Source: Chryseobacterium gleum (lineage in GTDB: Bacteria > Bacteroidota > Bacteroidia > Flavobacteriales > Weeksellaceae). From it: 64,000 nucleotides of DNA. Within the stretch, counting starts at the first letter, position 1; every line of letters begins with the position of its first letter. The stretch lies in NCBI RefSeq assembly GCF_900636535.1, contig NZ_LR134289.1, forward strand, positions 3,861,001 to 3,925,000, read 5' to 3'. Shown here piece by piece: positions 1 to 64,000 of this stretch. The notes under the pieces were generated by a model. It worked only from the letters and a program-made list of their open reading frames with translations, was not told the origin of the DNA and searched no databases. The position numbers and the translations under genes are program-made.

Positions 1-2161
1 TGAGGACTTTTTTACCGGAAGCAGTTCCGTCCCATGTGAAGTTTCTCATTTTTCCAGCCTCATAAAGTTTGTTGCCATATCTGTCATAAACAATGAACAG
101 CAGGTTTTTCTTGTAGGCAAGTGCTGAGTAGTCAATAAAGTCATTTACATTATCGCCGTTTGGCGTGATGGCATTGATAAGGTTAGGTACTGTAATCTGA
201 ACTTCAACAGGTGTACAGTCATAAACATCTTTTACATAAACTCTTACCTCTCCTCTTGCAAGGCCTGTGAATATATTGCTGGTCTGCCAGTTAACTCCAT
301 CTACAGAAAACTGATAAGGAGGGGTTCCGCCCGCTACATTTACAGTGATTGTGTTGTTGTCAATATTGATGCTGGAAATCACAGGGTTTGCAGATGCTTT
401 TACATTGACAATCTGTGTAGTAATACAGTTGCCGGTTTTAAGTTTTACCCAATAAGGCCCCACGCCTACATCCTTAATAGATGAGGTTGTTTCTCCGGTG
501 CTCCATTCATAACCATCGAATCCGGGACCTGCATCCAGATCTGTTTTTTCGCCAATACAAATGATTTTGTCTTTCAGAACAGAGGACGTTACAGGAGGTA
601 ATACGATAAGGTTGATTTTAGCAATATTAAAGCATCCGTTGGCATCTGTTACTTTTGCATACACGGCTGTACTTGTTGATAAATACTGAAGAGGATTCAT
701 GATCTCATTGGTTCCGTCTAAAGCATTTGCTATTGAAGTATAATATTTTTTTGCGGCTCCTGTTCCCAAAGTGGTAACATCTGCAGTAGTCAGATTAAAA
801 ATAGCACTGGTAATATTATTTTCAATGAAACATGATCTAAGGGTAGCCTCTTTCACAGGGGTGTCAGGGTAAAATGCCAGTGTGATTTTTGCTGTGCCTG
901 TACATCCCTGAGGCGTCGTTACTTTTACATAAACAACTCCCGGTGCAGATATATAATTGGTTGGATTTTGAATCTCATTACTATCAGCATTGAGGTCGGC
1001 CAGCGTTTTATAATATTTTTTAATGACGCCGGGAACATCCGTAACATTCGCGGTATTCAGGTTGAATGTAGCGGTTCCGGCTTTGTTGTTATTACATGCT
1101 GTAATCGTTTTGTCTTCAGCTTTGAAAGGGGCAAGAACCAGTAATATTTTCCCATCCGGGTTATCACAGAGCAGTCCTGCGTTATCTTTAACAACAACGG
1201 TAACAGTGGTGTTGGCATTAAACTGATAATTGGCTGGGTTTGCGATAGGCGTTGAGCTTCCAAAAGGATAGTAAGTGAATGTATAATTGGAAGGATTGCT
1301 GACAAACTGCGAATTGAAAGAAGTCAGGTTTACGGAGCCATATCCTGTAGTGGGATTGGGGCAGAACGACTGGGTTGCTGAATTCTGTAAAATAGGAACT
1401 TTATCCGTATAAATTTTTACATTTTTAATGGAATGTCTTGATCTTGCACCTCCTGTAGATGCTGAAAATCCAAAATATCCTACTGTCATTGCAGCAGCCG
1501 TTCCGGAAGGGGCAAAAGACTGATTGCATATTACATTACCATCTATTGTTATTTTTATAATCCAGCTGGTTGGAGCAGCAGGATCTACCTGTGCCGTTAC
1601 TTCAACGTGCTTAAAGGTAGTTCCCTGAAAAGGCTGTGTCGTATTTAAATCCGGTGAGTGAAAGGAGCTTCCGGGAACATTGAAGAATTCAACGTTATTG
1701 GTATCTGTTGTATTTTGAACCTGCCCGTAAGCTACATGTACCTTACTCATAGTAGCTGTAGTGGTATTGTTATAAGTGTCCAGCCCTACGATAAGGCCAA
1801 CTGCATTCTGAGAAACTCCAAGACCGGAACCTAATACGCTGGCAACAGGCGGATTGGCAAGATACCAGAAGGCGATTCCATCTCCGTTGGAGGTTTGGTT
1901 GGAGTCCATTCTGAAGTCAAATTCCACTCTCCATTTGTCGCAATATTTTAGATTGATAGGGTCATTCAGCCTGATGGAGCCGGATTGGTTGTTGGTATCC
2001 GGAGTAAGCTGAATAAAATCTGTGTTTACCACGGTGGGAGAAACCATTGTCCAACCGGTCGTTGTTACAGGGTTTCCCACAAGCTGATAAGTCTGGGCAA
2101 AGGACTTCCCGGCTATACAGAGTAAAAAAACAGATAAATACAATAATAGATTTTTATTCAT
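1..2161 (-). CDS. T9SS type B sorted lectin-domain surface protein (3' end cut by window)
   Basis: The reading frame opens at an ATG at 2161 and stays open to the left edge, so the C-terminus is missing. Residues 1-23 form a Sec signal peptide ending in SFAQ. Residues of roughly 25-250 resemble a bacterial L-type lectin (GDGIAFW, then a GYFGFSASTGG strand). Two units of about 90 residues follow with the pattern NNNxGTAxFNL...YYxSxxDxNxxxNEI, then an Ig/PKD-like unit (LDAGPGFDGYEWSTGETT) and a gliding-motility-type C-terminus (VPNLINAITPNGDNVNDF). Family knowledge says such C-termini direct export by the type IX system and anchoring at the cell surface. It shares its C-terminal half with the proteins at 4610 and 6857. 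A carbohydrate-binding adhesin role is inferred from the lectin fold only. Confidence 0.85.
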   Translation of the reverse strand, partial: MNKNLLLYLSVFLLCIAGKSFAQTYQLVGNPVTTTGWTMVSPTVVNTDFIQLTPDTNNQSGSIRLNDPINLKYCDKWRVEFDFRMDSNQTSNGDGIAFWYLANPPVASVLGSGLGVSQNAVGLIVGLDTYNNTTTATMSKVHVAYGQVQNTTDTNNVEFFNVPGSSFHSPDLNTTQPFQGTTFKHVEVTAQVDPAAPTSWIIKITIDGNVICNQSFAPSGTAAAMTVGYFGFSASTGGARSRHSIKNVKIYTDKVPILQNSATQSFCPNPTTGYGSVNLTSFNSQFVSNPSNYTFTYYPFGSSTPIANPANYQFNANTTVTVVVKDNAGLLCDNPDGKILLVLAPFKAEDKTITACNNNKAGTATFNLNTANVTDVPGVIKKYYKTLADLNADSNEIQNPTNYISAPGVVYVKVTTPQGCTGTAKITLAFYPDTPVKEATLRSCFIENNITSAIFNLTTADVTTLGTGAAKKYYTSIANALDGTNEIMNPLQYLSTSTAVYAKVTDANGCFNIAKINLIVLPPVTSSVLKDKIICIGEKTDLDAGPGFDGYEWSTGETTSSIKDVGVGPYWVKLKTGNCITTQIVNVKASANPVISSINIDNNTITVNVAGGTPPYQFSVDGVNWQTSNIFTGLARGEVRVYVKDVYDCTPVEVQITVPNLINAITPNGDNVNDFIDYSALAYKKNLLFIVYDRYGNKLYEAGKMRNFTWDGTASGKKVL

Positions 2162-2325
2162 TTATAATGGGACTTATTTAATATGTAAAGATATTAAATC
2201 CCAATCAATTAATATGTATTTAATGTTAATTTTGCTAAAATTTTAATAATTTTTTAAAAATTTATCGCTTATTATGATATAATGGTGAATATTCTAGTAG
2301 TGATTACGTATTTGTACTAATTAAG

Positions 2326-2802
2326 CTAGAATAAGGAATTATTGTCAAGATTCTCAAAATAAGTATCAATTTCGAGGTCGGAAGAATTGGCAGCCGCAAC
2401 CGCTAATTTATCACAAAGTTCGTTCTCAAAGTGCCCGGCGTGACCTTTTATCCAATGCATTTTAGGATTGTGTTTATTGTAAAGCTCAACGAATTTTTTC
2501 CAGAGATCCGGGTTTTTTACATTTTTCCATCCTCTTTTGATCCAACCTGCAATCCAGTTTTGATTGATCGCATCAGATACGTATTTGCTGTCTGTATAAA
2601 TATGGATCTCATTTTCTGTTGACTTCAGTTTTTCCAATGCTGTGATGACAGCCAGAAGTTCCATTCTGTTATTGGTAGTTTTCCTGAAACCCCTGGAAAA
2701 AGTTTTCTGGTAATTTTTTTCCGGAACACGCATGAGGATTCCGTATCCGCCTTTCCCCGGATTTCCGCTGCAAGCGCCATCGGTATAAATTTCGATTCTC
2801 AA
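2326..2802 (-). CDS. rnhA: Ribonuclease HI
   Basis: This 158-residue protein has the length and motifs of bacterial RNase HI, which cuts the RNA strand of RNA-DNA hybrids. The carboxylates are visible at D8 (IYTDGACSGNPG), E48 (NNRMELLA), D71 (IYTDSKY) and D131 (ENELCD), with the flexible-loop His at H121/H124 (KGHAGH). The start is a TTG at 2802; an in-frame stop lies only 12 bases upstream and no ATG is available, so the TTG is the only start giving the intact N-terminal strand. It lies 66 bp downstream of dnaB on the same strand, so the two may share a transcript. A basic hybrid-binding domain is absent. Confidence 0.95.
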   Translation of the reverse strand: MRIEIYTDGACSGNPGKGGYGILMRVPEKNYQKTFSRGFRKTTNNRMELLAVITALEKLKSTENEIHIYTDSKYVSDAINQNWIAGWIKRGWKNVKNPDLWKKFVELYNKHNPKMHWIKGHAGHFENELCDKLAVAAANSSDLEIDTYFENLDNNSLF

Positions 2803-2868
2803 ATCTGCTTTTTAAAAATGATTTATTGACAGTACATTAAACTGATCTGGTTTGAATTTCAATCTTCC

Positions 2869-4455
2869 TTAAAACGGAAAATCATCATCATCGTCGAAAT
2901 CATTCATTGATGATCCCGAAAGTTTTGAGCTGTCCGGAAGGTCAAATGCGGCTCCTGGCTGAATTGTTGTTTTGATCCTGTCAAATCCGCTTGGCTCCCC
3001 GAAATTGGAAGGATATCCTCCTCCGGCTCCGCCATCAAACGCTGCTTCTATATCACCGAATTTTGCAAAATGTTTTAAGAATGATAATCTGACATCTGCA
3101 GTAGCACCATTTCTGTGTTTTGCAATAATAAGTTCAGCCTGGTTTTCAGTAGATGTTTCCTGTCCTTCTTCATCATTATCCCAAACAGAAATTTTATAAT
3201 ATTCCGGTCTGAAGATGAAAGATACAATATCCGCATCCTGCTCAATCGCTCCGGATTCCCTCAGGTCTGAGAGCTGAGGTCTTTTTCCGGGACGGGCTTC
3301 CACGCTTCTTGAAAGCTGGGAAAGAGCAATTACGGGTACATTAAGTTCTTTCGCAATCGCCTTTAATGAACGTGAAATCATGGAGATTTCCTGCTCACGG
3401 TTTCCGACTCCTTTACCGCCACCGCCAGCAGTCATCAGCTGAAGGTAGTCGACCATGATAAGTCTCACGCCGTGCTGCATTACCAGTCTTCGGCATTTTG
3501 CACGGAAGTCGAATATTGAAAGGGAAGGGGTTTCGTCAATATATAAAGGAGCATTCTCCAGTTCAGATACATTGGAGAACAGTCTTTGCCATTCTTCATC
3601 ATCCAGTGTTCCTTTTCTTAATTTCTCAGAAGAAATTCTTGTTTCCGAAGCAATCATTCTGGTGATAAGCTGTACAGACGCCATCTCGAGGGAGAACAGT
3701 GCCATAGGAATTTTGTGACCCACTGCAATATTTCTTGCCATGGAAAGAAGGAATGCGGTTTTACCCATCGCCGGACGGGCGGCAATAATAATGAGGTCAG
3801 AGTTCTGCCATCCACCGGTTTCCTTATCCACATCTCTGAATCCTGATGGAACTCCTGAAAGTCCCTGTTTATCTTTTAAAGATTTAATGGTATCGATAGC
3901 CTGCTTTACCAATGAATTGGCAGTGTCGAATCCCTTCTTAATTGTTCCGTTGGTGATTTCGAAGAAAGACTGCTCTGCTTTGTCCAGAAGTTCAAAAACA
4001 TCTGTTGATTCTTTGTAGGAAGAATCAATAACATTGGCAGAAACGTTGATAAGGCTTCTTAAAATATATTTTTCAAGAATAACGCGTACATGGTATTCAA
4101 TATGAGCAGATGAGCTTACTCCCATTGTAAGATCAATGATGTAGTGATCTCCACCTGCCTGGCTTAGTTTGTCTTCTTTTTTTAGATCCTGAATAATCGT
4201 CATTAAGTCTACCGGATGGTTGCCTTCATAAAGTTTCAGGATAGTAGAAAAGATGACCTGATGTCTCGGGTCATAAAATACCTCCGGGGTAAGGAGGTCA
4301 ATGGAATGATCAAGACCTTTTTTGTCAATCAAAAAAGTTCCGATAACAAGTCTTTCAAAGTCCACTGCATTGGGAGGCATTTTTCCATCCGCAATAGACA
4401 ATTCTTTTGCAAAGTTTCCGTGTGTCAGGGATGATAATGTTTCTTTCTGCGCCAT
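2869..4455 (-). CDS. dnaB: Replicative DNA helicase DnaB
   Basis: The 528-residue protein is the hexameric helicase that unwinds DNA ahead of the replisome. An N-terminal primase-interacting helical domain (about residues 28-135) is joined by a linker to the RecA-like motor. The Walker A is ARPAMGKTAFL near residue 227, the Walker B is LIMVDYLQLM near 330, and the DnaB-type motif SQLSRSVEARPGKRPQLSDL follows. The C-terminal tail ends in an acidic stretch (NDFDDDDDFPF), common in Bacteroidetes homologues. There is no intein or insertion. The ATG at 4455 lies only 4 nt after a perfect TATCTTTG -7 box, so the mRNA may be leaderless. rnhA follows 66 bp downstream. Confidence 0.97.
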   Translation of the reverse strand: MAQKETLSSLTHGNFAKELSIADGKMPPNAVDFERLVIGTFLIDKKGLDHSIDLLTPEVFYDPRHQVIFSTILKLYEGNHPVDLMTIIQDLKKEDKLSQAGGDHYIIDLTMGVSSSAHIEYHVRVILEKYILRSLINVSANVIDSSYKESTDVFELLDKAEQSFFEITNGTIKKGFDTANSLVKQAIDTIKSLKDKQGLSGVPSGFRDVDKETGGWQNSDLIIIAARPAMGKTAFLLSMARNIAVGHKIPMALFSLEMASVQLITRMIASETRISSEKLRKGTLDDEEWQRLFSNVSELENAPLYIDETPSLSIFDFRAKCRRLVMQHGVRLIMVDYLQLMTAGGGGKGVGNREQEISMISRSLKAIAKELNVPVIALSQLSRSVEARPGKRPQLSDLRESGAIEQDADIVSFIFRPEYYKISVWDNDEEGQETSTENQAELIIAKHRNGATADVRLSFLKHFAKFGDIEAAFDGGAGGGYPSNFGEPSGFDRIKTTIQPGAAFDLPDSSKLSGSSMNDFDDDDDFPF

Positions 4456-4459
4456 GATG

Positions 4460-4467
4460 CAAAGATA
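4460..4467 (-). promoter_or_regulatory. -7 promoter box TATCTTTG upstream of dnaB
   Basis: A perfect match to the Bacteroidetes TAnnTTTG -7 element ends 4 nt before the dnaB ATG. By the usual spacing, transcription would start at or one base before the ATG. No convincing -33 TTG was seen. Confidence 0.6.
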
Positions 4468-4561
4468 GTTTATTTAAAAAATAATTAAAAAATAGTATTC
4501 AACAAATTATTAGCAGTCTTTCGGAAAATGCTGTAAACAGGAGGTTGAATCTGTTGATAAA

Positions 4562-4588
4562 AAAATCACCTCAAACCGAGGTGATTTT
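4562..4588 (-). terminator. Rho-independent terminator after the 4610-6757 gene
   Basis: An 11-bp perfect stem (4562-4572 with 4578-4588) encloses a 5-nt loop and is followed by a T run on the minus strand. It sits 21 bp past the stop of the adhesin gene and separates it from dnaB. Confidence 0.85.
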
Positions 4589-4609
4589 ATAAAATAGTTT
4601 TAACGGAGT

Positions 4610-6757
4610 TTATTCTCTGTTTTTTACCAATACCCATCCTGAATATTTGGTTTCGGTATTGTTTTTATTATTTTCATTCCATGAGATCGTGTACCAGTAA
4701 GTTCCGGTTGGAATTTTCTTACCGAAGGCTGTTCCGTCCCAGGTAAAGTTTCTCATTTTATTGGCTTCGTGAAGCTTGTTTCCATATCTGTCATACACGA
4801 TGAAGATAAGGTTCTTCTTGTATGCTAATGCAGAGTAGTCGATAACATCATTTACATTATCTCCGTTCGGAGTGATAGCGTTAATAAGGTTAGGAACCGT
4901 TACAGTCACCTGAATAGGAGTACAGTTGTAAGTATCCTTTACATATATTGTGTTCTCACCTCTTGGAAGTCCTGTAAATATATTGGAATCCTGCCATGTA
5001 ACGCCATCTACAGAATACTTGTAAGGAGGAACGCCTCCCGTAGCTGTTACAGTGATGTTGTTGTTGGTAATTTCTATTCCTGAAATCACCGGCTGAAGGC
5101 TTGGGTGCACACGTACTTCCTGAAGTGTGAAACATTTCCCGGTCTGAAGTTTTACCCAATAAGCACCAACTCCCACGTTGCTGATAGATTGTGTAGTTTC
5201 ACCTGTGCTCCATTCGTAGCTTACAAATCCAGGTCCTGCATCCAGAGTGGTTTTGGCTTCTGCACAAATTGTTTTGTCTTTTAGTACGGCTGATTTTACC
5301 GGAGGCAATACCACCAGTTCTATCTTGGCAATTGAATAACATTGTTTGTCATTGTCTACTCTTGCATATACCGTTTTGCTTTCTGAAAGATAATTTAATG
5401 CTCCTACAATAGGATTTGCCTGAGCTTTGGCATCGGCTATCGAGGTATAATATTTAATAATAGTTCCTGTAGGAGTTGGAACGGCTACCCCGATATCAGC
5501 TTTGGAAAGATCAAATGTTGAACGGGTAACATCATTTTCAATATAGCAGTTCTGAAGTACAGCATCTTTTAATACAACTGTTGGATAGAATAGCAATCTG
5601 ATCGTAGTAGTTGCAATACATCCGAAGTTAGAAACAATTTTTGCATATATAGTAGTTTCAGCAGAAACGTAGTTGGCAGGATCAGTAATTTCATTGATGT
5701 CTGCATTCATATCGGCAACCGAAGTATAATACTTAATTGTTGCTCCAGAGCCTCCGAATATATTGGCTGTTGTTAAATTGTATTTTGCGGTACCGGCTCC
5801 ATTGTTGTTACAGGAATATAAAGTGGCTGAATTAGCTGTAATACCGACATTGACAAACTTGAACTTCCCGGTAATGAAGCACCCGTTGATTGGGTTATTC
5901 GGATTGCTTGGATCATGGTATACAATTCGGTAATAGTAAGTTGTTGTTCCGTCTACAGTAGTTACTGTAAGAGGGTTGGCGCCTGTAAGGGCGTCATTGG
6001 TAGTTTTGTGATAAGTAACGGAGAAGTTAGAGCTGTTACCGTTAATAATAGATGCTGTCAGTGTTGTAAAATCAAACTGAGTTGGTAATGAACAAACCAT
6101 CACCTGGCTTGGATCATTAGGATTAGTTCCCGGAATTCCCGGAGTAATAAATGGGTGAGGTGAAAGTACAGGATCGTTAAATGCTGAACTTAAGCTGGCA
6201 GTACCTGTCCATTCTAAAGAAAAACCATTAACGGATCTACTGAAGTTGTCAATAACCAGATAGTAAGTCTGACCTACCAGTACATTCATATAAGGACTCC
6301 ATTTTCCATTATTCATACTCGCTGTGGTACCAGGAGGATTGGTTGGGAATACTGCTGGTGGAGCAAGAGCAAGATCCAGTCCTGTGTCTCCCGGAGTACC
6401 GCTATAGTTACATCTTATTGGCTGTATGAAAACATGATTTGCGTCCTGTAAAGAAGCACAGCCGTTTGTAGTTGGACCATAGACAGCGAAATCGTAATCA
6501 TCACTCTGGTCGTTAGGTTTTATTGTAAACGCTAGGGTGCCTGGTGTAGATACAGTGAAGGTATACCAAACAGTAAATCTTTCATTGGTGCTGAGGCAGC
6601 CTCCGTTTTGATTAAGAATTTCTATGATGCTCCCCGGGCCTGACGGGGTATAAGAAATGTCAGAGTTACCACAGATAGGGATTGCTGTGACACAGTCTGA
6701 CTGTGAGTAGGCCATTTGAGTTATCAATAAAATAAAAAGAAGTAATATTTTTTTCAT
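4610..6757 (-). CDS. T9SS type B sorted surface protein (gliding-motility C-terminal domain)
   Basis: This predicted secreted protein has 715 residues. The start at 6757 is chosen over the longer frame from 6835 because it gives a clean signal peptide (MKKILLLFILLITQMAYSQ). The N-terminal part (SDCVTAIPIC..., then YDFAVYGP and YYLVIDNFS) looks like a pre-peptidase-type beta-sandwich. Repeat units with KYYTSxADxNAxxNEI and an Ig-like unit (LDAGPGFVSYEWSTGETT) follow. The end is the gliding-motility C-terminal domain (PNLINAITPNGDNVNDVIDY through SGWVLVKNRE), which in this family is the type IX secretion signal. It is a paralogue of 6857-8911 over its whole length and of the partial gene at 1 over its C-terminal half. 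A terminator follows it. Confidence 0.88.
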   Translation of the reverse strand: MKKILLLFILLITQMAYSQSDCVTAIPICGNSDISYTPSGPGSIIEILNQNGGCLSTNERFTVWYTFTVSTPGTLAFTIKPNDQSDDYDFAVYGPTTNGCASLQDANHVFIQPIRCNYSGTPGDTGLDLALAPPAVFPTNPPGTTASMNNGKWSPYMNVLVGQTYYLVIDNFSRSVNGFSLEWTGTASLSSAFNDPVLSPHPFITPGIPGTNPNDPSQVMVCSLPTQFDFTTLTASIINGNSSNFSVTYHKTTNDALTGANPLTVTTVDGTTTYYYRIVYHDPSNPNNPINGCFITGKFKFVNVGITANSATLYSCNNNGAGTAKYNLTTANIFGGSGATIKYYTSVADMNADINEITDPANYVSAETTIYAKIVSNFGCIATTTIRLLFYPTVVLKDAVLQNCYIENDVTRSTFDLSKADIGVAVPTPTGTIIKYYTSIADAKAQANPIVGALNYLSESKTVYARVDNDKQCYSIAKIELVVLPPVKSAVLKDKTICAEAKTTLDAGPGFVSYEWSTGETTQSISNVGVGAYWVKLQTGKCFTLQEVRVHPSLQPVISGIEITNNNITVTATGGVPPYKYSVDGVTWQDSNIFTGLPRGENTIYVKDTYNCTPIQVTVTVPNLINAITPNGDNVNDVIDYSALAYKKNLIFIVYDRYGNKLHEANKMRNFTWDGTAFGKKIPTGTYWYTISWNENNKNNTETKYSGWVLVKNRE

Positions 6758-6822
6758 TGTTAAAACTATTTTTGTTAAACAAGTTAGAAAATCAATAAAT
6801 TTTTTATCACTATTTGTAAAAG

Positions 6823-6847
6823 AAAAAGCCGCCAAAGCGGCTTTTTT
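6823..6847 (-). terminator. Rho-independent terminator after the 6857-8911 gene
   Basis: A GCCGC/GCGGC stem with a CAAA loop is flanked by A and T runs. It lies 10 bp past the stop at 6857, between two adhesin paralogues read in the same direction. Confidence 0.85.
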
Positions 6848-6856
6848 ATGTAAAGA

Positions 6857-8911
6857 TTATTCTCTGTTTTTTACCACAATCCAACCTGAAAACTTGAAAG
6901 GAGTGTTCTTTTTATCATTCTCATTCCAAGTTACAGAATACCAGTATGTACCTGTTGGAATTTTCTTCCCTGCAATAGTTCCGTCCCATTTGTAACCGTT
7001 TGATTTATCTCCCTGGTGGATTTTTGTTCCGTATCTGTCAAATATACTCAAAATAAGATTTTGTTTATCTGCCATAGCAGAATAATCTACAACATCATTC
7101 ACACCATCACCATTTGGAGTAATCATATTGATAAGGTTTGGAACAACTACTGTAACTTCAATAGGATCACAGTCATAAGCATCTTTTACATATACTTTAT
7201 AAGTGCCTCTGGCAACATTTGTGAAAATATTTGAGTTCTGCCATGTGATTTTATCCATTGAATACTGATAATCCGGTGTTCCTCCTATAACGTTTATTGT
7301 AAGAGTTGTATTGGAAACATCAACACCGTTTACTACAGGTTGTTCAGAAGGATATACAGTGACTTTCTGTGTTGCGATACAATCTCCTGTTTTCAGTTTT
7401 ACCCAGTAGACTCCTACCCCTACATTTTTGATTGACTGGGTAGTTGCTCCAGTGCTCCACTCGTAACCGTTGAATCCTGGTCCTGCATCAAGAGTTGTAG
7501 TGTCCTCCATACAGATGATCTTGTCTTTCAGAACACTTGATGTCACAGGAGGGATTACTGTTAAAGTGATTTTTGCAACGGTATAGCATCCTCTTGTGTC
7601 TGATACTCTCACATACACAAATCCGTTCGGCGCTATATAATTATTAAATCCTAAAATTTCGTTTGTTGCATCTATAGCATCTGTCAGTGATGGGAAATAT
7701 TTCTTGGTTGTAGTTCCCGTAGGGCTTGTCACCGGTGCATTTGCAAGATTGAATAGAGCAGTAGCCGGGTTGGATTCTATAAAACAGGATCTTAATGAAG
7801 CATCTGTTGCTGTAACCAAAGGATAGAATTTAAGAGTAATTTCTGCAGATGCAGTACATCCAAATTCGTTGATTGCTTTTACAAAAACTGAACCTTCTGC
7901 CGAAACAAACATGTAAGGATTGGTGATCTCATTGGTTCCGTTATTAAGATCATACATAGAAGGATAATACTTTAATATATGATTAGGAGCAGCTCCTACA
8001 GTTGCTGTAGATAGATCATACATTGCCGTCCCTGAATTGTTGTTGCTGCAAGAAGTCAGTGTTGCGGGATTAAGCGTAAAAGATTTATCAAGGAATTTTA
8101 TCTGTCCATATTCTCTACACTGGTTTAAGAAGCTGGTTGGGCTGTTTGGATCAACATAGCTGATTGCATAAGTATAAGTGGTCGCTACATTAATGTTCGT
8201 AGGTGTAGTAATTGCGTTTGTATCGTCTAATGCATCTGTTGCAGAAGCATAATACTTTACTATAAAATTAGGGTTAGCATTTAAGATTTGTGAGGAAAGT
8301 GTAGAAAAATCATAGCTTACAATTTTTCCACATACCGGGATCTCGCCGTTTTGCGTAGGACCAGGCTGTAAAAACGGATTAGGTTGATAAACGTGCGCTG
8401 AATTATGGTCAAACGGTGTAAGGAGCTTAGCTGTCCCCCCGAAAGTTAAGTTAAATGGAGCAATTTGTGTCGAATAATTATTTAAAAGAAGATGGTATAC
8501 TTGTCCGGGAAGTACGTCGATATATTTTACATAACCATCGCCACCAGCTCCTTCAGTTGTGTCTGTGGAGGTCATATTAAGACCGGTAGGATTGATGATG
8601 GTTGAGTTAACGCCAGCGTAAGAACATCTCAATGGAGTAGCTGTTGTATTCGCACAGTTATGATTGGGGCCATACAGGGCAAAATCATAGTCAATACCCA
8701 CAGCATTAGGACCCGTTGGAGTTACTAAAAAAGTAAGTGTTCCGGCTGTTTCTATGCTGAAAGTAAGCCATATGGAATTACTCTCTCCGTTAGGACCAAG
8801 ACAGCCCACCTGACCTTCTTTCACATTTCCCCAGCCATTAGGTGTAAGAGAAATGGCGGCATCGCTGCATATCGGTATGGCAGTAGCACAGTCCTGCTGT
8901 GCAAAAGCCAC
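6857..8911 (-). CDS. T9SS type B sorted surface protein, signal peptide out of frame
   Basis: The frame can only begin at a GTG at 8911 and then reads VAFAQQDCATAIPIC. It runs through the same N-terminal sandwich, repeat units (KYYPSMYDLNNGTNEI), Ig-like unit and gliding-motility C-terminus (ITPNGDGVNDVVDY, SGWIVVKNRE) as its paralogue at 4610. The expected signal peptide is present just upstream but in another frame: the ATG at 8952 meets a TAG after 11 codons. One extra A in the A5 run right after that ATG would give MKKYLLVFLFFIAQVAFAQ joined to this frame. As written, the product would lack a signal peptide and stay cytoplasmic. This is a real or sequencing frameshift, or phase variation; the body of the gene is intact. 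It follows the gene at 8980 by 68 bp. Confidence 0.82.
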   Translation of the reverse strand: MAFAQQDCATAIPICSDAAISLTPNGWGNVKEGQVGCLGPNGESNSIWLTFSIETAGTLTFLVTPTGPNAVGIDYDFALYGPNHNCANTTATPLRCSYAGVNSTIINPTGLNMTSTDTTEGAGGDGYVKYIDVLPGQVYHLLLNNYSTQIAPFNLTFGGTAKLLTPFDHNSAHVYQPNPFLQPGPTQNGEIPVCGKIVSYDFSTLSSQILNANPNFIVKYYASATDALDDTNAITTPTNINVATTYTYAISYVDPNSPTSFLNQCREYGQIKFLDKSFTLNPATLTSCSNNNSGTAMYDLSTATVGAAPNHILKYYPSMYDLNNGTNEITNPYMFVSAEGSVFVKAINEFGCTASAEITLKFYPLVTATDASLRSCFIESNPATALFNLANAPVTSPTGTTTKKYFPSLTDAIDATNEILGFNNYIAPNGFVYVRVSDTRGCYTVAKITLTVIPPVTSSVLKDKIICMEDTTTLDAGPGFNGYEWSTGATTQSIKNVGVGVYWVKLKTGDCIATQKVTVYPSEQPVVNGVDVSNTTLTINVIGGTPDYQYSMDKITWQNSNIFTNVARGTYKVYVKDAYDCDPIEVTVVVPNLINMITPNGDGVNDVVDYSAMADKQNLILSIFDRYGTKIHQGDKSNGYKWDGTIAGKKIPTGTYWYSVTWNENDKKNTPFKFSGWIVVKNRE

Positions 8912-8952
8912 TTGAGCTATAAAAAATAGAAAAACGAGTAGATATTTTTCAT
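8912..8952 (-). other. Out-of-frame signal-peptide start of the 6857-8911 gene
   Basis: An ATG at 8952 is followed by an A5 run (8945-8949) and, further on, by T5 and T6 runs. Reading straight gives 11 codons and a stop. Adding one base in the A run, or in a T run, joins the ATG to the main frame and gives a typical lipophilic signal sequence ending in AFAQ. No start codon other than the GTG at 8911 exists in the main frame downstream of its TAA. Confidence 0.8.
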
Positions 8953-8979
8953 GTTGATCATTTTAATTTTGTCTTCAGA

Positions 8980-9588
8980 TTATTGGAAAGGTATCAGCTG
9001 CTTTCCCCATGTTGGAGATTTACTGTCTGAAGAGCTTGGGTTGGAAAATTCGTTTAAAGCTTTACGGTATAAAATGTCGGCATTAGATTTATCACCTGAT
9101 TTTTCTTTGATTTTTGCCTGAAGAACGGTCAGCCTCGGGTTATTGACAGCGTTGGCTTCAGCTTTTGCTATACTTTGAGAGATAACATTCTGGTCCGGCT
9201 GGCTGCTTTGAGAATTGTCTATCTGCATTTTCTGAACATACAGTAAGCCTAGTAATATGTTGATCTCAGCATTGTCTCTTTGTGCAGTCCATACTCCTGT
9301 GGCTATTTTTCTTGCTAAAGCATTGTCGTCCATAAGACTTGCTCCGGATGATTTCTTTAGCAAGGTTTCGTTTTTAAGGTATAAAGCAACGGCTGCGTAA
9401 TAATTGGACGGCCATGTTTCTGACGTTTTTGCTCCGGAAAATTTATTGAAAAGATTGTCGTAATCATTGGCTGTTTTGGAAGCGTTGAGCTGCAATACAG
9501 CTTGGTTTAACGCTTTGTCAGAGAAAATCTGGGCTTCTGCCCAATAATTTACAATGAGAAAGCTCATAATTAGTAAAAGTTTAGTCAT
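8980..9588 (-). CDS. Secreted helical-repeat protein of unknown function
   Basis: The 202-residue protein starts with a signal peptide (LLLIMSFLIVNYWAEAQ). The rest is helical, with an Ala-rich alternation (NYYAAVALYLKNETLL, AKAEANAVNNPRLTVLQAKIKEKSGD, ADILYRKALNEF) that reads like tetratricopeptide-type repeats, although no repeat matches the consensus cleanly. I do not recognise a family. It is the first gene of a likely two-gene operon with the adhesin at 6857, 68 bp downstream, and has its own TATATTTG -7 box about 20 bp ahead. A periplasmic helper for the adhesin is possible but only inferred from position. Confidence 0.75.
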   Translation of the reverse strand: MTKLLLIMSFLIVNYWAEAQIFSDKALNQAVLQLNASKTANDYDNLFNKFSGAKTSETWPSNYYAAVALYLKNETLLKKSSGASLMDDNALARKIATGVWTAQRDNAEINILLGLLYVQKMQIDNSQSSQPDQNVISQSIAKAEANAVNNPRLTVLQAKIKEKSGDKSNADILYRKALNEFSNPSSSDSKSPTWGKQLIPFQ

Positions 9589-9607
9589 AGGGGGATAGTT
9601 TATGAGG

Positions 9608-9615
9608 CAAATATA
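9608..9615 (-). promoter_or_regulatory. -7 promoter box TATATTTG for the 9588-6857 operon
   Basis: Perfect TAnnTTTG match on the minus strand, 19 nt before the ATG at 9588. The rest of the gap up to 9797 is AT-rich and shows no gene. Confidence 0.6.
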
Positions 9616-9797
9616 AAAAATTATTAACGTTAAATTAAAGATTTTGAGATATATTTAATGAAAGTAATGTATTGGTTTTAAATGTGGTATTTTATTCTTG
9701 GGTTTAAATTATGCGGACATCGTAAAGATATGAGCGGTTTTTATAAATTTTTGAGATTTAATTCTTTTATTAATTTAAAAAAAATGGCTATAAAATA

Positions 9798-9831
9798 AAA
9801 ATCAGAATAGAAAACGTTCTATTCTGATTTT
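9798..9831 (-). terminator. Rho-independent terminator after the MFS gene
   Basis: A 15-bp perfect stem (9798-9812 with 9817-9831) closes on an AACG loop, with A-rich and T-rich flanks. It lies 62 bp after the stop of the transporter. The symmetrical flanks could let it act in both directions. Confidence 0.85.
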
Positions 9832-9892
9832 AAGTATTTCGAATTCCGGTTTTTGATATATCGGTATTTTAAAACAATTGATAAACAATAAA

Positions 9893-11128
9893 TTAATATT
9901 GCATTTTTCTCAGTTTAGGATTGGTGCTCCCTACCACCAATGCAACCAGGACAGTCATACATCCTCCGAATACAACAGAGCGTACAACCCCCAGTAGTTT
10001 AGCCATAAGCCCGCTTTCAAACTGTCCCATTTCATTGCTGGACATGATGAAAATTGAATTCACACTCAGAACACGGCCTCTTATATGATCGGGAGTTTTA
10101 AGCTGCACAATGGTACCGCGGATAACGACGGATATCCCATCCAGCATTCCGCTCATTACCAAAAACATAAAAGACAGCCAGTATATTTTGGACAGGCCAA
10201 ATCCAATGATACAAAGCCCGAATCCGGTAACAACAGCAAGTAGAATTTTTCCTTGATTTTTTCGAAGCGGAACAATAGATAAAATAGTAATGATACACAT
10301 AGAGCCAATATCAGAGGCTGCATTCAGCAATCCGAAGCCTTCCGCTCCTGACTTTAAAATATCCGTAGCAAATACAGGGATCATAGCCACTGCACCACCA
10401 AAAAGTACAGCAAACATATCAAGGCATAACGCTCCCAGGATTTCTTTAGTTTTAAAGATATAAGAAATTCCTTCACGCATACTTTCCACAACATTTACCG
10501 TTTCTTTTTTGTATTCTGAATGCTGTTTATGAAGCTGCCAGAAAAATAATGAAGCAACAAATATCAATGATAAAATAACAACCAGGGTCCATTTTACACC
10601 GATAAATCCAATAAGGACACCTCCAATAGCGTGCCCGCAAACAGAAGATATAAGGAATGTAGCCTGGTTCAGAGTTACAGCATTGGGAAGATTTTCCTTC
10701 TTTACAATTTTAGGAATCATGGAAGGAACAATAGGCCCGATAAAAGCTCTTGCAATCCCTGTAAAAAAGATAACTCCATAAATAAAATAAGTAATCTGAT
10801 GGCCGGTAAAATGCATTTCTACATTAAAAAACGCAGGAATCAGCAGAAGTCCGATCAGAAAAATATAAGCATAATTACAAATGAGGAGCAGCCTCTTTTT
10901 CTCATTCATATCAATAACATGTCCTGCATACAGCGCACAGCTTACGGCAGGAATTACTTCTGAAAGACCGATAAGGCCAATTGAAAAAGGATCTTTTGTT
11001 AACTGATATACCCACCATCCCAATAAAGTGGCAAGCATTCTGAAGGCTAAAACAATAAAAAATCTCCCGGTGAGAAGATTTCTGAACTCAACATTTTGTA
11101 ATGTTTGTAACGGGGTAAAGGAAATCAT
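9893..11128 (-). CDS. MFS transporter, EntS-like (MFS_3 type)
   Basis: About 411 residues with some 10-12 hydrophobic segments make an inner-membrane proton-driven transporter. The early MFS loop motif is degenerate (GHVIDMNEKKRLLL in place of GxxxDRxGRR). The layout, with a long central soluble stretch around HKQHSEYKKETVNVVESMREG, resembles the EntS/MFS_3 branch that exports siderophores and other small molecules. The substrate cannot be told. The start is taken at the ATG at 11128; a TTG two codons earlier lies inside the probable promoter. A TATTTTTG box ends 3 nt before this ATG, so the transcript is predicted to be leaderless. No siderophore genes are adjacent. Confidence 0.85.
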   Translation of the reverse strand: MISFTPLQTLQNVEFRNLLTGRFFIVLAFRMLATLLGWWVYQLTKDPFSIGLIGLSEVIPAVSCALYAGHVIDMNEKKRLLLICNYAYIFLIGLLLIPAFFNVEMHFTGHQITYFIYGVIFFTGIARAFIGPIVPSMIPKIVKKENLPNAVTLNQATFLISSVCGHAIGGVLIGFIGVKWTLVVILSLIFVASLFFWQLHKQHSEYKKETVNVVESMREGISYIFKTKEILGALCLDMFAVLFGGAVAMIPVFATDILKSGAEGFGLLNAASDIGSMCIITILSIVPLRKNQGKILLAVVTGFGLCIIGFGLSKIYWLSFMFLVMSGMLDGISVVIRGTIVQLKTPDHIRGRVLSVNSIFIMSSNEMGQFESGLMAKLLGVVRSVVFGGCMTVLVALVVGSTNPKLRKMQY

Positions 11129-11131
11129 GAA

Positions 11132-11139
11132 CAAAAATA
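11132..11139 (-). promoter_or_regulatory. -7 promoter box TATTTTTG directly before the MFS start
   Basis: Perfect TAnnTTTG match with only 3 nt between its G and the ATG at 11128. It argues against the TTG start at 11134, which lies within the box. Confidence 0.55.
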
Positions 11140-11220
11140 GCCCTAAAAATTTATTTAGGACTATTCATATGCTGATTTTTAAAAGATATAGTAAATATAT
11201 CCCAAAAGATAAAATCTATT

Positions 11221-11583
11221 TTAGTCGGCTCTTGTGGAACTCAATACAATTGCAGCAACACCTGCAGCGCCGATAAGAGTAGCGCCCGCAGCAATTCTGG
11301 CCTTTCTTCTGTCTTTTACGGCAGCTACATTTGCTTTAGGAATAATTACCTCTGTACTGTCTTTTTTACCCGCTGTGCCTACAAGATTTTCACCAACGAC
11401 GTTTCTGAATAAAATGGTCTGTTTCGGAGAACCATCCCTCATGGTGACTTTGTAAATTTTTCCGGCTTCAAGATTAGAGTAATTGTTTTTTGAAATATCT
11501 TCGCTGTATTTTGTCGTAGCACAAGATGTAATAACAAATAAAGACGTTAGTAAGGATGATTTCAACAGTACAGATGCTTTCAT
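11221..11583 (-). CDS. Small lipoprotein with C-terminal hydrophobic segment
   Basis: The 120-residue product carries a lipoprotein signal with lipobox VITSC, giving an acylated Cys at position 21, so it should be membrane-anchored. The middle (YKVTMRDGSPKQTILFRNVVGENLVGT) looks like a small beta-barrel, and the last 30 residues form a glycine/alanine-rich hydrophobic segment (AGATLIGAAGVAAIVLSS). Such architecture is common in Flavobacteria, but I know no assigned function. It has its own TAAATTTG box. The GH3-family gene lies upstream on the same strand, 69 bp away. Confidence 0.8.
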   Translation of the reverse strand: MKASVLLKSSLLTSLFVITSCATTKYSEDISKNNYSNLEAGKIYKVTMRDGSPKQTILFRNVVGENLVGTAGKKDSTEVIIPKANVAAVKDRRKARIAAGATLIGAAGVAAIVLSSTRAD

Positions 11584-11601
11584 TATTTTCTTTTAGTTTT
11601 T

Positions 11602-11609
11602 CAAATTTA
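11602..11609 (-). promoter_or_regulatory. -7 promoter box TAAATTTG for the 11221-11583 lipoprotein gene
   Basis: Perfect TAnnTTTG match on the minus strand, 18 nt before the ATG at 11583. Confidence 0.55.
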
Positions 11610-11652
11610 TAATTTTTTTCGAATATACGTTTCTGGAATTGAAAAAATATGA

Positions 11653-13152
11653 TTAAAGTTTGTAAATTTCTAAGAGATCTGCAATCTTCCTGTCATTAGC
11701 CAATCTTGGGGTCTTGTTTTGGCCGCCCAATTTTCCCTGGGATTTGGCATACTCATGAAAAGCATTCCTTTTAAGCCTGGTGATCTGTAGTTTCTGTAAA
11801 ATATTTCCCGAAATCAGATCGTCATAGTAAGTGTTTCTTGCCCTTAGCTGCTGATCAAGCTCATTTCTGAATACATCCAAATGCTCAGGTTCCTTTTCAA
11901 ACTCTATCAGCCATTCATGATAAGGAAGTCCTTCAGTTGGATTTACCTGAGGTGCAAGATGAAACTCTGTAATCTGTGCCGGATATTTTTCAAGGGTTGC
12001 TTTCATTGCTTCTTCCACTTCAAAAGCAATTACGTGTTCCCCAAAAGCAGAAGTGAAATGTTTGGTTCTTCCACTTACCAGAATTCTGTATGGATCTTTG
12101 CTGATAAACCTTACAACATCTCCTATGGAGTAAGCCCATAATCCGGAATTGGTGGTAAGGATCAGTGCATAATCTTTATGCAGCTCAATTTCTTTTAACG
12201 TTAATCTTCTTGCTTCGGGCTTGCCATATTCCTCCAGGGGGATAAATTCATAGAAAATTCCATGGTTAGTAAGGAGCAGCAGTCCTTCTCTGCTATAATC
12301 ATCCTGAAAAGCAAAGAAGCCTTCAGACGCCGGAAAGGTCTGGATGATATCTACTTTGCTTCCCAAAAGTTCTTCCATTTTATCACGATAAGGCTCGTAA
12401 TTGACTCCTCCGGTAACAATAAGCTGAAGGTTCGGGAAAAGCTGTTTGATCTTTTTACCATGTTTTTCCGTCAGCTTCTCAAAATACATGATCAGCCATG
12501 GCGGAATTCCGGAGATCAGCGTCATATTTTCATGTTCCGTTTCCTCTATGATTTTGTCTACCTTGGCTTCCCAGTCTTCCATAATATTGGTTTCCCAGCT
12601 TGGCAGGCGGTTTTTCTGAAGGTAATTGGGGATATGATGCGCTACAATGCCGGATAACCTTCCTGTTTTTATTCCGAATACTTCCTCCAGTTCAGGGCTG
12701 CCCTGAAGAAAAATCATTTTTCCGTTTACAAAATCTGCATTATTTTTTTTGCTGATGTAATGGAAAAGAGCACTTTGCGCACCGGCAATCTGAAATGGCA
12801 TTCCTTCTTTGGAAATAGGAATGTATTTAGAACCTGAAGTTGTCCCCGAAGTTTTGGCAAAGTATTCAGGAGTTTCTGTCCAGAGAATATTTGCCTGTCC
12901 TTTCTTTACTCTTTCAATATAAGGTTTCAGATCTTCATAATCGGCTACCGGAACTCTATCCTGAAACTCTTTTACAGTATGGATGTTTTCAAAATCATGC
13001 TCACGCCCAAAAAGTGTTTTTTGAGCTGTATTTACAAGAGATAGTAACAGGTTCTCCTGGTCTCTTTCAGCATTTTTTTTGAAATCCTCTGCTTTTCGGA
13101 CATGTTTCTTTGCCCAGATCAGTGCTGCATTTTTCTTGAAGAAGTTTAACAT
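11653..13152 (-). CDS. GH3 auxin-responsive promoter family protein (acyl-adenylating enzyme)
   Basis: The 499-residue protein belongs to the GH3 family, plant members of which adenylate a carboxylic acid with ATP and join it to an amino acid. The nucleotide-binding motif is TSGTTSGSKYIP near residue 107. The second motif appears as FPASEGFF near 275, and the third as GLWAYSIGDVVRF near 335. A C-terminal lid domain follows (KHFTSAFGEHV onward). The bacterial substrate is unknown; conjugation of an acyl acid with an amino acid or amine is inferred from the plant enzymes. The gene stands alone, with a TAAATTTG box ending 4 nt before its ATG, so it is another leaderless candidate. Confidence 0.92.
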   Translation of the reverse strand: MLNFFKKNAALIWAKKHVRKAEDFKKNAERDQENLLLSLVNTAQKTLFGREHDFENIHTVKEFQDRVPVADYEDLKPYIERVKKGQANILWTETPEYFAKTSGTTSGSKYIPISKEGMPFQIAGAQSALFHYISKKNNADFVNGKMIFLQGSPELEEVFGIKTGRLSGIVAHHIPNYLQKNRLPSWETNIMEDWEAKVDKIIEETEHENMTLISGIPPWLIMYFEKLTEKHGKKIKQLFPNLQLIVTGGVNYEPYRDKMEELLGSKVDIIQTFPASEGFFAFQDDYSREGLLLLTNHGIFYEFIPLEEYGKPEARRLTLKEIELHKDYALILTTNSGLWAYSIGDVVRFISKDPYRILVSGRTKHFTSAFGEHVIAFEVEEAMKATLEKYPAQITEFHLAPQVNPTEGLPYHEWLIEFEKEPEHLDVFRNELDQQLRARNTYYDDLISGNILQKLQITRLKRNAFHEYAKSQGKLGGQNKTPRLANDRKIADLLEIYKL

Positions 13153-13156
13153 GGGT

Positions 13157-13164
13157 CAAATTTA
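13157..13164 (-). promoter_or_regulatory. -7 promoter box TAAATTTG directly before the GH3 start
   Basis: Perfect TAnnTTTG match with 4 nt between its G and the ATG at 13152, so there is little or no room for a 5' leader. Confidence 0.55.
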
Positions 13165-13210
13165 TAAATAAGTAGAGAATCTGGAATCATTTTTTATAAA
13201 GCATCACATA

Positions 13211-13243
13211 AAAAAACCGATGGAACAGATTCCACCGGCTTTT
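13211..13243 (-). terminator. Rho-independent terminator after the 13288-13587 gene
   Basis: A 9-bp CCGGTGGAA/TTCCATCGG stem with one G-U pair and a 4-nt loop is followed on the minus strand by a T7 run. It lies between the repeat-peptide gene and the GH3 gene. Confidence 0.75.
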
Positions 13244-13287
13244 CGAAATTTGATTATGAAAATAACAACTATATGTTGATGTTATGC

Positions 13288-13587
13288 TTATTTGTTCTCC
13301 TTATATCTTTTATCAGGAGTACCGTCTTTTTTCAAGTGTTTGTTTTGTTTATACCTCTTGTCCGGAGTACCGTCTTTTTTCATTTTGGCAGCCGGTTGTG
13401 CAGGTTTTGCTGCTTTTGCATCCATTGCAGGTTTGGCAGCTTTTACTTCTGCCGGTTTAGCAGCAGCCTTTACAGCAGTTGCTTTTACAGGTGGATGTGT
13501 TGTTGTGCTTTTAGCGGGAGCAGTCTGCTGGGCAGTTGCAAGTCCTAATCCAAGGATCAATGACATTGCAGATAATAATTTTTTCAT
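13288..13587 (-). CDS. Small secreted Ala/Lys/Pro-rich protein with KKDGTPDKRYK repeats
   Basis: The 99-residue protein starts at the ATG at 13587, which gives the signal peptide MKKLLSAMSLILGLGLATAQ; an upstream TTG-started extension has no signal character. The middle is low-complexity, built of Ala, Lys, Pro and Val (KATAVKAAAKPAEVKAAKPA). The C-terminus has two copies of a 14-residue unit, KKDGTPDKRYKQNK and KKDGTPDKRYKENK, separated by two residues. Proteins with KDGTPDxRYK repeats are common in Chryseobacterium, but I know no demonstrated function. The high charge suggests binding to acidic cell-envelope polymers or nucleic acid; this is inference. Confidence 0.82.
   Translation of the reverse strand: MKKLLSAMSLILGLGLATAQQTAPAKSTTTHPPVKATAVKAAAKPAEVKAAKPAMDAKAAKPAQPAAKMKKDGTPDKRYKQNKHLKKDGTPDKRYKENK
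13291..13380 (-). repeat. Two tandem copies of a 42-bp coding repeat (KKDGTPDKRYKxNK)
   Basis: The copies lie at 13339-13380 and 13291-13332 with a 6-bp spacer. At DNA level they share the string gagtaccgtctttttt on the plus strand, with a few synonymous differences around it, as expected after an in-frame duplication. Confidence 0.8.
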
Positions 13588-13714
13588 AAGAATTATTGTT
13601 TGTTTTTGTTGAATAAAGATATACAAAAAGCAGGCTAGAAAATTAGGATTTTCAAACTTAACTAAAGTTTATTACAGCTTAAAAAAAGATTAAAACACTT
13701 CATTTACAATTAAA

Positions 13715-13745
13715 AAGCCTGCCTTCAAAAGATGAAGGCAGGCTT
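13715..13745 (-). terminator. Rho-independent terminator after the 13769-14164 gene
   Basis: A 12-bp perfect stem (AAGCCTGCCTTC with its complement) and 7-nt loop lie 24 bp after the stop, with a T run on the minus strand. Confidence 0.85.
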
Positions 13746-13768
13746 GCATAATATATAAATAGACAAAT

Positions 13769-14164
13769 CTAGCGTGTACAGTTGGCTGTCCACGTTTTGC
13801 CGTCCTTTGCAAATAATATTTTTAAAGTATTGTTGTCAATTCTGATGTAAGAGGTCGCAGTAGAACCAATCATCACAAGCGTATGATCTCCTTCCTGATT
13901 AAACTCTACTCCATTAATGTCAGGAATGCTGTTTGAGAAAGCAAAGTTGTATTTGGTACCACTTGCTATCTTTGTTACAAATACACTTCCGTTGTCCGTA
14001 CTGATGTTGGTAGAGCCTCCGTCATTATAAGAGACACTTCCCTTGTAGGTTCCTGCAAAAAATTCATTGTTAACAGGGTCGTCATCTTTGCTGCACGACG
14101 AAAAAGATAATGCTGTAAATACCAACAGCATCATAACTCCTAAGATTTTAATTGCTTTTTTCAT
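13769..14164 (-). CDS. Small lipoprotein, possible lipocalin-like beta-barrel
   Basis: The product has 131 residues from the ATG at 14164. This start gives a lipoprotein signal with lipobox FSSC followed by SKDDD; an N-terminally longer frame from 14215 would bury the signal. The acidic residues after the Cys resemble the Bacteroidetes lipoprotein export signal that sends lipoproteins to the cell surface. The rest alternates short beta strands (FAGTYKGSVSYNDGG, ILFAKDGKTWTANCTR) and may be a small barrel. No specific family is recognised. It is a single-gene unit ended by the terminator at 13715. Confidence 0.78.
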   Translation of the reverse strand: MKKAIKILGVMMLLVFTALSFSSCSKDDDPVNNEFFAGTYKGSVSYNDGGSTNISTDNGSVFVTKIASGTKYNFAFSNSIPDINGVEFNQEGDHTLVMIGSTATSYIRIDNNTLKILFAKDGKTWTANCTR

Positions 14165-14344
14165 AATACTATTCTTAATGTTTGGTTCTGACTTAAAAGC
14201 CAAACACTGTGCCACGGAGAAAATACTTGAATTTTTTTAACAGGTTATTAAATAAAATTGTAAAAAATTAAGAATAATTAATGTAAGTTATTCATTTTAA
14301 ACTATCAGTCTTTCTGTTTTTCAGAGGAACACAAAAAATATCCG

Positions 14345-14352
14345 TACCTTTG
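14345..14352 (+). promoter_or_regulatory. -7 promoter box TACCTTTG for mfd
   Basis: Perfect TAnnTTTG match. It overlaps the TTG at 14350 that would give a longer Mfd, so translation must begin downstream, at the ATG at 14416, after a leader of about 60 nt. Confidence 0.65.
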
Positions 14353-14415
14353 TATATCATAAACGGTTTCGGAAAACTCCCGAAATCGCTTTTGTCGTTT
14401 ATACCATTACTATTT

Positions 14416-17400
14416 ATGCAGTTAAAATCCATCAATGAAAAGTTCCTTCCAGACCTTTTACAGAAAGAATTTGGAAAAGAAATTTTTACCAAGCTAGAAA
14501 ATAATCAGCATATTGCCGTAAAAGGAAGTGCCGGATCTTCGGTTTCTATTTTTGTGGCTGAGCTCTTTTTGGTCCAGAAGAAAAATATTCTTTATCTGGT
14601 AGATGATAAGGAGGATGCTTTGTATGCCAATACGGAGATGGAGGATCTTTTGGGTAAAGATAAAGTGTTATACTTTCCGGCAACCCATCTTGAACCTTAC
14701 CAGGTAGAAAAAACACAGAATGCCAATCTGGTTTTAAGAACTGAGGTTTTAAATAAAATCAATTCCGGGAGGTCTCCCAAAGTGATTGTTGCCTATGCTG
14801 GAGCCTTATCTGAAAAGGTTTTGAAAAAGGAAGATTTTAAAGCAATATCCCATCATATTAAAGTGGGTGATCAGCTGGATTTTGATTTTGTGGATGAACT
14901 GCTTAATCATTATCATTTCCAGCAGGCTGATTTTGTTTCTGAACCGGGAGAATTTTCTGTAAGAGGCGGTATTGTGGATGTCTTTTCCTATTCGCATGAA
15001 AAGCCGTATAGGATTACGTTCTTCGGTAATGAAGTGGAAAGCATCAAAACTTTTGATATTGAAACACAGCTTTCTGTAGATAAAGTAAAGGATTTCCAAT
15101 TGGTTTCCAATATGAACTTTTCAGTGACAGGAACAAGGGTGTCTTTGCTGCAATTATTGCCTCATGAAAGCTTTGTTGTTTCTAAAAACGGCATGGTAGG
15201 AATGCAGAAGATCAGAACATTCTATGAAAAGTCCCTGGAAAAGTATGATACACTGAGTAAAGATATCGCTCACAGAACTCCGCAGGAACTTTTTATTTCT
15301 GACCAGGAGTTTTTATTTGATTATAAAAAATTCAAAACAGTTGATTTTGGAGGAGTGGTGATTGAAGGGCTGAAAGAAGTTACTGAAGTAAAAATGGATC
15401 AGCTTCCACAACCATCTTTTCATAAAAACTTTGAGTTATTGATTGAAGATATTGAGGAAAAGCAGAACAATGGATTCGATACCTGGATTTCCTTTTCAAC
15501 AGAAAAACAGAAAGAAAGACTGGAATCTATTTTTGAAGAACTTGAGCATGAGCTTCCTTTTAAAAGTTTTAAATCTGAACTTCATGAAGGATTTGTAGAT
15601 AACGGACATAAACTGATGGTTTATACGGATCACCAGATCTTTGACCGTTACCAGAGGTACAAAGCTAAAAATACTTTTGCCAAATCTGAACAGCTCACTC
15701 TGAAGGATCTGATGTCTCTGAAAATCGGAGATTATATCGCCCATATCGATCATGGGATCGGAAAATTTATGGGTTTGGTAAAAGTGAACAATGACGGGAA
15801 AATCCAGGAATGTTTTAAACTGACCTATAAAAACGGAGACTTATTGTATGTAAGTATTCACTCTTTACATAAAATTTCGAAGTACAACGGACCAGATGGA
15901 AGAGAGGTTGTACTGAGCAAGCTTGGATCTCCAACCTGGAAATCCTTAAAGCAGAAAACGAAAGCGAAGGTTAAGCAGATTGCTTTTGACCTTATTAAAT
16001 TATATGCTCAGAGAAAAACGGCCAAAGGTTTTGCATATACACCGGATTCTTATCTGCAGAACGAGCTGGAAGCGAGCTTTATTTACGAAGATACGCCGGA
16101 TCAGGAAAAAGCGACTATCGATGTAAAAAGAGATATGGAGGCTGATACGGTGATGGACAGGCTTGTTTGTGGGGATGTTGGTTTCGGAAAAACGGAAGTA
16201 GCAATACGGGCAGCATTTAAAGCGGCTACGGATGGCAAGCAGGTAGCAGTGTTGGTGCCTACAACTATTCTGGCTTTCCAGCATTACAGAAGCTTTAAAG
16301 AAAGGCTAAAAGATTTTCCGGTAAATGTTGCTTATGTCAACAGATTCAGAACGGCGAAGCAGAAATCAGAGACTTTGGAAGCACTGAAGAATGGGAAGGT
16401 AGACATTATTATTGGTACGCATCAATTGGTAAGCAGTTCTGTTAAATTTAAAGATCTTGGATTGCTGATTATTGATGAAGAGCACAAATTCGGGGTATCA
16501 GTAAAAGATAAACTGAAAACTTTAAAGAATAATGTTGATACTCTTACGCTTACGGCAACTCCTATTCCGAGAACCTTACAGTTTTCATTAATGGCGGCAA
16601 GAGATTTATCTGTTATCAAAACGCCACCACCAAACAGGCAGCCTGTAGAGACACAACTGATCGGATTCAATGAAGAAACCCTTCGTGATGCTGTTTCTTA
16701 TGAACTACAGAGAGATGGACAGGTGTATTTTATTAATAACAGGATTGAAAACCTTAAAGATATTGCTGGTCTTATCCAGAGGTTGGTTCCGGATGCAAGA
16801 GTGATTACAGGACACGGACAGATGGAAGGGAAACAGCTTGAAAAAAATGTCCTGGATTTTATGGAAGGAAAATATGACGTCCTTGTATCTACCACCATTG
16901 TAGAAAGTGGAGTAGATGTACCCAATGCCAATACTATTTTCATCAATGATGCGCAGAGATTCGGTATGGCAGACCTGCACCAGATGAGAGGAAGGGTAGG
17001 GCGAAGCAACAGAAAGGCTTTCTGCTACCTGATTACTCCTCCTTATGATATGATGACTTCCGATGCGAGGAAACGTCTGGAAGCGATAGAGCAGTTTTCT
17101 GATCTTGGAAGTGGTTTCCAGATTGCAATGAAAGACCTTGAAATCCGTGGAGCCGGTGATCTTCTGGGGGCTGAGCAGAGTGGTTTTATCAACGAAATGG
17201 GATTTGAAACGTATCAGAAGTTAATGCAGGAAGCATTGGAAGAGTTAAAAGATGATGCTGATTTTGAAAACCTGTTTGAAAATGAAGAAGACAGGCAGAA
17301 GCTTTTCAAATCTGTGAAGGATGTCAATATCGATACAGATTTAGAGTTGATGCTGCCGGATTCATATATATCCAATACGGAAGAAAGGCTGTTATTATAT

Positions 17401-17784
17401 CAGAAAATTGCCGAGATCAATAATGAGGCGGATCTTCATCAGTTTGAGCTGGAGTTGATTGACCGTTTCGGACCATTGCCTAAAGAAGCAATAAATCTGT
17501 TGAAGAGTGTTTCCCTGAAATGGCTTGCGGCAGAGATCGGTTTTGAAAAAATTGTTATGAAAAACGGTGTCTTTTTAGGGTACTTTCCGGGAAATCCTCA
17601 GGACAAGTTTTATCAGACAGACAGATTCAGGCATATTATTAATTATCTGACCAGAAACCCTGCTGAAGCTCAGCTGAAAGAAAAGTCAGGAAAAGAAGGC
17701 AATCAGCTGATGATGAGGAAGGAAAAGGTTAAAAATGTAGATGAGGTAAATCTACTGTTGAAAGCTATCATTGAGCATAATTAA
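14416..17784 (+). CDS. mfd: Transcription-repair coupling factor Mfd
   Basis: The 1122-residue translocase releases RNA polymerase stalled at DNA damage and recruits UvrA. In order it has the UvrB-like domains (GGIVDVFSY near residue 190), the polymerase-interacting domain (LKIGDYIAHIDHGIGKF near 440), a helicase core and a C-terminal TRCF domain. The helicase core has Walker A GDVGFGKTEVA near 585, DEEH box near 685, TATPIPRTLQFS and QMRGRVGRSNRKAFCY. The length is usual for the family. The start at 14416 is preferred because the in-frame TTG at 14350 sits inside the promoter box. The gene is followed by a strong terminator and appears to be transcribed alone. Confidence 0.96.
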   Translation: MQLKSINEKFLPDLLQKEFGKEIFTKLENNQHIAVKGSAGSSVSIFVAELFLVQKKNILYLVDDKEDALYANTEMEDLLGKDKVLYFPATHLEPYQVEKTQNANLVLRTEVLNKINSGRSPKVIVAYAGALSEKVLKKEDFKAISHHIKVGDQLDFDFVDELLNHYHFQQADFVSEPGEFSVRGGIVDVFSYSHEKPYRITFFGNEVESIKTFDIETQLSVDKVKDFQLVSNMNFSVTGTRVSLLQLLPHESFVVSKNGMVGMQKIRTFYEKSLEKYDTLSKDIAHRTPQELFISDQEFLFDYKKFKTVDFGGVVIEGLKEVTEVKMDQLPQPSFHKNFELLIEDIEEKQNNGFDTWISFSTEKQKERLESIFEELEHELPFKSFKSELHEGFVDNGHKLMVYTDHQIFDRYQRYKAKNTFAKSEQLTLKDLMSLKIGDYIAHIDHGIGKFMGLVKVNNDGKIQECFKLTYKNGDLLYVSIHSLHKISKYNGPDGREVVLSKLGSPTWKSLKQKTKAKVKQIAFDLIKLYAQRKTAKGFAYTPDSYLQNELEASFIYEDTPDQEKATIDVKRDMEADTVMDRLVCGDVGFGKTEVAIRAAFKAATDGKQVAVLVPTTILAFQHYRSFKERLKDFPVNVAYVNRFRTAKQKSETLEALKNGKVDIIIGTHQLVSSSVKFKDLGLLIIDEEHKFGVSVKDKLKTLKNNVDTLTLTATPIPRTLQFSLMAARDLSVIKTPPPNRQPVETQLIGFNEETLRDAVSYELQRDGQVYFINNRIENLKDIAGLIQRLVPDARVITGHGQMEGKQLEKNVLDFMEGKYDVLVSTTIVESGVDVPNANTIFINDAQRFGMADLHQMRGRVGRSNRKAFCYLITPPYDMMTSDARKRLEAIEQFSDLGSGFQIAMKDLEIRGAGDLLGAEQSGFINEMGFETYQKLMQEALEELKDDADFENLFENEEDRQKLFKSVKDVNIDTDLELMLPDSYISNTEERLLLYQKIAEINNEADLHQFELELIDRFGPLPKEAINLLKSVSLKWLAAEIGFEKIVMKNGVFLGYFPGNPQDKFYQTDRFRHIINYLTRNPAEAQLKEKSGKEGNQLMMRKEKVKNVDEVNLLLKAIIEHN

Positions 17785-17827
17785 ATTTTACGATTTGTTC
17801 TTTAGGAACAACTTTATAAAAATTGTG

Positions 17828-17867
17828 AAAAACGTATAAAAGCTTTAAATTTTTATACGTTTTTTTG
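17828..17867 (+). terminator. Rho-independent terminator after mfd
   Basis: A 14-bp stem of AAAAACGTATAAAA and its complement, with a 9-nt loop, runs into a T7 run. From here to 18137 the sequence is AT-rich and I see no gene. Confidence 0.85.
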
Positions 17868-18137
17868 TGATTGTTATCATGTTTTTCTTTTGCAATATTC
17901 CTGATGAAGAGAATTAAGGCCTGTTTTGAGGCTATAAAATCACTCTTTAATGAGTAAAGAAGTTTTGTAAATCCCCGTACAGTAAGGGTTTGAGACCTTA
18001 TGTAATATTTTTTGAATATAAAAAGTGGAGTTATGTAGAAATAATTCTACTTTTATGTGTGATTAATTCTATTCTGTAATGTGTTTATTTCTATAGGTTT
18101 ACCGATATATAACTGGAATTTTTTGGACTTCATTGTG

Positions 18138-18145
18138 TACCTTTG
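18138..18145 (+). promoter_or_regulatory. -7 promoter box TACCTTTG for the 18157-20545 operon
   Basis: Perfect TAnnTTTG match 11 nt before the ATG at 18157, predicting a leader of only about 8 nt. It also excludes the longer TTG-started frame from 18133. Confidence 0.6.
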
Positions 18146-18156
18146 CAGTCCTTATT

Positions 18157-18978
18157 ATGAAAAAAATTATATATTGCTGCGTGGCTGGACTTCTATCATT
18201 CTATGCCAACGCACAGGTGGGAATCGGTACTGCTAAACCGAAGTCCGTTCTTGATGTGAACGGAAAAACCACCTTAAGAAAAGAACTTAGAGTAGGCGGG
18301 ACTTCAACCCAGGCTGGAGATGCTGGATTGAACGGCCAGGTTTTGGTTTCTCAGGGTGAGGGCTTACCTCCTGTGTGGAAATCTTTGAATGTTTCCTTTA
18401 TGGAAGAGGGACAGTATAAGCTGATTGATTCTTATCTGTCGTCGGATCAAACGGGTATTATATCACTTACCGATGGAGTTGCAGGTGATGGGATCTACAC
18501 CAACAAAGTTGGGGACGATATCACGGATATTACCAAAGGAAACTGGAAGAAAATTAACGGGCTTAGCAATACTTTTACCATCAAAAACGGTAAGAACAGG
18601 CTTACGTATCAGTTCCAGACTGGTATTGAAATGAAGGCTTCCACATCTACTACAGTACAGAGTGTAAGATTTGCCTGTGGTGTTTTCAGAAACGGAGCAC
18701 TGGTAGCTGTACGTCCGGATAGAATAGCTTCCAATAATAACAGCGGAAAAGCAGGGCTTCAGGATTATATCTTTACGCTCAATTATACTGAGCAGAACGT
18801 TCCTGTAGGCGTTCATAATATTGACATTGCATGCAGAAAGATTGATACTTCAAGTGCATCTTCACAATTTGCGATCGGACGTAATGTGCAGTCTTCAAAT
18901 GGTGCTTCCAGTGCGTTTACGCTGGAATCTACAATGAAAATAGATGTTATCGAATACGTGAGCTATAAAAACAACTAA
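18157..18978 (+). CDS. Secreted protein with VGIGTxxPxxxLDVNG start, first of three paralogues
   Basis: The 273-residue product begins with a signal peptide cut after NAQ (MKKIIYCCVAGLLSFYANAQ). Directly after cleavage comes VGIGTAKPKSVLDVNGKTTLRKEL. In Flavobacteria this motif marks the start of surface and fibre-like proteins, including some with an S74-peptidase chaperone end. Here a stalk-like repeat (LRVGGTSTQAGDAGLNG) leads to a beta-rich domain of about 170 residues (FACGVFRNGALVAVRPD, HNIDIACRK). The function is unknown; the two next genes encode the same design, so the three may form a surface complex or variable set. The next start overlaps this stop. Confidence 0.82.
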   Translation: MKKIIYCCVAGLLSFYANAQVGIGTAKPKSVLDVNGKTTLRKELRVGGTSTQAGDAGLNGQVLVSQGEGLPPVWKSLNVSFMEEGQYKLIDSYLSSDQTGIISLTDGVAGDGIYTNKVGDDITDITKGNWKKINGLSNTFTIKNGKNRLTYQFQTGIEMKASTSTTVQSVRFACGVFRNGALVAVRPDRIASNNNSGKAGLQDYIFTLNYTEQNVPVGVHNIDIACRKIDTSSASSQFAIGRNVQSSNGASSAFTLESTMKIDVIEYVSYKNN

Positions 18979-19799
18979 TGATGAAAAAACTATTATCCAC
19001 GCTGCTTCTTACCATGGGACTTTTAATATCAGCTCAGGTAGGAATAAAAACAGAGTCTCCAAAAGCCAAACTTGATGTAAACGGAGATGTGAATTTCAGA
19101 AATAAAATCGGGGTTTTTAATTCTACTGATAACTCCGTTTTCCATGGAAATAATGACCAGTTGCTGGTTTCTCAGGGGGAAGGTTTTCCGCCGGTGTGGA
19201 AATCACTCCGAATTCCTGAATACGAGCCTAATAAATTTTACCTGATTTATAACAATTCTTTCTCGGATGATGTAGGGATTACCTTTACCTCTTCGGAAGA
19301 TTCTTCAGTAAGTATGGCTTCCAGAGGAGGAACATTTACACAAGGAAAACAATATAGTACTCTTACCAACTTCAAAAAAATAAATGGGCTTTCACAAGTA
19401 ATCAGTGTATTCAGTACCCAAAGTAAGGCCTATTTTCAGTTTGAAACTGTTGTACAGGCAGATTTTGGGGGAGCAGGAAGTACAGATAATTCAATAGATT
19501 ATGCTTGTGGAATTTTTGTGGATGACAAACTGGTCAACCTGAGACAGCGAAACCTAAAGGCCATTACTACCTCATATCCTTTCCTTACCCACACCCAGAT
19601 CGGTATTGTAGATAATCTTTCCAAAGGAAACCATACGGTAAGTGTTGCATGTACAAGATTAGGTTCTTATGGAGGTTCAGGAAATACGCTGAGCATAGGC
19701 ACCAATGTATATAGTAATATCAATAAGTTTATTGCCCAGTCTTCTCTTAAAATAGACGTATATGAAGTTCCGGAGGTATTTAACAATATTATAAATTAA
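18978..19799 (+). CDS. Secreted protein, second of three tandem paralogues
   Basis: The 273-residue protein has a signal peptide (KKLLSTLLLTMGLLISAQ) followed by VGIKTESPKAKLDVNGDVNF. The middle carries LLVSQGEGFPPVWKSLRIPEY, almost the same as in the gene before it, and the end keeps DYACGIFVDDKLVNLR and SSLKIDVYEV. The first of two adjacent ATGs overlaps the preceding TAA by one base; the second, at 18981, is equally possible. The overlap implies translational coupling within one operon. Function is unknown. Confidence 0.8.
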   Translation: MMKKLLSTLLLTMGLLISAQVGIKTESPKAKLDVNGDVNFRNKIGVFNSTDNSVFHGNNDQLLVSQGEGFPPVWKSLRIPEYEPNKFYLIYNNSFSDDVGITFTSSEDSSVSMASRGGTFTQGKQYSTLTNFKKINGLSQVISVFSTQSKAYFQFETVVQADFGGAGSTDNSIDYACGIFVDDKLVNLRQRNLKAITTSYPFLTHTQIGIVDNLSKGNHTVSVACTRLGSYGGSGNTLSIGTNVYSNINKFIAQSSLKIDVYEVPEVFNNIIN

Positions 19800-19807
19800 G
19801 AAGGATT

Positions 19808-20545
19808 ATGAAAAAAATATTATTTGTTACATCTCTTTTGTTAGCAGCTGCAACAAATGCCCAGGTGGGTATCAATACTCCTAATCCGACTAATATGCTG
19901 GATGTGAACGGAGATCTTAATGTTGGGAAAGAATTAAGAACAGGAGGTACTGATTTACTGAAAGGTTCTGCTGGTACAGCCGGTGATATATTTCACAATA
20001 ATGCAGATTTAAGTACAAACGACTGGAAAGCTATTAAAATTGCTGATGGACAGGGAAGTATGTCTTTGTTTTCCATCAATACTGTTTCGGATAAAACCGG
20101 AATAAGCTTTTCTGGTGCCAGTGGTTCTACTAATCCTTATAGCAATGGAGATCCTCTGACGGGAGGCTGGACTGTAATCCCTGGGACGGTAGATACATTT
20201 TCTGTTACCAACGGTACAAACAAAGCTACTTTTTCATTTCAGACAACTGTTCAGAAAACAGGAACAAATTCTGCAAGTTTTGCCTGTGGTGTTTTTGTAA
20301 ATGATGCACTTAGAGCGGTGAGAACAGATGTGCTTCTGGGAGACAGCGGGGCTTATAAGATTTTTAACCTTAATGCTACCCTTACCAATCTTACCCCTCA
20401 AAATCAGTATTCTGTTAAAGTAGCCTGTATAAAAAGAGCTATTGCCGGAACAGTGCTTGGGATAGGAAGAGCTGTAGACGCTACTTTCCTCAATAGTGAT
20501 ATGTCACAGTCTGTTTTGACGACATCAATATTGCAGCCTTATTAA
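19808..20545 (+). CDS. Secreted protein, third of three tandem paralogues
   Basis: The 245-residue protein has a signal peptide (MKKILFVTSLLLAAATNAQ) and then VGINTPNPTNMLDVNGDLNVGKELRTGG. The beta domain shares SFACGVFVNDALRAVRTD with its neighbours, but the VSQGEG...PPVWKSL segment is reduced and the C-terminus ends early at LQPY, without the KIDVYE tail of the other two. It closes the three-gene operon, 8 bp after its predecessor and before a strong terminator. Function is unknown. Confidence 0.8.
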   Translation: MKKILFVTSLLLAAATNAQVGINTPNPTNMLDVNGDLNVGKELRTGGTDLLKGSAGTAGDIFHNNADLSTNDWKAIKIADGQGSMSLFSINTVSDKTGISFSGASGSTNPYSNGDPLTGGWTVIPGTVDTFSVTNGTNKATFSFQTTVQKTGTNSASFACGVFVNDALRAVRTDVLLGDSGAYKIFNLNATLTNLTPQNQYSVKVACIKRAIAGTVLGIGRAVDATFLNSDMSQSVLTTSILQPY

Positions 20546-20569
20546 TTTTCATAATGATACAATATTTGG

Positions 20570-20603
20570 AAATCTAAAAACGTTATGTTTTTAGATTTTT
20601 TTT
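20570..20603 (+). terminator. Rho-independent terminator after the three-paralogue operon
   Basis: A perfect 12-bp stem (20570-20581 with 20587-20598) with a 5-nt loop is followed by a T run. Confidence 0.88.
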
Positions 20604-20669
20604 GTTTATTAACTCTGTTTATTGTGAATTTGTTCAGATAAAGTAAAGTGTATTATCGAAAATTGAATT

Positions 20670-20677
20670 ATATTTGG
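20670..20677 (+). promoter_or_regulatory. -7 promoter box TATATTTG for the 20698 lipoprotein gene
   Basis: Perfect TAnnTTTG match 20 nt before the ATG at 20698. It overlaps a TTG at 20674 that would extend the frame, which rules that start out. Confidence 0.6.
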
Positions 20678-20697
20678 ACAAGCTAAAAAAATTCTAT

Positions 20698-21573
20698 ATG
20701 GTAAAAAACTATTTTTTTAAAATGTTTGCTGGTATTGCTTTTCTTGGGATGCTGACAGCATGTAATACTACCTCGGATCCTACAGAATCCATCCCGAATC
20801 CTGATGATGGTCCACCGCCTAAAAAGATTTTGGCAAAGGTCAGCTCCAATAATTTTACTCAGGAAGAATATACTACTACAGCAGTAACCGGAGACTTGCA
20901 GACTGCCGTGTCTAAAGATGAATTTGCTTCGGGAAGTGCTTATTTTACCGGAACAGTAACCTATACGGATAAGAATATTACTAAAATTAAATATGTAAGT
21001 TCTGCGTCATCCAGTCTTGTGTATGAATTCAACATTGTTCCTGATGCTACCGGTAAAAAGATTTACAATGCTACTTCTACAGCAACAGGAGCAACCCCGT
21101 CTGTATCTGTTGTAAGTGACTATGCATTTACTTATAGCGCAACTACTGATAAGCTTACCAAAATTCTTGAGAAGAGAAAAGAAGGAGGAATCAGTGCCTA
21201 TAACAGATTTATTGACTATAGTTTTGTATACAATGGTGATAATGTTATACAGGTGGTTTGTTCCAAAGGTATACTGGATATCAACGGAAACCCGAATATG
21301 AGCACAGCTGTGATTAGTAAGTACAGCTTCCAGAACTATGATGCCCAGAAAAGCCCGTATTCAACACTTCCGTCAGTATATTTTATCACACGAAGCCTGA
21401 TCAATCCGGCCCAGTTCTATAAAATATCTCCGAACAATCCTACTTCAATGTTCATAGAACTGCCGTCACCGGCTACACCTGTAAATACAGCCCAAAGTTA
21501 TTCATATGATAATCAGGGGTATGTAACCGTTGAAAAAAACCAGAATTTAACTTTTACCTATAAAAATTTATAG
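20698..21573 (+). CDS. Lipoprotein of unknown function, first of a related pair
   Basis: The product has 291 residues from the ATG at 20698. The lipoprotein signal ends in MLTAC, followed by a proline- and acid-rich linker (ESIPNPDDGPPPKK). The rest is built of beta hairpins with an alternating pattern (ITKIKYVSSASSSLVYEFNIV, RFIDYSFVYNGDNVIQV) that resembles RHS/YD-like strands found in Bacteroidetes lipoproteins. It is a distant paralogue of the next gene: both contain ISPNNP/LSPNNP near the end and close on a YxYDxQxY strand. Function is unknown. Each of the two has its own identical -7 box. Confidence 0.78.
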   Translation: MVKNYFFKMFAGIAFLGMLTACNTTSDPTESIPNPDDGPPPKKILAKVSSNNFTQEEYTTTAVTGDLQTAVSKDEFASGSAYFTGTVTYTDKNITKIKYVSSASSSLVYEFNIVPDATGKKIYNATSTATGATPSVSVVSDYAFTYSATTDKLTKILEKRKEGGISAYNRFIDYSFVYNGDNVIQVVCSKGILDINGNPNMSTAVISKYSFQNYDAQKSPYSTLPSVYFITRSLINPAQFYKISPNNPTSMFIELPSPATPVNTAQSYSYDNQGYVTVEKNQNLTFTYKNL

Positions 21574-21638
21574 GAGAAATATAGTTATTAATCTTACCAT
21601 AATATAAATAATAATACAATTTTTAGGCAAAAAAAAAT

Positions 21639-21646
21639 TATATTTG
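21639..21646 (+). promoter_or_regulatory. -7 promoter box TATATTTG for the 21673 lipoprotein gene
   Basis: Perfect TAnnTTTG match 26 nt before the ATG at 21673, identical to the box at 20670 in front of the related lipoprotein gene. Confidence 0.6.
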
Positions 21647-21672
21647 TCAAAAAAATAATCAATTACAAGGAA

Positions 21673-22614
21673 ATGAAACAAATTTTCTATTTTATTTTAC
21701 TGATCGCAGGGTTTTCCTCAATTCATTCCTGCAAGGACATGTTGGATGAGGATGGAAATCCATTGTTGGATCTTAACGATACAGGAGGATTAAGCGGTCC
21801 CAGAGCATTATACAGAGAAATTACAGATAAAGATACTATCGCAGAATATCGTTACAGCGGACTTCTTGTGACCAAAGTAATCACAGACAGTGCTTCTGTT
21901 ACTGATATTATGTACAGTGGTGATAAAATCAGCCAGATTAACTTCAATGGTTTTCTTGATCTTGACGGAAACGGGAAGCTGGATAAAGACAGTGTATCAT
22001 ACACTCAATTATTCACTTATGCCAATAATAACAAGCTGCAGAAGATTTCTGAAAACCGTTCTATCTTCAGAAGACCCCCACCTGTTCCGCCTGCAACAAC
22101 TCCAGGGCCACAGACTTTGCTGAGAAAAGAGAAAACATCTTATGAAACATACTACAGCACTTCTACTGGGAAATTGGATTCAATAATTATGAGAAATGGA
22201 CCTGATGCCCCTGGAGCGCAGTTTATCTTTACTGATTATTCCAGAACAGCTTATACTTATGTGGGAGATAACGTATCTAAAGTAATAAGATATTATGGTA
22301 AAATAATTGGTACTTCTGGAAATAATTTTGGAGCTGCTACAGGAAAATATAGCTACGAATATTATGCCTATGATGAACAGGTGAGCCCATTCACATTATT
22401 ACCACATGTCTATAAGATTTCAAGATTATTATCTACAGAAATCAATGACAAAGAAAGTCTTATCTTATCTCCAAACAATCCTAAGAGATGGTCGGTGACA
22501 GATCTTACGCCACCAATTCCGACTCCGATTGTTAAGAGTACAAATTACGTTTACGATCCTCAGACTTATATGACAAAAGGATATGGCGTTAATTACATCT
22601 ACAAACCACAATAA
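21673..22614 (+). CDS. Lipoprotein of unknown function, second of a related pair
   Basis: The 313-residue protein has the lipobox IHSC at residue 20, then KDMLDEDGNP, an acidic stretch of the sort found in surface-exposed Bacteroidetes lipoproteins. Beta-hairpin repeats follow (SVTDIMYSGDKISQINFNGF, TAYTYVGDNVSKVIRYYG), with one proline-rich insertion (FRRPPPVPPATTPGP). FLDLDGNGKLDKD resembles a Ca-binding DxDGNGxxD loop. It matches the preceding gene in layout and end motif. Function is unknown. Confidence 0.78.
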   Translation: MKQIFYFILLIAGFSSIHSCKDMLDEDGNPLLDLNDTGGLSGPRALYREITDKDTIAEYRYSGLLVTKVITDSASVTDIMYSGDKISQINFNGFLDLDGNGKLDKDSVSYTQLFTYANNNKLQKISENRSIFRRPPPVPPATTPGPQTLLRKEKTSYETYYSTSTGKLDSIIMRNGPDAPGAQFIFTDYSRTAYTYVGDNVSKVIRYYGKIIGTSGNNFGAATGKYSYEYYAYDEQVSPFTLLPHVYKISRLLSTEINDKESLILSPNNPKRWSVTDLTPPIPTPIVKSTNYVYDPQTYMTKGYGVNYIYKPQ

Positions 22615-22635
22615 AGAATTTTTTTAACAATATTC

Positions 22636-22665
22636 AAACTCAATCTTACTAGGATTGAGTTTTTT
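22636..22665 (+). terminator. Rho-independent terminator after the 21673 lipoprotein gene
   Basis: A 10-bp stem (AAACTCAATC with its complement) and 7-nt loop, followed by a T run, between the lipoprotein gene and pth. Confidence 0.85.
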
Positions 22666-22678
22666 ATTTTTTATCCCT

Positions 22679-22686
22679 TAATTTTG
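22679..22686 (+). promoter_or_regulatory. -7 promoter box TAATTTTG for pth
   Basis: Perfect TAnnTTTG match 13 nt before the pth ATG; the predicted leader is about 9-10 nt. Confidence 0.55.
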
Positions 22687-22699
22687 CAAAAAATTTCTG

Positions 22700-23263
22700 A
22701 TGAAATATTTAATCGTAGGGCTTGGGAACAAAGGCTCAGAATATGAAAATACACGACATAATATAGGCTTTAAAGTAGCCGATAAAATAGCAGAAACCCT
22801 TGAAGTATCATTCAATACATCGAATTTCGGATGTCTGGCAGAAGGAAAACATAAAGGAAGAAAAGTTTTTGTCCTTAAACCTGATACTTATATGAATCTT
22901 TCGGGAAATGCTGTGAAGTACTGGATGCAGAAAGAAAACATTCCTTTGGAGAATGTGCTCATTGTTACCGATGACCTTGCCCTTCCTTTCGGAACTTTAA
23001 GATTGAAAGGAAAAGGATCTGATGCGGGTCATAACGGACTTAAAAATATCAATGAAGTATTGCAGACTCAAAACTACGCCAGGCTTCGCTTCGGGATCTC
23101 TGCAGACTTTGCTGCCGGTCGACAGGTAGATTATGTATTAGGAACCTGGAATGAAGAAGAAGCTGAAAAGCTTACCGAAAGAATTGAAACCTTTTCCAAA
23201 GCCGCTCTTTCTTTCGTTTTTGCCGGATTGAATAATACGATGTCTGCTTTTAACGGAAAATAA
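22700..23263 (+). CDS. pth: Peptidyl-tRNA hydrolase
   Basis: The 187-residue enzyme frees tRNA from peptidyl-tRNAs that drop off ribosomes. N10 (VGLGNKG), the catalytic H20 (NTRHNIGF), the TYMNLSG substrate loop and the DDLALPFG aspartate are all present, as is [13 protein letters not shown]. The length is usual. It has its own promoter and is followed by a hairpin at 23316. It converges on the toxin-immunity operon, to which it appears unrelated. Confidence 0.96.
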
Positions 23264-23315
23264 TTCAGAATTAGAATCAAGAGGAGCTAAATATAATAAT
23301 ATTTTATTTAAAAGA

Positions 23316-23343
23316 ATGACTACCTCAAAAAAGAGGTAGTCAT
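23316..23343 (+). terminator. Terminator-like hairpin after pth
   Basis: An 11-bp perfect stem (ATGACTACCTC with its complement) around an A6 loop. The T tract after it is poor, so the strength is uncertain. The remainder to 23517 is AT-rich without a recognisable gene. Confidence 0.65.
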
Positions 23344-23517
23344 CTTTGATCATTTTAAGAGTGATTTATTAGCCAAATCTATACTGGATTTCCTAAAATC
23401 TTAGGTAAAATCTTCTGATTTAGAAATATCAATTTTTTCCACTTTGCTAAAATGTTTGACTCTTCAAATCATTTATAATATTATTTTGCTAAACTTGTGA
23501 ATTTTTTATAAGTTTTT

Positions 23518-23862
23518 TCATATATAATTGAGATCGGGTTTTCCAAAAGGTTCCCCCATTATTTGAAGAGTATTTTTTGCCATTTCTCTTACTTTATTCC
23601 ACTCTGAATTTGAAAAATCATCCAAATCAACATTTCTTAAACACCATTGTATTTTAATATTCAAACGTAAAATCGATGCTATTGAAGCGTTGGAAAATTT
23701 ATTATTTTCGATAAGAGAAGGTAATAATAAAAAGACATTTTCAAAACTTGATGTAACATCATCTGGAACATCTGCAAAATCGGGTAAATATTTCTCCTGT
23801 TCCTCTAACGAAGATGCTAATAATTTTAAACTTTCTACTATTTTTTTATATTGATTTTTCAT
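23518..23862 (-). CDS. Probable immunity protein of the RHS toxin
   Basis: The 114-residue protein has no signal peptide and is acidic and helical (SLKLLASSLEEQEKYLPDFADVPDDV, then FLLLPSLIENNKF). It starts 2 bp after the toxin stop on the same strand. In polymorphic toxin systems the small gene directly after the toxin encodes the cognate immunity protein that binds the toxin domain in the cytoplasm; position, size and charge fit that. I cannot name the immunity family. The Trp-containing tail (IQWCLRNVDLDDFSNSEW) may be part of the binding face, which is a guess. Confidence 0.75.
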   Translation of the reverse strand: MKNQYKKIVESLKLLASSLEEQEKYLPDFADVPDDVTSSFENVFLLLPSLIENNKFSNASIASILRLNIKIQWCLRNVDLDDFSNSEWNKVREMAKNTLQIMGEPFGKPDLNYI

Positions 23863-23864
23863 AT

Positions 23865-26800
23865 TTATGGATTTAAGGGTATTCTAAAAGTTCCATTTCC
23901 TGATGATACTTTCCAATATGGCATACCATTGAAATGTCTTGGGGTACCTGGATGATATTGTATCATTCTTCCTGTAAAATCATTACCTGTCTGATTCATT
24001 TCACGAAGTACCCAACCATTTGCTCGAGTACTTCGTCTCATAACATCATTAACCCAATTCTTTGAATTACCTAAAATGCTACGTACATATCCATAGGATT
24101 TTCCATCTAAAAGATTAGGGTTAGCCATAACATCATCAACACTTTCTAAAACTGTGCCAACTTTGCGTAATGAAGTGGTTGTCTTTGATGCTCCTTCATT
24201 ACTAGCATAATTTCCTTTGAATATTTTTTGTGGCCCTTCCTCATAAACTTTTACTGGTTGTTCGTTCACAATCTTTGTCGCTACATATTGATCAGTACTG
24301 ACACCAATATCCCCAATTTCTATAGGGGTAGTTTTCACAGGAGTTGCTCCAACAGTGGTAGTTTTTGGTGTATTGTTTAGAGTCCATTGAGTTCTTCCTA
24401 CTTCAATTGGAGCACCTTTTAAGATTGTTCCTTGTGGAGCTCCTATTTGAGCTGCCTTTGCATTTTGGAGAATTTGGCCAATACCTCCAGTGATTGCACC
24501 TGCAGCTCCTCCTATAGCAGCACCGGATAAGCCGCCCATTACCGTTCCCTCTATCACATCTTCTCCAAACATTACGGCAGTGGCAAATCCGTTAATAGCT
24601 CCTGCAACGGCTCCTCCTGAAGCTCCTGCAATAGCTCCTCCCAGAAGACCGCCCTGGATTCCATAGGCGCCTGCGGCAGCAAGGGATGCTGAACCAACAG
24701 CTGCTCCAACACCTCCGGTGAATGCCCCTACAGCAGCTCCCATCGCAATTTTTCCCCAGGTCGCTCCCCAGTTCCATTTTACTGGATTCCATGAACCATT
24801 CGCTTTTACTCCTGTTAAATAGCCACCTACAATTGCTCCTACAACAATCCATGCAAATTCTCCATTTGGATCATTGTAGATTAGTGGATTATTCATCACA
24901 TACCCATACCTGTTATAGATCTGAGTATTGAATGGGTCCTGGATATTTTCATCCGCATTCAGGAACCTTCTGAGAAGCGGATCATAGAGCCTTCCATTCA
25001 TGTGGATGATGCCTACTTCCATAAAATGCTCGTGACCGGTATAGCCTCTGTCTATCAGAAGTGGTGTTCCCCACGCCTCTAAAGTTTCTTCAATATTGGC
25101 TTTACCAACAGCTATTATACTGGTCCCAATCTGTAAGTGGGTAAAGTTTCCCCACGCATCATAATGCCTTTGTTCCTGTACATAGCCTTCCTCATCACTG
25201 ATGGCTAATATACTTCCGAGATAATCCTTATGTAGGAATTTAAATGATCCTGTGATCTCATCAAAGTTTTTCAAAAATACAATATTGCTTTCATATGGGC
25301 TTCCCTCAATATAAATGATGCGTTTTTCTTCTCCGGTAAGATTATTTTTTACCACTTCAAAGCTTCCTTCCTCACTATACAACCGGGTAAATTTCCCACT
25401 GTCATCTGCATTAAAGTTTCCTCCATAGGTAACTCTTTGTCTCATCCCGGTTAATCCGTACTCAAATGCAACATCGCCTCTTTCCCCATTAATGAATACT
25501 GGGTCATTATTCTCATTATAAAGTACAGTTTGCACTAAATCCTGATCATAATTTTGTATCCCTTCATTGTTCAGAGTCATACCAGTAGCTTGGTAAATCT
25601 TGTCTGCATTTTCATATTTAATAGTCCCCACCTGATCATTTACCAAGATTCTGCCTTTTACATCATAGATATTTCTGTTTGTTGAAGGCATATTTCCTGT
25701 TATCGGATCTATCCAATTTACTAGGCGGTTGTTATCATCATAATAAAAGTATTCCGTAGTAAGGCTACCTGATTTTCTATTCTTAAGCTCATTTTTAATT
25801 GCATCAAAAGAATAAGAGATTTTAAGGATATCTGGCTTAACTGTGGAAGAATGATTAACATTGATCAAAAATCCGTTAGAATCATAAGCATTCACTATCT
25901 CTGCTGCACCCAGCTTAGCTTTTACTAGCAGTCCTTTTGCATTGGTTTCTTTAAGTTCCCATAAAACTTTTCCTGATGTCTTTTCCTTAACCTGGTAGAG
26001 CTCACCATTCCAGGCATTGTACAGATTTTCAATAGAAACATTAGTTGTTCCGGTAGATGTTTGTATTGCCTTTTCATAGGAACTTACTCTTCCCTTGCTG
26101 TCATAGACAACATTCTTGTGTGAAAAGTAGGCTTCAGGAGTTTCCTGGAAAGAAGCAATTGTCCGTCCTTGCGGATCATAATTTATGGTATACGAATATT
26201 TTTTTCCATTGGAGGTTCCTTCTTTTACAGTAAGTCTTCCCTTATTGTTATAGGAGAAATTTATCGCTTTATCAGTTTCGCTTCCAGTGGTAGACTTTTC
26301 ATTCTGTAGGATAAGCTGCCCAAGACTGTTGTATTGAAACCTTTTTTCACCTTTTGGGCTTATTACTCTTGACAAAGCCCCCATATAACCAAGATATTGG
26401 TATTCATATACACCGGTTGAAGGATCTTCTACCCGTATTTTATTGCCCCAGTCATCGTATAGGGTAGTCACAATATGCTCCGCATATTTTGCTTGGATTT
26501 GCTGACCTACTGCATTATAAGAAAATTGTACTGTTCCGCCTTTATCGGTGGATGATAGTACATTTCCTAAAGCATCAAGTGTCCGGGAAGTTGTCCTGCC
26601 GTAATCCAACGGACTGGTTTCTTTCACTGTTGTGGTAAGCCCAGATATAATGGTCTCTGTCTGCTTGCCGGTAAATGCTGTAGCTTTAACCTTAGCAGGA
26701 AATACCGTATCATCATATACAAAAGTGTTCCACTGAGTGGCTCCCTGGCCGTCAAAATAAGGTTCAGATTCCTTGATCATTCTCCCAAGTACGTCATACT

Positions 26801-29800
26801 GCGCATCCTTAGAAACATACTGTCCCTGAGCAAAGGCTTTGGAAGATGTTTTGTATTCCTGTCCAAGCTTGTTGGTAAAAACTTTTGCTATATCTCCATC
26901 AGGATCATTGCGGGTAATGGTTTCATTGTATTGGTTGTCTTTAGCATACTGGTAAGTTGTTGTTCCTGCTAAGCTGGATGCAGAACTCAGGAGTTTACCC
27001 CATACATCATAGATATTGGTGAGGGTATTTCCACTCGGATCTGTTTGGGTCAGGACCTGTCCCAGGCTGTTATAGGTAAACCCGGTTTCCAGTCCGAGAT
27101 TATCCGTTTTTTTAATGATAAATCTTCCCGTAGGATCATACTCATCTTTCTGAGTTTTTGAATTTCCATCTAAGCCTGAAATTGTCTTTTTACTCGTAAT
27201 ATTCCCAAAGCCATCATACGAATATTCTTCTGTTAATGCTTGAGTCGCATTATTTCCTGGGAAAAACTGGCTGTTTTGCAAAAGGTTATTGTCATAGGTA
27301 TAAGTTGTAAAAGTACTCTGTACATCACCATATGCTTCTATCTTTTCAGCCTTGTTTGTTGGTCTTCCAACGTAATAATTATTTCCTGTTCCTCCAATAT
27401 TATGGGTGTAGTCGAACTCAGTGGTAGATACTCCGTAACCATTGTTGGTATTGATTTCAATTTTGGCAGGAAGGTAATAGTTCTCATAGGTCGTTACTTT
27501 CTGAGTGAATGTTCCGGTTAAAAAATCTTTAGTTTTTGTAAACTTGGGAACAATCGCAGTAACAATTTTGGATTGATATCCTGAAGGTATAGAGGTAACG
27601 ACTTGCCCGTTTAGCAGCTTATCTACTTTGTATTGTACGGATTCAAAACTCAACAGCTGGGTATTATTCTCTGAAATATCTGCCGGGAAAATATTACTTT
27701 CATTGTTGGTCCTGATACTCCATTCTTTTACTGGCGCTCCATCTAAGTTTGGATCTATTTCTGATCCAGACCAGATTTTAGTATTTTCAAATCCGTCAGC
27801 ATACCAGGAAGAGCGGGCAATCTGCTGAAAGCCTAATAATTTTTTTCCCTGCAGGTTTCCTACAAGCCCCCTGTAACGGAAATCCTGCTTTCTGCCTTCT
27901 TCTATAAGCTGAGACACGGCATAAGCTTGATCTACCCTTGTCATGGCATAATTAGGATAAATTTCTTTCTTTTCTTTCTTGTAGAAGTCAGGAGTTATGG
28001 TATTGCCTGGAACTACTTCCAGGTATTTTACATTGGTAGTTACTCCTCCTTGTGTAATAGAAGTCATCCTGGCCAATTCAGAAACAGGAGTAGGCCCTTT
28101 TATTTTTTTCAGGAACTGCTTCCAGTATAAAAAGACATTATAATAGTTATTCCCGGACTTTATTGAATTGGTAATGGGAGTAAACAAGGTAAGATCAAGC
28201 AGGTCCTGTGTGCTATATGTTGGACTTTGAAATGACCAGTTGGGAGTAAAGCCCGGTGTTCCGTTAACATCTGATCCATTAGCCATCTTCGCACTTACAA
28301 CATAACCGAAATCCCTTGATCCACCTGCGTTGAACATATTGATCTGGTTATAGGAAAATACTTGTACAATATCAGATTTTCCATCCTTGTTCATATCGGT
28401 AACCGAAAAGAAATATTCTTTAACAAATTTTGCATAATTACTAGTCATCTCTTTCTGGAACTTTCTGTAGGTAAAAAATTCCTGTTTTAAGAAAGGATTA
28501 AACCCTTTATCGGTTCCCATGTAAAACCTCCAGTCATCAGGTTTTCCTATAGCATAATCAGTAATAGGAATAGCAAAATCGAGTTTTCCATCTCCATTAT
28601 AATCTCCATATAACACAGGAAATTCTGGATCTTTGGCTTCCAGCAGGTTTCCGGAAAATTTTATTTTCTGCAGGTATGTATTAGTACTGTATTTTACAAA
28701 TTCAAAAACGGTATATTGTGAATCTGCTACGCTAATAATTTCTACCTTTCCGTCTCCATCTATATCCAAATACTTCCGATCCTTATATCCGCTTTCATTA
28801 ATTCCGGCATCAAGCAGCAATCCAATTAAAGGAGTAGCCGGGTTTTTTAGGTCTACAATACCTTTTACATTAAACCCTGTCGGGGCACCATCATCAAGAA
28901 AAGCATCGGGTATACCATCCCCATTAAAATCGCCTACTTCAAGAATTAAATTATCACCTTGTCCGTTAAAAACAGTATTCCCCAGACTTTTATCGAATAC
29001 TTTTACAAAATCATTGTTTCTAAAAATATATCCATAAATTCTACTGTCTTTATATTCAACAATTCCATTTCCATTATAGACCTGACCTTCTTCGTCTAAT
29101 AGTGTACTAACTACTTTAGCATTACCAGCAAAAGTTTTACCTGTAGAAACGGTTGTAAAAGTTTCGTTAAAAGCCCCTAGCTTTACTGTACCGTTATTCA
29201 TCAGGAAGTCCAGATAAGAATCTCCATTAAAATCTGCTACCAATTTAACGTCATTAAAGGGATCAGGCTCTGCCGTATATTCTGCATAAGAAGAATTGAC
29301 CATAGATGGGTAACCGAAAGTAACCGGATTAGCCGCTTCATTATTGGCGTTATACTCGGTAATTTTTCCCACAAACTGATAATTGGTTCCATTGCCAGTA
29401 TACTCTATGCTGTACCGCTTAAATTGACTATTATTGGTAAGTACCTTTACCTCAGAAAGAATCTTGCTTTGGTAAGATTTGAGGCCCTGCACATAAGATT
29501 CTTCTTTCAATTCTCTGTCATTATAGGAGAACTGGATGGTGTTCATATGAGGGGTATTCAGATCCATATTCCCACCCCAGCTGATGCTGCTTATCATGGC
29601 AGTACGGGTTCCCTGGACATAACTGTAAGTAATGTAATTTCCTTGCGGATCTTTCCATTCGCTTATATTATATTCATTTGGTACTCTGGCAACTGGATTA
29701 CGGCCATACCACGCCTGAGAACCATCCTCAAAAGTAACTTCCCAATATTCCGGGCCATACCATCCGGCAGCAGTTCCTATAGATCTAAATTTTGTATTGG

Positions 29801-30215
29801 AATATTTTTCTGTAACATACTCAGCACCGTCTTTGCCGTATACACCTGATTTTAGTACCAGTCTTTTACCGTTAAAACTGTAATAATCAGAGAAATCCAT
29901 CTGAACTCCCTTTACCTCTCCTTCGTTTTCAATATTCTTACCTGTTCTGCTGATAGTAGTTATTCCGGAAATACTCCATCCATAACCGGCTATACCATTA
30001 CCAGATTCACTGTTATACACTAAACCTATCTGGGGTGATACTGTTTTAATGCCAGGAGGTAAGTCCAGTGGTAAAGAGAACTCTAACTGTCCAACTCTGT
30101 TGACTTCAATATTTCCCTTAGTATCATGAAAATTCTGTGAAAAGCAGAATATCGAAGTGAAAGATAATAGCAACGCAGAAAATATCTGTATCTTCTTATT
30201 ATTAGTTTTTTTCAT
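23865..30215 (-). CDS. SpvB/FG-GAP/RHS-repeat polymorphic toxin
   Basis: The 2116-residue protein has a signal peptide (residues 1-27, ending CFSQ). A SpvB-like domain begins near residue 30 (VNRVGQLEFSLPLDLPPG, GYGWSISGITTISRTGK). FG-GAP-type loops follow (DFNGDSYLDF near 327, DYNGDGKLDF near 538, DMNKDGKSD near 608). RHS/YD repeats run over about residues 960-1700. The RHS core ends at RYGYVMNNPLIYNDPNGE near 1775. Next comes a glycine/alanine-rich hydrophobic stretch (about 1785-1930), a Thr/Pro linker, and a C-terminal tip of about 100 residues (YGYVRSILGN, GWVLREMN, YWKVSSGNG). Known RHS proteins form a shell around a cleaved toxin tip. The tip fold is not certain; HP and YWKVSS resemble small RNase-type toxins. 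An immunity gene follows and a T9SS-sorted partner precedes. Confidence 0.9.
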   Translation of the reverse strand: MKKTNNKKIQIFSALLLSFTSIFCFSQNFHDTKGNIEVNRVGQLEFSLPLDLPPGIKTVSPQIGLVYNSESGNGIAGYGWSISGITTISRTGKNIENEGEVKGVQMDFSDYYSFNGKRLVLKSGVYGKDGAEYVTEKYSNTKFRSIGTAAGWYGPEYWEVTFEDGSQAWYGRNPVARVPNEYNISEWKDPQGNYITYSYVQGTRTAMISSISWGGNMDLNTPHMNTIQFSYNDRELKEESYVQGLKSYQSKILSEVKVLTNNSQFKRYSIEYTGNGTNYQFVGKITEYNANNEAANPVTFGYPSMVNSSYAEYTAEPDPFNDVKLVADFNGDSYLDFLMNNGTVKLGAFNETFTTVSTGKTFAGNAKVVSTLLDEEGQVYNGNGIVEYKDSRIYGYIFRNNDFVKVFDKSLGNTVFNGQGDNLILEVGDFNGDGIPDAFLDDGAPTGFNVKGIVDLKNPATPLIGLLLDAGINESGYKDRKYLDIDGDGKVEIISVADSQYTVFEFVKYSTNTYLQKIKFSGNLLEAKDPEFPVLYGDYNGDGKLDFAIPITDYAIGKPDDWRFYMGTDKGFNPFLKQEFFTYRKFQKEMTSNYAKFVKEYFFSVTDMNKDGKSDIVQVFSYNQINMFNAGGSRDFGYVVSAKMANGSDVNGTPGFTPNWSFQSPTYSTQDLLDLTLFTPITNSIKSGNNYYNVFLYWKQFLKKIKGPTPVSELARMTSITQGGVTTNVKYLEVVPGNTITPDFYKKEKKEIYPNYAMTRVDQAYAVSQLIEEGRKQDFRYRGLVGNLQGKKLLGFQQIARSSWYADGFENTKIWSGSEIDPNLDGAPVKEWSIRTNNESNIFPADISENNTQLLSFESVQYKVDKLLNGQVVTSIPSGYQSKIVTAIVPKFTKTKDFLTGTFTQKVTTYENYYLPAKIEINTNNGYGVSTTEFDYTHNIGGTGNNYYVGRPTNKAEKIEAYGDVQSTFTTYTYDNNLLQNSQFFPGNNATQALTEEYSYDGFGNITSKKTISGLDGNSKTQKDEYDPTGRFIIKKTDNLGLETGFTYNSLGQVLTQTDPSGNTLTNIYDVWGKLLSSASSLAGTTTYQYAKDNQYNETITRNDPDGDIAKVFTNKLGQEYKTSSKAFAQGQYVSKDAQYDVLGRMIKESEPYFDGQGATQWNTFVYDDTVFPAKVKATAFTGKQTETIISGLTTTVKETSPLDYGRTTSRTLDALGNVLSSTDKGGTVQFSYNAVGQQIQAKYAEHIVTTLYDDWGNKIRVEDPSTGVYEYQYLGYMGALSRVISPKGEKRFQYNSLGQLILQNEKSTTGSETDKAINFSYNNKGRLTVKEGTSNGKKYSYTINYDPQGRTIASFQETPEAYFSHKNVVYDSKGRVSSYEKAIQTSTGTTNVSIENLYNAWNGELYQVKEKTSGKVLWELKETNAKGLLVKAKLGAAEIVNAYDSNGFLINVNHSSTVKPDILKISYSFDAIKNELKNRKSGSLTTEYFYYDDNNRLVNWIDPITGNMPSTNRNIYDVKGRILVNDQVGTIKYENADKIYQATGMTLNNEGIQNYDQDLVQTVLYNENNDPVFINGERGDVAFEYGLTGMRQRVTYGGNFNADDSGKFTRLYSEEGSFEVVKNNLTGEEKRIIYIEGSPYESNIVFLKNFDEITGSFKFLHKDYLGSILAISDEEGYVQEQRHYDAWGNFTHLQIGTSIIAVGKANIEETLEAWGTPLLIDRGYTGHEHFMEVGIIHMNGRLYDPLLRRFLNADENIQDPFNTQIYNRYGYVMNNPLIYNDPNGEFAWIVVGAIVGGYLTGVKANGSWNPVKWNWGATWGKIAMGAAVGAFTGGVGAAVGSASLAAAGAYGIQGGLLGGAIAGASGGAVAGAINGFATAVMFGEDVIEGTVMGGLSGAAIGGAAGAITGGIGQILQNAKAAQIGAPQGTILKGAPIEVGRTQWTLNNTPKTTTVGATPVKTTPIEIGDIGVSTDQYVATKIVNEQPVKVYEEGPQKIFKGNYASNEGASKTTTSLRKVGTVLESVDDVMANPNLLDGKSYGYVRSILGNSKNWVNDVMRRSTRANGWVLREMNQTGNDFTGRMIQYHPGTPRHFNGMPYWKVSSGNGTFRIPLNP
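24430..24860 (-). other. Glycine/alanine-rich hydrophobic segment of the RHS toxin
   Basis: This stretch encodes residues of about 1785-1930, made of repeated GxxxG/A-type hydrophobic runs (IVVGAIVGGYLTG, AMGAAVGAFTGGVGAAVGS, GGLLGGAIAGASGGAVAGA). Glycine-zipper segments of this kind between the RHS core and toxin tip have been proposed to insert into target membranes. The role here is inferred. Confidence 0.6.
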
Positions 30216-30223
30216 GATGCACT

Positions 30224-30745
30224 TTATCTTTTAGTGATGTTTTTACTGAATATCCTTCCGTCTTTCAGAGTAAAGCGTAGTACGTATACACCCCAATCGT
30301 AACCTGTCATGTTAATTTTCAACTGCCTGTTAAGGCCAGGAATATTTTGTTGTTGAAATTTCCAGTGAATTGTGCTATGCTGATAAAGAGAAACAGATTC
30401 TATGAGTTTGTCTGTTTCCTCTGTCCAATCGATGGTTAAAACATCATTAACAGGAACCGGATATAAACGAACCTGCTTCCAAAATGTTTTTTCATCCATC
30501 ATCTGTGTTGTGAACAGTGAGGCGGTTTTTAGTTGTGACGAAGATTTTCCTGCAATGTCTTCAGGTCCACGGTATTTCTGGCTGCCTGCTTCGTCATATT
30601 TGAAATAAACTTCCGTTTGGGAATATCCCCAAATTCCGATCATTAAACAAATTAATGGAAAGATTTTCCTTTGTAATAAAATTCTCTGAGCCGACATACC
30701 CAGAGTGACATATCCAGAAGGTGTATCCATATAAAGTTTCTTCAT
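30224..30745 (-). CDS. T9SS type A sorting-domain protein, partner of the RHS toxin
   Basis: The 173-residue protein contains a hydrophobic segment ending in GIWGYSQ, then YFKYDEAGSQKYRGPED. Its last 85 residues look like the type A T9SS sorting domain (LYPVPVNDVLTIDW early, GVYVLRFTLKDGRIFSKNI at the end). The ATG at 30745 leaves 30 odd residues before the hydrophobic core; an internal ATG at 30697 would give a normal signal peptide (MSAQRILLQRKIFPLICL), so the true start is uncertain. The gene ends 8 bp before the toxin starts, and both probably share one mRNA. A role in exporting or anchoring the RHS protein is inferred from this pairing. Confidence 0.78.
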   Translation of the reverse strand: MKKLYMDTPSGYVTLGMSAQRILLQRKIFPLICLMIGIWGYSQTEVYFKYDEAGSQKYRGPEDIAGKSSSQLKTASLFTTQMMDEKTFWKQVRLYPVPVNDVLTIDWTEETDKLIESVSLYQHSTIHWKFQQQNIPGLNRQLKINMTGYDWGVYVLRFTLKDGRIFSKNITKR

Positions 30746-31442
30746 TGTGTATTGTTTTTAAAATTAAAATTAGATTTGCCATCCTATATCGAATTACTTA
30801 ATAGTATCTTGAGTGACAGAAAATTATTATCCTGAGCGATAGAAACTTTTCATAGCTTTTGTTTTTAGGTTAATGGTATAGCCTGATTTCAATCAGTGCA
30901 TCAAATAAATAGTCTAAGGACCTTAGGCTTTATAAGCCCTGCACGTAAGATATAAGGAGATTCTGTGCATATAAGAAATTAAGTATAGAAACATAATTTC
31001 TCTTATTCATCTGTTATAGTTTTTATTCGGCTGACTTATTGTCTCACCTTATCAATCAATTAAATTCCCTTTTTTTGTAATAATTATCCTTATTATGTTC
31101 ATTTTCTGTTCATTTGAGATCTTGGTATTTTAGTCTTTCTCAGTAATAGAGCATAGCAACAAATCATATCGTATTTTTTTTCTCTTTATACTAAAATATA
31201 TAAGAAGAAAAATTACTAATACTATTGAAACAGTGTAATTACGAATAATTACATTAACTATCTTTCTAGTATTGATTTTTAAAAGCTTCTTTATTAAAAA
31301 AAATAATATTGCAATATATAATTAATCATTTGATAATGAAAATTAAATCTCTTTAAAATGAAATATATCGTTGATCTTGTCAGTTCAACACAATTTCTTT
31401 TTAAATATTTACTTTTATAATATATATAACGTAATAAAAAAT
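30746..31442. other. AT-rich non-coding stretch upstream of the toxin operon
   Basis: About 700 bp without a convincing gene on either strand. It holds inverted repeats at 30914-30926 and 30926-30938 (touching each other) and at 31234-31253 (TGTAATTA, CGAA loop, TAATTACA). The closest -7 match toward the toxin operon is an imperfect TAATTTTA shortly before 30745. It presumably carries the operon's regulatory sequence. Confidence 0.5.
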
Positions 31443-31469
31443 AAATGCCATCGGATTCCGATGGCATTT
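31443..31469 (-). terminator. Rho-independent terminator after the carbonic anhydrase cluster
   Basis: A perfect 12-bp stem (31443-31454 with 31458-31469) around an ATT loop, 36 bp past the stop at 31506. Confidence 0.85.
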
Positions 31470-31505
31470 CTGTAAACTATAATTGGAATTAAATGAATTT
31501 GCTTC

Positions 31506-32141
31506 TTATAACCAGGTTACAGCACCTGTTTCAACATCGTAATTGGCGCCAACGATTTTAATTTTACCTTCAGCTTCAAGATTTTTAAGTGTTGAACTTT
31601 GCTTGCGGATATCTTCAATCGCACTTCTTACATTTTGCTGATTAAGCCTTTCAAGAAGAGAGCTGTTGTTAGATGAACGCTCTTCATTCTCTTCAATAAT
31701 TTCATTGATGATTGGATTGAAGTGATTGATAAGGTGGTTCAGGTTGTCCATTCCCATACCTTCAATTTTTGCAGCGTCAAGACCTCCTTTCAAAGCTCCA
31801 CACTTGGTATGCCCTAATACGACAATAAGTTTGGACCCTGCAACATTACACCCAAATTCCATAGATCCCAGAATGTCCTGATTCACAAAGTTACCGGCAA
31901 TTCTGATACTGAAGATGTCTCCTAATCCCTGATCAAAGATAAGCTCTGCAGAGGTACGGCTGTCTATACAGCTTAATACTACAGCAAAAGGCCACTGTCC
32001 CTCACGGGTTGCATTCACCTGTTCAAGAAGGTCTCTGTTTGCTTTAAGATTGTTCACAAATCTCTGGTTTCCTTCTTTTAAGAACTCTAACGCTTTCTCA
32101 GGGGTAATAGTAGATTGGGTTTCGTGTGTATGTGCTTTCAT
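31506..32141 (-). CDS. Beta-carbonic anhydrase, SulP-linked
   Basis: The 211-residue enzyme interconverts CO2 and bicarbonate. The zinc ligands C58, H111 and C114 and the catalytic D60-R62 pair (SCIDSRTSAE, GHTKCGALKGG) are all present. No signal peptide is seen, so it should act in the cytoplasm. It lies 51 bp downstream of a SulP transporter on the same strand and just before a terminator; SulP and carbonic anhydrase pairs are known as bicarbonate uptake or conversion units. It is only distantly related to the second carbonic anhydrase at 34248, which differs in the residues around the active site. Confidence 0.93.
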   Translation of the reverse strand: MKAHTHETQSTITPEKALEFLKEGNQRFVNNLKANRDLLEQVNATREGQWPFAVVLSCIDSRTSAELIFDQGLGDIFSIRIAGNFVNQDILGSMEFGCNVAGSKLIVVLGHTKCGALKGGLDAAKIEGMGMDNLNHLINHFNPIINEIIEENEERSSNNSSLLERLNQQNVRSAIEDIRKQSSTLKNLEAEGKIKIVGANYDVETGAVTWL

Positions 32142-32192
32142 ATTTTTATTGTTTTCGAATTTAAAGTTAAAAAAATTAATTAATAATGGAGA

Positions 32193-33785
32193 TTACATAG
32201 CCCTTTTGTGGGTAACCAGAATATGGGAATCCTGACTTCTTTCGTAATCTCTGTATGAAGTTTTAAAGCCTATCAGTTCTACATTGATGTCTTGTTCCTT
32301 GGCGCGGATATTGGCAAAGTCCTGAATCATTTCCAGTACATCGGTTGCAATGTAGGAAGTGCTTCTTGCATCAATGATTACTGTAGAGTTAGGTTTTATG
32401 TTTTTAAGTGTTTTTTTGATAGCTGCCTTATTTAAAAATGATACTTCTTCAGCCAGCTTGATATTGATCCCGTCTGCATCATCCAGCCTTTCTCTGCTTA
32501 AATAATACGCTCTTTTCATATTTCCCTGAAGGATATAGAAAATAGAGATTGCGAGACCAATTCCCACCCCTTTTAAAAGATCTGTTGCCACTACGGCTAC
32601 CACCGTTGCTACAAACGGAATAAACTGAAATTTTCCCAAATGCCAGAAATGTTTGAATGTGGCCGGCTTTGCCAGTTTATATCCTACCAGAATTAACACC
32701 GCAGCCAATGTTGCTAGCGGAATTAAATTTAAAACAACAGGAATAGACAATACGCAGATCAATAAGAAGACACCATGAATAATGGTGGACATTTTGGAGG
32801 TCGCTCCTGCATTGGCATTGGCAGAACTTCTTACGACAACAGAAGTCATTGGAAGCCCACCAATGAATGAACTTACAAGGTTTCCGATTCCCTGCGCCTT
32901 AAGCTCAAGATTGGTATCCGTAATCCTTCTCTGTCTGTCCAGACGATCTGAAGCTTCAATACAAAGCAAGGTTTCAATAGAAGCTACAATCGCAATTGTT
33001 GCCCCTACAATCCATACTTTAGGATTGGTAAAGCCGTTAAGATCAGGAGTCGTAATCAGGTTCTTAAAGTCATCAAAAGACTTTGGTACCGGTAAAGAAA
33101 CCAAATGCTGGGTTTCGATAGCCAATGAGCTTCCGGACATCTTAAACAATTGGTTCAAAAGAATGCTTACAATGACGGCAACCAATGCTCCAGGAAGCAT
33201 TTTCATCCTTTTCAGAACGTGGATTTTATCCCATGCGATAAGTATCGCTACAGAAATTAAAGTAATAACAACCGCACCGGGATGAATCGCTCCAAACAAT
33301 TCTGTAAAATATCCGAAATTCAGGCCGTTATCAAAAATGGATTCGTGCCCTTCATAATCTTTATCAAATCCCAATGCATGCGGAATCTGTTTTAAAATAA
33401 TAATGATTCCTATGGCTGCCAGCATTCCTTCAATGACATTATTCGGAAAATAGTTGGAGATGCTTCCGGCTCTCACAAACCCTAAAACCAATTGAATAAG
33501 TCCTGCAATAATCCCTGCACAAAGAAAAAGCTCAAATGCGCCAAGATCTGTTATTGCTGTTAAAACGATAGCTGTCAGACCTGCTGCGGGACCTGATACT
33601 GAAATATTTGAATTACTGATTGTTCCTACTACCAGACCGCCTACGATACCGGAAATAATACCGGATAAGGGTGGGGCGCCTGATGCTAAAGCAATTCCTA
33701 AACACAACGGAAGTGCTACTAAAAATACCACGAGTCCTGAAGGAAAATTCTCCTTGATTCCTCCTATTAATGATGTCTTTTTCAT
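32193..33785 (-). CDS. SulP family inorganic anion transporter with STAS domain
   Basis: The 530-residue membrane protein has a SulP core of about 12-14 hydrophobic segments (GLVVFLVALPLCLGIALASG, GPAAGLTAIVL, VVRSSANANAGA) and a cytoplasmic STAS domain over the last 110 residues (STVIIDARSTSYIATDVLEMI). SulP proteins carry sulfate, bicarbonate or other anions. The two flanking carbonic anhydrase genes point to bicarbonate here, which is inference. An inverted repeat at 33880-33895 lies in its 141-bp upstream gap and may be an operator. Confidence 0.92.
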   Translation of the reverse strand: MKKTSLIGGIKENFPSGLVVFLVALPLCLGIALASGAPPLSGIISGIVGGLVVGTISNSNISVSGPAAGLTAIVLTAITDLGAFELFLCAGIIAGLIQLVLGFVRAGSISNYFPNNVIEGMLAAIGIIIILKQIPHALGFDKDYEGHESIFDNGLNFGYFTELFGAIHPGAVVITLISVAILIAWDKIHVLKRMKMLPGALVAVIVSILLNQLFKMSGSSLAIETQHLVSLPVPKSFDDFKNLITTPDLNGFTNPKVWIVGATIAIVASIETLLCIEASDRLDRQRRITDTNLELKAQGIGNLVSSFIGGLPMTSVVVRSSANANAGATSKMSTIIHGVFLLICVLSIPVVLNLIPLATLAAVLILVGYKLAKPATFKHFWHLGKFQFIPFVATVVAVVATDLLKGVGIGLAISIFYILQGNMKRAYYLSRERLDDADGINIKLAEEVSFLNKAAIKKTLKNIKPNSTVIIDARSTSYIATDVLEMIQDFANIRAKEQDINVELIGFKTSYRDYERSQDSHILVTHKRAM

Positions 33786-33879
33786 AATGTGAAGCTGTAA
33801 GGTATAACCGGCTTATCTGCTTTAAATAAGTCTGTTATAAAAGTTGAAAAAATAATTTTTTAAAGTACGTGTGTATCCG

Positions 33880-33895
33880 ATATCAAAAATGATAT
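33880..33895. promoter_or_regulatory. Inverted repeat upstream of the SulP gene
   Basis: ATATCA and TGATAT arms enclose an A4 spacer in the 141-bp gap before the SulP gene. It could be an operator; no regulator gene is nearby. No perfect -7 box was found between it and the ATG. Confidence 0.35.
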
Positions 33896-33926
33896 GGAAA
33901 TAGTATCAAAAAATCTAACTATAGAA

Positions 33927-34226
33927 TTACGCTTCCGGAGGGGGAGAAAATATAGTAAGTAAAGGTGATAGATGAAAAGAATCATCAATCAGAACAAAAG
34001 ACACGCCCTGAGTATCAGGTTCGGAAAACTTCAGATAATCGAAAACATCTAAAGGTTTCGGAATAGTCTTTTCGTAAACAATGAATGAGGATGGGTGAGA
34101 ATGAGGTTCTTCTTCATTGATTATTACATTCGTTCTTGCAATATCCCAGCCCGCAACCGCAGCAATGCCTGGCAGCGCTGTAAAATTCAGAAAAAACGTT
34201 AATACAATAATACTCCAGAATTTCAT
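33927..34226 (-). CDS. Small secreted or membrane-anchored protein, unknown
   Basis: The 99-residue product begins with a hydrophobic segment (FWSIIVLTFFLNFTALPGIAAVAG) that can serve as a signal peptide or anchor. The remainder is short and polar, with HSHPSSFIVYEKTIPKPLDVFDYL and the ending TIFSPPPEA. I recall small Flavobacteria proteins with a similar PPPEA end beside metal or anion transporters, but cannot name a family. It is 21 bp after the second carbonic anhydrase and probably cotranscribed with it. The two His residues (HSH) could bind metal, which is speculation. Confidence 0.65.
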   Translation of the reverse strand: MKFWSIIVLTFFLNFTALPGIAAVAGWDIARTNVIINEEEPHSHPSSFIVYEKTIPKPLDVFDYLKFSEPDTQGVSFVLIDDSFHLSPLLTIFSPPPEA

Positions 34227-34247
34227 TTTACCTTCTTTTTAGAAAAA

Positions 34248-34916
34248 CTATTTAGTCTTTCTGCTCATTACCCAATCAGAACTTGTAAGATTGTAGATCT
34301 TTTGGATGTCTTTCAGGATTTTCTCAAAATCAATCTCCAGATCAATAATTTTACCTGTTCTAAGGTCAAATACCCAGCCATGCACAATAGGATACTCTTC
34401 TAAAATGTATCTTTCCTGCACACAGGCCATTTTGATCACATTGATGCACTGCTCCTGAACGTTAAGCTCTACAAGTCTGTCATAACGCTTGCTTTCATCT
34501 TCAATAGAATCCAGCTCTGCCTGGTGCAGTCTGTACACATCACGGATGGTTCTCAGCCATGGATTCAGTAATCCCAGATCCTGAGGAGTCATTGCTGCTT
34601 TCACACCACCGCAGTTGTAATGTCCGCAAACAATAATGTGTTTTACTTTCAAATGTTCTACAGCATACTGAATAACGGCTGTGGAACTCATATCTAACGT
34701 ATTGACCACATTGGCAATGTTTCTGTAAACAAATACCTCACCTGGTTTTGCCCCCATCAGTTCTTCTGCAGTGGCTCTGCTATCCGAACATCCGATATAC
34801 AGATAATCCGGATGCTGAGTTTTTGCAAGTTCATGAAAGAAGTCAGCATCCTCAGCTAATTTGGACTCTACCCATTTTTTGTTGTTTTCGAAAATAACTT
34901 CGTACGATTGTGCCAT
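34248..34916 (-). CDS. can: Beta-carbonic anhydrase, second copy (Can type)
   Basis: The 222-residue enzyme has zinc ligands C43, H99 and C102 and the D45-R47 pair (IGCSDSRATAEE, CGHYNCGGVKAAM), with the YRNIANVV strand typical of Can-type enzymes. Length and motifs agree with the Escherichia coli Can group, which supplies bicarbonate for biosynthesis at ambient CO2. There is no signal peptide. It heads a four-gene minus-strand cluster with the small secreted protein, SulP and the second carbonic anhydrase. A TATTTTTG box lies about 80 bp upstream. Confidence 0.94.
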   Translation of the reverse strand: MAQSYEVIFENNKKWVESKLAEDADFFHELAKTQHPDYLYIGCSDSRATAEELMGAKPGEVFVYRNIANVVNTLDMSSTAVIQYAVEHLKVKHIIVCGHYNCGGVKAAMTPQDLGLLNPWLRTIRDVYRLHQAELDSIEDESKRYDRLVELNVQEQCINVIKMACVQERYILEEYPIVHGWVFDLRTGKIIDLEIDFEKILKDIQKIYNLTSSDWVMSRKTK

Positions 34917-34994
34917 AATTTAAATTTTAAGGTTTATAATTATTTATTTCGTTTAAATTATTTTCAAAATCAATAGACCAAATCAATAATTATG

Positions 34995-35002
34995 CAAAAA
35001 TA
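34995..35002 (-). promoter_or_regulatory. -7 promoter box TATTTTTG for the carbonic anhydrase cluster
   Basis: Perfect TAnnTTTG match on the minus strand, 78 nt before the ATG at 34916. The region is very AT-rich, so a chance match is possible. Confidence 0.4.
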
Positions 35003-35211
35003 TAATTTTTGTTAAAGAATCAATCACTTTTAACAAAGTTTAATATTAAAATATGCTTAAAATCATATTCAATATTCCAGTATACTTTTATTTTGAAACT
35101 ATTGAGATCTATAAGTTTAATCCAAACGTTTAAAAAACAGTATAAAATTACAAAGTATAAATCAAAATCTGAGACTTGTGAATTAAAATATTCTAAATTT
35201 TCAATAAACAA

Positions 35212-35367
35212 TCATAAGAATACCGAGAATGATTGTTCCTTAATAATTTCAATTAGTCTCTGCACATTGTTGATCCGCTCCGGATACCAAAGAAGATGCC
35301 GGTCTGCCTGTTTGGAAAAAGCTGTAGATCTGAAATTAATATCTTTTGCTATTGACGGATTTATATC
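35212..35367 (-). pseudogene. Possible C-terminal gene remnant (about 50 codons, no start)
   Basis: Within an otherwise very AT-rich gap (34917-35360), this stretch is clearly less AT-rich. It is open on the minus strand as ...RSTAFSKQADRHLLWYPERI and NNVQRLIEIIKEQ before a stop. No ATG precedes it, and an in-frame TAA lies directly upstream inside the end of the acyltransferase gene. It looks like the tail of a lost gene, but the parent family is not recognised. The opposite-strand frame there looks non-coding. Confidence 0.35.
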
Positions 35368-35915
35368 TTATTGTTGATATAACCCTGTGTCGCTTTTGAA
35401 TTTGGAAAGATTTTTCCAGGGTTTCCCATTACTATAGAATCCTGTGGTACATCGAAATTAACATAAGAATTCGGAACAATAAGTACATTATTGCCAATAG
35501 TAATACCTCCTACGACTACAGCATTGGTGCCTATCCAAACTTCATCCCCAATAACAGGAGAACCTTCATTTTTTCCGCGGTTTTGCTGGCCAATAGTGAC
35601 TCCATGAGCGATATTGCAGTTTTTACCGATCACTGTTTTCGGGTTGATGACAAGGCTTCCGAAATGTCCTAAATAAAAACCTTCGCCAATCTGGGTCTCC
35701 GGATAAATCTGAAAACCATATTTGATCTGATAATGTCTGAGTACGATTTTCCAGAAAAAATTCAGAACAGGGGTTTTCTGATATTTCTGAGCTTTTCTCA
35801 AAATGTAGACAAAATGAAGATTGGGGTTGATGCACTTTTTCCAGATCTGAAATGTTGAAAGCCATTTTCCGCTTTCCCTGTAAAAGTCTTTTTGAATAAT
35901 CGAATAATCAGCCAT
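35361..35915 (-). CDS. Serine acetyltransferase-like hexapeptide acyltransferase
   Basis: About 184 residues. The second half is a left-handed beta-helix of hexapeptide turns (IGEGFYLGHFGSLVINPKTVIGKNCNIAHGVTIG, quoted in part: IGKNCNIAHGVTIGQ, VIGDEVWIGTNAVVVGG). The layout is that of CysE-like sugar O-acetyltransferases in polysaccharide loci, which move acetyl from acetyl-CoA to a sugar hydroxyl. HGVTIG holds the likely catalytic His. The ATG at 35915 is preferred (gap of 10 bp after the previous gene, A-rich leader); an ATG at 35936 would overlap that gene by 11 bp. It is the last gene of the minus-strand group from 37676. Confidence 0.85.
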   Translation of the reverse strand: MADYSIIQKDFYRESGKWLSTFQIWKKCINPNLHFVYILRKAQKYQKTPVLNFFWKIVLRHYQIKYGFQIYPETQIGEGFYLGHFGSLVINPKTVIGKNCNIAHGVTIGQQNRGKNEGSPVIGDEVWIGTNAVVVGGITIGNNVLIVPNSYVNFDVPQDSIVMGNPGKIFPNSKATQGYINNKI

Positions 35916-35925
35916 TGTCAATGTT

Positions 35926-37074
35926 TTATACTTCATCAATTATTTTCTGAAGGTGTTCCACGGATTTTTCCAGAACAAAAGGAAGCTCGGTTTCGGAGAT
36001 TCGTTTTTTGTATTCTTCAGTGATATTTTTATTCGTAAGAAACTTTTTCATTCCTTCATATATTCCTTCTTCAGAATTCGGGGTAATATTTCCCAGTTTT
36101 CCATCCTGCAGAAGATCCCGGATTCCGGAAATGTCTGTTGCCGAAATAGGTTTGTTAAGAATAAGAGCTTCAGCAATAATTGTAGGAAACCCCTCATGCC
36201 GTGAAGACATAATATAAAAATCCGCCTTTTTCATGTATGGATATGGATTACTGCTGAAACCAAGCATTTTTGCAGTTTCCTGAAGTCCAAGCTTATTGAG
36301 CTGATCCTGAATATTATTGAAATCATACCCGTCTCCAATAATCAGAAGTTGATGTTTAAATCCTTCATCAATAAGTCTTTTATGCACATTAAGCAATCTG
36401 TCGTAGCCTTTCTGGGGATATACGGTTCCTACCGTTACAAAAGTAGGAAGATCATTGTTGAAAGGATAATCCTCAACTTCAATATCTGCCTTTCTTAATG
36501 TATCATTTTTGTCAATCGGGTTGTAAATCTTAATTACAGATGCTTTTTCAGCTTCATTTTTTGCCAGTTCAAACATGCCTTCCTGCAGCTTATTGGAAAT
36601 CACCAGAATTTTGTCAAACTTAAAAAACTGTCTGATCAGCTCAGGAGTGTATCCTTTCAGATTAAAAATGTCATTCTGTACCCAGATAATTTTTTTTGAA
36701 TCTTTTTGAGGGCTGGAGAGAATTTCCTGATGCATTGCATGGATAGCAGCAATTTCTACATCGTATTTTTTATTTTTTAAAACAAATTTATAAAGAAGAG
36801 AAGGAAACCAAAGAAACATTTTCTGATAAAGCACTCTGTAAGCTTTCACTGGAATATCCTGCGGCCTGTTGGTTGTGATCATTTCTCCTTTTGTCAAATA
36901 GTACAGCGTCACCCATGACGGAACCTCTTTTATGTATAATCCCGAATAGAGATTTACTAAAAGGTCTACTTCATATTTATCCGGAGGAAGATTTTTCAAA
37001 AAATTGATTAATACTTTCTCAGCACCACCATGACGTAATGAACCTATACGAATGAGGAGTTTTTTCTTTTTCAA
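35926..37074 (-). CDS. Glycosyltransferase family 4 (GT-B fold)
   Basis: The 382-residue enzyme has the N-terminal RIGSLRHGGAEKVLINFLKNLP of GT4 enzymes and the C-terminal donor site with PQKGYDRLLNVH and the E-x7-E motif (EGFPTIIAE). It would transfer a sugar from a nucleotide sugar with retention of configuration, at the cytoplasmic face of the inner membrane. The sugar is unknown. It resembles the GT4 at 39721 in its whole layout (MGGVEKV there, GGAEKV here). It sits between two acyltransferases in the left part of the polysaccharide locus. Confidence 0.9.
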   Translation of the reverse strand: MKKKKLLIRIGSLRHGGAEKVLINFLKNLPPDKYEVDLLVNLYSGLYIKEVPSWVTLYYLTKGEMITTNRPQDIPVKAYRVLYQKMFLWFPSLLYKFVLKNKKYDVEIAAIHAMHQEILSSPQKDSKKIIWVQNDIFNLKGYTPELIRQFFKFDKILVISNKLQEGMFELAKNEAEKASVIKIYNPIDKNDTLRKADIEVEDYPFNNDLPTFVTVGTVYPQKGYDRLLNVHKRLIDEGFKHQLLIIGDGYDFNNIQDQLNKLGLQETAKMLGFSSNPYPYMKKADFYIMSSRHEGFPTIIAEALILNKPISATDISGIRDLLQDGKLGNITPNSEEGIYEGMKKFLTNKNITEEYKKRISETELPFVLEKSVEHLQKIIDEV

Positions 37075-37106
37075 ATTTGTTTATTTTATGATTTTACAAG
37101 ATTAAT

Positions 37107-37676
37107 TTATTTAATTTTTCTTGCTTTTTTATACTTGTAAGGAAGATTTTCTTTGATATAAGCATCCAGCTTTTTTCTGTCTTTCTCAAGTTCACGGGGA
37201 TATTCCGGGTTGTTTTTAAGAACAATATCTCCATAATCTTCAATGGTGCAGAGAAATTGTGCCGGGTTTCCAATAAAGACCGTATTGTCCGGCATAGACT
37301 GTGATAGTACAGAATTAGCTCCCAGAATACAGTTGTTTCCAATCTGTACATCCTGCATGATTACACAATTAAGTCCTATGGTACAGTTATTTCCGATTTT
37401 TATTCTTCCCAGTATTCTTGCATCTTCATAGCCCGGAAGTTTTCTGAGAAGAGTAGTGGTTCCCCCGTGATTTACAAACCTTACATCTCCGGCAATATTC
37501 ACATTATCACCAATTTCGATAAGGTAAGGTTCTGTTCCGAAATACACTTTGTCAGGCATGTTGAAGTTTTTACCTACCTTCATCCCTCTGTATTTTGCCA
37601 CTTCAAGACTGGCTCTGTTCAAAAAAGAATGATAGAGAGCGTCTATTTTTAACAAGATTCTGAATATAAAAATCAT
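37107..37676 (-). CDS. Hexapeptide-repeat acyltransferase (maltose acetyltransferase-like)
   Basis: About 189 residues. A short N-terminal helix precedes a left-handed beta-helix (YLIEIGDNVNIAGDVRFVNHGG, IKIGNNCTIGLNCVIMQDVQIG in part). The NHGG His is the likely catalytic base. A charged C-terminal tail (KDRKKLDAYIKENLPYKYKKARKIK in part) replaces the usual ending. It should acylate a sugar hydroxyl or amine using acyl-CoA, or possibly acyl-ACP, since an ACP is encoded next door on the opposite strand. The ATG at 37676 is taken; a GTG one codon earlier is less likely. It heads the minus-strand group 37676-35361, divergent from the KAS III gene. Confidence 0.87.
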   Translation of the reverse strand: MIFIFRILLKIDALYHSFLNRASLEVAKYRGMKVGKNFNMPDKVYFGTEPYLIEIGDNVNIAGDVRFVNHGGTTTLLRKLPGYEDARILGRIKIGNNCTIGLNCVIMQDVQIGNNCILGANSVLSQSMPDNTVFIGNPAQFLCTIEDYGDIVLKNNPEYPRELEKDRKKLDAYIKENLPYKYKKARKIK

Positions 37677-37699
37677 CACAAGTGTAAATTTGTTTTCGT

Positions 37700-37707
37700 T
37701 ACTTTTG
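37700..37707 (+). promoter_or_regulatory. -7 promoter box TACTTTTG for the KAS III-ACP-SDR operon
   Basis: Perfect TAnnTTTG match 22 nt before the ATG at 37730, in the 53-bp divergent gap. Confidence 0.6.
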
Positions 37708-37729
37708 CAAAGAAAGAGAATTTATTAAT

Positions 37730-38701
37730 ATGATGAAAATTTCAAAAATAGAATATTATCTGCCTCAGCAGGTGTTAACTAACGACGATCTTGAAAAACA
37801 GTTCCCTGAATGGAGCTCAGAACGTATCCAGGAGAAAGTAGGCATTTCCCAGCGACACATCTCTTCTGATAATGAAACCGTACTGGATATGGCAGTACAA
37901 TCTTCAGAAAAAATTTTCGAAAACTACGACAGGAGCAAAGTAGATTTTATTTTGTTCTGTACCCAGAGTCCCGAATATTTTCTGCCTACAACGGCCTGTC
38001 TTTTGCAGGACAGATTAGGGCTTAGAAAAAATATCGGAGCCATAGATTTTAACCTGGGCTGTTCAGGATTTGTGTACGGGCTGGCTTTTGCAAAAGGATT
38101 GATCTCTGCAGGAATTGCAAAGAGTATTCTTTTGGTTACTTCAGAAACATATACCAAGCACATTCACCCTGACGATAAAGGAAACCGAAGCATATTTGGG
38201 GATGCCTCTGCTTCTGCCATTATTGAGAAGTCTGAAGGTAATGATTATCAATTCTGTCTGGGAACAGATGGAAGCGGAGCGGAAAATCTTATTGTGAAGA
38301 AAGGAGCTTTCAAAAAAGATTTTAAACTGAATCCTGAGCATGAATTCAGCCCTGAAAATATTTATATGAATGGTCCTGAAATTTTTAATTTCACGATTGA
38401 AAACATTCCCGGGTTGGTAAAAGAGACGTTGGAGGTGAATGGAATGACGATGGATGATATTGACCATTTTGTTTTTCATCAGGCCAATTCTTTTATGTTG
38501 AATTATTTGAGAAAGAAAACGAAAATTCCGGCGGAAAAGTTTTATATTGATATGGAAAAAACCGGGAATACAGTTTCTGCAACCATTCCTATTGCTCTTA
38601 AAAATATGATGGATAAAGGAATGCTCAAAGAGGGAGATAAAGTTTTAATGGCAGGATTTGGAGTAGGATATTCATGGGGAGCTACAATTATGGAAATTTA
38701 A
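37730..38701 (+). CDS. 3-oxoacyl-ACP synthase III (KAS III / FabH-like)
   Basis: The 323-residue thiolase-fold enzyme condenses an acyl-CoA with malonyl-ACP. The catalytic triad is present at C111 (FNLGCSGFVYG), H250 (FVFHQANSF) and N280 (EKTGNTVSATIP). It is unlikely to be the housekeeping FabH: it lies in a glycan locus and is followed by its own ACP and a reductase. The likely product is a beta-ketoacyl-ACP such as acetoacetyl-ACP for decorating a sugar; this is inference. Similar KAS III-ACP-SDR sets occur in surface-glycan loci of other bacteria. It is 26 bp ahead of the ACP gene. Confidence 0.9.
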   Translation: MMKISKIEYYLPQQVLTNDDLEKQFPEWSSERIQEKVGISQRHISSDNETVLDMAVQSSEKIFENYDRSKVDFILFCTQSPEYFLPTTACLLQDRLGLRKNIGAIDFNLGCSGFVYGLAFAKGLISAGIAKSILLVTSETYTKHIHPDDKGNRSIFGDASASAIIEKSEGNDYQFCLGTDGSGAENLIVKKGAFKKDFKLNPEHEFSPENIYMNGPEIFNFTIENIPGLVKETLEVNGMTMDDIDHFVFHQANSFMLNYLRKKTKIPAEKFYIDMEKTGNTVSATIPIALKNMMDKGMLKEGDKVLMAGFGVGYSWGATIMEI

Positions 38702-38727
38702 TAAACAAACATTTAAAATTATACAAT

Positions 38728-38961
38728 ATGAAAACATCCGTTTTTTTAGAAAAACTACAAGAGGAATTAGAAGAAGATGAAACATTAACTACTGAAACGA
38801 ATCTGAAGTCTCTGGAAAGCTACGATTCTATCAGTTTACTTTCTGTTATTGCGTTTGTAGATGAAAATTTCAGCAAGAAAATTGATACCAAGCACTTTAA
38901 AGATATCGAAACCGTATCAGATTTAATGGATGTTATAGGGAAAGAAAATTTTGAAGATTAA
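38728..38961 (+). CDS. Acyl carrier protein
   Basis: The 77-residue acidic, helical protein has the phosphopantetheine site at S34 in the motif ESYDSISLLSV (consensus DSL, here DSI). The start is the ATG at 38728; the longer frame from 38674 overlaps the end of the KAS III gene and lacks ACP character. A dedicated ACP next to a ketosynthase and a ketoreductase points to a private acyl chain route. It overlaps the SDR gene by one base (TAATG), so the two are translationally coupled. Confidence 0.9.
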   Translation: MKTSVFLEKLQEELEEDETLTTETNLKSLESYDSISLLSVIAFVDENFSKKIDTKHFKDIETVSDLMDVIGKENFED

Positions 38962-39719
38962 TGGATGCTTTCTCATTAAAAAATAAAATTATTCTCATTA
39001 CAGGCGCTTCTTCCGGCATCGGGAGAAGCTGTTCTGTAGAATGCAGCAAAAGCGGTGCAGACCTGATCCTTGTGGGTAGAAATCATGAAGAACTTATGAA
39101 AACCGTCTCCATGCTGGATCCTGAAACAAAAGTGGAAACGGTTACTGAAGATATTACTCAGTCTGAAAATCTTGAAGCAATTATAGCAGAGAAAGTTTCG
39201 GCTTTGGGTAAGATAGCAGGATTTATACACTGTGCCGGTATCGAAAAAACATTACCGCTAAAAAAGCATAATCCGCAGCTGTATCAGGAGATATTTGCTG
39301 TAAATGTCATTGCAGGACTCGAAATTGCTAAAATTTTATCCTTAAAAAAATATAAAGACGAAACCTCCAGTTTTGTATTTATTTCTTCAGTTGCAGGAAT
39401 GGTAGGAGAGGCAGGAAAAGCTGCATACTCTGCGAGTAAAGGAGCGGTAATTTCCGCAGCCCGTTCGTTGGCTATGGAGCTTTCAAGAAGTAATATCCGG
39501 GTTAACAGTGTAAGCCCAGCCATGGTAAACACTCCGATTTTAGAAAAAATGTTTGAAGATATTGGTGAAGAAGCTTCATCAGAGATCATAAAAAAGCATC
39601 CGCTGGGAATAGGTGAACCTAAAGATGTAGCGAATGCCTGTATTTTTCTGCTGTCTGATGCCTCAAGATGGGTTACGGGTTCCAATCTTGTGATTGACGG
39701 AGGATATGCCGCACAGTAA
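38961..39719 (+). CDS. SDR family oxidoreductase (FabG-like ketoreductase)
   Basis: The 252-residue classical short-chain dehydrogenase has the NAD(P) motif TGASSGIG near residue 16, NVIAGLEIAK, the catalytic Ser of SSVAGMVGEAG, and YSASK with Tyr and Lys. GGYAA closes it, as in FabG. In context it should reduce the beta-ketoacyl-ACP made by the preceding KAS III to a 3-hydroxyacyl-ACP. It ends one base before the stop of the convergent GT4 at 39721, with no terminator between them. Confidence 0.9.
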   Translation: MDAFSLKNKIILITGASSGIGRSCSVECSKSGADLILVGRNHEELMKTVSMLDPETKVETVTEDITQSENLEAIIAEKVSALGKIAGFIHCAGIEKTLPLKKHNPQLYQEIFAVNVIAGLEIAKILSLKKYKDETSSFVFISSVAGMVGEAGKAAYSASKGAVISAARSLAMELSRSNIRVNSVSPAMVNTPILEKMFEDIGEEASSEIIKKHPLGIGEPKDVANACIFLLSDASRWVTGSNLVIDGGYAAQ

Positions 39720-39720
39720 T

Positions 39721-40881
39721 TTATTTTTTGTGTAACGTCTCTATGATGTTTTCCACACTGTCAAATATTTTCTTATTATCAAACTGACTTTCAATAGTTT
39801 TGAGGTTCTCCCTGATATGGAGAACAAGGCCGGGATCAGTAAGAAATTTTTTCATAGCCGAATACATTTCATCGATGTCATAATTAATGAGGTATCCCGT
39901 TTCCCTGTCTTTAATCATGAAACCAACATCCCCAACATTGGTGGCAATAATAGGCTTCTGAAGTATTAATGCTTCAGCAATGACCAATGGCCATGCTTCA
40001 GATTCGGAAGGAAGAATAAAATAATCTGCCTTTTTAATGTAAGGATAAGGATTCATCTTGTTTCCAGCCAGGATAAAGCTTTTCGTTACATTGTTACGTT
40101 GGATCTGCTCAGTCAGGTTTTTCATTTCTTCACCATTTCCTATAATTATAATATTATGGTGAAAACCTTCACTAATAAGTCGTGTATGAGCCTCAATTAG
40201 TTTGTGGTAGCCTTTTCTGCTATGAAGACGCCCAACAGAAACGAATACTGGTCCTTCCGGGAAATCTTCTATTTGCTCTTCCGCTTTCTTTTTAATTTCT
40301 TCAATAGGAATTGCATTGATGATTACACTTTCGGCGGGATATTTAAGTTCCGGGTAACACTGATGCATGATATCTTTGATTTTTTGCGAGCAGTAAATCA
40401 TGTGATCAAACTTTGGAAAATTTTTAAGAATGTCCGGGATTAAAGTTTTCATGCCTGGAATATTAATCTCAGAATGGAACCATCCTATTTTTTTTGAAGC
40501 TTTATTGCTGGAATTGATTACGGATGAAAATGCACTGTATGTAGGAGCAATTTCAATATCAAATTTTTGATTTCCTAAAATACGGTCAGAAATTGCATGA
40601 TTTTTTAATGCCCTCGATAGCTTTATCCTCCTTCGCAATAGCTGTAGTTTATGAAGGAATGGATTCTGAGAAAACTCTTCTTTGCCATCAGTAAGAAAGA
40701 CTTTCTTTACGTGATTTGGAAACTCATCCCGAAGTTCACCCTGGTTGAGGTTAAGACAAACCGTAATTTCAAATTTGTCAGGATTAAGATTGTTAAGTAT
40801 ACTTAATATTACTTTTTCTACCCCGCCCATTTCCATAGAACGATGTCTAAAAAGAACTTTTATTTTATTGTTTGCCGACAT
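39721..40881 (-). CDS. Glycosyltransferase family 4 (GT-B fold)
   Basis: The 386-residue enzyme begins RHRSMEMGGVEKVILSILNNL and has the C-terminal donor-binding segment (FVSVGRLHSRKGYHKLIEAH in part) and the E-x7-E motif (EAWPLVIAE). It is closely related to the GT4 at 35926. It is the last gene of the three-gene minus-strand operon from 42265, 2 bp after the GT2 gene. The donor and acceptor sugars are unknown. Confidence 0.9.
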   Translation of the reverse strand: MSANNKIKVLFRHRSMEMGGVEKVILSILNNLNPDKFEITVCLNLNQGELRDEFPNHVKKVFLTDGKEEFSQNPFLHKLQLLRRRIKLSRALKNHAISDRILGNQKFDIEIAPTYSAFSSVINSSNKASKKIGWFHSEINIPGMKTLIPDILKNFPKFDHMIYCSQKIKDIMHQCYPELKYPAESVIINAIPIEEIKKKAEEQIEDFPEGPVFVSVGRLHSRKGYHKLIEAHTRLISEGFHHNIIIIGNGEEMKNLTEQIQRNNVTKSFILAGNKMNPYPYIKKADYFILPSESEAWPLVIAEALILQKPIIATNVGDVGFMIKDRETGYLINYDIDEMYSAMKKFLTDPGLVLHIRENLKTIESQFDNKKIFDSVENIIETLHKK

Positions 40882-40883
40882 TA

Positions 40884-41720
40884 TCAGAAAATTTTATGTA
40901 AAGTAATGAAGATTTTTTTCTTTAGCCTATACACAAATTTAGTTTGATATTCCAGAAGATCAAAGATTTCTTTGCTGTCAGAGTATTGCTCCGGGATTTT
41001 TTTTCCATTGATTTTTTTAAGGTTTCTGCGTTTCATGGCCTTAAAAATGACCTGTGCGAAATAGTCGTAAGATTTTCCTTTATTATCATTTTGTGAAATA
41101 CCTTTGTCATGAGTTCTATAGAGATAGTTGACATCGTTAATAAAGTAAGTATTACCTTTTTCGTACATCTTAAGGTAAAGATCCTGATCTTCAGCAATTT
41201 TAAGCTCCGGATTCATTTTTTCAGTTTGCTCATAAATACTTTTTCTGAAAGTTACAAAATGTGCAATCTGAATAGGAAAATTGAAAAAAAACATATCATT
41301 GTTGATGACCTGCTTTGGGGACTTGAAGGGCTTAATAGGCTTAAGGTCTTTATCACAAATCATTAATCTGGAATAGGTAAGAACAACATCCTTTTTTTGT
41401 TCATAAACCCGAATCGCAGTTTCAATGGCAGTCGGAAGAATAGCATCGTCCGGATCTACAAAACCACATATTTCTCCTGCAGCAAGCTCAATAAGTTTAC
41501 TTTTTGTAATTCCGACCCCGGAATTTTTTTCATTTTCAAAAAATTTAAACCTTTCGTCTCCGTGAATAATATCCAGAATCTCTTTTTTCTCTTTTTCTGT
41601 GGAAGCATCATCCAGAATAATAGCTTCCCAATTGGGATACGTTTGTTTAATTAAATAGTCATAACAATCCCTGAATAAAGCTGCATTGTTATAATGAGCA
41701 ATGAGTACCGAAAATTTCAT
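40884..41720 (-). CDS. Glycosyltransferase family 2 (GT-A fold)
   Basis: The 278-residue enzyme opens with FSVLIAHYNNAALFRDCYDYL, typical of GT2, has an aspartate pair in IILDDAST, and the metal-binding motif appears as VDPDDAILP near residue 92. It should be an inverting transferase on the cytoplasmic face. A basic C-terminal tail (FVYRLKKKIFITLHKIF) may lie on the membrane. Its ATG overlaps the stop of the acyltransferase gene at 41720, so the two are coupled. The acceptor is unknown. Confidence 0.9.
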   Translation of the reverse strand: MKFSVLIAHYNNAALFRDCYDYLIKQTYPNWEAIILDDASTEKEKKEILDIIHGDERFKFFENEKNSGVGITKSKLIELAAGEICGFVDPDDAILPTAIETAIRVYEQKKDVVLTYSRLMICDKDLKPIKPFKSPKQVINNDMFFFNFPIQIAHFVTFRKSIYEQTEKMNPELKIAEDQDLYLKMYEKGNTYFINDVNYLYRTHDKGISQNDNKGKSYDYFAQVIFKAMKRRNLKKINGKKIPEQYSDSKEIFDLLEYQTKFVYRLKKKIFITLHKIF

Positions 41721-42265
41721 TATTTAAAATCTCTGAATAAAAGGTCCTGTTTGTTTATCACCTGAGTATTGGGAGGAACGTCCTTATAAATGGTACATCC
41801 GGCACCAATGATACAGTTATCACCAATAGTGACTCCTTTTAAAACAGTTACATTGCTCCCGAGCCAGCAATTGCTCCCTATTTTTATAGGTGCTTTAGAA
41901 AATAAGGAGGGATATACTTTCATAGTAGGAGAGGTTTCGTATAAATGGTTATGATCATAAAGTTTAACGTTTTCGCCAAACAAGGTGTTGTTACCAATTG
42001 ATATATATTCCAGGCAGTTTATAGAGCAGAAATTATTCATGAAAAAGTGGCTGCCTATTTCTAAAGTAGCGTTTTTAGAGATCAGAATACTGGTATAGTT
42101 TCTGAAGTCTGCAGCGGGACCAATACTTAATTTTTTTAAGTCTTTATCCAGAATAAAACGATTACCAACACCTAATTTAAGGTCTTCAAAATAAACATTT
42201 GGATGTCTTTTCAGAAGAAATAATTGCTTCATTCTGCTTATTTTTTCGAAAAAATCATAGATCAT
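41720..42265 (-). CDS. Hexapeptide-repeat acyltransferase (WbbJ/WcaF-like)
   Basis: The 181-residue protein has a long left-handed beta-helix (NKDLKKLSIG-type start, then IGSHFFMNNFCSINCLEYISIG in part) and the catalytic-His loop VKLYDHNHLYE. It ends with IGAGCTIYKDVPPN. Such enzymes O- or N-acetylate sugars of O-antigens. It is a clear relative of the acyltransferase at 56607, which shares LYDHNH and IGDNCIIGAGC, so the locus may acylate two similar positions. It heads the minus-strand operon 42265-39721. Confidence 0.88.
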   Translation of the reverse strand: MIYDFFEKISRMKQLFLLKRHPNVYFEDLKLGVGNRFILDKDLKKLSIGPAADFRNYTSILISKNATLEIGSHFFMNNFCSINCLEYISIGNNTLFGENVKLYDHNHLYETSPTMKVYPSLFSKAPIKIGSNCWLGSNVTVLKGVTIGDNCIIGAGCTIYKDVPPNTQVINKQDLLFRDFK

Positions 42266-42294
42266 ATCCTATCTTTTTGATCATTTGAGCTTTA

Positions 42295-42302
42295 CAAATA
42301 TA
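42295..42302 (-). promoter_or_regulatory. -7 promoter box TATATTTG for the 42265-39721 operon
   Basis: Perfect TAnnTTTG match on the minus strand, 29 nt before the ATG at 42265, in a 314-bp divergent gap. The middle of the gap (42310-42540) is AT-rich and shows nothing else. Confidence 0.6.
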
Positions 42303-42550
42303 ATCTGTTTTTGTAGAAATCAAAAACAATATCTCCTTTATCTATCCGGATATGGCCAATAAAAATACCAGCCTTACAATGTTTTTGTTTATACAAAGAA
42401 AAATAGCAGATTACTTTTTTCATTTCTCTTTTTGGAAGTTATTATAAAAACCTCTACCAATTGTTTAAAAATGATTTATTCAATTGTAAATTAACCTATA
42501 ATGTTTCGGACAGGTAGAAGGTTTTTTTATAAAAATAAAAAAAAAATCTT

Positions 42551-42558
42551 TATTTTTG
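42551..42558 (+). promoter_or_regulatory. -7 promoter box TATTTTTG for the 42580-46889 operon
   Basis: Perfect TAnnTTTG match 21 nt before the ATG at 42580. The longer frame from the TTG at 42556 overlaps this box and is rejected. Confidence 0.6.
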
Positions 42559-42579
42559 CCTCTTATCAAAGACAACACA

Positions 42580-43350
42580 ATGGGTGAAATTACAAGAGTT
42601 CTCAAAACTTTTATCGGCTATTTGAAAAGACCTGATCTTTATCCCGAATTAGGCCGAAAAATTATTAAAAACACAGTTAATAGAGGTAATGCCTTTAAAG
42701 GAAAGGAAAAAACAAATTCCTGGGCCGCAGAAAGATGCATTTCACAAGAAGAGGCAGTGTCCAGACTTTTTGGACTTGATATTAAACCTTTTCGCGTTGA
42801 ATACCATGAAATTTTAAGTTTTGCAGAACAAAGAGAAAAAGAATGTCCTGTAAAAATGGGTGGGCCTGGAGCATTGGAGCTTATTTATTATGCCTGTGAA
42901 TTTACAAAAGCACAGCATGTAGTGGAAACAGGGGTCGCTTACGGATGGTCTTCACTGGCATCTCTTTTATCTCTTGCAAAAAGAGGAGGACGTTTGTATA
43001 GCTCGGACATGCCTTATCTGGCACAGGATGGAGATCAATATGTAGGATATGTAGTTCCTGAAAAGCTAAAAAGTAATTGGAAATTATTTCGTTTTGCCGA
43101 TAAAGAATCACTTCCGAAAATCTTCGCTGAAAATGCTGTATTTGATGTTCTTCATTATGATTCTGATAAAAGCTATAATGGAAGAATATGGGCTTATGAT
43201 GAGCTTTATAAGCATTTGAGAAAAGGAGGGGTTTTCATTAGTGATGATATTGGTGATAATTCCGCTTACCAGGATTTTTGTGAAAAAAATAATATTAACA
43301 CAACTGTAGTAGAGTTTGAAGGCAAATACGTAGGTGTCTTTATCAAATAA
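42580..43350 (+). CDS. Class I SAM-dependent methyltransferase-like protein (Methyltransf_24 type)
   Basis: The 256-residue protein contains a Rossmann-like fold with VVETGVAYGWSSLASLLSL near residue 118 and RLYSSDMPY near 146, followed by FDVLHYDSDKSYNGRIWAYDELYKHL and GGVFISDD. This is the pattern of Methyltransf_24 enzymes, common in polysaccharide and lipid loci. The first 100 residues form an extra helical domain (LKTFIGYLKRPDLYPELGRK). It may methylate a sugar or sugar acid; the terminal-cap role seen in some ABC-exported O-antigens is possible but only inferred. It starts a plus-strand operon. Confidence 0.8.
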   Translation: MGEITRVLKTFIGYLKRPDLYPELGRKIIKNTVNRGNAFKGKEKTNSWAAERCISQEEAVSRLFGLDIKPFRVEYHEILSFAEQREKECPVKMGGPGALELIYYACEFTKAQHVVETGVAYGWSSLASLLSLAKRGGRLYSSDMPYLAQDGDQYVGYVVPEKLKSNWKLFRFADKESLPKIFAENAVFDVLHYDSDKSYNGRIWAYDELYKHLRKGGVFISDDIGDNSAYQDFCEKNNINTTVVEFEGKYVGVFIK

Positions 43351-43380
43351 ACTTTAAAGTTATACAGCATTGAATGATCA

Positions 43381-44409
43381 GTGAAAATAAGTCAGATTAC
43401 CTTTACGAGATTTGTAGCAGCTATTGCGATTGTCATTTCGCATTTTAATAAAGACTTATTTTTATATCAGATCAATTATCTGTCAGATATTTTCCTGCGG
43501 GCCAATGTTGGCGTAAGCTACTTTTTTATTCTTTCGGGATTCATTATGATGGTTGCCTACCATAAAAAGAATTCCATTGATTACCTGGATTTTTACCGGA
43601 ACAGATTCGCCAGGATTTATCCTTTATATGTTGTAGGGCTTTTGTTATATCTTGTTACCAGGTCCTCCGACTTCAGTTTATATAAACTGATATTGTATCT
43701 GTTTGGCATTCAAAGCTGGATCCCTGGCGAAGCTTTAGTCCTGAATTTTCCCGGATGGTCTATTTCTGTAGAATTCCTTTTCTATTTGCTGTTTCCTCTA
43801 TTATACAACAGATATTATTCGAAAAAGAATAAGAGCATTTGGGTGATTACAATCTTAATATGGCTGATCACACAGGTATTCTCGAATTTTTATGTAAAAT
43901 CTTTATGGTATGAAGGACCTCATACAAAAAGCCATGAATTTGGATTTTATTTTCCACTCATGCACCTTAATGAATTTTTAATAGGAAATCTGGCAGGAAT
44001 GTATTTTGTGAAGAATTTTAAGCAAAAGAACTATGACGTTCCTGTTATTATTTTATTTATGGCAGTATTGCTGGCTCTTATTTTTATTCCGCTTAATTTT
44101 CATAATGGCCTTATGGCAGTGCTTTTCATCCCATTAATTATTCTGATCTCTTATAATAATGGGGTACTCACCAAGCTTTTCTCTTTAAAACCTTTGGAAT
44201 ATCTTGGAGAAATAAGTTATGCAATCTATATTGTGCATATTCCGGTTTTGTATATCATAAGGGAGATTTTGAAATGGCAGCATATGTTGCTTGACATTGA
44301 TACGGTTTTCTGGATATATATAGCTGTTTTGCTTATTATATCTGCTTTGTTCTATCAGTGGATTGAAAAGCCTTTAAGAGATTACCTGAAAAAACTAAAA
44401 ATAGGCTGA
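43381..44409 (+). CDS. Acyltransferase family 3 membrane protein
   Basis: The 342-residue integral membrane protein has about ten hydrophobic segments. It starts KISQITFTRFVAAIAIVISHFNKD, whose His is the conserved residue of acyltransferase-3 proteins, and RFARIYPLYVVG holds the second motif. These enzymes move acyl groups, usually acetyl from acetyl-CoA, onto sugars across the inner membrane. The start is a GTG; a nearby ATG at 43374 is in another frame. It lies 30 bp after the methyltransferase-like gene. A second family member lies at 47893. Confidence 0.9.
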   Translation: MKISQITFTRFVAAIAIVISHFNKDLFLYQINYLSDIFLRANVGVSYFFILSGFIMMVAYHKKNSIDYLDFYRNRFARIYPLYVVGLLLYLVTRSSDFSLYKLILYLFGIQSWIPGEALVLNFPGWSISVEFLFYLLFPLLYNRYYSKKNKSIWVITILIWLITQVFSNFYVKSLWYEGPHTKSHEFGFYFPLMHLNEFLIGNLAGMYFVKNFKQKNYDVPVIILFMAVLLALIFIPLNFHNGLMAVLFIPLIILISYNNGVLTKLFSLKPLEYLGEISYAIYIVHIPVLYIIREILKWQHMLLDIDTVFWIYIAVLLIISALFYQWIEKPLRDYLKKLKIG

Positions 44410-44416
44410 AAATATT

Positions 44417-44424
44417 TACTTTTG
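44417..44424 (+). promoter_or_regulatory. Possible -7 promoter box TACTTTTG upstream of the MBOAT gene
   Basis: Perfect TAnnTTTG match in the 127-bp gap after the acyltransferase-3 gene, 112 bp before the MBOAT start. It could give the MBOAT/SGNH pair separate transcription. Confidence 0.4.
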
Positions 44425-44450
44425 CTATAATTACACAAATATATAAACAC

Positions 44451-44513
44451 ATGAATGAATTAATAGTTCCCATCTTTTCCGGATATTTTTTAACTGCTGA
44501 AAATCTAAGTTAG
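44451..44513 (+). CDS. Possible 20-codon leader ORF
   Basis: An ATG at 44451 opens a 20-residue frame (MNELIVPIFSGYFLTAENLS) between the -7 box at 44417 and the MBOAT gene. No recognisable signal or family. It could be a leader peptide, a decayed gene start or chance; support is weak. Confidence 0.2.
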   Translation: MNELIVPIFSGYFLTAENLS

Positions 44514-44536
44514 TATTAACGCATTGAAGAATATCT

Positions 44537-45970
44537 ATGTTATTTAATTCCATTGGCTTTTTAATTTTCCTGCCGATTGTATTTATATTATATTGGTTTG
44601 TTTTCAGGAAAAAATACCAGCATCAGAACCTGATGCTACTGGTAGCAAGCTTCTATTTCTATGCCTGCTGGGACTGGAGATTTTTATTTTTGCTGATGTT
44701 TTCTATAGGACTGGATTTTGTGTCCGGGCTCCAGATAGAAAAAAGTAAAACAAAAAAAGAAGCGACATTCTGGTTGACCCTAAGTATTGTAATCAATTTA
44801 GGCTTTCTTGGCTTTTTTAAATATTACAACTTCTTTGCTGAAAGTTTTGCCGATCTGTTAAGCGGATTCGGGTTTACGGTAAATGTCTGGTTACTCAATA
44901 TTGTGCTTCCTGTCGGGATCTCTTTTTATACATTCCATGGTCTTTCTTACGTGATCGATATTTATAAAAAAAGGATCAAAGCAGAGACCAATTTTATAGA
45001 TTACGCTCTGTTTGTAAGCTATTTCCCGTTACTTGTTGCGGGACCTATTGAAAGAGCTACCCATCTTTTACCGCAGATACAAAAGAAAAGAGTGTTCAAT
45101 TATGAGCAGGCTGCAGATGGGATGAGACAGATTTTATGGGGATTCTTCAAGAAAATGGTAATTGCAGATAATTGTGCACCATTAGTTAATGAGATTTTTA
45201 CTAATTATCAAACTGAAAGTCCTGCTAATCTCTTAATGGGAGCTGTTTTGTTTGCCTTTCAGATTTATGGGGATTTTTCAGGATATTCAGATATTGCATT
45301 GGGTGTTTCAAGGCTGTTTGGAATAGAACTTCTGAAGAACTTTGCCTTTCCTTATTTCTCAAGGGATATTGCTGAGTTTTGGAGAAGGTGGCATATTTCA
45401 TTGTCTTCATGGTTCAGAGATTATCTTTATATTCCTTTAGGAGGAAGTAAAGGAGGGCTGATGATGAAGGTCAGAAATACATTCATTATCTTTCTTGTTT
45501 CCGGATTCTGGCATGGAGCTAACTGGACCTTTATCATTTGGGGAGGGTTGAATGCCTTATATTTTATGCCATTGCTGCTTGCCGATAAAAATCGTCAGAA
45601 CTTAGAAGTAGTTGCAATGGACAGACTTTTGCCCTCTTTTAAAGAATTTTTTAAAATATTACTCACCTTCGGTCTTACTTGTTTTGCATGGATTTTCTTC
45701 CGGGCAGAGTCTGTTACTCAGGCTGTTTTATACATTAAAAGGATCATTGACCCGGCTTTATTTATAATTCCCAAACCGTTTCCTTTTAAAGTCTTTTCGC
45801 TGGTTGCCGTCATGTTTGTCATTGAGTGGATCAACAGAGGGAAGAACCATGGGTTGGAAATTGACCAATTCAGGCCGTGGATAAGAAGAATTCTATATCT
45901 GGTTATCATCTATATTATTCTGCGGTATGCCAATTTCGGAAATAATGAATTTATTTATTTTCAGTTTTAA
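44537..45970 (+). CDS. MBOAT family O-acyltransferase (AlgI-like)
   Basis: The 477-residue membrane protein has the MBOAT hallmarks. The conserved stretch AEFWRRWHISLSSWFRDYLYIPLGG is present (quoted in part: EFWRRWHISLSSWF), and the catalytic His lies in SGFWHGANWTF. AlgI/PatA-type enzymes carry acyl groups across the inner membrane and pass them to a periplasmic partner for O-acylation of polysaccharide. That partner is the SGNH-like protein encoded one base downstream. The substrate here is presumably the glycan made by this locus. Confidence 0.93.
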   Translation: MLFNSIGFLIFLPIVFILYWFVFRKKYQHQNLMLLVASFYFYACWDWRFLFLLMFSIGLDFVSGLQIEKSKTKKEATFWLTLSIVINLGFLGFFKYYNFFAESFADLLSGFGFTVNVWLLNIVLPVGISFYTFHGLSYVIDIYKKRIKAETNFIDYALFVSYFPLLVAGPIERATHLLPQIQKKRVFNYEQAADGMRQILWGFFKKMVIADNCAPLVNEIFTNYQTESPANLLMGAVLFAFQIYGDFSGYSDIALGVSRLFGIELLKNFAFPYFSRDIAEFWRRWHISLSSWFRDYLYIPLGGSKGGLMMKVRNTFIIFLVSGFWHGANWTFIIWGGLNALYFMPLLLADKNRQNLEVVAMDRLLPSFKEFFKILLTFGLTCFAWIFFRAESVTQAVLYIKRIIDPALFIIPKPFPFKVFSLVAVMFVIEWINRGKNHGLEIDQFRPWIRRILYLVIIYIILRYANFGNNEFIYFQF

Positions 45971-45971
45971 C

Positions 45972-46889
45972 ATGAAAAAATTTTTATTTAAAATATCATT
46001 TTATATCGTCGGAGTCCTAATCGTATTCGGGGTTTTGGGATGGTTTGCGGATGGAAATACAGATGATAATTATATGCACTTCGCCGTAAAAAAACCACAG
46101 AATATTATTCTGGGAGATTCAAGAGGGGCTCAGGCAGTTCTTCCACAGCTTTTAAATCAAAAATTAGGAAGAGATTTTGATAATTTTGCATTGAACGTTG
46201 TACAGTCTCCGTACGGACAAATCTATTATAAGGCGTTACAAAGAAAACTGGACCCGGAAACCAAAAACGGATTATTCATTATAACCGTGGACCCCTGGAA
46301 TCTATCCTTAGATAAGAATGTGAAAAAAGAAGAGGACTTTCCGGAAAATCATTCTCCGTTAAAGAATATGCATTTTTATGATCTGTCCCCGAATTATGAA
46401 TATCTGCTGAGAAATTACACCCGAAGCTGGTTTAAGCTTTACACGGAGAGAGAGGAAGCAGGAAGATCAAACACTTATCTGCATAAAAATGGTTGGATGG
46501 AAGTAACGGTAAACATGCAAAAAGATTCTATAGCCAAGAGGGAAATTGAGAAAATAAATTTCTATAAACAATTGGCTCAGAACCAGAATATTTCGCAAGC
46601 CAGGTTCAATGCCTTAGAAGACATTATCAGATTCCTTAAAAGTAAAGGGACTGTCTATCTTGTAAGAATTCCTGCTTCAGAAAAAATGGTAGCACTGGAA
46701 CATTCCTATTCGCCTGATTTTAATGAAAAAATGAAAGAGATCTCCAAAAAATATGGTGTTTATTTCTTCGATTTCTCTTCTAAAGCCAAGGAATATCAAT
46801 ATACAGATGGAAATCATATGTATAAAGAATCCGGAAAAGTATTTACTACACAAATAGCGGATTCGATTCTGTCCAAAACAAAAAGATAA
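45972..46889 (+). CDS. SGNH-hydrolase-like acylation partner of the MBOAT protein
   Basis: The 305-residue protein has one N-terminal membrane anchor (FLFKISFYIVGVLIVFGVLGW). SGNH block I appears as IILGDSRGAQAV and the C-terminal Asp-x-x-His as YTDGNHMY. It should sit in the periplasm and receive acyl groups from the MBOAT protein, as AlgX or PatB-type proteins do. The start is the ATG at 45972, one base after the MBOAT stop, so the pair is coupled; a longer frame from 45927 runs inside the MBOAT gene and is rejected. It converges on the GT2 at 46898 with an 8-bp gap. Confidence 0.85.
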   Translation: MKKFLFKISFYIVGVLIVFGVLGWFADGNTDDNYMHFAVKKPQNIILGDSRGAQAVLPQLLNQKLGRDFDNFALNVVQSPYGQIYYKALQRKLDPETKNGLFIITVDPWNLSLDKNVKKEEDFPENHSPLKNMHFYDLSPNYEYLLRNYTRSWFKLYTEREEAGRSNTYLHKNGWMEVTVNMQKDSIAKREIEKINFYKQLAQNQNISQARFNALEDIIRFLKSKGTVYLVRIPASEKMVALEHSYSPDFNEKMKEISKKYGVYFFDFSSKAKEYQYTDGNHMYKESGKVFTTQIADSILSKTKR

Positions 46890-46897
46890 GATCTAAA

Positions 46898-47839
46898 TCA
46901 GAATAGATATTTCCTGAAATTAATATTATACAATCCGGAGCGGATGCTTGGATAATCTGTGACAAGATATTTCAGAATCATATTCCATTTTTTGAAGAAG
47001 GGAGCATTGGCAATTTCAAAACTACGATGCATTCTTTTAATGTGGAGTTTCATATGAGCTGGAATTGTATCTTCGTTTTCTGACCAGTCTTTCACTTCTT
47101 TCCAAAGCAAAACTCTTGTAGTGGAAGGTTTTATTTTCTTAGAATCTACCTTTGTAATCCTGTTGTCTTCATGTACACCCCTTACCGCAACTGCTTTGTC
47201 TAAAATACCAGGATAAAGATCAAGGTAATAGGATAAACGGAATAAAAATTCGGTATCCTGGTGCAATCTTAAATTTGTTTTAAATAAAGGATTCATCTTG
47301 CGCAGCATAGATTCTTTCCTGATCGTTAAAGCGTCAATACTAAATAAACCAAAGCTTCCCAACATATTCATTTGTCCTGGGAATACATCCTTAGGGTCAT
47401 GAATTTTATATACCGTCGTTAAGCGGTCCTGAAAAAGTTTATAATACTGTTCTTTTGCCTTTTCCGAGTAATAATGTACACCCAACGCACCATAAACACC
47501 TTCTATTTCAGGATTTTTAAATAATTCTCTTTCAGCATCAAATCTATTCGGAAGGTAATAATCGTCGGCATCTAAGAAAGCAATAAAATCCCCGGTTGAT
47601 TTTTCTATCCCAAGATTTCTGGTAGGGCCTGCACCGTGGTTGCCTTTGTCGGGGTGCTGGTAAAGCTGAACTCTGCTATATTTTTCAGTAAGTTGCTGAC
47701 AGACCTCCAAAGCGTTGTCGGGAGATTTGTCCTCTACTAATATAACCTCATGAACTTCATCAAATTGAAGCGCAGATTCTACTGCTTGGGAGACATATTT
47801 TTCTGCATTATAAACGGGAATGATGACTGAGATTTTCAT
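46898..47839 (-). CDS. Glycosyltransferase family 2
   Basis: The 313-residue GT-A enzyme has ISVIIPVYNAEKYVSQAVES, VEDKSPDNA and the metal motif in FLDADDYYLPNRF near residue 95. Its first 120 residues are nearly the same as those of the GT2 at 48888 (both VILVEDKS..., DKGNHGA, DADDYYLPNRFDAE), so the two arose by duplication. The acyltransferase-3 gene lies between them. The C-terminal half differs, which suggests different acceptors. It is the last gene of the minus-strand group from 51622. Confidence 0.9.
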   Translation of the reverse strand: MKISVIIPVYNAEKYVSQAVESALQFDEVHEVILVEDKSPDNALEVCQQLTEKYSRVQLYQHPDKGNHGAGPTRNLGIEKSTGDFIAFLDADDYYLPNRFDAERELFKNPEIEGVYGALGVHYYSEKAKEQYYKLFQDRLTTVYKIHDPKDVFPGQMNMLGSFGLFSIDALTIRKESMLRKMNPLFKTNLRLHQDTEFLFRLSYYLDLYPGILDKAVAVRGVHEDNRITKVDSKKIKPSTTRVLLWKEVKDWSENEDTIPAHMKLHIKRMHRSFEIANAPFFKKWNMILKYLVTDYPSIRSGLYNINFRKYLF

Positions 47840-47892
47840 TTTTTCAATTGGAAATTTTATTGTGTTTATACGTTATTTCTTACTGCAAGAAT

Positions 47893-48891
47893 TTAAGCTT
47901 TTAATTTTATTTTTAAGTAATGAGTTATCTTTTTTTCTACAAAGTGATATAGGAATGCGGCTACTGCAATTACCACAAGTATTTTAAATATAAAATAGGG
48001 AATATTAAAATATCCTGCTACTTTGAACTTTCTGAAGAATATTTCTACAAAAGGATGGGATAGATAGAGAGAATAAGAAATATCCCCCAGAAATATCAGA
48101 AAACGGTTTCCTTTATAATGAAAGGTAAAATCAAAAAGTAGAAAAGAAAATACCAATAGTGAGACTACCATTAAGGTGATGAGCGGATTTGTGATCTTCA
48201 AAAACCCGAATAAATAGAGTAAGAAAAACGATATTCCTATGATACTGATAAAGCTTGCCCGGCTTTTATTAACTGTGAATCTATTAAAAAATACAGCCAA
48301 TAATATTCCCATAACAAAATAGAGATTAAGTGAACTGGTTACCAGTTGCAAATAAGCTCCTTCGAATGGATAAATGATTCCCAGGATATAAGTACAAATA
48401 AATAAAAGAACAATAAAAGAATATTTTTTTGTATTAAATAAGAGAGAGATTCCGAAAATAAGGTAGAAAAACATCTCGTAATTAAGCGACCACCCAAGAT
48501 ACAGAACGGGAAAAGTATCCTTTTGGGGGAGAAAAAATACCGAATGAATAAGTCTCTTGGCTCCCTCGCCATGAAAATAAGACATAAAATTTCCACCAAG
48601 TACAATCCAGGCTAAAGTTAATATAAAATATAAAGGAATAATTCTGATTATCCTTCTTTTATAAAACAAAGTTAATTCGGAAGATTGGTTTGCTGTGAAT
48701 TTCTTTTTATAGGTAGTAAAAGTGATGATAAACCCACTGATTACAAAAAAAATATTAACACCGATACTTCCTTTACTGAATAAAATTTCACCCAACCGTA
48801 GATCCTGAAAATTAATATAATCAGCAAAGTGAAAACAGCATACCAGTAATGCTGATATTCCTCTTAATATTTGTAGGTTATTAAGCTTCAT
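47893..48891 (-). CDS. Acyltransferase family 3 membrane protein
   Basis: The 332-residue integral membrane protein starts LNNLQILRGISALLVCCFHFADY, with the conserved RG...H pattern of acyltransferase-3 (OafA-like) enzymes, and RRIIRIIPLYFIL as the second motif. It should O-acylate a sugar of the exported glycan. It overlaps the GT2 at 48888 by four bases (ATGA) and is translationally coupled to it. A related protein is encoded at 43381 on the other strand. Confidence 0.9.
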   Translation of the reverse strand: MKLNNLQILRGISALLVCCFHFADYINFQDLRLGEILFSKGSIGVNIFFVISGFIITFTTYKKKFTANQSSELTLFYKRRIIRIIPLYFILTLAWIVLGGNFMSYFHGEGAKRLIHSVFFLPQKDTFPVLYLGWSLNYEMFFYLIFGISLLFNTKKYSFIVLLFICTYILGIIYPFEGAYLQLVTSSLNLYFVMGILLAVFFNRFTVNKSRASFISIIGISFFLLYLFGFLKITNPLITLMVVSLLVFSFLLFDFTFHYKGNRFLIFLGDISYSLYLSHPFVEIFFRKFKVAGYFNIPYFIFKILVVIAVAAFLYHFVEKKITHYLKIKLKA

Positions 48892-49826
48892 GAGCGGATG
48901 TACGTAAAGCGGTATTGCGTTTTCAGGATATCTGGATTTTTTAGAATGGCAGTCAATAGATTCACCATTTTGGAAACTCCTTTTTTCTCAGAAAGTTCAA
49001 ATGCTTTTTTCTGTAAATAAAGGTGATTTGCGGCATCTGTATCCATGGACACAGATCTGGACCACTCATATAATGAATTCCAGAAAAGGAATTGTCTCCT
49101 GTTGTATTGTGGCGAATATCGGACAATCTTGGTAATTCTGTTATCATCATGTATTCCTCTCATCGCAACGGCCTGGTCTATACTACCTGATTTCAGATGG
49201 CAGTGGTAAGCCAGTTTAATGATAAAATCAGAGTCCTGGTGTACGCGGAGAATATTATTAAATCTCAGATTATTCCGTTCCAGAGCAGATTTTCTGACGG
49301 TTAATCCATTCAAATGGAAAAATGTACCGAAAGTTTTCGGTGTAAGCCCGAGAAGCCCTCTGAATACTTCCTTTCCTTCTGCCGGATAATTTACTGTTGT
49401 CAATGTATTGTCACTGAACTTCGACTGAAATTCCTTTTTCCCTTTTTCAGTGAGATATTCAACCCCTATGGCATTGAAGATTCCATCTACATGAGGCTCT
49501 TTAAAAAGTTCTTTCTCCGCATCAAACCTATTGGGTAGGTAATAATCATCAGCATCCAGAAATGTAATGAAGCTTGAGGTGGCTTTTTCAATACCCAGAT
49601 TTCTTGAAGCAGCAGCACCATGGTTTCCTTTGTCAGGATGCTGGAATAATTGAACTCTTTGATCTTCACCTGCTAATTCTTTACAAACTTCCAGGGAATG
49701 ATCAGAAGATTTATCTTCAACTAAAATAACTTCTTTCACTTCTTCAAATTGCAGGGCAGACTGTACTGATTTCTTTAGAAAATCAGCAGCATTGTATACA
49801 GGGATAATGACAGAAATATCAAGCAT
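48888..49826 (-). CDS. Glycosyltransferase family 2
   Basis: The 312-residue GT-A enzyme has ISVIIPVYNAADFLKKSVQS, VEDKSSDHS and FLDADDYYLPNRF. It is the duplicate partner of the GT2 at 46898: the first 120 residues match closely, and the C-terminal part keeps VAMRGIHDDNRITK against VAVRGVHEDNRITK. Its start overlaps the asnB stop at 49826 by one base. The sugar specificity is unknown. Confidence 0.9.
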   Translation of the reverse strand: MLDISVIIPVYNAADFLKKSVQSALQFEEVKEVILVEDKSSDHSLEVCKELAGEDQRVQLFQHPDKGNHGAAASRNLGIEKATSSFITFLDADDYYLPNRFDAEKELFKEPHVDGIFNAIGVEYLTEKGKKEFQSKFSDNTLTTVNYPAEGKEVFRGLLGLTPKTFGTFFHLNGLTVRKSALERNNLRFNNILRVHQDSDFIIKLAYHCHLKSGSIDQAVAMRGIHDDNRITKIVRYSPQYNRRQFLFWNSLYEWSRSVSMDTDAANHLYLQKKAFELSEKKGVSKMVNLLTAILKNPDILKTQYRFTYIRS

Positions 49827-51622
49827 CAGAGAACCGATTTATTATTATGAGCCCAAAGAGCAAGCTGCAATAAATTCCAGTGCTTATGGTCCTTGTTCAA
49901 AAATTTTTGGGTGATATCAAAATCAATATAGTTAAAAACCTTTTGAGACGAATCTTTTAGAAGATCGTTGGAGAGCTTTATAAGGTTTTCTTCATCAAAC
50001 CAGTTCTTAACGCTGAGCCCGAAACCTTGTTTGTGACGTTTTCTAATTGTATCGGTCCAATAATTATTCATGGATTCACGAAGAATTATTTTATCGTTTT
50101 CATTGGTGATTTTCAGCTGATCAGGTAGCTGAATACAGAATTCTGCAAAATCGACATCAAGAAAAGGAGTTCTTATTTCTAATGAATTTGCCATCGCCAT
50201 TCTGTCTGATTTGACCATCATATTGCCAGGAACATAATTTTCCAGATCTACTCTCATGATGTCATTTAATGAATCAGGATTTGGAGTAAAGCTGTATCCC
50301 TGCTGATAATCCGTTGAACATCCCAAAAGACTACGTTCCGATTTATTAAATACATTTCTGACAGAATTCAGATGAAAATCCAGAATAGAGTCATACTTTA
50401 AATTCTGTTGGGTTACAAACGAAACCGTTTTTGCTTTTTTATAAAGGTTAAGTCCGAATTTGGCGATTAAATTTTTATAACTGAAATGATTTTTCATCAT
50501 ATTTTCAACCGTATAAAAATGATATCCGCCGAACAGCTCATCTCCAACATCACCTGAAAGGGTTACGGTCAGATTTTTTCTTGCATTTTTACAAATCTCA
50601 TAATGTGGAAGGTAAGAAGTATCAGCAAAAGGTTCGTCAAAGAAAGGAGAAACATGCAGTAATGATTCAGCCAGGTCCTTTTTTTGCTCATGAACTTCTA
50701 TATGATTGGTATTGTATTTCTCTGCAATTTCTTTGGCATATTTGAGCTCGCTGTCTTTATGATCATATCCGAAACTGATTGTTGTCTGATGGGGCAGGAA
50801 CTCATCTACCAGAGCAACTATAGACGAAGAATCCAGACCGCCGCTCAGAAAACTTCCGACCTGTACATCTGCTATAAGCTGTTTTTTAACAGCATTTTTC
50901 AGAAGGTACAGAAATTCTTCCTTAGCATCGGACAGGCTGATCACCCTGTCTTTTGACGGCAGACTGTAATACCTTGAAACAGTAATCTTCCCATCTTTCC
51001 AGATCAGCTGATGAGCAGGTGGTAAAGTATATATATTGCTGTAAATGCTTTGATAGGTACTTACGTAGCCATATTGAAGATAGTTGGAAATGGCTTCAGG
51101 ATTTACTTTAGGATGAATTAATCCGGACGCCAGAATCGCTTTGATTTCTGAAGCAAAAATAAATTCATTATTATTTCCGATGGCATAGTAGAACGGTTTT
51201 TCACCAAAACGGTCTCTGGCAGAGAACAACTGCTGTTCACGGTCATCCCAGATGGCAAAAGCAAACATTCCCGGAAGATCATGGATGAGGTTCTGCTGTT
51301 TTCTCTGATACATTGCAAGAATCACTTCCGTATCGGAACCTCCATGGTATGGATATTCCGCATATTGTCTTTTGAGATCCAGATATCCATAGATTTCTCC
51401 GTTAAGGACAATACATTCGTTTTTTGTATTGGAGAACATCGGCTGCTTCCCGTTTTCAGACAAGTCTATAATGGAAAGTCTGCGGTGGCCTAATATAGCA
51501 TTATCATAGAACTCAAAGTCTGAAGCATCCGGTCCGCGATGAATCAGAGAATCTGTCATTCTTTTGATTTCCTGCTGATAATTTGCTGCATTATTGCTTA
51601 TAATTCCGGCTATTCCGCACAT
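49826..51622 (-). CDS. asnB: Asparagine synthetase-like glutamine amidotransferase (AsnB)
   Basis: The 598-residue enzyme has a class-II glutaminase domain with the N-terminal nucleophile Cys2 (MCGIAGIIS), RHRGPDA-like motif (IHRGPDASDF) and GEIYGY. The synthetase domain has the PP-loop SFLSGGLDSSSIVAL near residue 240. In polysaccharide loci these AsnB-like proteins (WbpS/exosortase-type) are thought to amidate sugar acids such as uronamides rather than make asparagine; that role here is inferred from the context. It heads the group asnB-GT2-acyltransferase-GT2. Confidence 0.9.
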   Translation of the reverse strand: MCGIAGIISNNAANYQQEIKRMTDSLIHRGPDASDFEFYDNAILGHRRLSIIDLSENGKQPMFSNTKNECIVLNGEIYGYLDLKRQYAEYPYHGGSDTEVILAMYQRKQQNLIHDLPGMFAFAIWDDREQQLFSARDRFGEKPFYYAIGNNNEFIFASEIKAILASGLIHPKVNPEAISNYLQYGYVSTYQSIYSNIYTLPPAHQLIWKDGKITVSRYYSLPSKDRVISLSDAKEEFLYLLKNAVKKQLIADVQVGSFLSGGLDSSSIVALVDEFLPHQTTISFGYDHKDSELKYAKEIAEKYNTNHIEVHEQKKDLAESLLHVSPFFDEPFADTSYLPHYEICKNARKNLTVTLSGDVGDELFGGYHFYTVENMMKNHFSYKNLIAKFGLNLYKKAKTVSFVTQQNLKYDSILDFHLNSVRNVFNKSERSLLGCSTDYQQGYSFTPNPDSLNDIMRVDLENYVPGNMMVKSDRMAMANSLEIRTPFLDVDFAEFCIQLPDQLKITNENDKIILRESMNNYWTDTIRKRHKQGFGLSVKNWFDEENLIKLSNDLLKDSSQKVFNYIDFDITQKFLNKDHKHWNLLQLALWAHNNKSVL

Positions 51623-51762
51623 ATGCTTTTATTTTTCATCATTAATTTTATCATTTTGTACAGCTAAATTACGATAAATTAAGGAAAGTATGATCGGTTT
51701 ACATCAGCTGATCCCTCAAACTATTTGAATCTATTATGTTGAAATTGTTGAAAAATGAATAC

Positions 51763-51831
51763 GGCTGATATATTCATTATCCACATTCATAATGAAAAAG
51801 AGCGGGATGATATTCACCATACATATCAGCC
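51763..51831. repeat. Nested inverted repeat between asnB and the 51846 GT2 gene
   Basis: Outer arms GGCTGATAT (51763-51771) and ATATCAGCC (51823-51831) enclose inner arms TTCATTAT and ATAATGAA with an 8-nt loop. It starts 15 bp past the stop of the GT2 gene at 51846. No T run follows, so it is not a plain terminator. Confidence 0.5.
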
Positions 51832-51845
51832 ATTACAGGTGTTGA

Positions 51846-52769
51846 TTATCTGGTGAAAGTATATTTTATAATCTTTAACAGCTGGCTTATCCCTGTTCCT
51901 ATATTTTTTGAAATGGAAAAGCGTTCAAAGATGGCTGCATAAAGATTCCTGTTCCATAAAGGTGAAACAAATTCCTTTTCATAATAATATTTATTGATAA
52001 GCTGATCTAAGGTTTTTAATATCTGCTGATCTGCTCTCGGATCATTATTAATCCTTTTAATATTTTTAAAAATATCAATGGAAGTGCGGTATTGCTTTTC
52101 TGTTTCTAATGAGCTGTATACACCACCGCTGTGAAGCCTGTAGACTCCCACTACTTTATTAAAGCTTCTGCCTTTCCCGAATTCAAGGGCATGGTAAAAA
52201 TAGTAAAGATCTCTGTAATTGGGATAAATGTCAATCCACTTCTCATCAATACAGTCTTTTCTGATCAGATAAGTGAAAGTTTGGGTAGGGCGCTGTACAA
52301 AAAAGCTGTCCTGGGTATAGTCAATATATTCCCGTCCGTTGAACATGGAGTCTTTTCCATCTTCTGTCATCTTATTTTCATCCTGATGAAACAGTAAATT
52401 TCTGGCAGTCACCATGACGTATTCTGAATTGTTTTCAAGGAAATCATACTGAAACTGTAGTTTTTCCGGATCAGTCCAGTAATCATCCCCTTCACAGTAG
52501 GCCAAATACTTTCCTTTAGCCTGAGCGAATGCAAATCTTTGATTTTCCACAAAACCGATATTGGTCTTATGATTAAAATACCGTATGATATTCGGGTATT
52601 GCGTTGCAAATTCTGAAATAATCCTGTCAGAATCATCCGGTGAATTGTCATTACAAATAATCAACTCAAACGGAAAGTCTGTTTTTTGAGAAAGCACACC
52701 TTCAATAGCCTCCTTTAAATAAGAGGCGTGATTGTAAGTGAGCATAATGACCGATATTTCTGGCTTCAT
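51846..52769 (-). CDS. Glycosyltransferase family 2
   Basis: The 307-residue GT-A enzyme has EISVIMLTYNHASYLKEAIEGVL, ICNDNSPDDS and the metal motif as CEGDDYWTDPEKLQFQ. It resembles the GT2 half of the fusion protein at 57225 (CEGDDYWIDALKLQKQ), more than the other GT2s of the locus. It has its own TAAATTTG box about 55 bp upstream and is probably a single-gene unit. The acceptor is unknown. Confidence 0.9.
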   Translation of the reverse strand: MKPEISVIMLTYNHASYLKEAIEGVLSQKTDFPFELIICNDNSPDDSDRIISEFATQYPNIIRYFNHKTNIGFVENQRFAFAQAKGKYLAYCEGDDYWTDPEKLQFQYDFLENNSEYVMVTARNLLFHQDENKMTEDGKDSMFNGREYIDYTQDSFFVQRPTQTFTYLIRKDCIDEKWIDIYPNYRDLYYFYHALEFGKGRSFNKVVGVYRLHSGGVYSSLETEKQYRTSIDIFKNIKRINNDPRADQQILKTLDQLINKYYYEKEFVSPLWNRNLYAAIFERFSISKNIGTGISQLLKIIKYTFTR

Positions 52770-52821
52770 TGATTTAGTAATGAAATCTGTTAATAAAAGA
52801 TGAAAGAATGTCTTTAGGTCT

Positions 52822-52829
52822 CAAATTTA
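52822..52829 (-). promoter_or_regulatory. -7 promoter box TAAATTTG for the 51846-52769 gene
   Basis: Perfect TAnnTTTG match on the minus strand, 52 nt before the ATG at 52769. Confidence 0.5.
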
Positions 52830-52939
52830 TTAATTCCTGGGGATTATATTTAAGATTTCCCTTTTGTATTGTGTTGTTAATAAGACTGGCTCTGTTCATT
52901 TGTGTCAATTTGAATTAATATTTCATCAGTGGGATACTT

Positions 52940-53860
52940 TTATATATTGAGAAAAGCAGCACCTTTATTTTTAATGAGGTTTCTTGCGTTTATGATTTCA
53001 TTAAATCTGTCTTTCTGATATTGATATTCTTTCAAAGTATCGGAAGCAGCAGAAAACTGCAATTGGAGAGCCTGCTTTATCATTTTAGGAATGAAATCTC
53101 TGTTCAACATTTTGGAATCAAACGCGAGCGCCGGATTCAGATAGCGCTGTTCCCGTTGCACTCTCAGGGCATTAATATGGCTGGTTTTATGGAAATCCTG
53201 TTTACCATCATGTACAACTCTACTAGGCGGACAGACGATAATTTTTTTCCCGAAAAATGAAATACGTTGTACATATTCATAGTCTTCGGAATAATGAAAG
53301 AAGTAAGGATTAAAACCACCAATTTCTTCAATGGTAGCTTTGGGAAGTAACCAATGGGCAGCATTTACAAAGTCTATTTCATAATAATCTTTCAGACTAT
53401 TGGTAAAACTGTCTGAAAATATTCTGTTATCAGGTGTATTTCTTGCCAGATAACGTTCGAAAAAAATATCGAGCTTCTTTTCGCTGCCATCCATATGTAT
53501 CGGACTTAAAATTCCCAGCTGATTTTTGTCTGGGTATGCGTTGTAAACATCCAATAGTTTTTGAAAGCTGTCCGGGTAAATCCATGCATCCTGATTCATC
53601 AGGTAGAAAAAATCTGCTCCTTCTTTATACGCTTTTTCTATCCCTGTATTATTCGCTTTTCCAAAACCTAGATTTTGTGGAGATTGAGTGAAGTCTACTT
53701 CAGGAAAATACGTTTTAATATATTCCTGAGTGCCGTCTGTGGATCCGTTATCTATTACAATACATTTTACAGGAACTGAAGAGGTTCTTAAACTTGAAAA
53801 ACATCTTTCTGCCCACTTCATGGCATTATAAGTAACAATGATTACATGAATAGCCGCCAT
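52940..53860 (-). CDS. Glycosyltransferase family 2, rhamnosyltransferase-like
   Basis: The 306-residue enzyme has IHVIIVTYNAMKWAERCFSSL, VIDNGSTDGTQEYI, NLGFGKANNTGI and NQDAWIYPDSF in the metal-motif position. The NxGFGxxNNxG pattern with N(P/Q)DA is usual in rhamnosyltransferases such as WbbL. A rhamnosyl or other deoxyhexosyl donor would fit the dTDP-sugar gene at the right edge, but this is inference. It is the last gene of the long minus-strand operon that begins with the ABC exporter, 1 bp after the preceding gene. Confidence 0.88.
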   Translation of the reverse strand: MAAIHVIIVTYNAMKWAERCFSSLRTSSVPVKCIVIDNGSTDGTQEYIKTYFPEVDFTQSPQNLGFGKANNTGIEKAYKEGADFFYLMNQDAWIYPDSFQKLLDVYNAYPDKNQLGILSPIHMDGSEKKLDIFFERYLARNTPDNRIFSDSFTNSLKDYYEIDFVNAAHWLLPKATIEEIGGFNPYFFHYSEDYEYVQRISFFGKKIIVCPPSRVVHDGKQDFHKTSHINALRVQREQRYLNPALAFDSKMLNRDFIPKMIKQALQLQFSAASDTLKEYQYQKDRFNEIINARNLIKNKGAAFLNI

Positions 53861-53861
53861 T

Positions 53862-54530
53862 TTAAATATACTTTCGGGTTAACATTTCCAGGTAATTTTC
53901 AGGACTTATACCTGAGAAGAAGGCGTGAACTTCTTCATCAAAATCTACTTTATAGAAGTCCCCTTCATTAACTTCTGAATAGAAGGCTTTTTGAAGGGTT
54001 TCTTTTTCAATGGCGCCAATAATTTCTTTTAAATCAAAATTATAGGGGAAAGAAAAGTTAATAACCTTATTAGGAAGATGCAGGCAGTGAGACTCTAAAA
54101 ACTTAGAAATATCTTCTATATCCAGCAATAGCCTTCTTGCCTTTGTATGAACTGTAAACTGGTTTGAATTTTTAATCTGATTTTTAAGAAAATTGAATAA
54201 AGTATTAGGATTTCCTCCACTTCCTACAATATTCCCGATTCTGAGAATGAGGTAGTTGCTACACTTATTTTTGATGTAATTTTCAATTTCCTTTTTATGT
54301 AAAACGTAAAGGCTGTTTTGTTTTGATTGATCATGAATGCTTAGAGTAGAAAAATAAATTAATTTGTGATTACTATTACTCTCAATACATTTATCCAAAA
54401 GAGCAAATTCTCTTTCAAACTCTGAACTTCTCGTTTCCAGAGAATTTGAAACACCGGAGGCAAAAAAAAGATTTTCCTCGGAGTCTATATTTTTTAATGA
54501 ATTGGCAATAAGTCCGTTTCCTATGATCAT
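53862..54530 (-). CDS. Short NAD-dependent epimerase/dehydratase-like protein
   Basis: The 222-residue protein looks like an atypical extended SDR. It begins MIIGNGLIANSLKNI, a degenerate nucleotide-binding loop. LIYFSTLSIHD holds the Ser/Thr site and YVLHKKEIE gives the Tyr-x3-Lys pair; LRIGNIVGSGGNPNTLFNFL follows as in sugar epimerases. It is about 80-100 residues shorter than classical epimerases because the loop after strand 1 and the C-terminal substrate part are reduced. It may reduce or epimerise a nucleotide sugar in this pathway, but the substrate is unknown. Confidence 0.75.
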   Translation of the reverse strand: MIIGNGLIANSLKNIDSEENLFFASGVSNSLETRSSEFEREFALLDKCIESNSNHKLIYFSTLSIHDQSKQNSLYVLHKKEIENYIKNKCSNYLILRIGNIVGSGGNPNTLFNFLKNQIKNSNQFTVHTKARRLLLDIEDISKFLESHCLHLPNKVINFSFPYNFDLKEIIGAIEKETLQKAFYSEVNEGDFYKVDFDEEVHAFFSGISPENYLEMLTRKYI

Positions 54531-54552
54531 TTTTAAACAATTTTAAATAATT

Positions 54553-55422
54553 TTAATTCTTTGTGTTGTGTTTTTTATTGATACTTCCGGCGTATCGTAT
54601 GTAGGCATAATATTTTTTTGCTATTTCCAAATGCTCATTAAAATTAAGTTTTCTTGGATAAAATTTTAATGTGAGAAATATGTTTTTTTTATTAACAGGG
54701 TAATATTTGAAAAAATTGTGCAAAAACCCTATAAATATTTTCTTTTCAGCTTCAGGGTCGATTTCTTTTTGAAAATCTGATCCTATACTTTCCCTTACTT
54801 TGATATTGGCATCTAACCAGTTTTTATCCAGATTACCGCCAGAGAAATGCTGAATCAGAATATCGTTAACTACATAATTCTGTTTTTTTTTAGAAACTCT
54901 CAAACTAAAATCAAGATCATAGCCGTGGAAGCCTTTCAGCAGATTTTCGTTGAATTTAAACTGATTAAATATTTCTTTTTTAATTCCCAGAAAAACGCCG
55001 TCAACTGCAAAGACTTTATTTCTGTTTTCCTTTGTTGTTTGAATAGGAAAATACAATGTGTTCTCTTTATTTCCCTGTAAAATATTGACAGAATTATATT
55101 TCTCTGTAACGGTCCAGCTTGATGGAGCAGAGGGAACATAAGATGACCCTGCCAGTCCTATAATTCCCGTATTTTTCTGGTTTAAATGATTTATGAGCGT
55201 ATTGCCCCAATCTTCATTTTTGAATAAAATGTCTTCATGGATGAAAAGCAAATAATCAAAACCGGCTTTTTCTGCACCTTTGTTATAAGCTTCACAAATT
55301 CCCATCAATCCAGGATTGTCTATTTTAATGATTTCATAAGACACTCCAATTGTTTCCGCAATGTTTTTTTCCAGTGCAGAAAAATAGTCAGGAAGGTATG
55401 ATGAGATTATGATGGAGATCAT
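54553..55422 (-). CDS. Glycosyltransferase, STRF-type GT2
   Basis: The 289-residue enzyme has ISIIISSYLPDYFSALEKNI, IIKIDNPGLMGICEAYNKGAEKA and LLFIHEDILFKNEDWG. The GICEAYNxGAxxA plus HEDI pattern is the mark of STRF-type proteins found in polysaccharide loci. HED replaces the DxD metal motif. The donor is unknown. It lies 4 bp after the GT4 gene at 55427 and 22 bp before the epimerase-like gene. Confidence 0.83.
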   Translation of the reverse strand: MISIIISSYLPDYFSALEKNIAETIGVSYEIIKIDNPGLMGICEAYNKGAEKAGFDYLLFIHEDILFKNEDWGNTLINHLNQKNTGIIGLAGSSYVPSAPSSWTVTEKYNSVNILQGNKENTLYFPIQTTKENRNKVFAVDGVFLGIKKEIFNQFKFNENLLKGFHGYDLDFSLRVSKKKQNYVVNDILIQHFSGGNLDKNWLDANIKVRESIGSDFQKEIDPEAEKKIFIGFLHNFFKYYPVNKKNIFLTLKFYPRKLNFNEHLEIAKKYYAYIRYAGSINKKHNTKN

Positions 55423-55426
55423 TTAA

Positions 55427-56614
55427 TTAATTTATAAGATCATCAATAATTTGGAAAATCTCGGATGTAAGCTTGCCTTCAGAATATTCTTTTTCCAATC
55501 TGTTGTGAATCTTCAACCCATAGTTTTCTCTTAATTCCTTGTTTTGTAAAAGTTTTACTATTTCTGAGGCCATGACATCAAGATCAAGGTAAGGGGCTAA
55601 AACTCCAAAACCGTTTTCAAGAAATTCTACCGCACCTCCACTATTTTCAAATGCAACAATGGGTTTCTTAAGCTTAGCGGCAGTAAGCATTACCAAAGGG
55701 AATGGATCTTCTCTGGATAACAGTAAAAAAATATCAAATATATTTATGTAATCATTCGGGAACTTGTTATGATCTACATATATAATTTTATCCAGAACCC
55801 CCAACTTCTCTGCATCTAATTTTGAACATTTTACCGGACCAATGCTTGAAGAACCTCCCAGATTAATGAATTTAAAATTAATATCTGTTTTATCTGCGAT
55901 TTTTTTGACAAGAAGCGGCACTAAATCCGTTCCCTTTCTTAATTCCTGAGAACTTGCTATTCCCATAATAATGTCCGATTCCGCAATGTTTAATTCTTTC
56001 TTTATTTGAATCTGATTTTTTTGAATCTCAAGTTTTTCATCAACAAATGAATGGATTGCTTTTACTTTTTTAGGATCTGCATTATATCTATTAATAAGGT
56101 TATTGGCTACAGCATTAGACCCTGCAATAATTGTTGAAACATTTGATATGTTTTCTTTGATAAAATCTGGTGAATATGCGCTTTCAATTCCAAAAGTAAG
56201 CTCATGGATTGCAACAACGGTAGGAATGTTTTTTTTATAAAAAGGTATTGTCCAGATTAATGTTTCTGCAGTGTTTGCATAAACCAGATCATAGTTATTC
56301 TGAAGAAGTCTTCCTGTTATTTTTTCAATCTGTTCTTCTTTGCTTTCTGTTTTTGGGAAAAAAGCATTCTGAATTTTTTTGAAATTTCGGTTTACAAACG
56401 ATAAAGATTGGTTGTAATAGTTGGCAACAATGATTTTATTATCAGAAAGTTTAGCAAAATCTTCATAAAGCTGACCTGGTCTTAGTAATAAAACATCAAC
56501 TTTATAGTTTTTCCTTTCTTGTCTAAGCTTTTTCAAGACACTTAAAACAAGAATTGGAGCTCCTGATAAGGATGCTTCGTGGGATATTAATAATATTTTT
56601 TTTGTTTCACTCAT
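55427..56614 (-). CDS. Glycosyltransferase family 4
   Basis: The 395-residue GT-B enzyme has ILLISHEASLSGAPILVLSVL at its start, as in GT4 enzymes, and GIASSQELRKGTDLVPLLV and LLLSREDPFPLVMLTAAKLKKP near the end. In the E-x7-E motif the second Glu is replaced by Thr (LTA where relatives have LEA), which may matter for donor binding. It overlaps the acyltransferase gene at 56607 by eight bases, so the two are coupled. Confidence 0.88.
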   Translation of the reverse strand: MSETKKILLISHEASLSGAPILVLSVLKKLRQERKNYKVDVLLLRPGQLYEDFAKLSDNKIIVANYYNQSLSFVNRNFKKIQNAFFPKTESKEEQIEKITGRLLQNNYDLVYANTAETLIWTIPFYKKNIPTVVAIHELTFGIESAYSPDFIKENISNVSTIIAGSNAVANNLINRYNADPKKVKAIHSFVDEKLEIQKNQIQIKKELNIAESDIIMGIASSQELRKGTDLVPLLVKKIADKTDINFKFINLGGSSSIGPVKCSKLDAEKLGVLDKIIYVDHNKFPNDYINIFDIFLLLSREDPFPLVMLTAAKLKKPIVAFENSGGAVEFLENGFGVLAPYLDLDVMASEIVKLLQNKELRENYGLKIHNRLEKEYSEGKLTSEIFQIIDDLIN

Positions 56615-57206
56615 TTTGTAAAGATTCTGAGATTAAATATTGACTATTTTTAATAATAGTATTTGATGGAACAGACTTGTGTATTACACATCCTGCTCCA
56701 ATAATACAATTGTCGCCGATTTCAACACCTTTTAATATAACAGTGTTACTTCCAATCCAACAGTTTTTTCCGATTGTTATTGCACCTGTTTTAAATGCTG
56801 TTTTATCAACAAAAAAATCAGCATTAAATCCGTATTTATGATTATGATCGTATAATTTTACTCCTTCACCAAATATTGTATTATCTCCAATAGTAATTGT
56901 ATCAATACAGTTCACAGAAGAATAATTGTTGAAGAAAACTCCGTTCCCAATAATGAGATTTGCTCCGGGCAGAACCGAAATATTGCAATAGTCTCTTACA
57001 AAAAAGGTTTCACCAATTGTAATATTTCCAAATTTACCTTCATTTCCTTTGAAAATAGTTACATCCTTAGGGGCAAAAGTATGATGAATATTAATGTTGG
57101 GCAATGCTGTAAAACGCCACCACATTTTCTTTTTCTCAAGTTCTCCAAAATTGCTGACAATAGTGAAGATTTTTTTATGAAGGTAATTTTTTATCTTTTT
57201 GAACAT
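56607..57206 (-). CDS. Hexapeptide-repeat acyltransferase (WbbJ-like)
   Basis: The 199-residue left-handed beta-helix protein has VKLYDHNHKYGFN, with the catalytic His, and IGDNCIIGAGCVIHKSVPSN. It is a clear relative of the acyltransferase at 41720. It should add an acetyl or other acyl group to a sugar. The gene lies 18 bp after the GNAT-GT2 fusion and overlaps the next GT4 gene. Confidence 0.88.
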   Translation of the reverse strand: MFKKIKNYLHKKIFTIVSNFGELEKKKMWWRFTALPNINIHHTFAPKDVTIFKGNEGKFGNITIGETFFVRDYCNISVLPGANLIIGNGVFFNNYSSVNCIDTITIGDNTIFGEGVKLYDHNHKYGFNADFFVDKTAFKTGAITIGKNCWIGSNTVILKGVEIGDNCIIGAGCVIHKSVPSNTIIKNSQYLISESLQNE

Positions 57207-57224
57207 CAGATTGTATTTATTTTT

Positions 57225-58598
57225 TTAGTTCTTTAGCCTCAATTTTTTTAAGAATTTAGTTTGTAACATTTTTAAAAGGTAATTTAAGCTAATATTTTTC
57301 TCTAAATAGTTATAATCCTTTATTTTTATTTCTAATGCTCTTTTTTCTTCGAAAGGTCTTAAAAGTGCTTGTTGGCAAGTGATGTATTGCGTTTTCAGGT
57401 TATCGAAAACATCTTTATTATTTTTAAAATGCTGTAATAAAAACTTCAGAGAGAACATTGTGTTTACAATCTGGTCAACTGTATTTTGTGTACTCCATAT
57501 CCCGCTTCCAACTCTGTAAGCTGCCATTTCCTCTGGGAAATATTTTATAAGACCAAAAGAAGCGTTCAGTAAGTGCAAAGGGTAATCGCCGATAGGAGAA
57601 TACTTCATCCATTCCGGAAGTTTTTCAAAATTTTTTCTGAATACAACTGAAACAGTAACGATAAAATTTTCTTTTGATAAATCTTCTAAAGTGTATGTTT
57701 TTTCCTCATTTGGATTATCATAAGAAAATCTCTCTTCTCTTGTTGTGATTTCCTTGATTTTATGAAAAGTAAGACTGTATTCCGGATTTTTTTCTAGAAA
57801 GTCAATCTGTTTTTGAAGTTTTAAAGCATCAATCCAGTAATCGTCACCTTCACAAATTGCAATATATTTTCCGGAACAGTTTTCATAAGTCATATTTTGA
57901 TTATCTACTGCTCCTATATTATTAGGATGAAGTAAAAGCTTAAATTTCCCTGGATATAATTTTTGATAATTTAGCAGTATTTCTCTGGAATTATCTTTTG
58001 AGCAATCTTCTCCAACTACAATATCATAGTTGAAATTTGTTTTTTGCTCTAATAAACTATCAAGGCAATCTTTTAAGTATTGTCCATGGTTATATACCAT
58101 TACAAAAATGCTAACGGTAGTTTTTTTAAGTTGAGATAGCTGTAATGACATCTTAACATTGCCTGGATTCTCTTCAGTAACTACAAAATTATTTCTTTTA
58201 TAAGATTCTACAGCTGCAATATTTTCAGGCTTTACATATAAGTATATTTCAGAAAACTTCAATACTTCTTTAGCATAATAAAGTATCTGGTATGTTGCTA
58301 ATTGAGAGATTCCTTTCCCCCAAAAGTCTTTATTGCCGATGAAAATATGAAACTCTGCAGTATTATTTTCAATATTATTAAGGTGAACATTTCCGATATA
58401 TTCGCTGTCACATAAAATAGCAAATCTTTTGCTTTTTTCATCCTGAAGAACTTTTACAATCCATTCGAATTCTATTTCTTTAGTAATTTCTATATCGGGA
58501 CGGGAGCCTGTAAATTTCCAAACTTCCGGATCGTTTCTCCACTGATATGAAATAAGCGCATCTTCTTTTTGAAGAGGTCTGATTAAAACATTATACAT
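57225..58598 (-). CDS. GNAT acetyltransferase fused to a family 2 glycosyltransferase
   Basis: The 457-residue protein joins two enzymes. Residues 1-150 form a RimJ/PseH-like GNAT domain (VLIRPLQKEDALISYQWRNDPEVW, FIGNKDFWGKGISQLATYQIL). Residues from about 158 on form a GT2 domain (TVSIFVMVYNHGQYLKDCLDS, VVGEDCSKDN, CEGDDYWIDALK). GNAT enzymes of this type N-acetylate amino sugars; the partner amine could come from the DegT aminotransferases nearby. One protein could then acetylate an amino sugar and transfer it or the next sugar. There is no frame break at the junction. It starts inside the end of the split aminotransferase gene. Confidence 0.87.
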   Translation of the reverse strand: MYNVLIRPLQKEDALISYQWRNDPEVWKFTGSRPDIEITKEIEFEWIVKVLQDEKSKRFAILCDSEYIGNVHLNNIENNTAEFHIFIGNKDFWGKGISQLATYQILYYAKEVLKFSEIYLYVKPENIAAVESYKRNNFVVTEENPGNVKMSLQLSQLKKTTVSIFVMVYNHGQYLKDCLDSLLEQKTNFNYDIVVGEDCSKDNSREILLNYQKLYPGKFKLLLHPNNIGAVDNQNMTYENCSGKYIAICEGDDYWIDALKLQKQIDFLEKNPEYSLTFHKIKEITTREERFSYDNPNEEKTYTLEDLSKENFIVTVSVVFRKNFEKLPEWMKYSPIGDYPLHLLNASFGLIKYFPEEMAAYRVGSGIWSTQNTVDQIVNTMFSLKFLLQHFKNNKDVFDNLKTQYITCQQALLRPFEEKRALEIKIKDYNYLEKNISLNYLLKMLQTKFLKKLRLKN

Positions 58599-59543
58599 TT
58601 TCTAAAATTTTTCTCATATCATTAATAGAGTATCGCTGATCTATGGGAAGTGCTATAATTTCCTCTGCCAAAATGTAGGAGTTGGTTTCTTCACTACACC
58701 ATTCAAAAACATTGGGCCAATAAGTGGCACAATAAATTTTCCTATTGATAAGTTGCTTTTTGAGATCTTTATTTTTAGTTCTGAAAGGATAAACCATAGG
58801 GACTGAATCTTCTGAAATATCAATTTTTAAAAGATTATTTTCTTTTAATTTTTCATTTAGAAATGCGAAATTTTCTTTTCTTCTTTTTTTATATCATCAA
58901 AATTTAAGGTAGAAAGAATTTTTTTGGTAAGATTGGACATTAATTTTATAGGCTGGTTTTCCAATGACCTATCATTTGTACAAAAATCAAGGTATGCTTC
59001 TTCGGCAGACAGATCAATTCTTTTCAAAAGATGGCTCATTCTATTATAGCTTTCATCTTTTTCAAAATCCAAATTAATTCTTTTATTACTGCTTAAAAGA
59101 CCTCCATCAGCTACCCCTACAAATTTCCTTGGAGAATAAAAAGTATCAACGCCTGTTATTGGTAAAGAGAAAAACGCCTGAGCATTATCTATTATTATTT
59201 TATCAAAAAGTCTTTCGCACAGAATATTGATAAACTTATCTTTTATCCCAAAATAATTAGTGTACAAAAATATTTCCGAATCTTTTATTTTAGAATAATC
59301 AAATATTGGTTCCAGGTTGAAATCTATATCATAGAATTCGTAGTTAATATTAAGTTTTTTGATGGGTTCTAAGAGAACATCACAAGTATAATATGCAAGA
59401 TAAATTTTTGTGCTTTTTCTCGCCAATAGGATATACTCCAAACAGTTTCTAGCTGAATTTAACTCAATGAAATCCTTATCCCAATTATTTACTGTATTGG
59501 GAAGTTCCAGCTCAAAATATCCTCCTATTGATTTCGTACTCAT
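58591..59543 (-). pseudogene. DegT-like PLP aminotransferase split by a one-base frameshift in an A7 run
   Basis: The first 228 residues run from the ATG at 59543 to a TAA at 58857, starting MSTKSIGGYFELELPN. They carry ELNSARNCLEYIL, DNAQAF (the cofactor Asp) and the PLP-lysine motif YSPRKFVGVADGGLL. The C-terminal part reads on in the -1 frame as FAFLNEKLKENNLLKID, PMVYPFRTKNKDLKKQL and ATYWPNVFEW to a stop at 58591. Joining them gives about 318 residues, close to a full DegT fold. The switch point is an A7 run at 58884-58890. It forms a perfect A_AAA_AAA slippery heptamer in frame zero, so the gene may still be read by -1 frameshifting, be phase-variable, or be dead. It overlaps WbqC by one base. 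Confidence 0.82.
58884..58890 (-). promoter_or_regulatory. A7 slippery heptamer inside the split aminotransferase gene
   Basis: Seven A residues on the coding strand, read in frame zero as ..A AAA AAA G. A -1 slip continues in the frame that encodes the missing C-terminus (RRKENFAFLNEKL) and avoids the frame-zero stop at 58857-58859. A classic -1 site, but no downstream stimulator was established by eye. Confidence 0.6.
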
Positions 59544-60259
59544 TAAATTAATTCAAACTGGTCCAACATATCATTTATTTCCTCCGGAGAATTAAACATC
59601 ATAAGATCAATTATAGATAAGCCACTTTCAAAAGACTCTCTTTTTTGATCATAATGAGGAAGTTCCATTTTTTGAAAAGAAATATCTATATTATTAGCTT
59701 TATATTTATCTCTATCAAAAAAATCCATTCCACCAATAGGATTTATATAGTGTAAATTACCATTTACCGGAAGTTTTTTACAGATATTTAAAGCCCATTC
59801 ATCAGGTGCAGTAGGTTTTTCAATTTCAAGATTCATCCTGGAAAATACAGGAAGATCTTTGTAGAAACCTAAATATTCACATATTTTTTCTAATGAATTT
59901 TTATTTAGGCTGACAATATCATTGTAATCTTCATCAAATATTTGATGTATTACCTTAAGTGTTTTGTAATAATAAGGAGCTTTTTTCTTGTAAATTTCCA
60001 ACTGAGATAAAATTTTGTTTTTCCAGTTTTGCGAATTATCAATAAAACAATCTTTTATAAGAGTTTCCCGGGGACTTTTTACTAAAGGTACTTGTACATA
60101 TAACCAACCTTCATTTTGTTTCAAGATTCTATTTCTCTCTATCCAGCCATGTTTTATAAATTGAACAGGATCAAAAAGAATGAAAAGATCAGAATGCTTA
60201 ATAAGACTTATATAGCCAAGATATGGTAAAAAATAGGGCTGCATTATTGCTACTTTCAT
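59543..60259 (-). CDS. WbqC family protein
   Basis: The 238-residue protein starts KVAIMQPYFLPYLGYISLIKHSD, the hallmark of the WbqC family, and has FVQFIKHGWIERNRIL-like (VQFIKHGWIERNRI) and LDQFELI at its end. Members are found in O-antigen and glycan loci beside DegT aminotransferases. Their reaction is not established as far as I know. Some are proposed to use acyl or amino donors in sugar modification, so pairing with the aminotransferases here fits. It overlaps the split DegT gene by one base and starts 1 bp after the DegT at 60261. Confidence 0.9.
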   Translation of the reverse strand: MKVAIMQPYFLPYLGYISLIKHSDLFILFDPVQFIKHGWIERNRILKQNEGWLYVQVPLVKSPRETLIKDCFIDNSQNWKNKILSQLEIYKKKAPYYYKTLKVIHQIFDEDYNDIVSLNKNSLEKICEYLGFYKDLPVFSRMNLEIEKPTAPDEWALNICKKLPVNGNLHYINPIGGMDFFDRDKYKANNIDISFQKMELPHYDQKRESFESGLSIIDLMMFNSPEEINDMLDQFELI

Positions 60260-60260
60260 A

Positions 60261-61343
60261 CTAATTATTTTGTATTCTTAACATTAATCTTGCAATATAT
60301 TCAACCTCTTCAAAAGTGAGATCATAATAAAACGGAAGACATAACACTCGTTTGGCAATATCTTCAGTAACAGAAAGTTCCAGTTTTGGCAAATACGGCA
60401 ATGCGGAAGCTAAACTTGGATAAAAATATCTTCTTGTAAAAATTTCCTGTTTATCCATCTCATTTTTTAATTTCAGTAATAATTCTTCACTTTCCAAAAC
60501 AACAGGATAGTAAGCATGATTATTGTTAGCTTTTAAATGCCAGAGGGGCTTTACAGCGTGTAAATTTTTAAGTTTTTCATCATAGAGTTCTGCGAGTGCT
60601 TTTCTTTTTTCATGTATCTGAGAAATGTATTTTAGATTAACAAGTCCCATTGCGGCATGAAATTCTGAATTTTTACCATTAAGGCCCAATTCCGAGAATG
60701 AATCAAAGCCTGAAATTCCAAAGTTTCTGATATAGGCCAGTTTTTTTAGCAACTCAGGATCTTTTGTTATCAATAAACCTCCTTCAACACTATGATAAAG
60801 TTTTGTTGCATGCAGCGAGCAGGTCGAAATATCACCATATTCAAAAATGGATTTTCCGTTCACTTCCACTCCAAAAGCATGTGCTGCATCATAAATTACT
60901 TTTAAATTATGTTTTTTTGCAATTGCTTCTATTGCTTCTACGTCACACGGGTTTCCATAAACATGGGTTGCGAGAATTGCGCTGGTTTTTTCCGTGATAG
61001 CATCTTCAATTTTTTTAGGATCTATACATAAGCTTTTAGCATCGATATCAACAAAAACAGGGGTGCATCCTTCCCAGACAATTGAGCTGGTGGTTGCAAT
61101 AAAAGAAAATGGAGTAGTAATTACTTCACCTGAAATTCCCAATGCTTTTATTGCCATCTGAATGGCAACGGTTCCGTTGGTTACAAACAGCAGATGATTA
61201 AGCTTTAAATGATCTTTAAGTTCCATTTCAAGCTGACTGGCTAGTGGTCCCATATTGGTGAGCCAGTTTCTCTTCCAGATGCCATCTATGTATTTTTCAT
61301 ATTCTTCCTGAGGTGGAAGAAAGGGTTGTGTTACGGGAATCAT
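60261..61343 (-). CDS. DegT/DnrJ/EryC1/StrS-family sugar aminotransferase
   Basis: The 360-residue PLP enzyme has the N-terminal PVTQPFLPPQEEYEKYIDGIW, NGTVAIQMAIKAL, DAAHAFGVEVNG with the cofactor Asp, and the Schiff-base lysine in SLHATKLYHSVEGG. It should transaminate a nucleotide-linked keto-sugar with glutamate, giving an amino sugar (3- or 4-amino-dideoxyhexose). With RmlA at the right edge, a dTDP-linked sugar is likely. It is the intact partner of the split DegT-like gene and lies 2 bp ahead of WbqC. It follows the ABC ATPase by 8 bp. Confidence 0.93.
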   Translation of the reverse strand: MIPVTQPFLPPQEEYEKYIDGIWKRNWLTNMGPLASQLEMELKDHLKLNHLLFVTNGTVAIQMAIKALGISGEVITTPFSFIATTSSIVWEGCTPVFVDIDAKSLCIDPKKIEDAITEKTSAILATHVYGNPCDVEAIEAIAKKHNLKVIYDAAHAFGVEVNGKSIFEYGDISTCSLHATKLYHSVEGGLLITKDPELLKKLAYIRNFGISGFDSFSELGLNGKNSEFHAAMGLVNLKYISQIHEKRKALAELYDEKLKNLHAVKPLWHLKANNNHAYYPVVLESEELLLKLKNEMDKQEIFTRRYFYPSLASALPYLPKLELSVTEDIAKRVLCLPFYYDLTFEEVEYIARLMLRIQNN

Positions 61344-61351
61344 AATAAATT

Positions 61352-62548
61352 TTAGTGTAAAGTTATGATATTTTCGCTATCAAGCTCAAATGGTATCCAT
61401 TGTTCTTTTTCTCCACCTACTGTAAACTCCAGAATGTTATTGATTCGAAGATAAGGGGATTCTGTGGCAGGGTTATATAATCCTACATCCATAATATACT
61501 TTCCTAAAGTGAAAAGAGGATTTTTTACAGTTGTTTTATAAACAATTTTTGCAGATTGGTTTATATCCTCTCTGTATTCCTGAACAGAAATTCCGGCAAT
61601 TGGCTTTTGCTCCTTATCTTTAAATTCAAGATATAGAGTAGGTAATTCATCAACAGGTTTATTAATTTTGAATTCAAAAGTAAGATTAAAGTCCTGATGA
61701 CGGTGTATTTCATTGTTCACCAGATCAGTTTGTAAGGATATCAATTCTAATATACCATTATCATATACTTTATTTTCGCTATTATTTGAAAACTTGCTGT
61801 AATAAAGTTGTATGCCTTTTCCTATTTCTTTTCCCTGATATTCAACTTTGCCATGATCCATTAAAATTATTTCATTACATATTCGTGATACCATTGGCAT
61901 ACTGTGAGAAACAAAGATAACCGCAGTATGAGGAAGCAATTCATCAATTTTACTGAAGCACTTTAAAATAAAGCCCAGATCTCCAACGGCTAATACTTCG
62001 TCAATAATTAATATATCCGGTTCAAGATGAGCTGCAACAGCAAATCCCAAACGAACTTTCATCCCTGAAGAATAATTTTGTACAGGAGTATCTATAAATT
62101 CTCTGATCTCGGAAAAATCTATTATAGAATTTAATTTCTTTTCAACTTCTTTTTTAGTAAATCCTAAAATGGACGCATTATTATAAATATTTTCCCTACC
62201 TGTAAGGATAGGATTAAAACCGGCGCCTAATTCTATCAGGGCACCTATTTTTCCTTTCATTACAATTTGCCCTTTATCAGGAGTGTATAATCCGTTCAGG
62301 ACTTTTAAAAGAGTAGACTTCCCTGCACCATTATGACCAATCAAGCCAATACATTCTCCTCTTCTCAGCTCAAAGCTTACATCATGCACAGCCCAAAATT
62401 CCTGAGGCCGTAATTCTTTCTTTATTGATAATCCCAGTGTACTACGGATAATATCTGAAGCTCCATATTTCAGAGAGCTTTTCAGATTTTTGCTGAATTT
62501 TTTAGATACATTCTGTACTGAAACTAATACCTCTCTATCTTTTTCCAT
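61352..62548 (-). CDS. ABC transporter ATP-binding protein for polysaccharide export (Wzt-like)
   Basis: The 398-residue protein has an ABC ATPase domain (Walker A GHNGAGKSTLLKVL near residue 75, signature YSSGMKVRLGF, Walker B ILIIDEVLAVGD) and then a C-terminal domain of about 150 residues (LEFKDKEQKPIAGISVQEY). In O-antigen systems such a C-terminal domain recognises the modified end of the finished chain before export. It pairs with the permease at 62548, overlapping it by one base. The extended domain suggests a capped polymer is exported, with the cap perhaps the methyl or acyl group made by this locus. Confidence 0.95.
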   Translation of the reverse strand: MEKDREVLVSVQNVSKKFSKNLKSSLKYGASDIIRSTLGLSIKKELRPQEFWAVHDVSFELRRGECIGLIGHNGAGKSTLLKVLNGLYTPDKGQIVMKGKIGALIELGAGFNPILTGRENIYNNASILGFTKKEVEKKLNSIIDFSEIREFIDTPVQNYSSGMKVRLGFAVAAHLEPDILIIDEVLAVGDLGFILKCFSKIDELLPHTAVIFVSHSMPMVSRICNEIILMDHGKVEYQGKEIGKGIQLYYSKFSNNSENKVYDNGILELISLQTDLVNNEIHRHQDFNLTFEFKINKPVDELPTLYLEFKDKEQKPIAGISVQEYREDINQSAKIVYKTTVKNPLFTLGKYIMDVGLYNPATESPYLRINNILEFTVGGEKEQWIPFELDSENIITLH

Positions 62549-63390
62549 TATCCTGCGATTTTTTCAATAACTATTGGCATTGACTTTCGAAAAATAACCA
62601 AGCCTATCAATAAAACAATAAAGCTAACAGCCGTTAATATCATTGTAAACATTAATGACTGAGTTTCCAATCCTACCAGTGTATTTCGGGTGTCGTTAAT
62701 TATATAAGTTAAAGGATTTAAATTGAATAAAACCTTAAAAATTCCTGATCTCGGTACAGCATAAACAACAGGCGTCATATACATTAATAAAGGAATACCT
62801 GTAATGAGAACTTTGCTTATATCTGTATAAATTAATCCCAGTGGAGTAATAATTAATCCTATCGCAAAAGCAAAAATGATTAAGGCCACAATATAAAATG
62901 GAAAAAGGAGCAGACTCGCTGATGGCGTAACCTGATAAATTATCAAAATAGCAACGGCAGGAATCATCTTTATTAGCATATTAAAGAGAGTGGTGTATAT
63001 CCCTTTCATCAGTAATGCTTCTTTTGGGAAATTGATTTTGGATATGATTGCTTTTCCGGAGTTTACCGAATTTATAGGACTTTGTACTGCTTCTGCAAAA
63101 ATATTCCAGATTGTGGTACCTAAAATAACGAAAACAGGATAAGGTATTCCTCCCGGTATATTTACATTTACGACTCCAGAACCATTCAAAAATAACCAGA
63201 TTAAAGAATTTATAATTACGGGTGCTAATATCCAAAAGAAACCTAATAAAGACTGTCTGTGTTGAGATTGTATATCTCTTTTTGTCATTTGATAGGCCAG
63301 AAAATTAGATGATTTTATATCCCGAAAAATTGATTTGAGTTCTTGGAAGAAATGTGTTTTTTTATCAGATGTGTATACTACGGTTTTCAA
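62548..63390 (-). CDS. ABC-2 type polysaccharide export permease (Wzm-like)
   Basis: The 280-residue integral membrane protein has about six hydrophobic segments, QMTKRDIQSQHRQSLLGFFWI before the first, and PLTYIINDTRNTLVGLE in the last loop, as in Wzm-type permeases. With the ATPase at 61352 it moves the lipid-linked glycan across the inner membrane. The start is a TTG at 63390; the only in-frame ATG lies 34 codons downstream, inside the conserved N-terminal region, so the TTG is preferred. A TAAATTTG box lies 14 bp upstream, so the exporter begins a long operon. Confidence 0.93.
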   Translation of the reverse strand: MKTVVYTSDKKTHFFQELKSIFRDIKSSNFLAYQMTKRDIQSQHRQSLLGFFWILAPVIINSLIWLFLNGSGVVNVNIPGGIPYPVFVILGTTIWNIFAEAVQSPINSVNSGKAIISKINFPKEALLMKGIYTTLFNMLIKMIPAVAILIIYQVTPSASLLLFPFYIVALIIFAFAIGLIITPLGLIYTDISKVLITGIPLLMYMTPVVYAVPRSGIFKVLFNLNPLTYIINDTRNTLVGLETQSLMFTMILTAVSFIVLLIGLVIFRKSMPIVIEKIAG

Positions 63391-63404
63391 AGTAGATTTT
63401 TTTT

Positions 63405-63412
63405 CAAATTTA
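63405..63412 (-). promoter_or_regulatory. -7 promoter box TAAATTTG for the 63390-52940 operon
   Basis: Perfect TAnnTTTG match on the minus strand, 14 nt before the TTG start of the ABC permease. Confidence 0.55.
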
Positions 63413-63507
63413 TAATAATTAATCTTATCCTGATTTTTATGTATTAGGAAATATTATTTACATACAACAGGAAAATTACAACTAATATATTAATAGTTGT
63501 ATTATAA

Positions 63508-63545
63508 TCAAAAGCTATTAACATTTTTATAGAAATAGCTTTTGA
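63508..63545 (-). terminator. Terminator-like hairpin after the thymidylyltransferase gene
   Basis: A 12-bp stem (TCAAAAGCTATT with its complement) around a 14-nt loop, 18 bp past the stop at 63564. The T run is stronger on the plus side, so minus-strand termination is uncertain. Confidence 0.55.
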
Positions 63546-63563
63546 TTTTTGTAGATGAATTTA

Positions 63564-64000
63564 TTATTTTATTACCAGCTGTTTCAAGTATTTACCGTAT
63601 CCGCTTTTACCATATTTGATAGCCGTTTCAAGCAGTTTTTCTTCATTAATGAATTTATTTCTGAATGCAATTTCTTCGATACAGCCTATTTTAAATCCTT
63701 GTCTTTTTTCAATAACGCTTACAAATTCTGAAGCATCATGAAGAGAGTCAAAAGTTCCTGTATCCAGCCATGCGGTACCTCTGTCAAGAACAGCCACCTC
63801 AAGTTTTCCATTCTTCAAATAAACATTGTTAATATCGGTAATTTCCAGTTCGCCTCTTGCAGAAGGTTTGATGTTTTTGGCAATTTCGACTACATTGTTA
63901 TCATAAAAGTAAAGTCCGGGTACAGCGTAATTTGATTTAGGGCTTAAAGGTTTTTCTTCAATAGAAACCGCTTTCAGATCTTTGTCAAATTCTACAACAC
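63564..64000 (-). CDS. rfbA: Glucose-1-phosphate thymidylyltransferase, partial (5' end beyond window)
   Basis: The last 145 residues are present, open to the right edge. [32 protein letters not shown] and [17 protein letters not shown] are the standard RmlA signature, so the assignment is firm. The enzyme makes dTDP-glucose from glucose-1-phosphate and dTTP, the first step to dTDP-rhamnose and dTDP-amino-sugars. The start and the dTTP-binding motif lie outside the window. It is on the same strand as the exporter operon, separated by a hairpin and a promoter. Other rml genes may lie beyond the right edge. Confidence 0.93.

Follow-up and report, generated by a model that had tools for sequence, protein, structure and literature searches.

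The best reading of a putative sugar aminotransferase gene that is split between two reading frames in the genome of Chryseobacterium gleum is a single-base homopolymer error of sequencing or assembly, and this reading was considered highly probable. The gene lies in the window analyzed here, a stretch of 64,000 nucleotides that corresponds to positions 3861001-3925000 of the single-contig 5.6 Mb genome (G000). A sequencing error is the most likely cause of the split because the same assembly breaks its sole rplB gene in a similar manner. The error would be a one-base indel that remained uncorrected in a homopolymer of the assembly, and the gene in the living organism is most likely intact. 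It would encode a PLP-dependent sugar aminotransferase of the DegT fold, approximately 317 residues long, as part of a surface-polysaccharide cluster. Among the explanations that were weighed, the indel error ranks first, a real and recent contraction of the run second, recoding a poor third and an old pseudogene last. Even a site that looks convincingly slippery can result from an error in the assembly. The features of the locus are, in window positions:

57225..58598, minus strand: fusion of a GNAT acetyltransferase and a family 2 glycosyltransferase
58591..58890, minus strand: C-terminal piece of the aminotransferase gene, read in the -1 frame and aligning collinearly with the C-terminal parts of intact relatives
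58884..58890, minus strand: A7 run (T7 on the plus strand), site of the frame change
58857..59543, minus strand: N-terminal piece of the putative DegT-fold sugar aminotransferase, 228 codons, stop at 58857
59543..60259, minus strand: WbqC-like protein (PF08889)
60261..61343, minus strand: canonical DegT/DnrJ/EryC1/StrS aminotransferase (PF01041)

The layout of the split given in a preliminary description of this DNA, namely a reading frame that stops at 58857, a missing C-terminus that continues in the -1 frame and an A7 run at the junction, was confirmed in every part. The stop codon of the N-terminal piece (ORF 59543-58857) is in frame following the A7 run, and this piece carries the probable PLP lysine, K140. 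The run itself reads A_AAA_AAA G in frame zero, so that the slippery heptamer described earlier is present and its phase is right. The C-terminal piece stays open in the -1 frame down to its own stop at 58591 and is 97% identical to the C-terminus of the Chryseobacterium oranimense gene, with lower values for other relatives; this continuation is genuine homology. The frame break exceeds what is expected by chance, whereas the presence of the heptamer does not.

Genes for an ABC transporter and for sugar-nucleotide metabolism (named from a reading of their translations) are located upstream and point to a surface-polysaccharide cluster. The last 8 bases of the aminotransferase gene are shared with the start of the GNAT/glycosyltransferase gene. 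Within up to 6 kb of flanking sequence at 52 named loci, relatives of the canonical DegT gene were found near 28, relatives of the WbqC-like gene near 16, and relatives of the GNAT/glycosyltransferase gene, recognized by either domain, near 33.

Structural modeling suggests that the gene product is a divergent DegT-fold sugar aminotransferase. The model of an intact relative (P0001; pLDDT 88.4, pTM 0.87) was compared with the PDB by Foldseek, and an aminotransferase fold was found, the best matches being DegT-type sugar aminotransferases such as WlaRG, WbpE and ArnB (E down to 3.2e-12; TM of approximately 0.6 when normalized to query length). Though these DegT/DnrJ/EryC1/StrS enzymes are the closest folds, the modeled protein has about 40 residues fewer than those of known structure, shares about 15% identity with them and superimposes at an rmsd of 7-11 Å. 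It also differs from them in lacking a family match: Pfam and NCBIfam searches with the two pieces and with intact relatives (seven scanned with Pfam, five with NCBIfam) gave no family over its cut-off, and the best PF01041 score was 11.2 bits for P0001 against a cut-off of 19.8, with none of the seven intact relatives above it. A sequence profile search of solved structures likewise returned nothing at E up to 1, and the fold comparison alone gave matches. The upstream position of the PLP lysine had been noted before and was borne out, since K140 lies in the N-terminal piece and is invariant, together with D119, across the 35 relatives that were aligned out of the 120 matches listed. Both residues align with those of the canonical DegT neighbor in a weak profile alignment (E 0.011); we take K140 to be the PLP lysine and D119 the aspartate at the pyridine nitrogen, roles assigned from the family. 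The frame change as written falls inside a helix (residues 215-233 of the P0001 model); a protein cut off there would be missing roughly 97 residues at its C-terminus and would probably be inactive. The homolog search found 7078 proteins, and 118 of the 120 matches listed are 300-330 aa long. This makes up a family of over 7000 homologs with a DegT-type fold in which no intact member scanned passes the family cut-off.

A comparison with related genomes, which had been proposed as a check, revealed that the relatives keep a single frame. A match to the gene was detected in 18 of 173 genomes of the genus, this one included. Both halves are in one frame at the junction in 16 of the 17 genus relatives, the seventeenth (G143, E 4.8e-4) being not assessable, and the same holds for 51 of the 52 loci of the named collection, a set that includes the C. 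oranimense gene of G072 again as L021. C. oranimense, the source of the closest named proteins, has A8 at the aligned place, and the other relatives show various codons and run lengths there, the run being conserved neither in length nor in presence. P0001 is intact with 317 aa and differs from the window sequence at 3 of 217 N-side residues and at none of 96 C-side residues. The ancestral gene therefore had one frame, and the copy in the window is the exception. Both halves also look constrained in the comparison with C. oranimense, as the N half differs by 29 synonymous and 15 nonsynonymous codons out of 217 and the C half by 8 and 3, respectively, out of 97. The 400 kb surrounding the window show extensive synteny to C. 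oranimense DSM 19055 (G072), with a mean DNA identity of 79% in blocks of more than 800 bases. Another protein, P0009, is as close to the window sequence as P0001, although its record is without the first 34 residues. In Parvimonas sp. oral taxon 393 str. F0440, a distant relative (L066 6001-6827) shows a partial C-terminal match that is off-frame with respect to the N-terminal match.

Of the four explanations raised in the preliminary description, a sequencing error is the one that gained support, because rplB and sufC are also broken by one base at short A runs. Both are genes that a cell needs and that cannot plausibly be switched off. The further breaks detected in the genome, all of them outside the window, are:

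G000:C1:4041645-4042448: rplB (ribosomal protein L2), the sole match in the genome, one base missing at a short A run
G000:C1 near 3675479: sufC, one base missing at a short A run
G000:C1 near 4117266: metH-like gene
G000:C1 near 4018821: pncB-like gene
G000:C1 near 4085728: TonB-receptor-like gene
G000:C1 4083205-4081597: second TonB-receptor-like gene, two frame changes

The names rplB and sufC are backed by family searches; metH, pncB and TonB receptor were assigned by reading the translations. The rplB match comprises 235 open codons and is interrupted by 3 stops; in each of the other 37 genomes that gave a match, the frame is open and free of internal stops (39 genomes were searched, and G156 gave no match). 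For sufC, the best family E-value was 4.7e-53 in this genome and better than 1e-105 in 170 of the 173 genus genomes, and the sufC-family search revealed no intact second copy here. The best sufC-family matches of G128 and G145 are also weak, perhaps owing to base-level errors in those assemblies too. An essential-gene control, in this case rplB, goes far to settle whether a split gene is error or biology, and other split genes in the same genome should be checked before a biological reading is adopted.

A census of frame breaks was used to place these cases in context. Eight of 509 testable C. oranimense ORFs change frame in this genome, and 6 of 509 (rplB, sufC, the metH-like, pncB-like and TonB-receptor-like genes and the aminotransferase) remained after inspection of the alignments. 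The two dropped were C. oranimense ORF 135790-136632, a start-codon artefact with a 24-codon extension before the likely start, and C. oranimense ORF 858331-858927, for which the break is on the C. oranimense side and the ORF of this genome is open over 405 aa. Five of the six breaks have one base missing at an A or T run, and the pncB-like break has one base extra. In the reverse direction, 3 of 520 ORFs of this genome change frame in C. oranimense, of which 2 of 520 were real on inspection (the ORF at 4120805 was a start artefact, its N-terminal extension being poor). Rows that showed internal stops but no frame change (4 for this genome, 11 in reverse) were excluded from the frame breaks, and in 13 of these 15 the stops lie within the first 50 codons. 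The census leaves out window genes too diverged from C. oranimense, and it supersedes an earlier, looser census over 400 kb that gave 12 versus 12 rows. The second TonB-receptor-like gene stands outside the six, as it appeared in the looser census and was unlisted by the stricter filter; its two frame changes were confirmed.

Two results speak against an error. The excess of breaks is modest and not significant (6/509 versus 2/520, Fisher p = 0.17), and the homopolymer length spectrum per 400 kb gave no clear general shortening of A/T runs in this genome (length 7, 289 versus 298; length 8, 61 versus 88; length 9, 11 versus 8; length 10, 2 versus 1). The additional TonB-receptor-like break favors an error and the non-significant count disfavors it, which left the odds as they were. 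The weight of the argument lies with the identity of the broken genes and not with their number, and the assembly is not trustworthy at the level of single bases. The gap in the aminotransferase gene would share its origin with those in rplB and sufC, and insufficiently polished long reads would be the cause. In one published long-read assembly, indel errors were mostly false deletions and were linked to homopolymers of 2-8 bases, most often of A/T (PMC12007338). Similar to those errors, the assembly studied here is missing one base at A/T runs, and several genes are affected, housekeeping ones included; in contrast to those cases, it was judged from its sequence rather than from reads, and the sequencing method is a presumed one.

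A real, recent contraction of the A run by one base would have produced a null allele, possibly as one state of slipped-strand phase variation. This was considered unlikely. A true contraction is plausible in itself because an A8 run should rank with the more mutable positions of a gene, and C. oranimense has eight A's in this place. Genes for surface polysaccharides are a classic setting of phase variation. In addition, the copy in G118 (L017 1284-2220), one of the 16 in frame at the junction, carries two breaks further upstream, in the N half and near A runs, while sufC of G118 is intact, and the absence of the first 34 residues from P0009 may mean another upstream break. Set against a contraction is the same type of defect in rplB and sufC, neither of which is plausibly switchable. 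Runs of at least seven A or T are moreover ordinary, as they occur in 326 of 564 mechanically called ORFs of at least 150 aa in 800 kb of this genome (337 of 583 in C. oranimense), and the run in question varies in length and presence among the relatives. If the run is truly seven, the gene would be a candidate surface-sugar switch; in the part of the literature covered by a limited search, no case of homopolymer phase variation in Chryseobacterium was encountered and only an Ornithobacterium study was obtained. Phase variation of the aminotransferase gene, as suggested previously, retains a small probability but is not supported, and no positive evidence for it was encountered. A combined scheme was regarded as quite improbable. 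In this scheme, some cells of the population would carry seven A's, slippage to eight and back would turn a surface amino sugar on and off, and low-level recoding would leave residual full-length enzyme.

Recoding at the heptamer, by programmed -1 ribosomal frameshifting or transcriptional slippage, would yield both a 228-aa and a full-length product, and it was judged very improbable. The window gene shares the heptamer and the direction of the shift with insertion sequences that use A_AAA_AAA or A_AAA_AAG, and the phase is correct. The dnaX gene is another case of programmed -1 frameshifting at such heptamers. Unlike these systems, the window gene has neither a frame break that is conserved in relatives nor a significant stimulator. 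A programmed site should persist among relatives along with its frame break; among the genus relatives and the named-collection loci the break is not conserved, which leaves recoding unsupported, and with 16 of 17 genus relatives in frame at the junction the relatives have no need of it. RNA folding of 81, 61 and 41 nt after the A7 run, a test that applies to structures other than pseudoknots, detected no significant stimulatory structure. The 81-nt and 41-nt pieces fold like shuffled sequences (z 0.51 and -0.38), and the 61-nt piece folds mildly better (z -1.61; 15 of 200 shuffles as good), which is the one folding result in favor of recoding. An insertion-sequence cluster with A_AAA_AAA is named as a proven frameshift case that is stimulated by a stem-loop (PMC4066793). 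The run in the window has seven bases, whereas selection against slippage-prone A/T runs becomes evident at nine nt in a large proportion of 108 genomes (PMC1088944). In-frame A_AAA_AAA heptamers are also ordinary, being present in 138 of the 564 ORFs of this genome and in 145 of 583 in C. oranimense. The slippery motif by itself carries no meaning here, and the programmed frameshifting proposed earlier fell away given unbroken relatives, a common motif and the folding results.

A long-standing pseudogene, the decay considered in the preliminary description, is hardly credible: the frame is broken as written, but the C half stays open as far as its own stop and differs from C. oranimense by 3 nonsynonymous codons in 97, none of the 96 C-side residues compared differs in P0001, and both halves of the gene look constrained.
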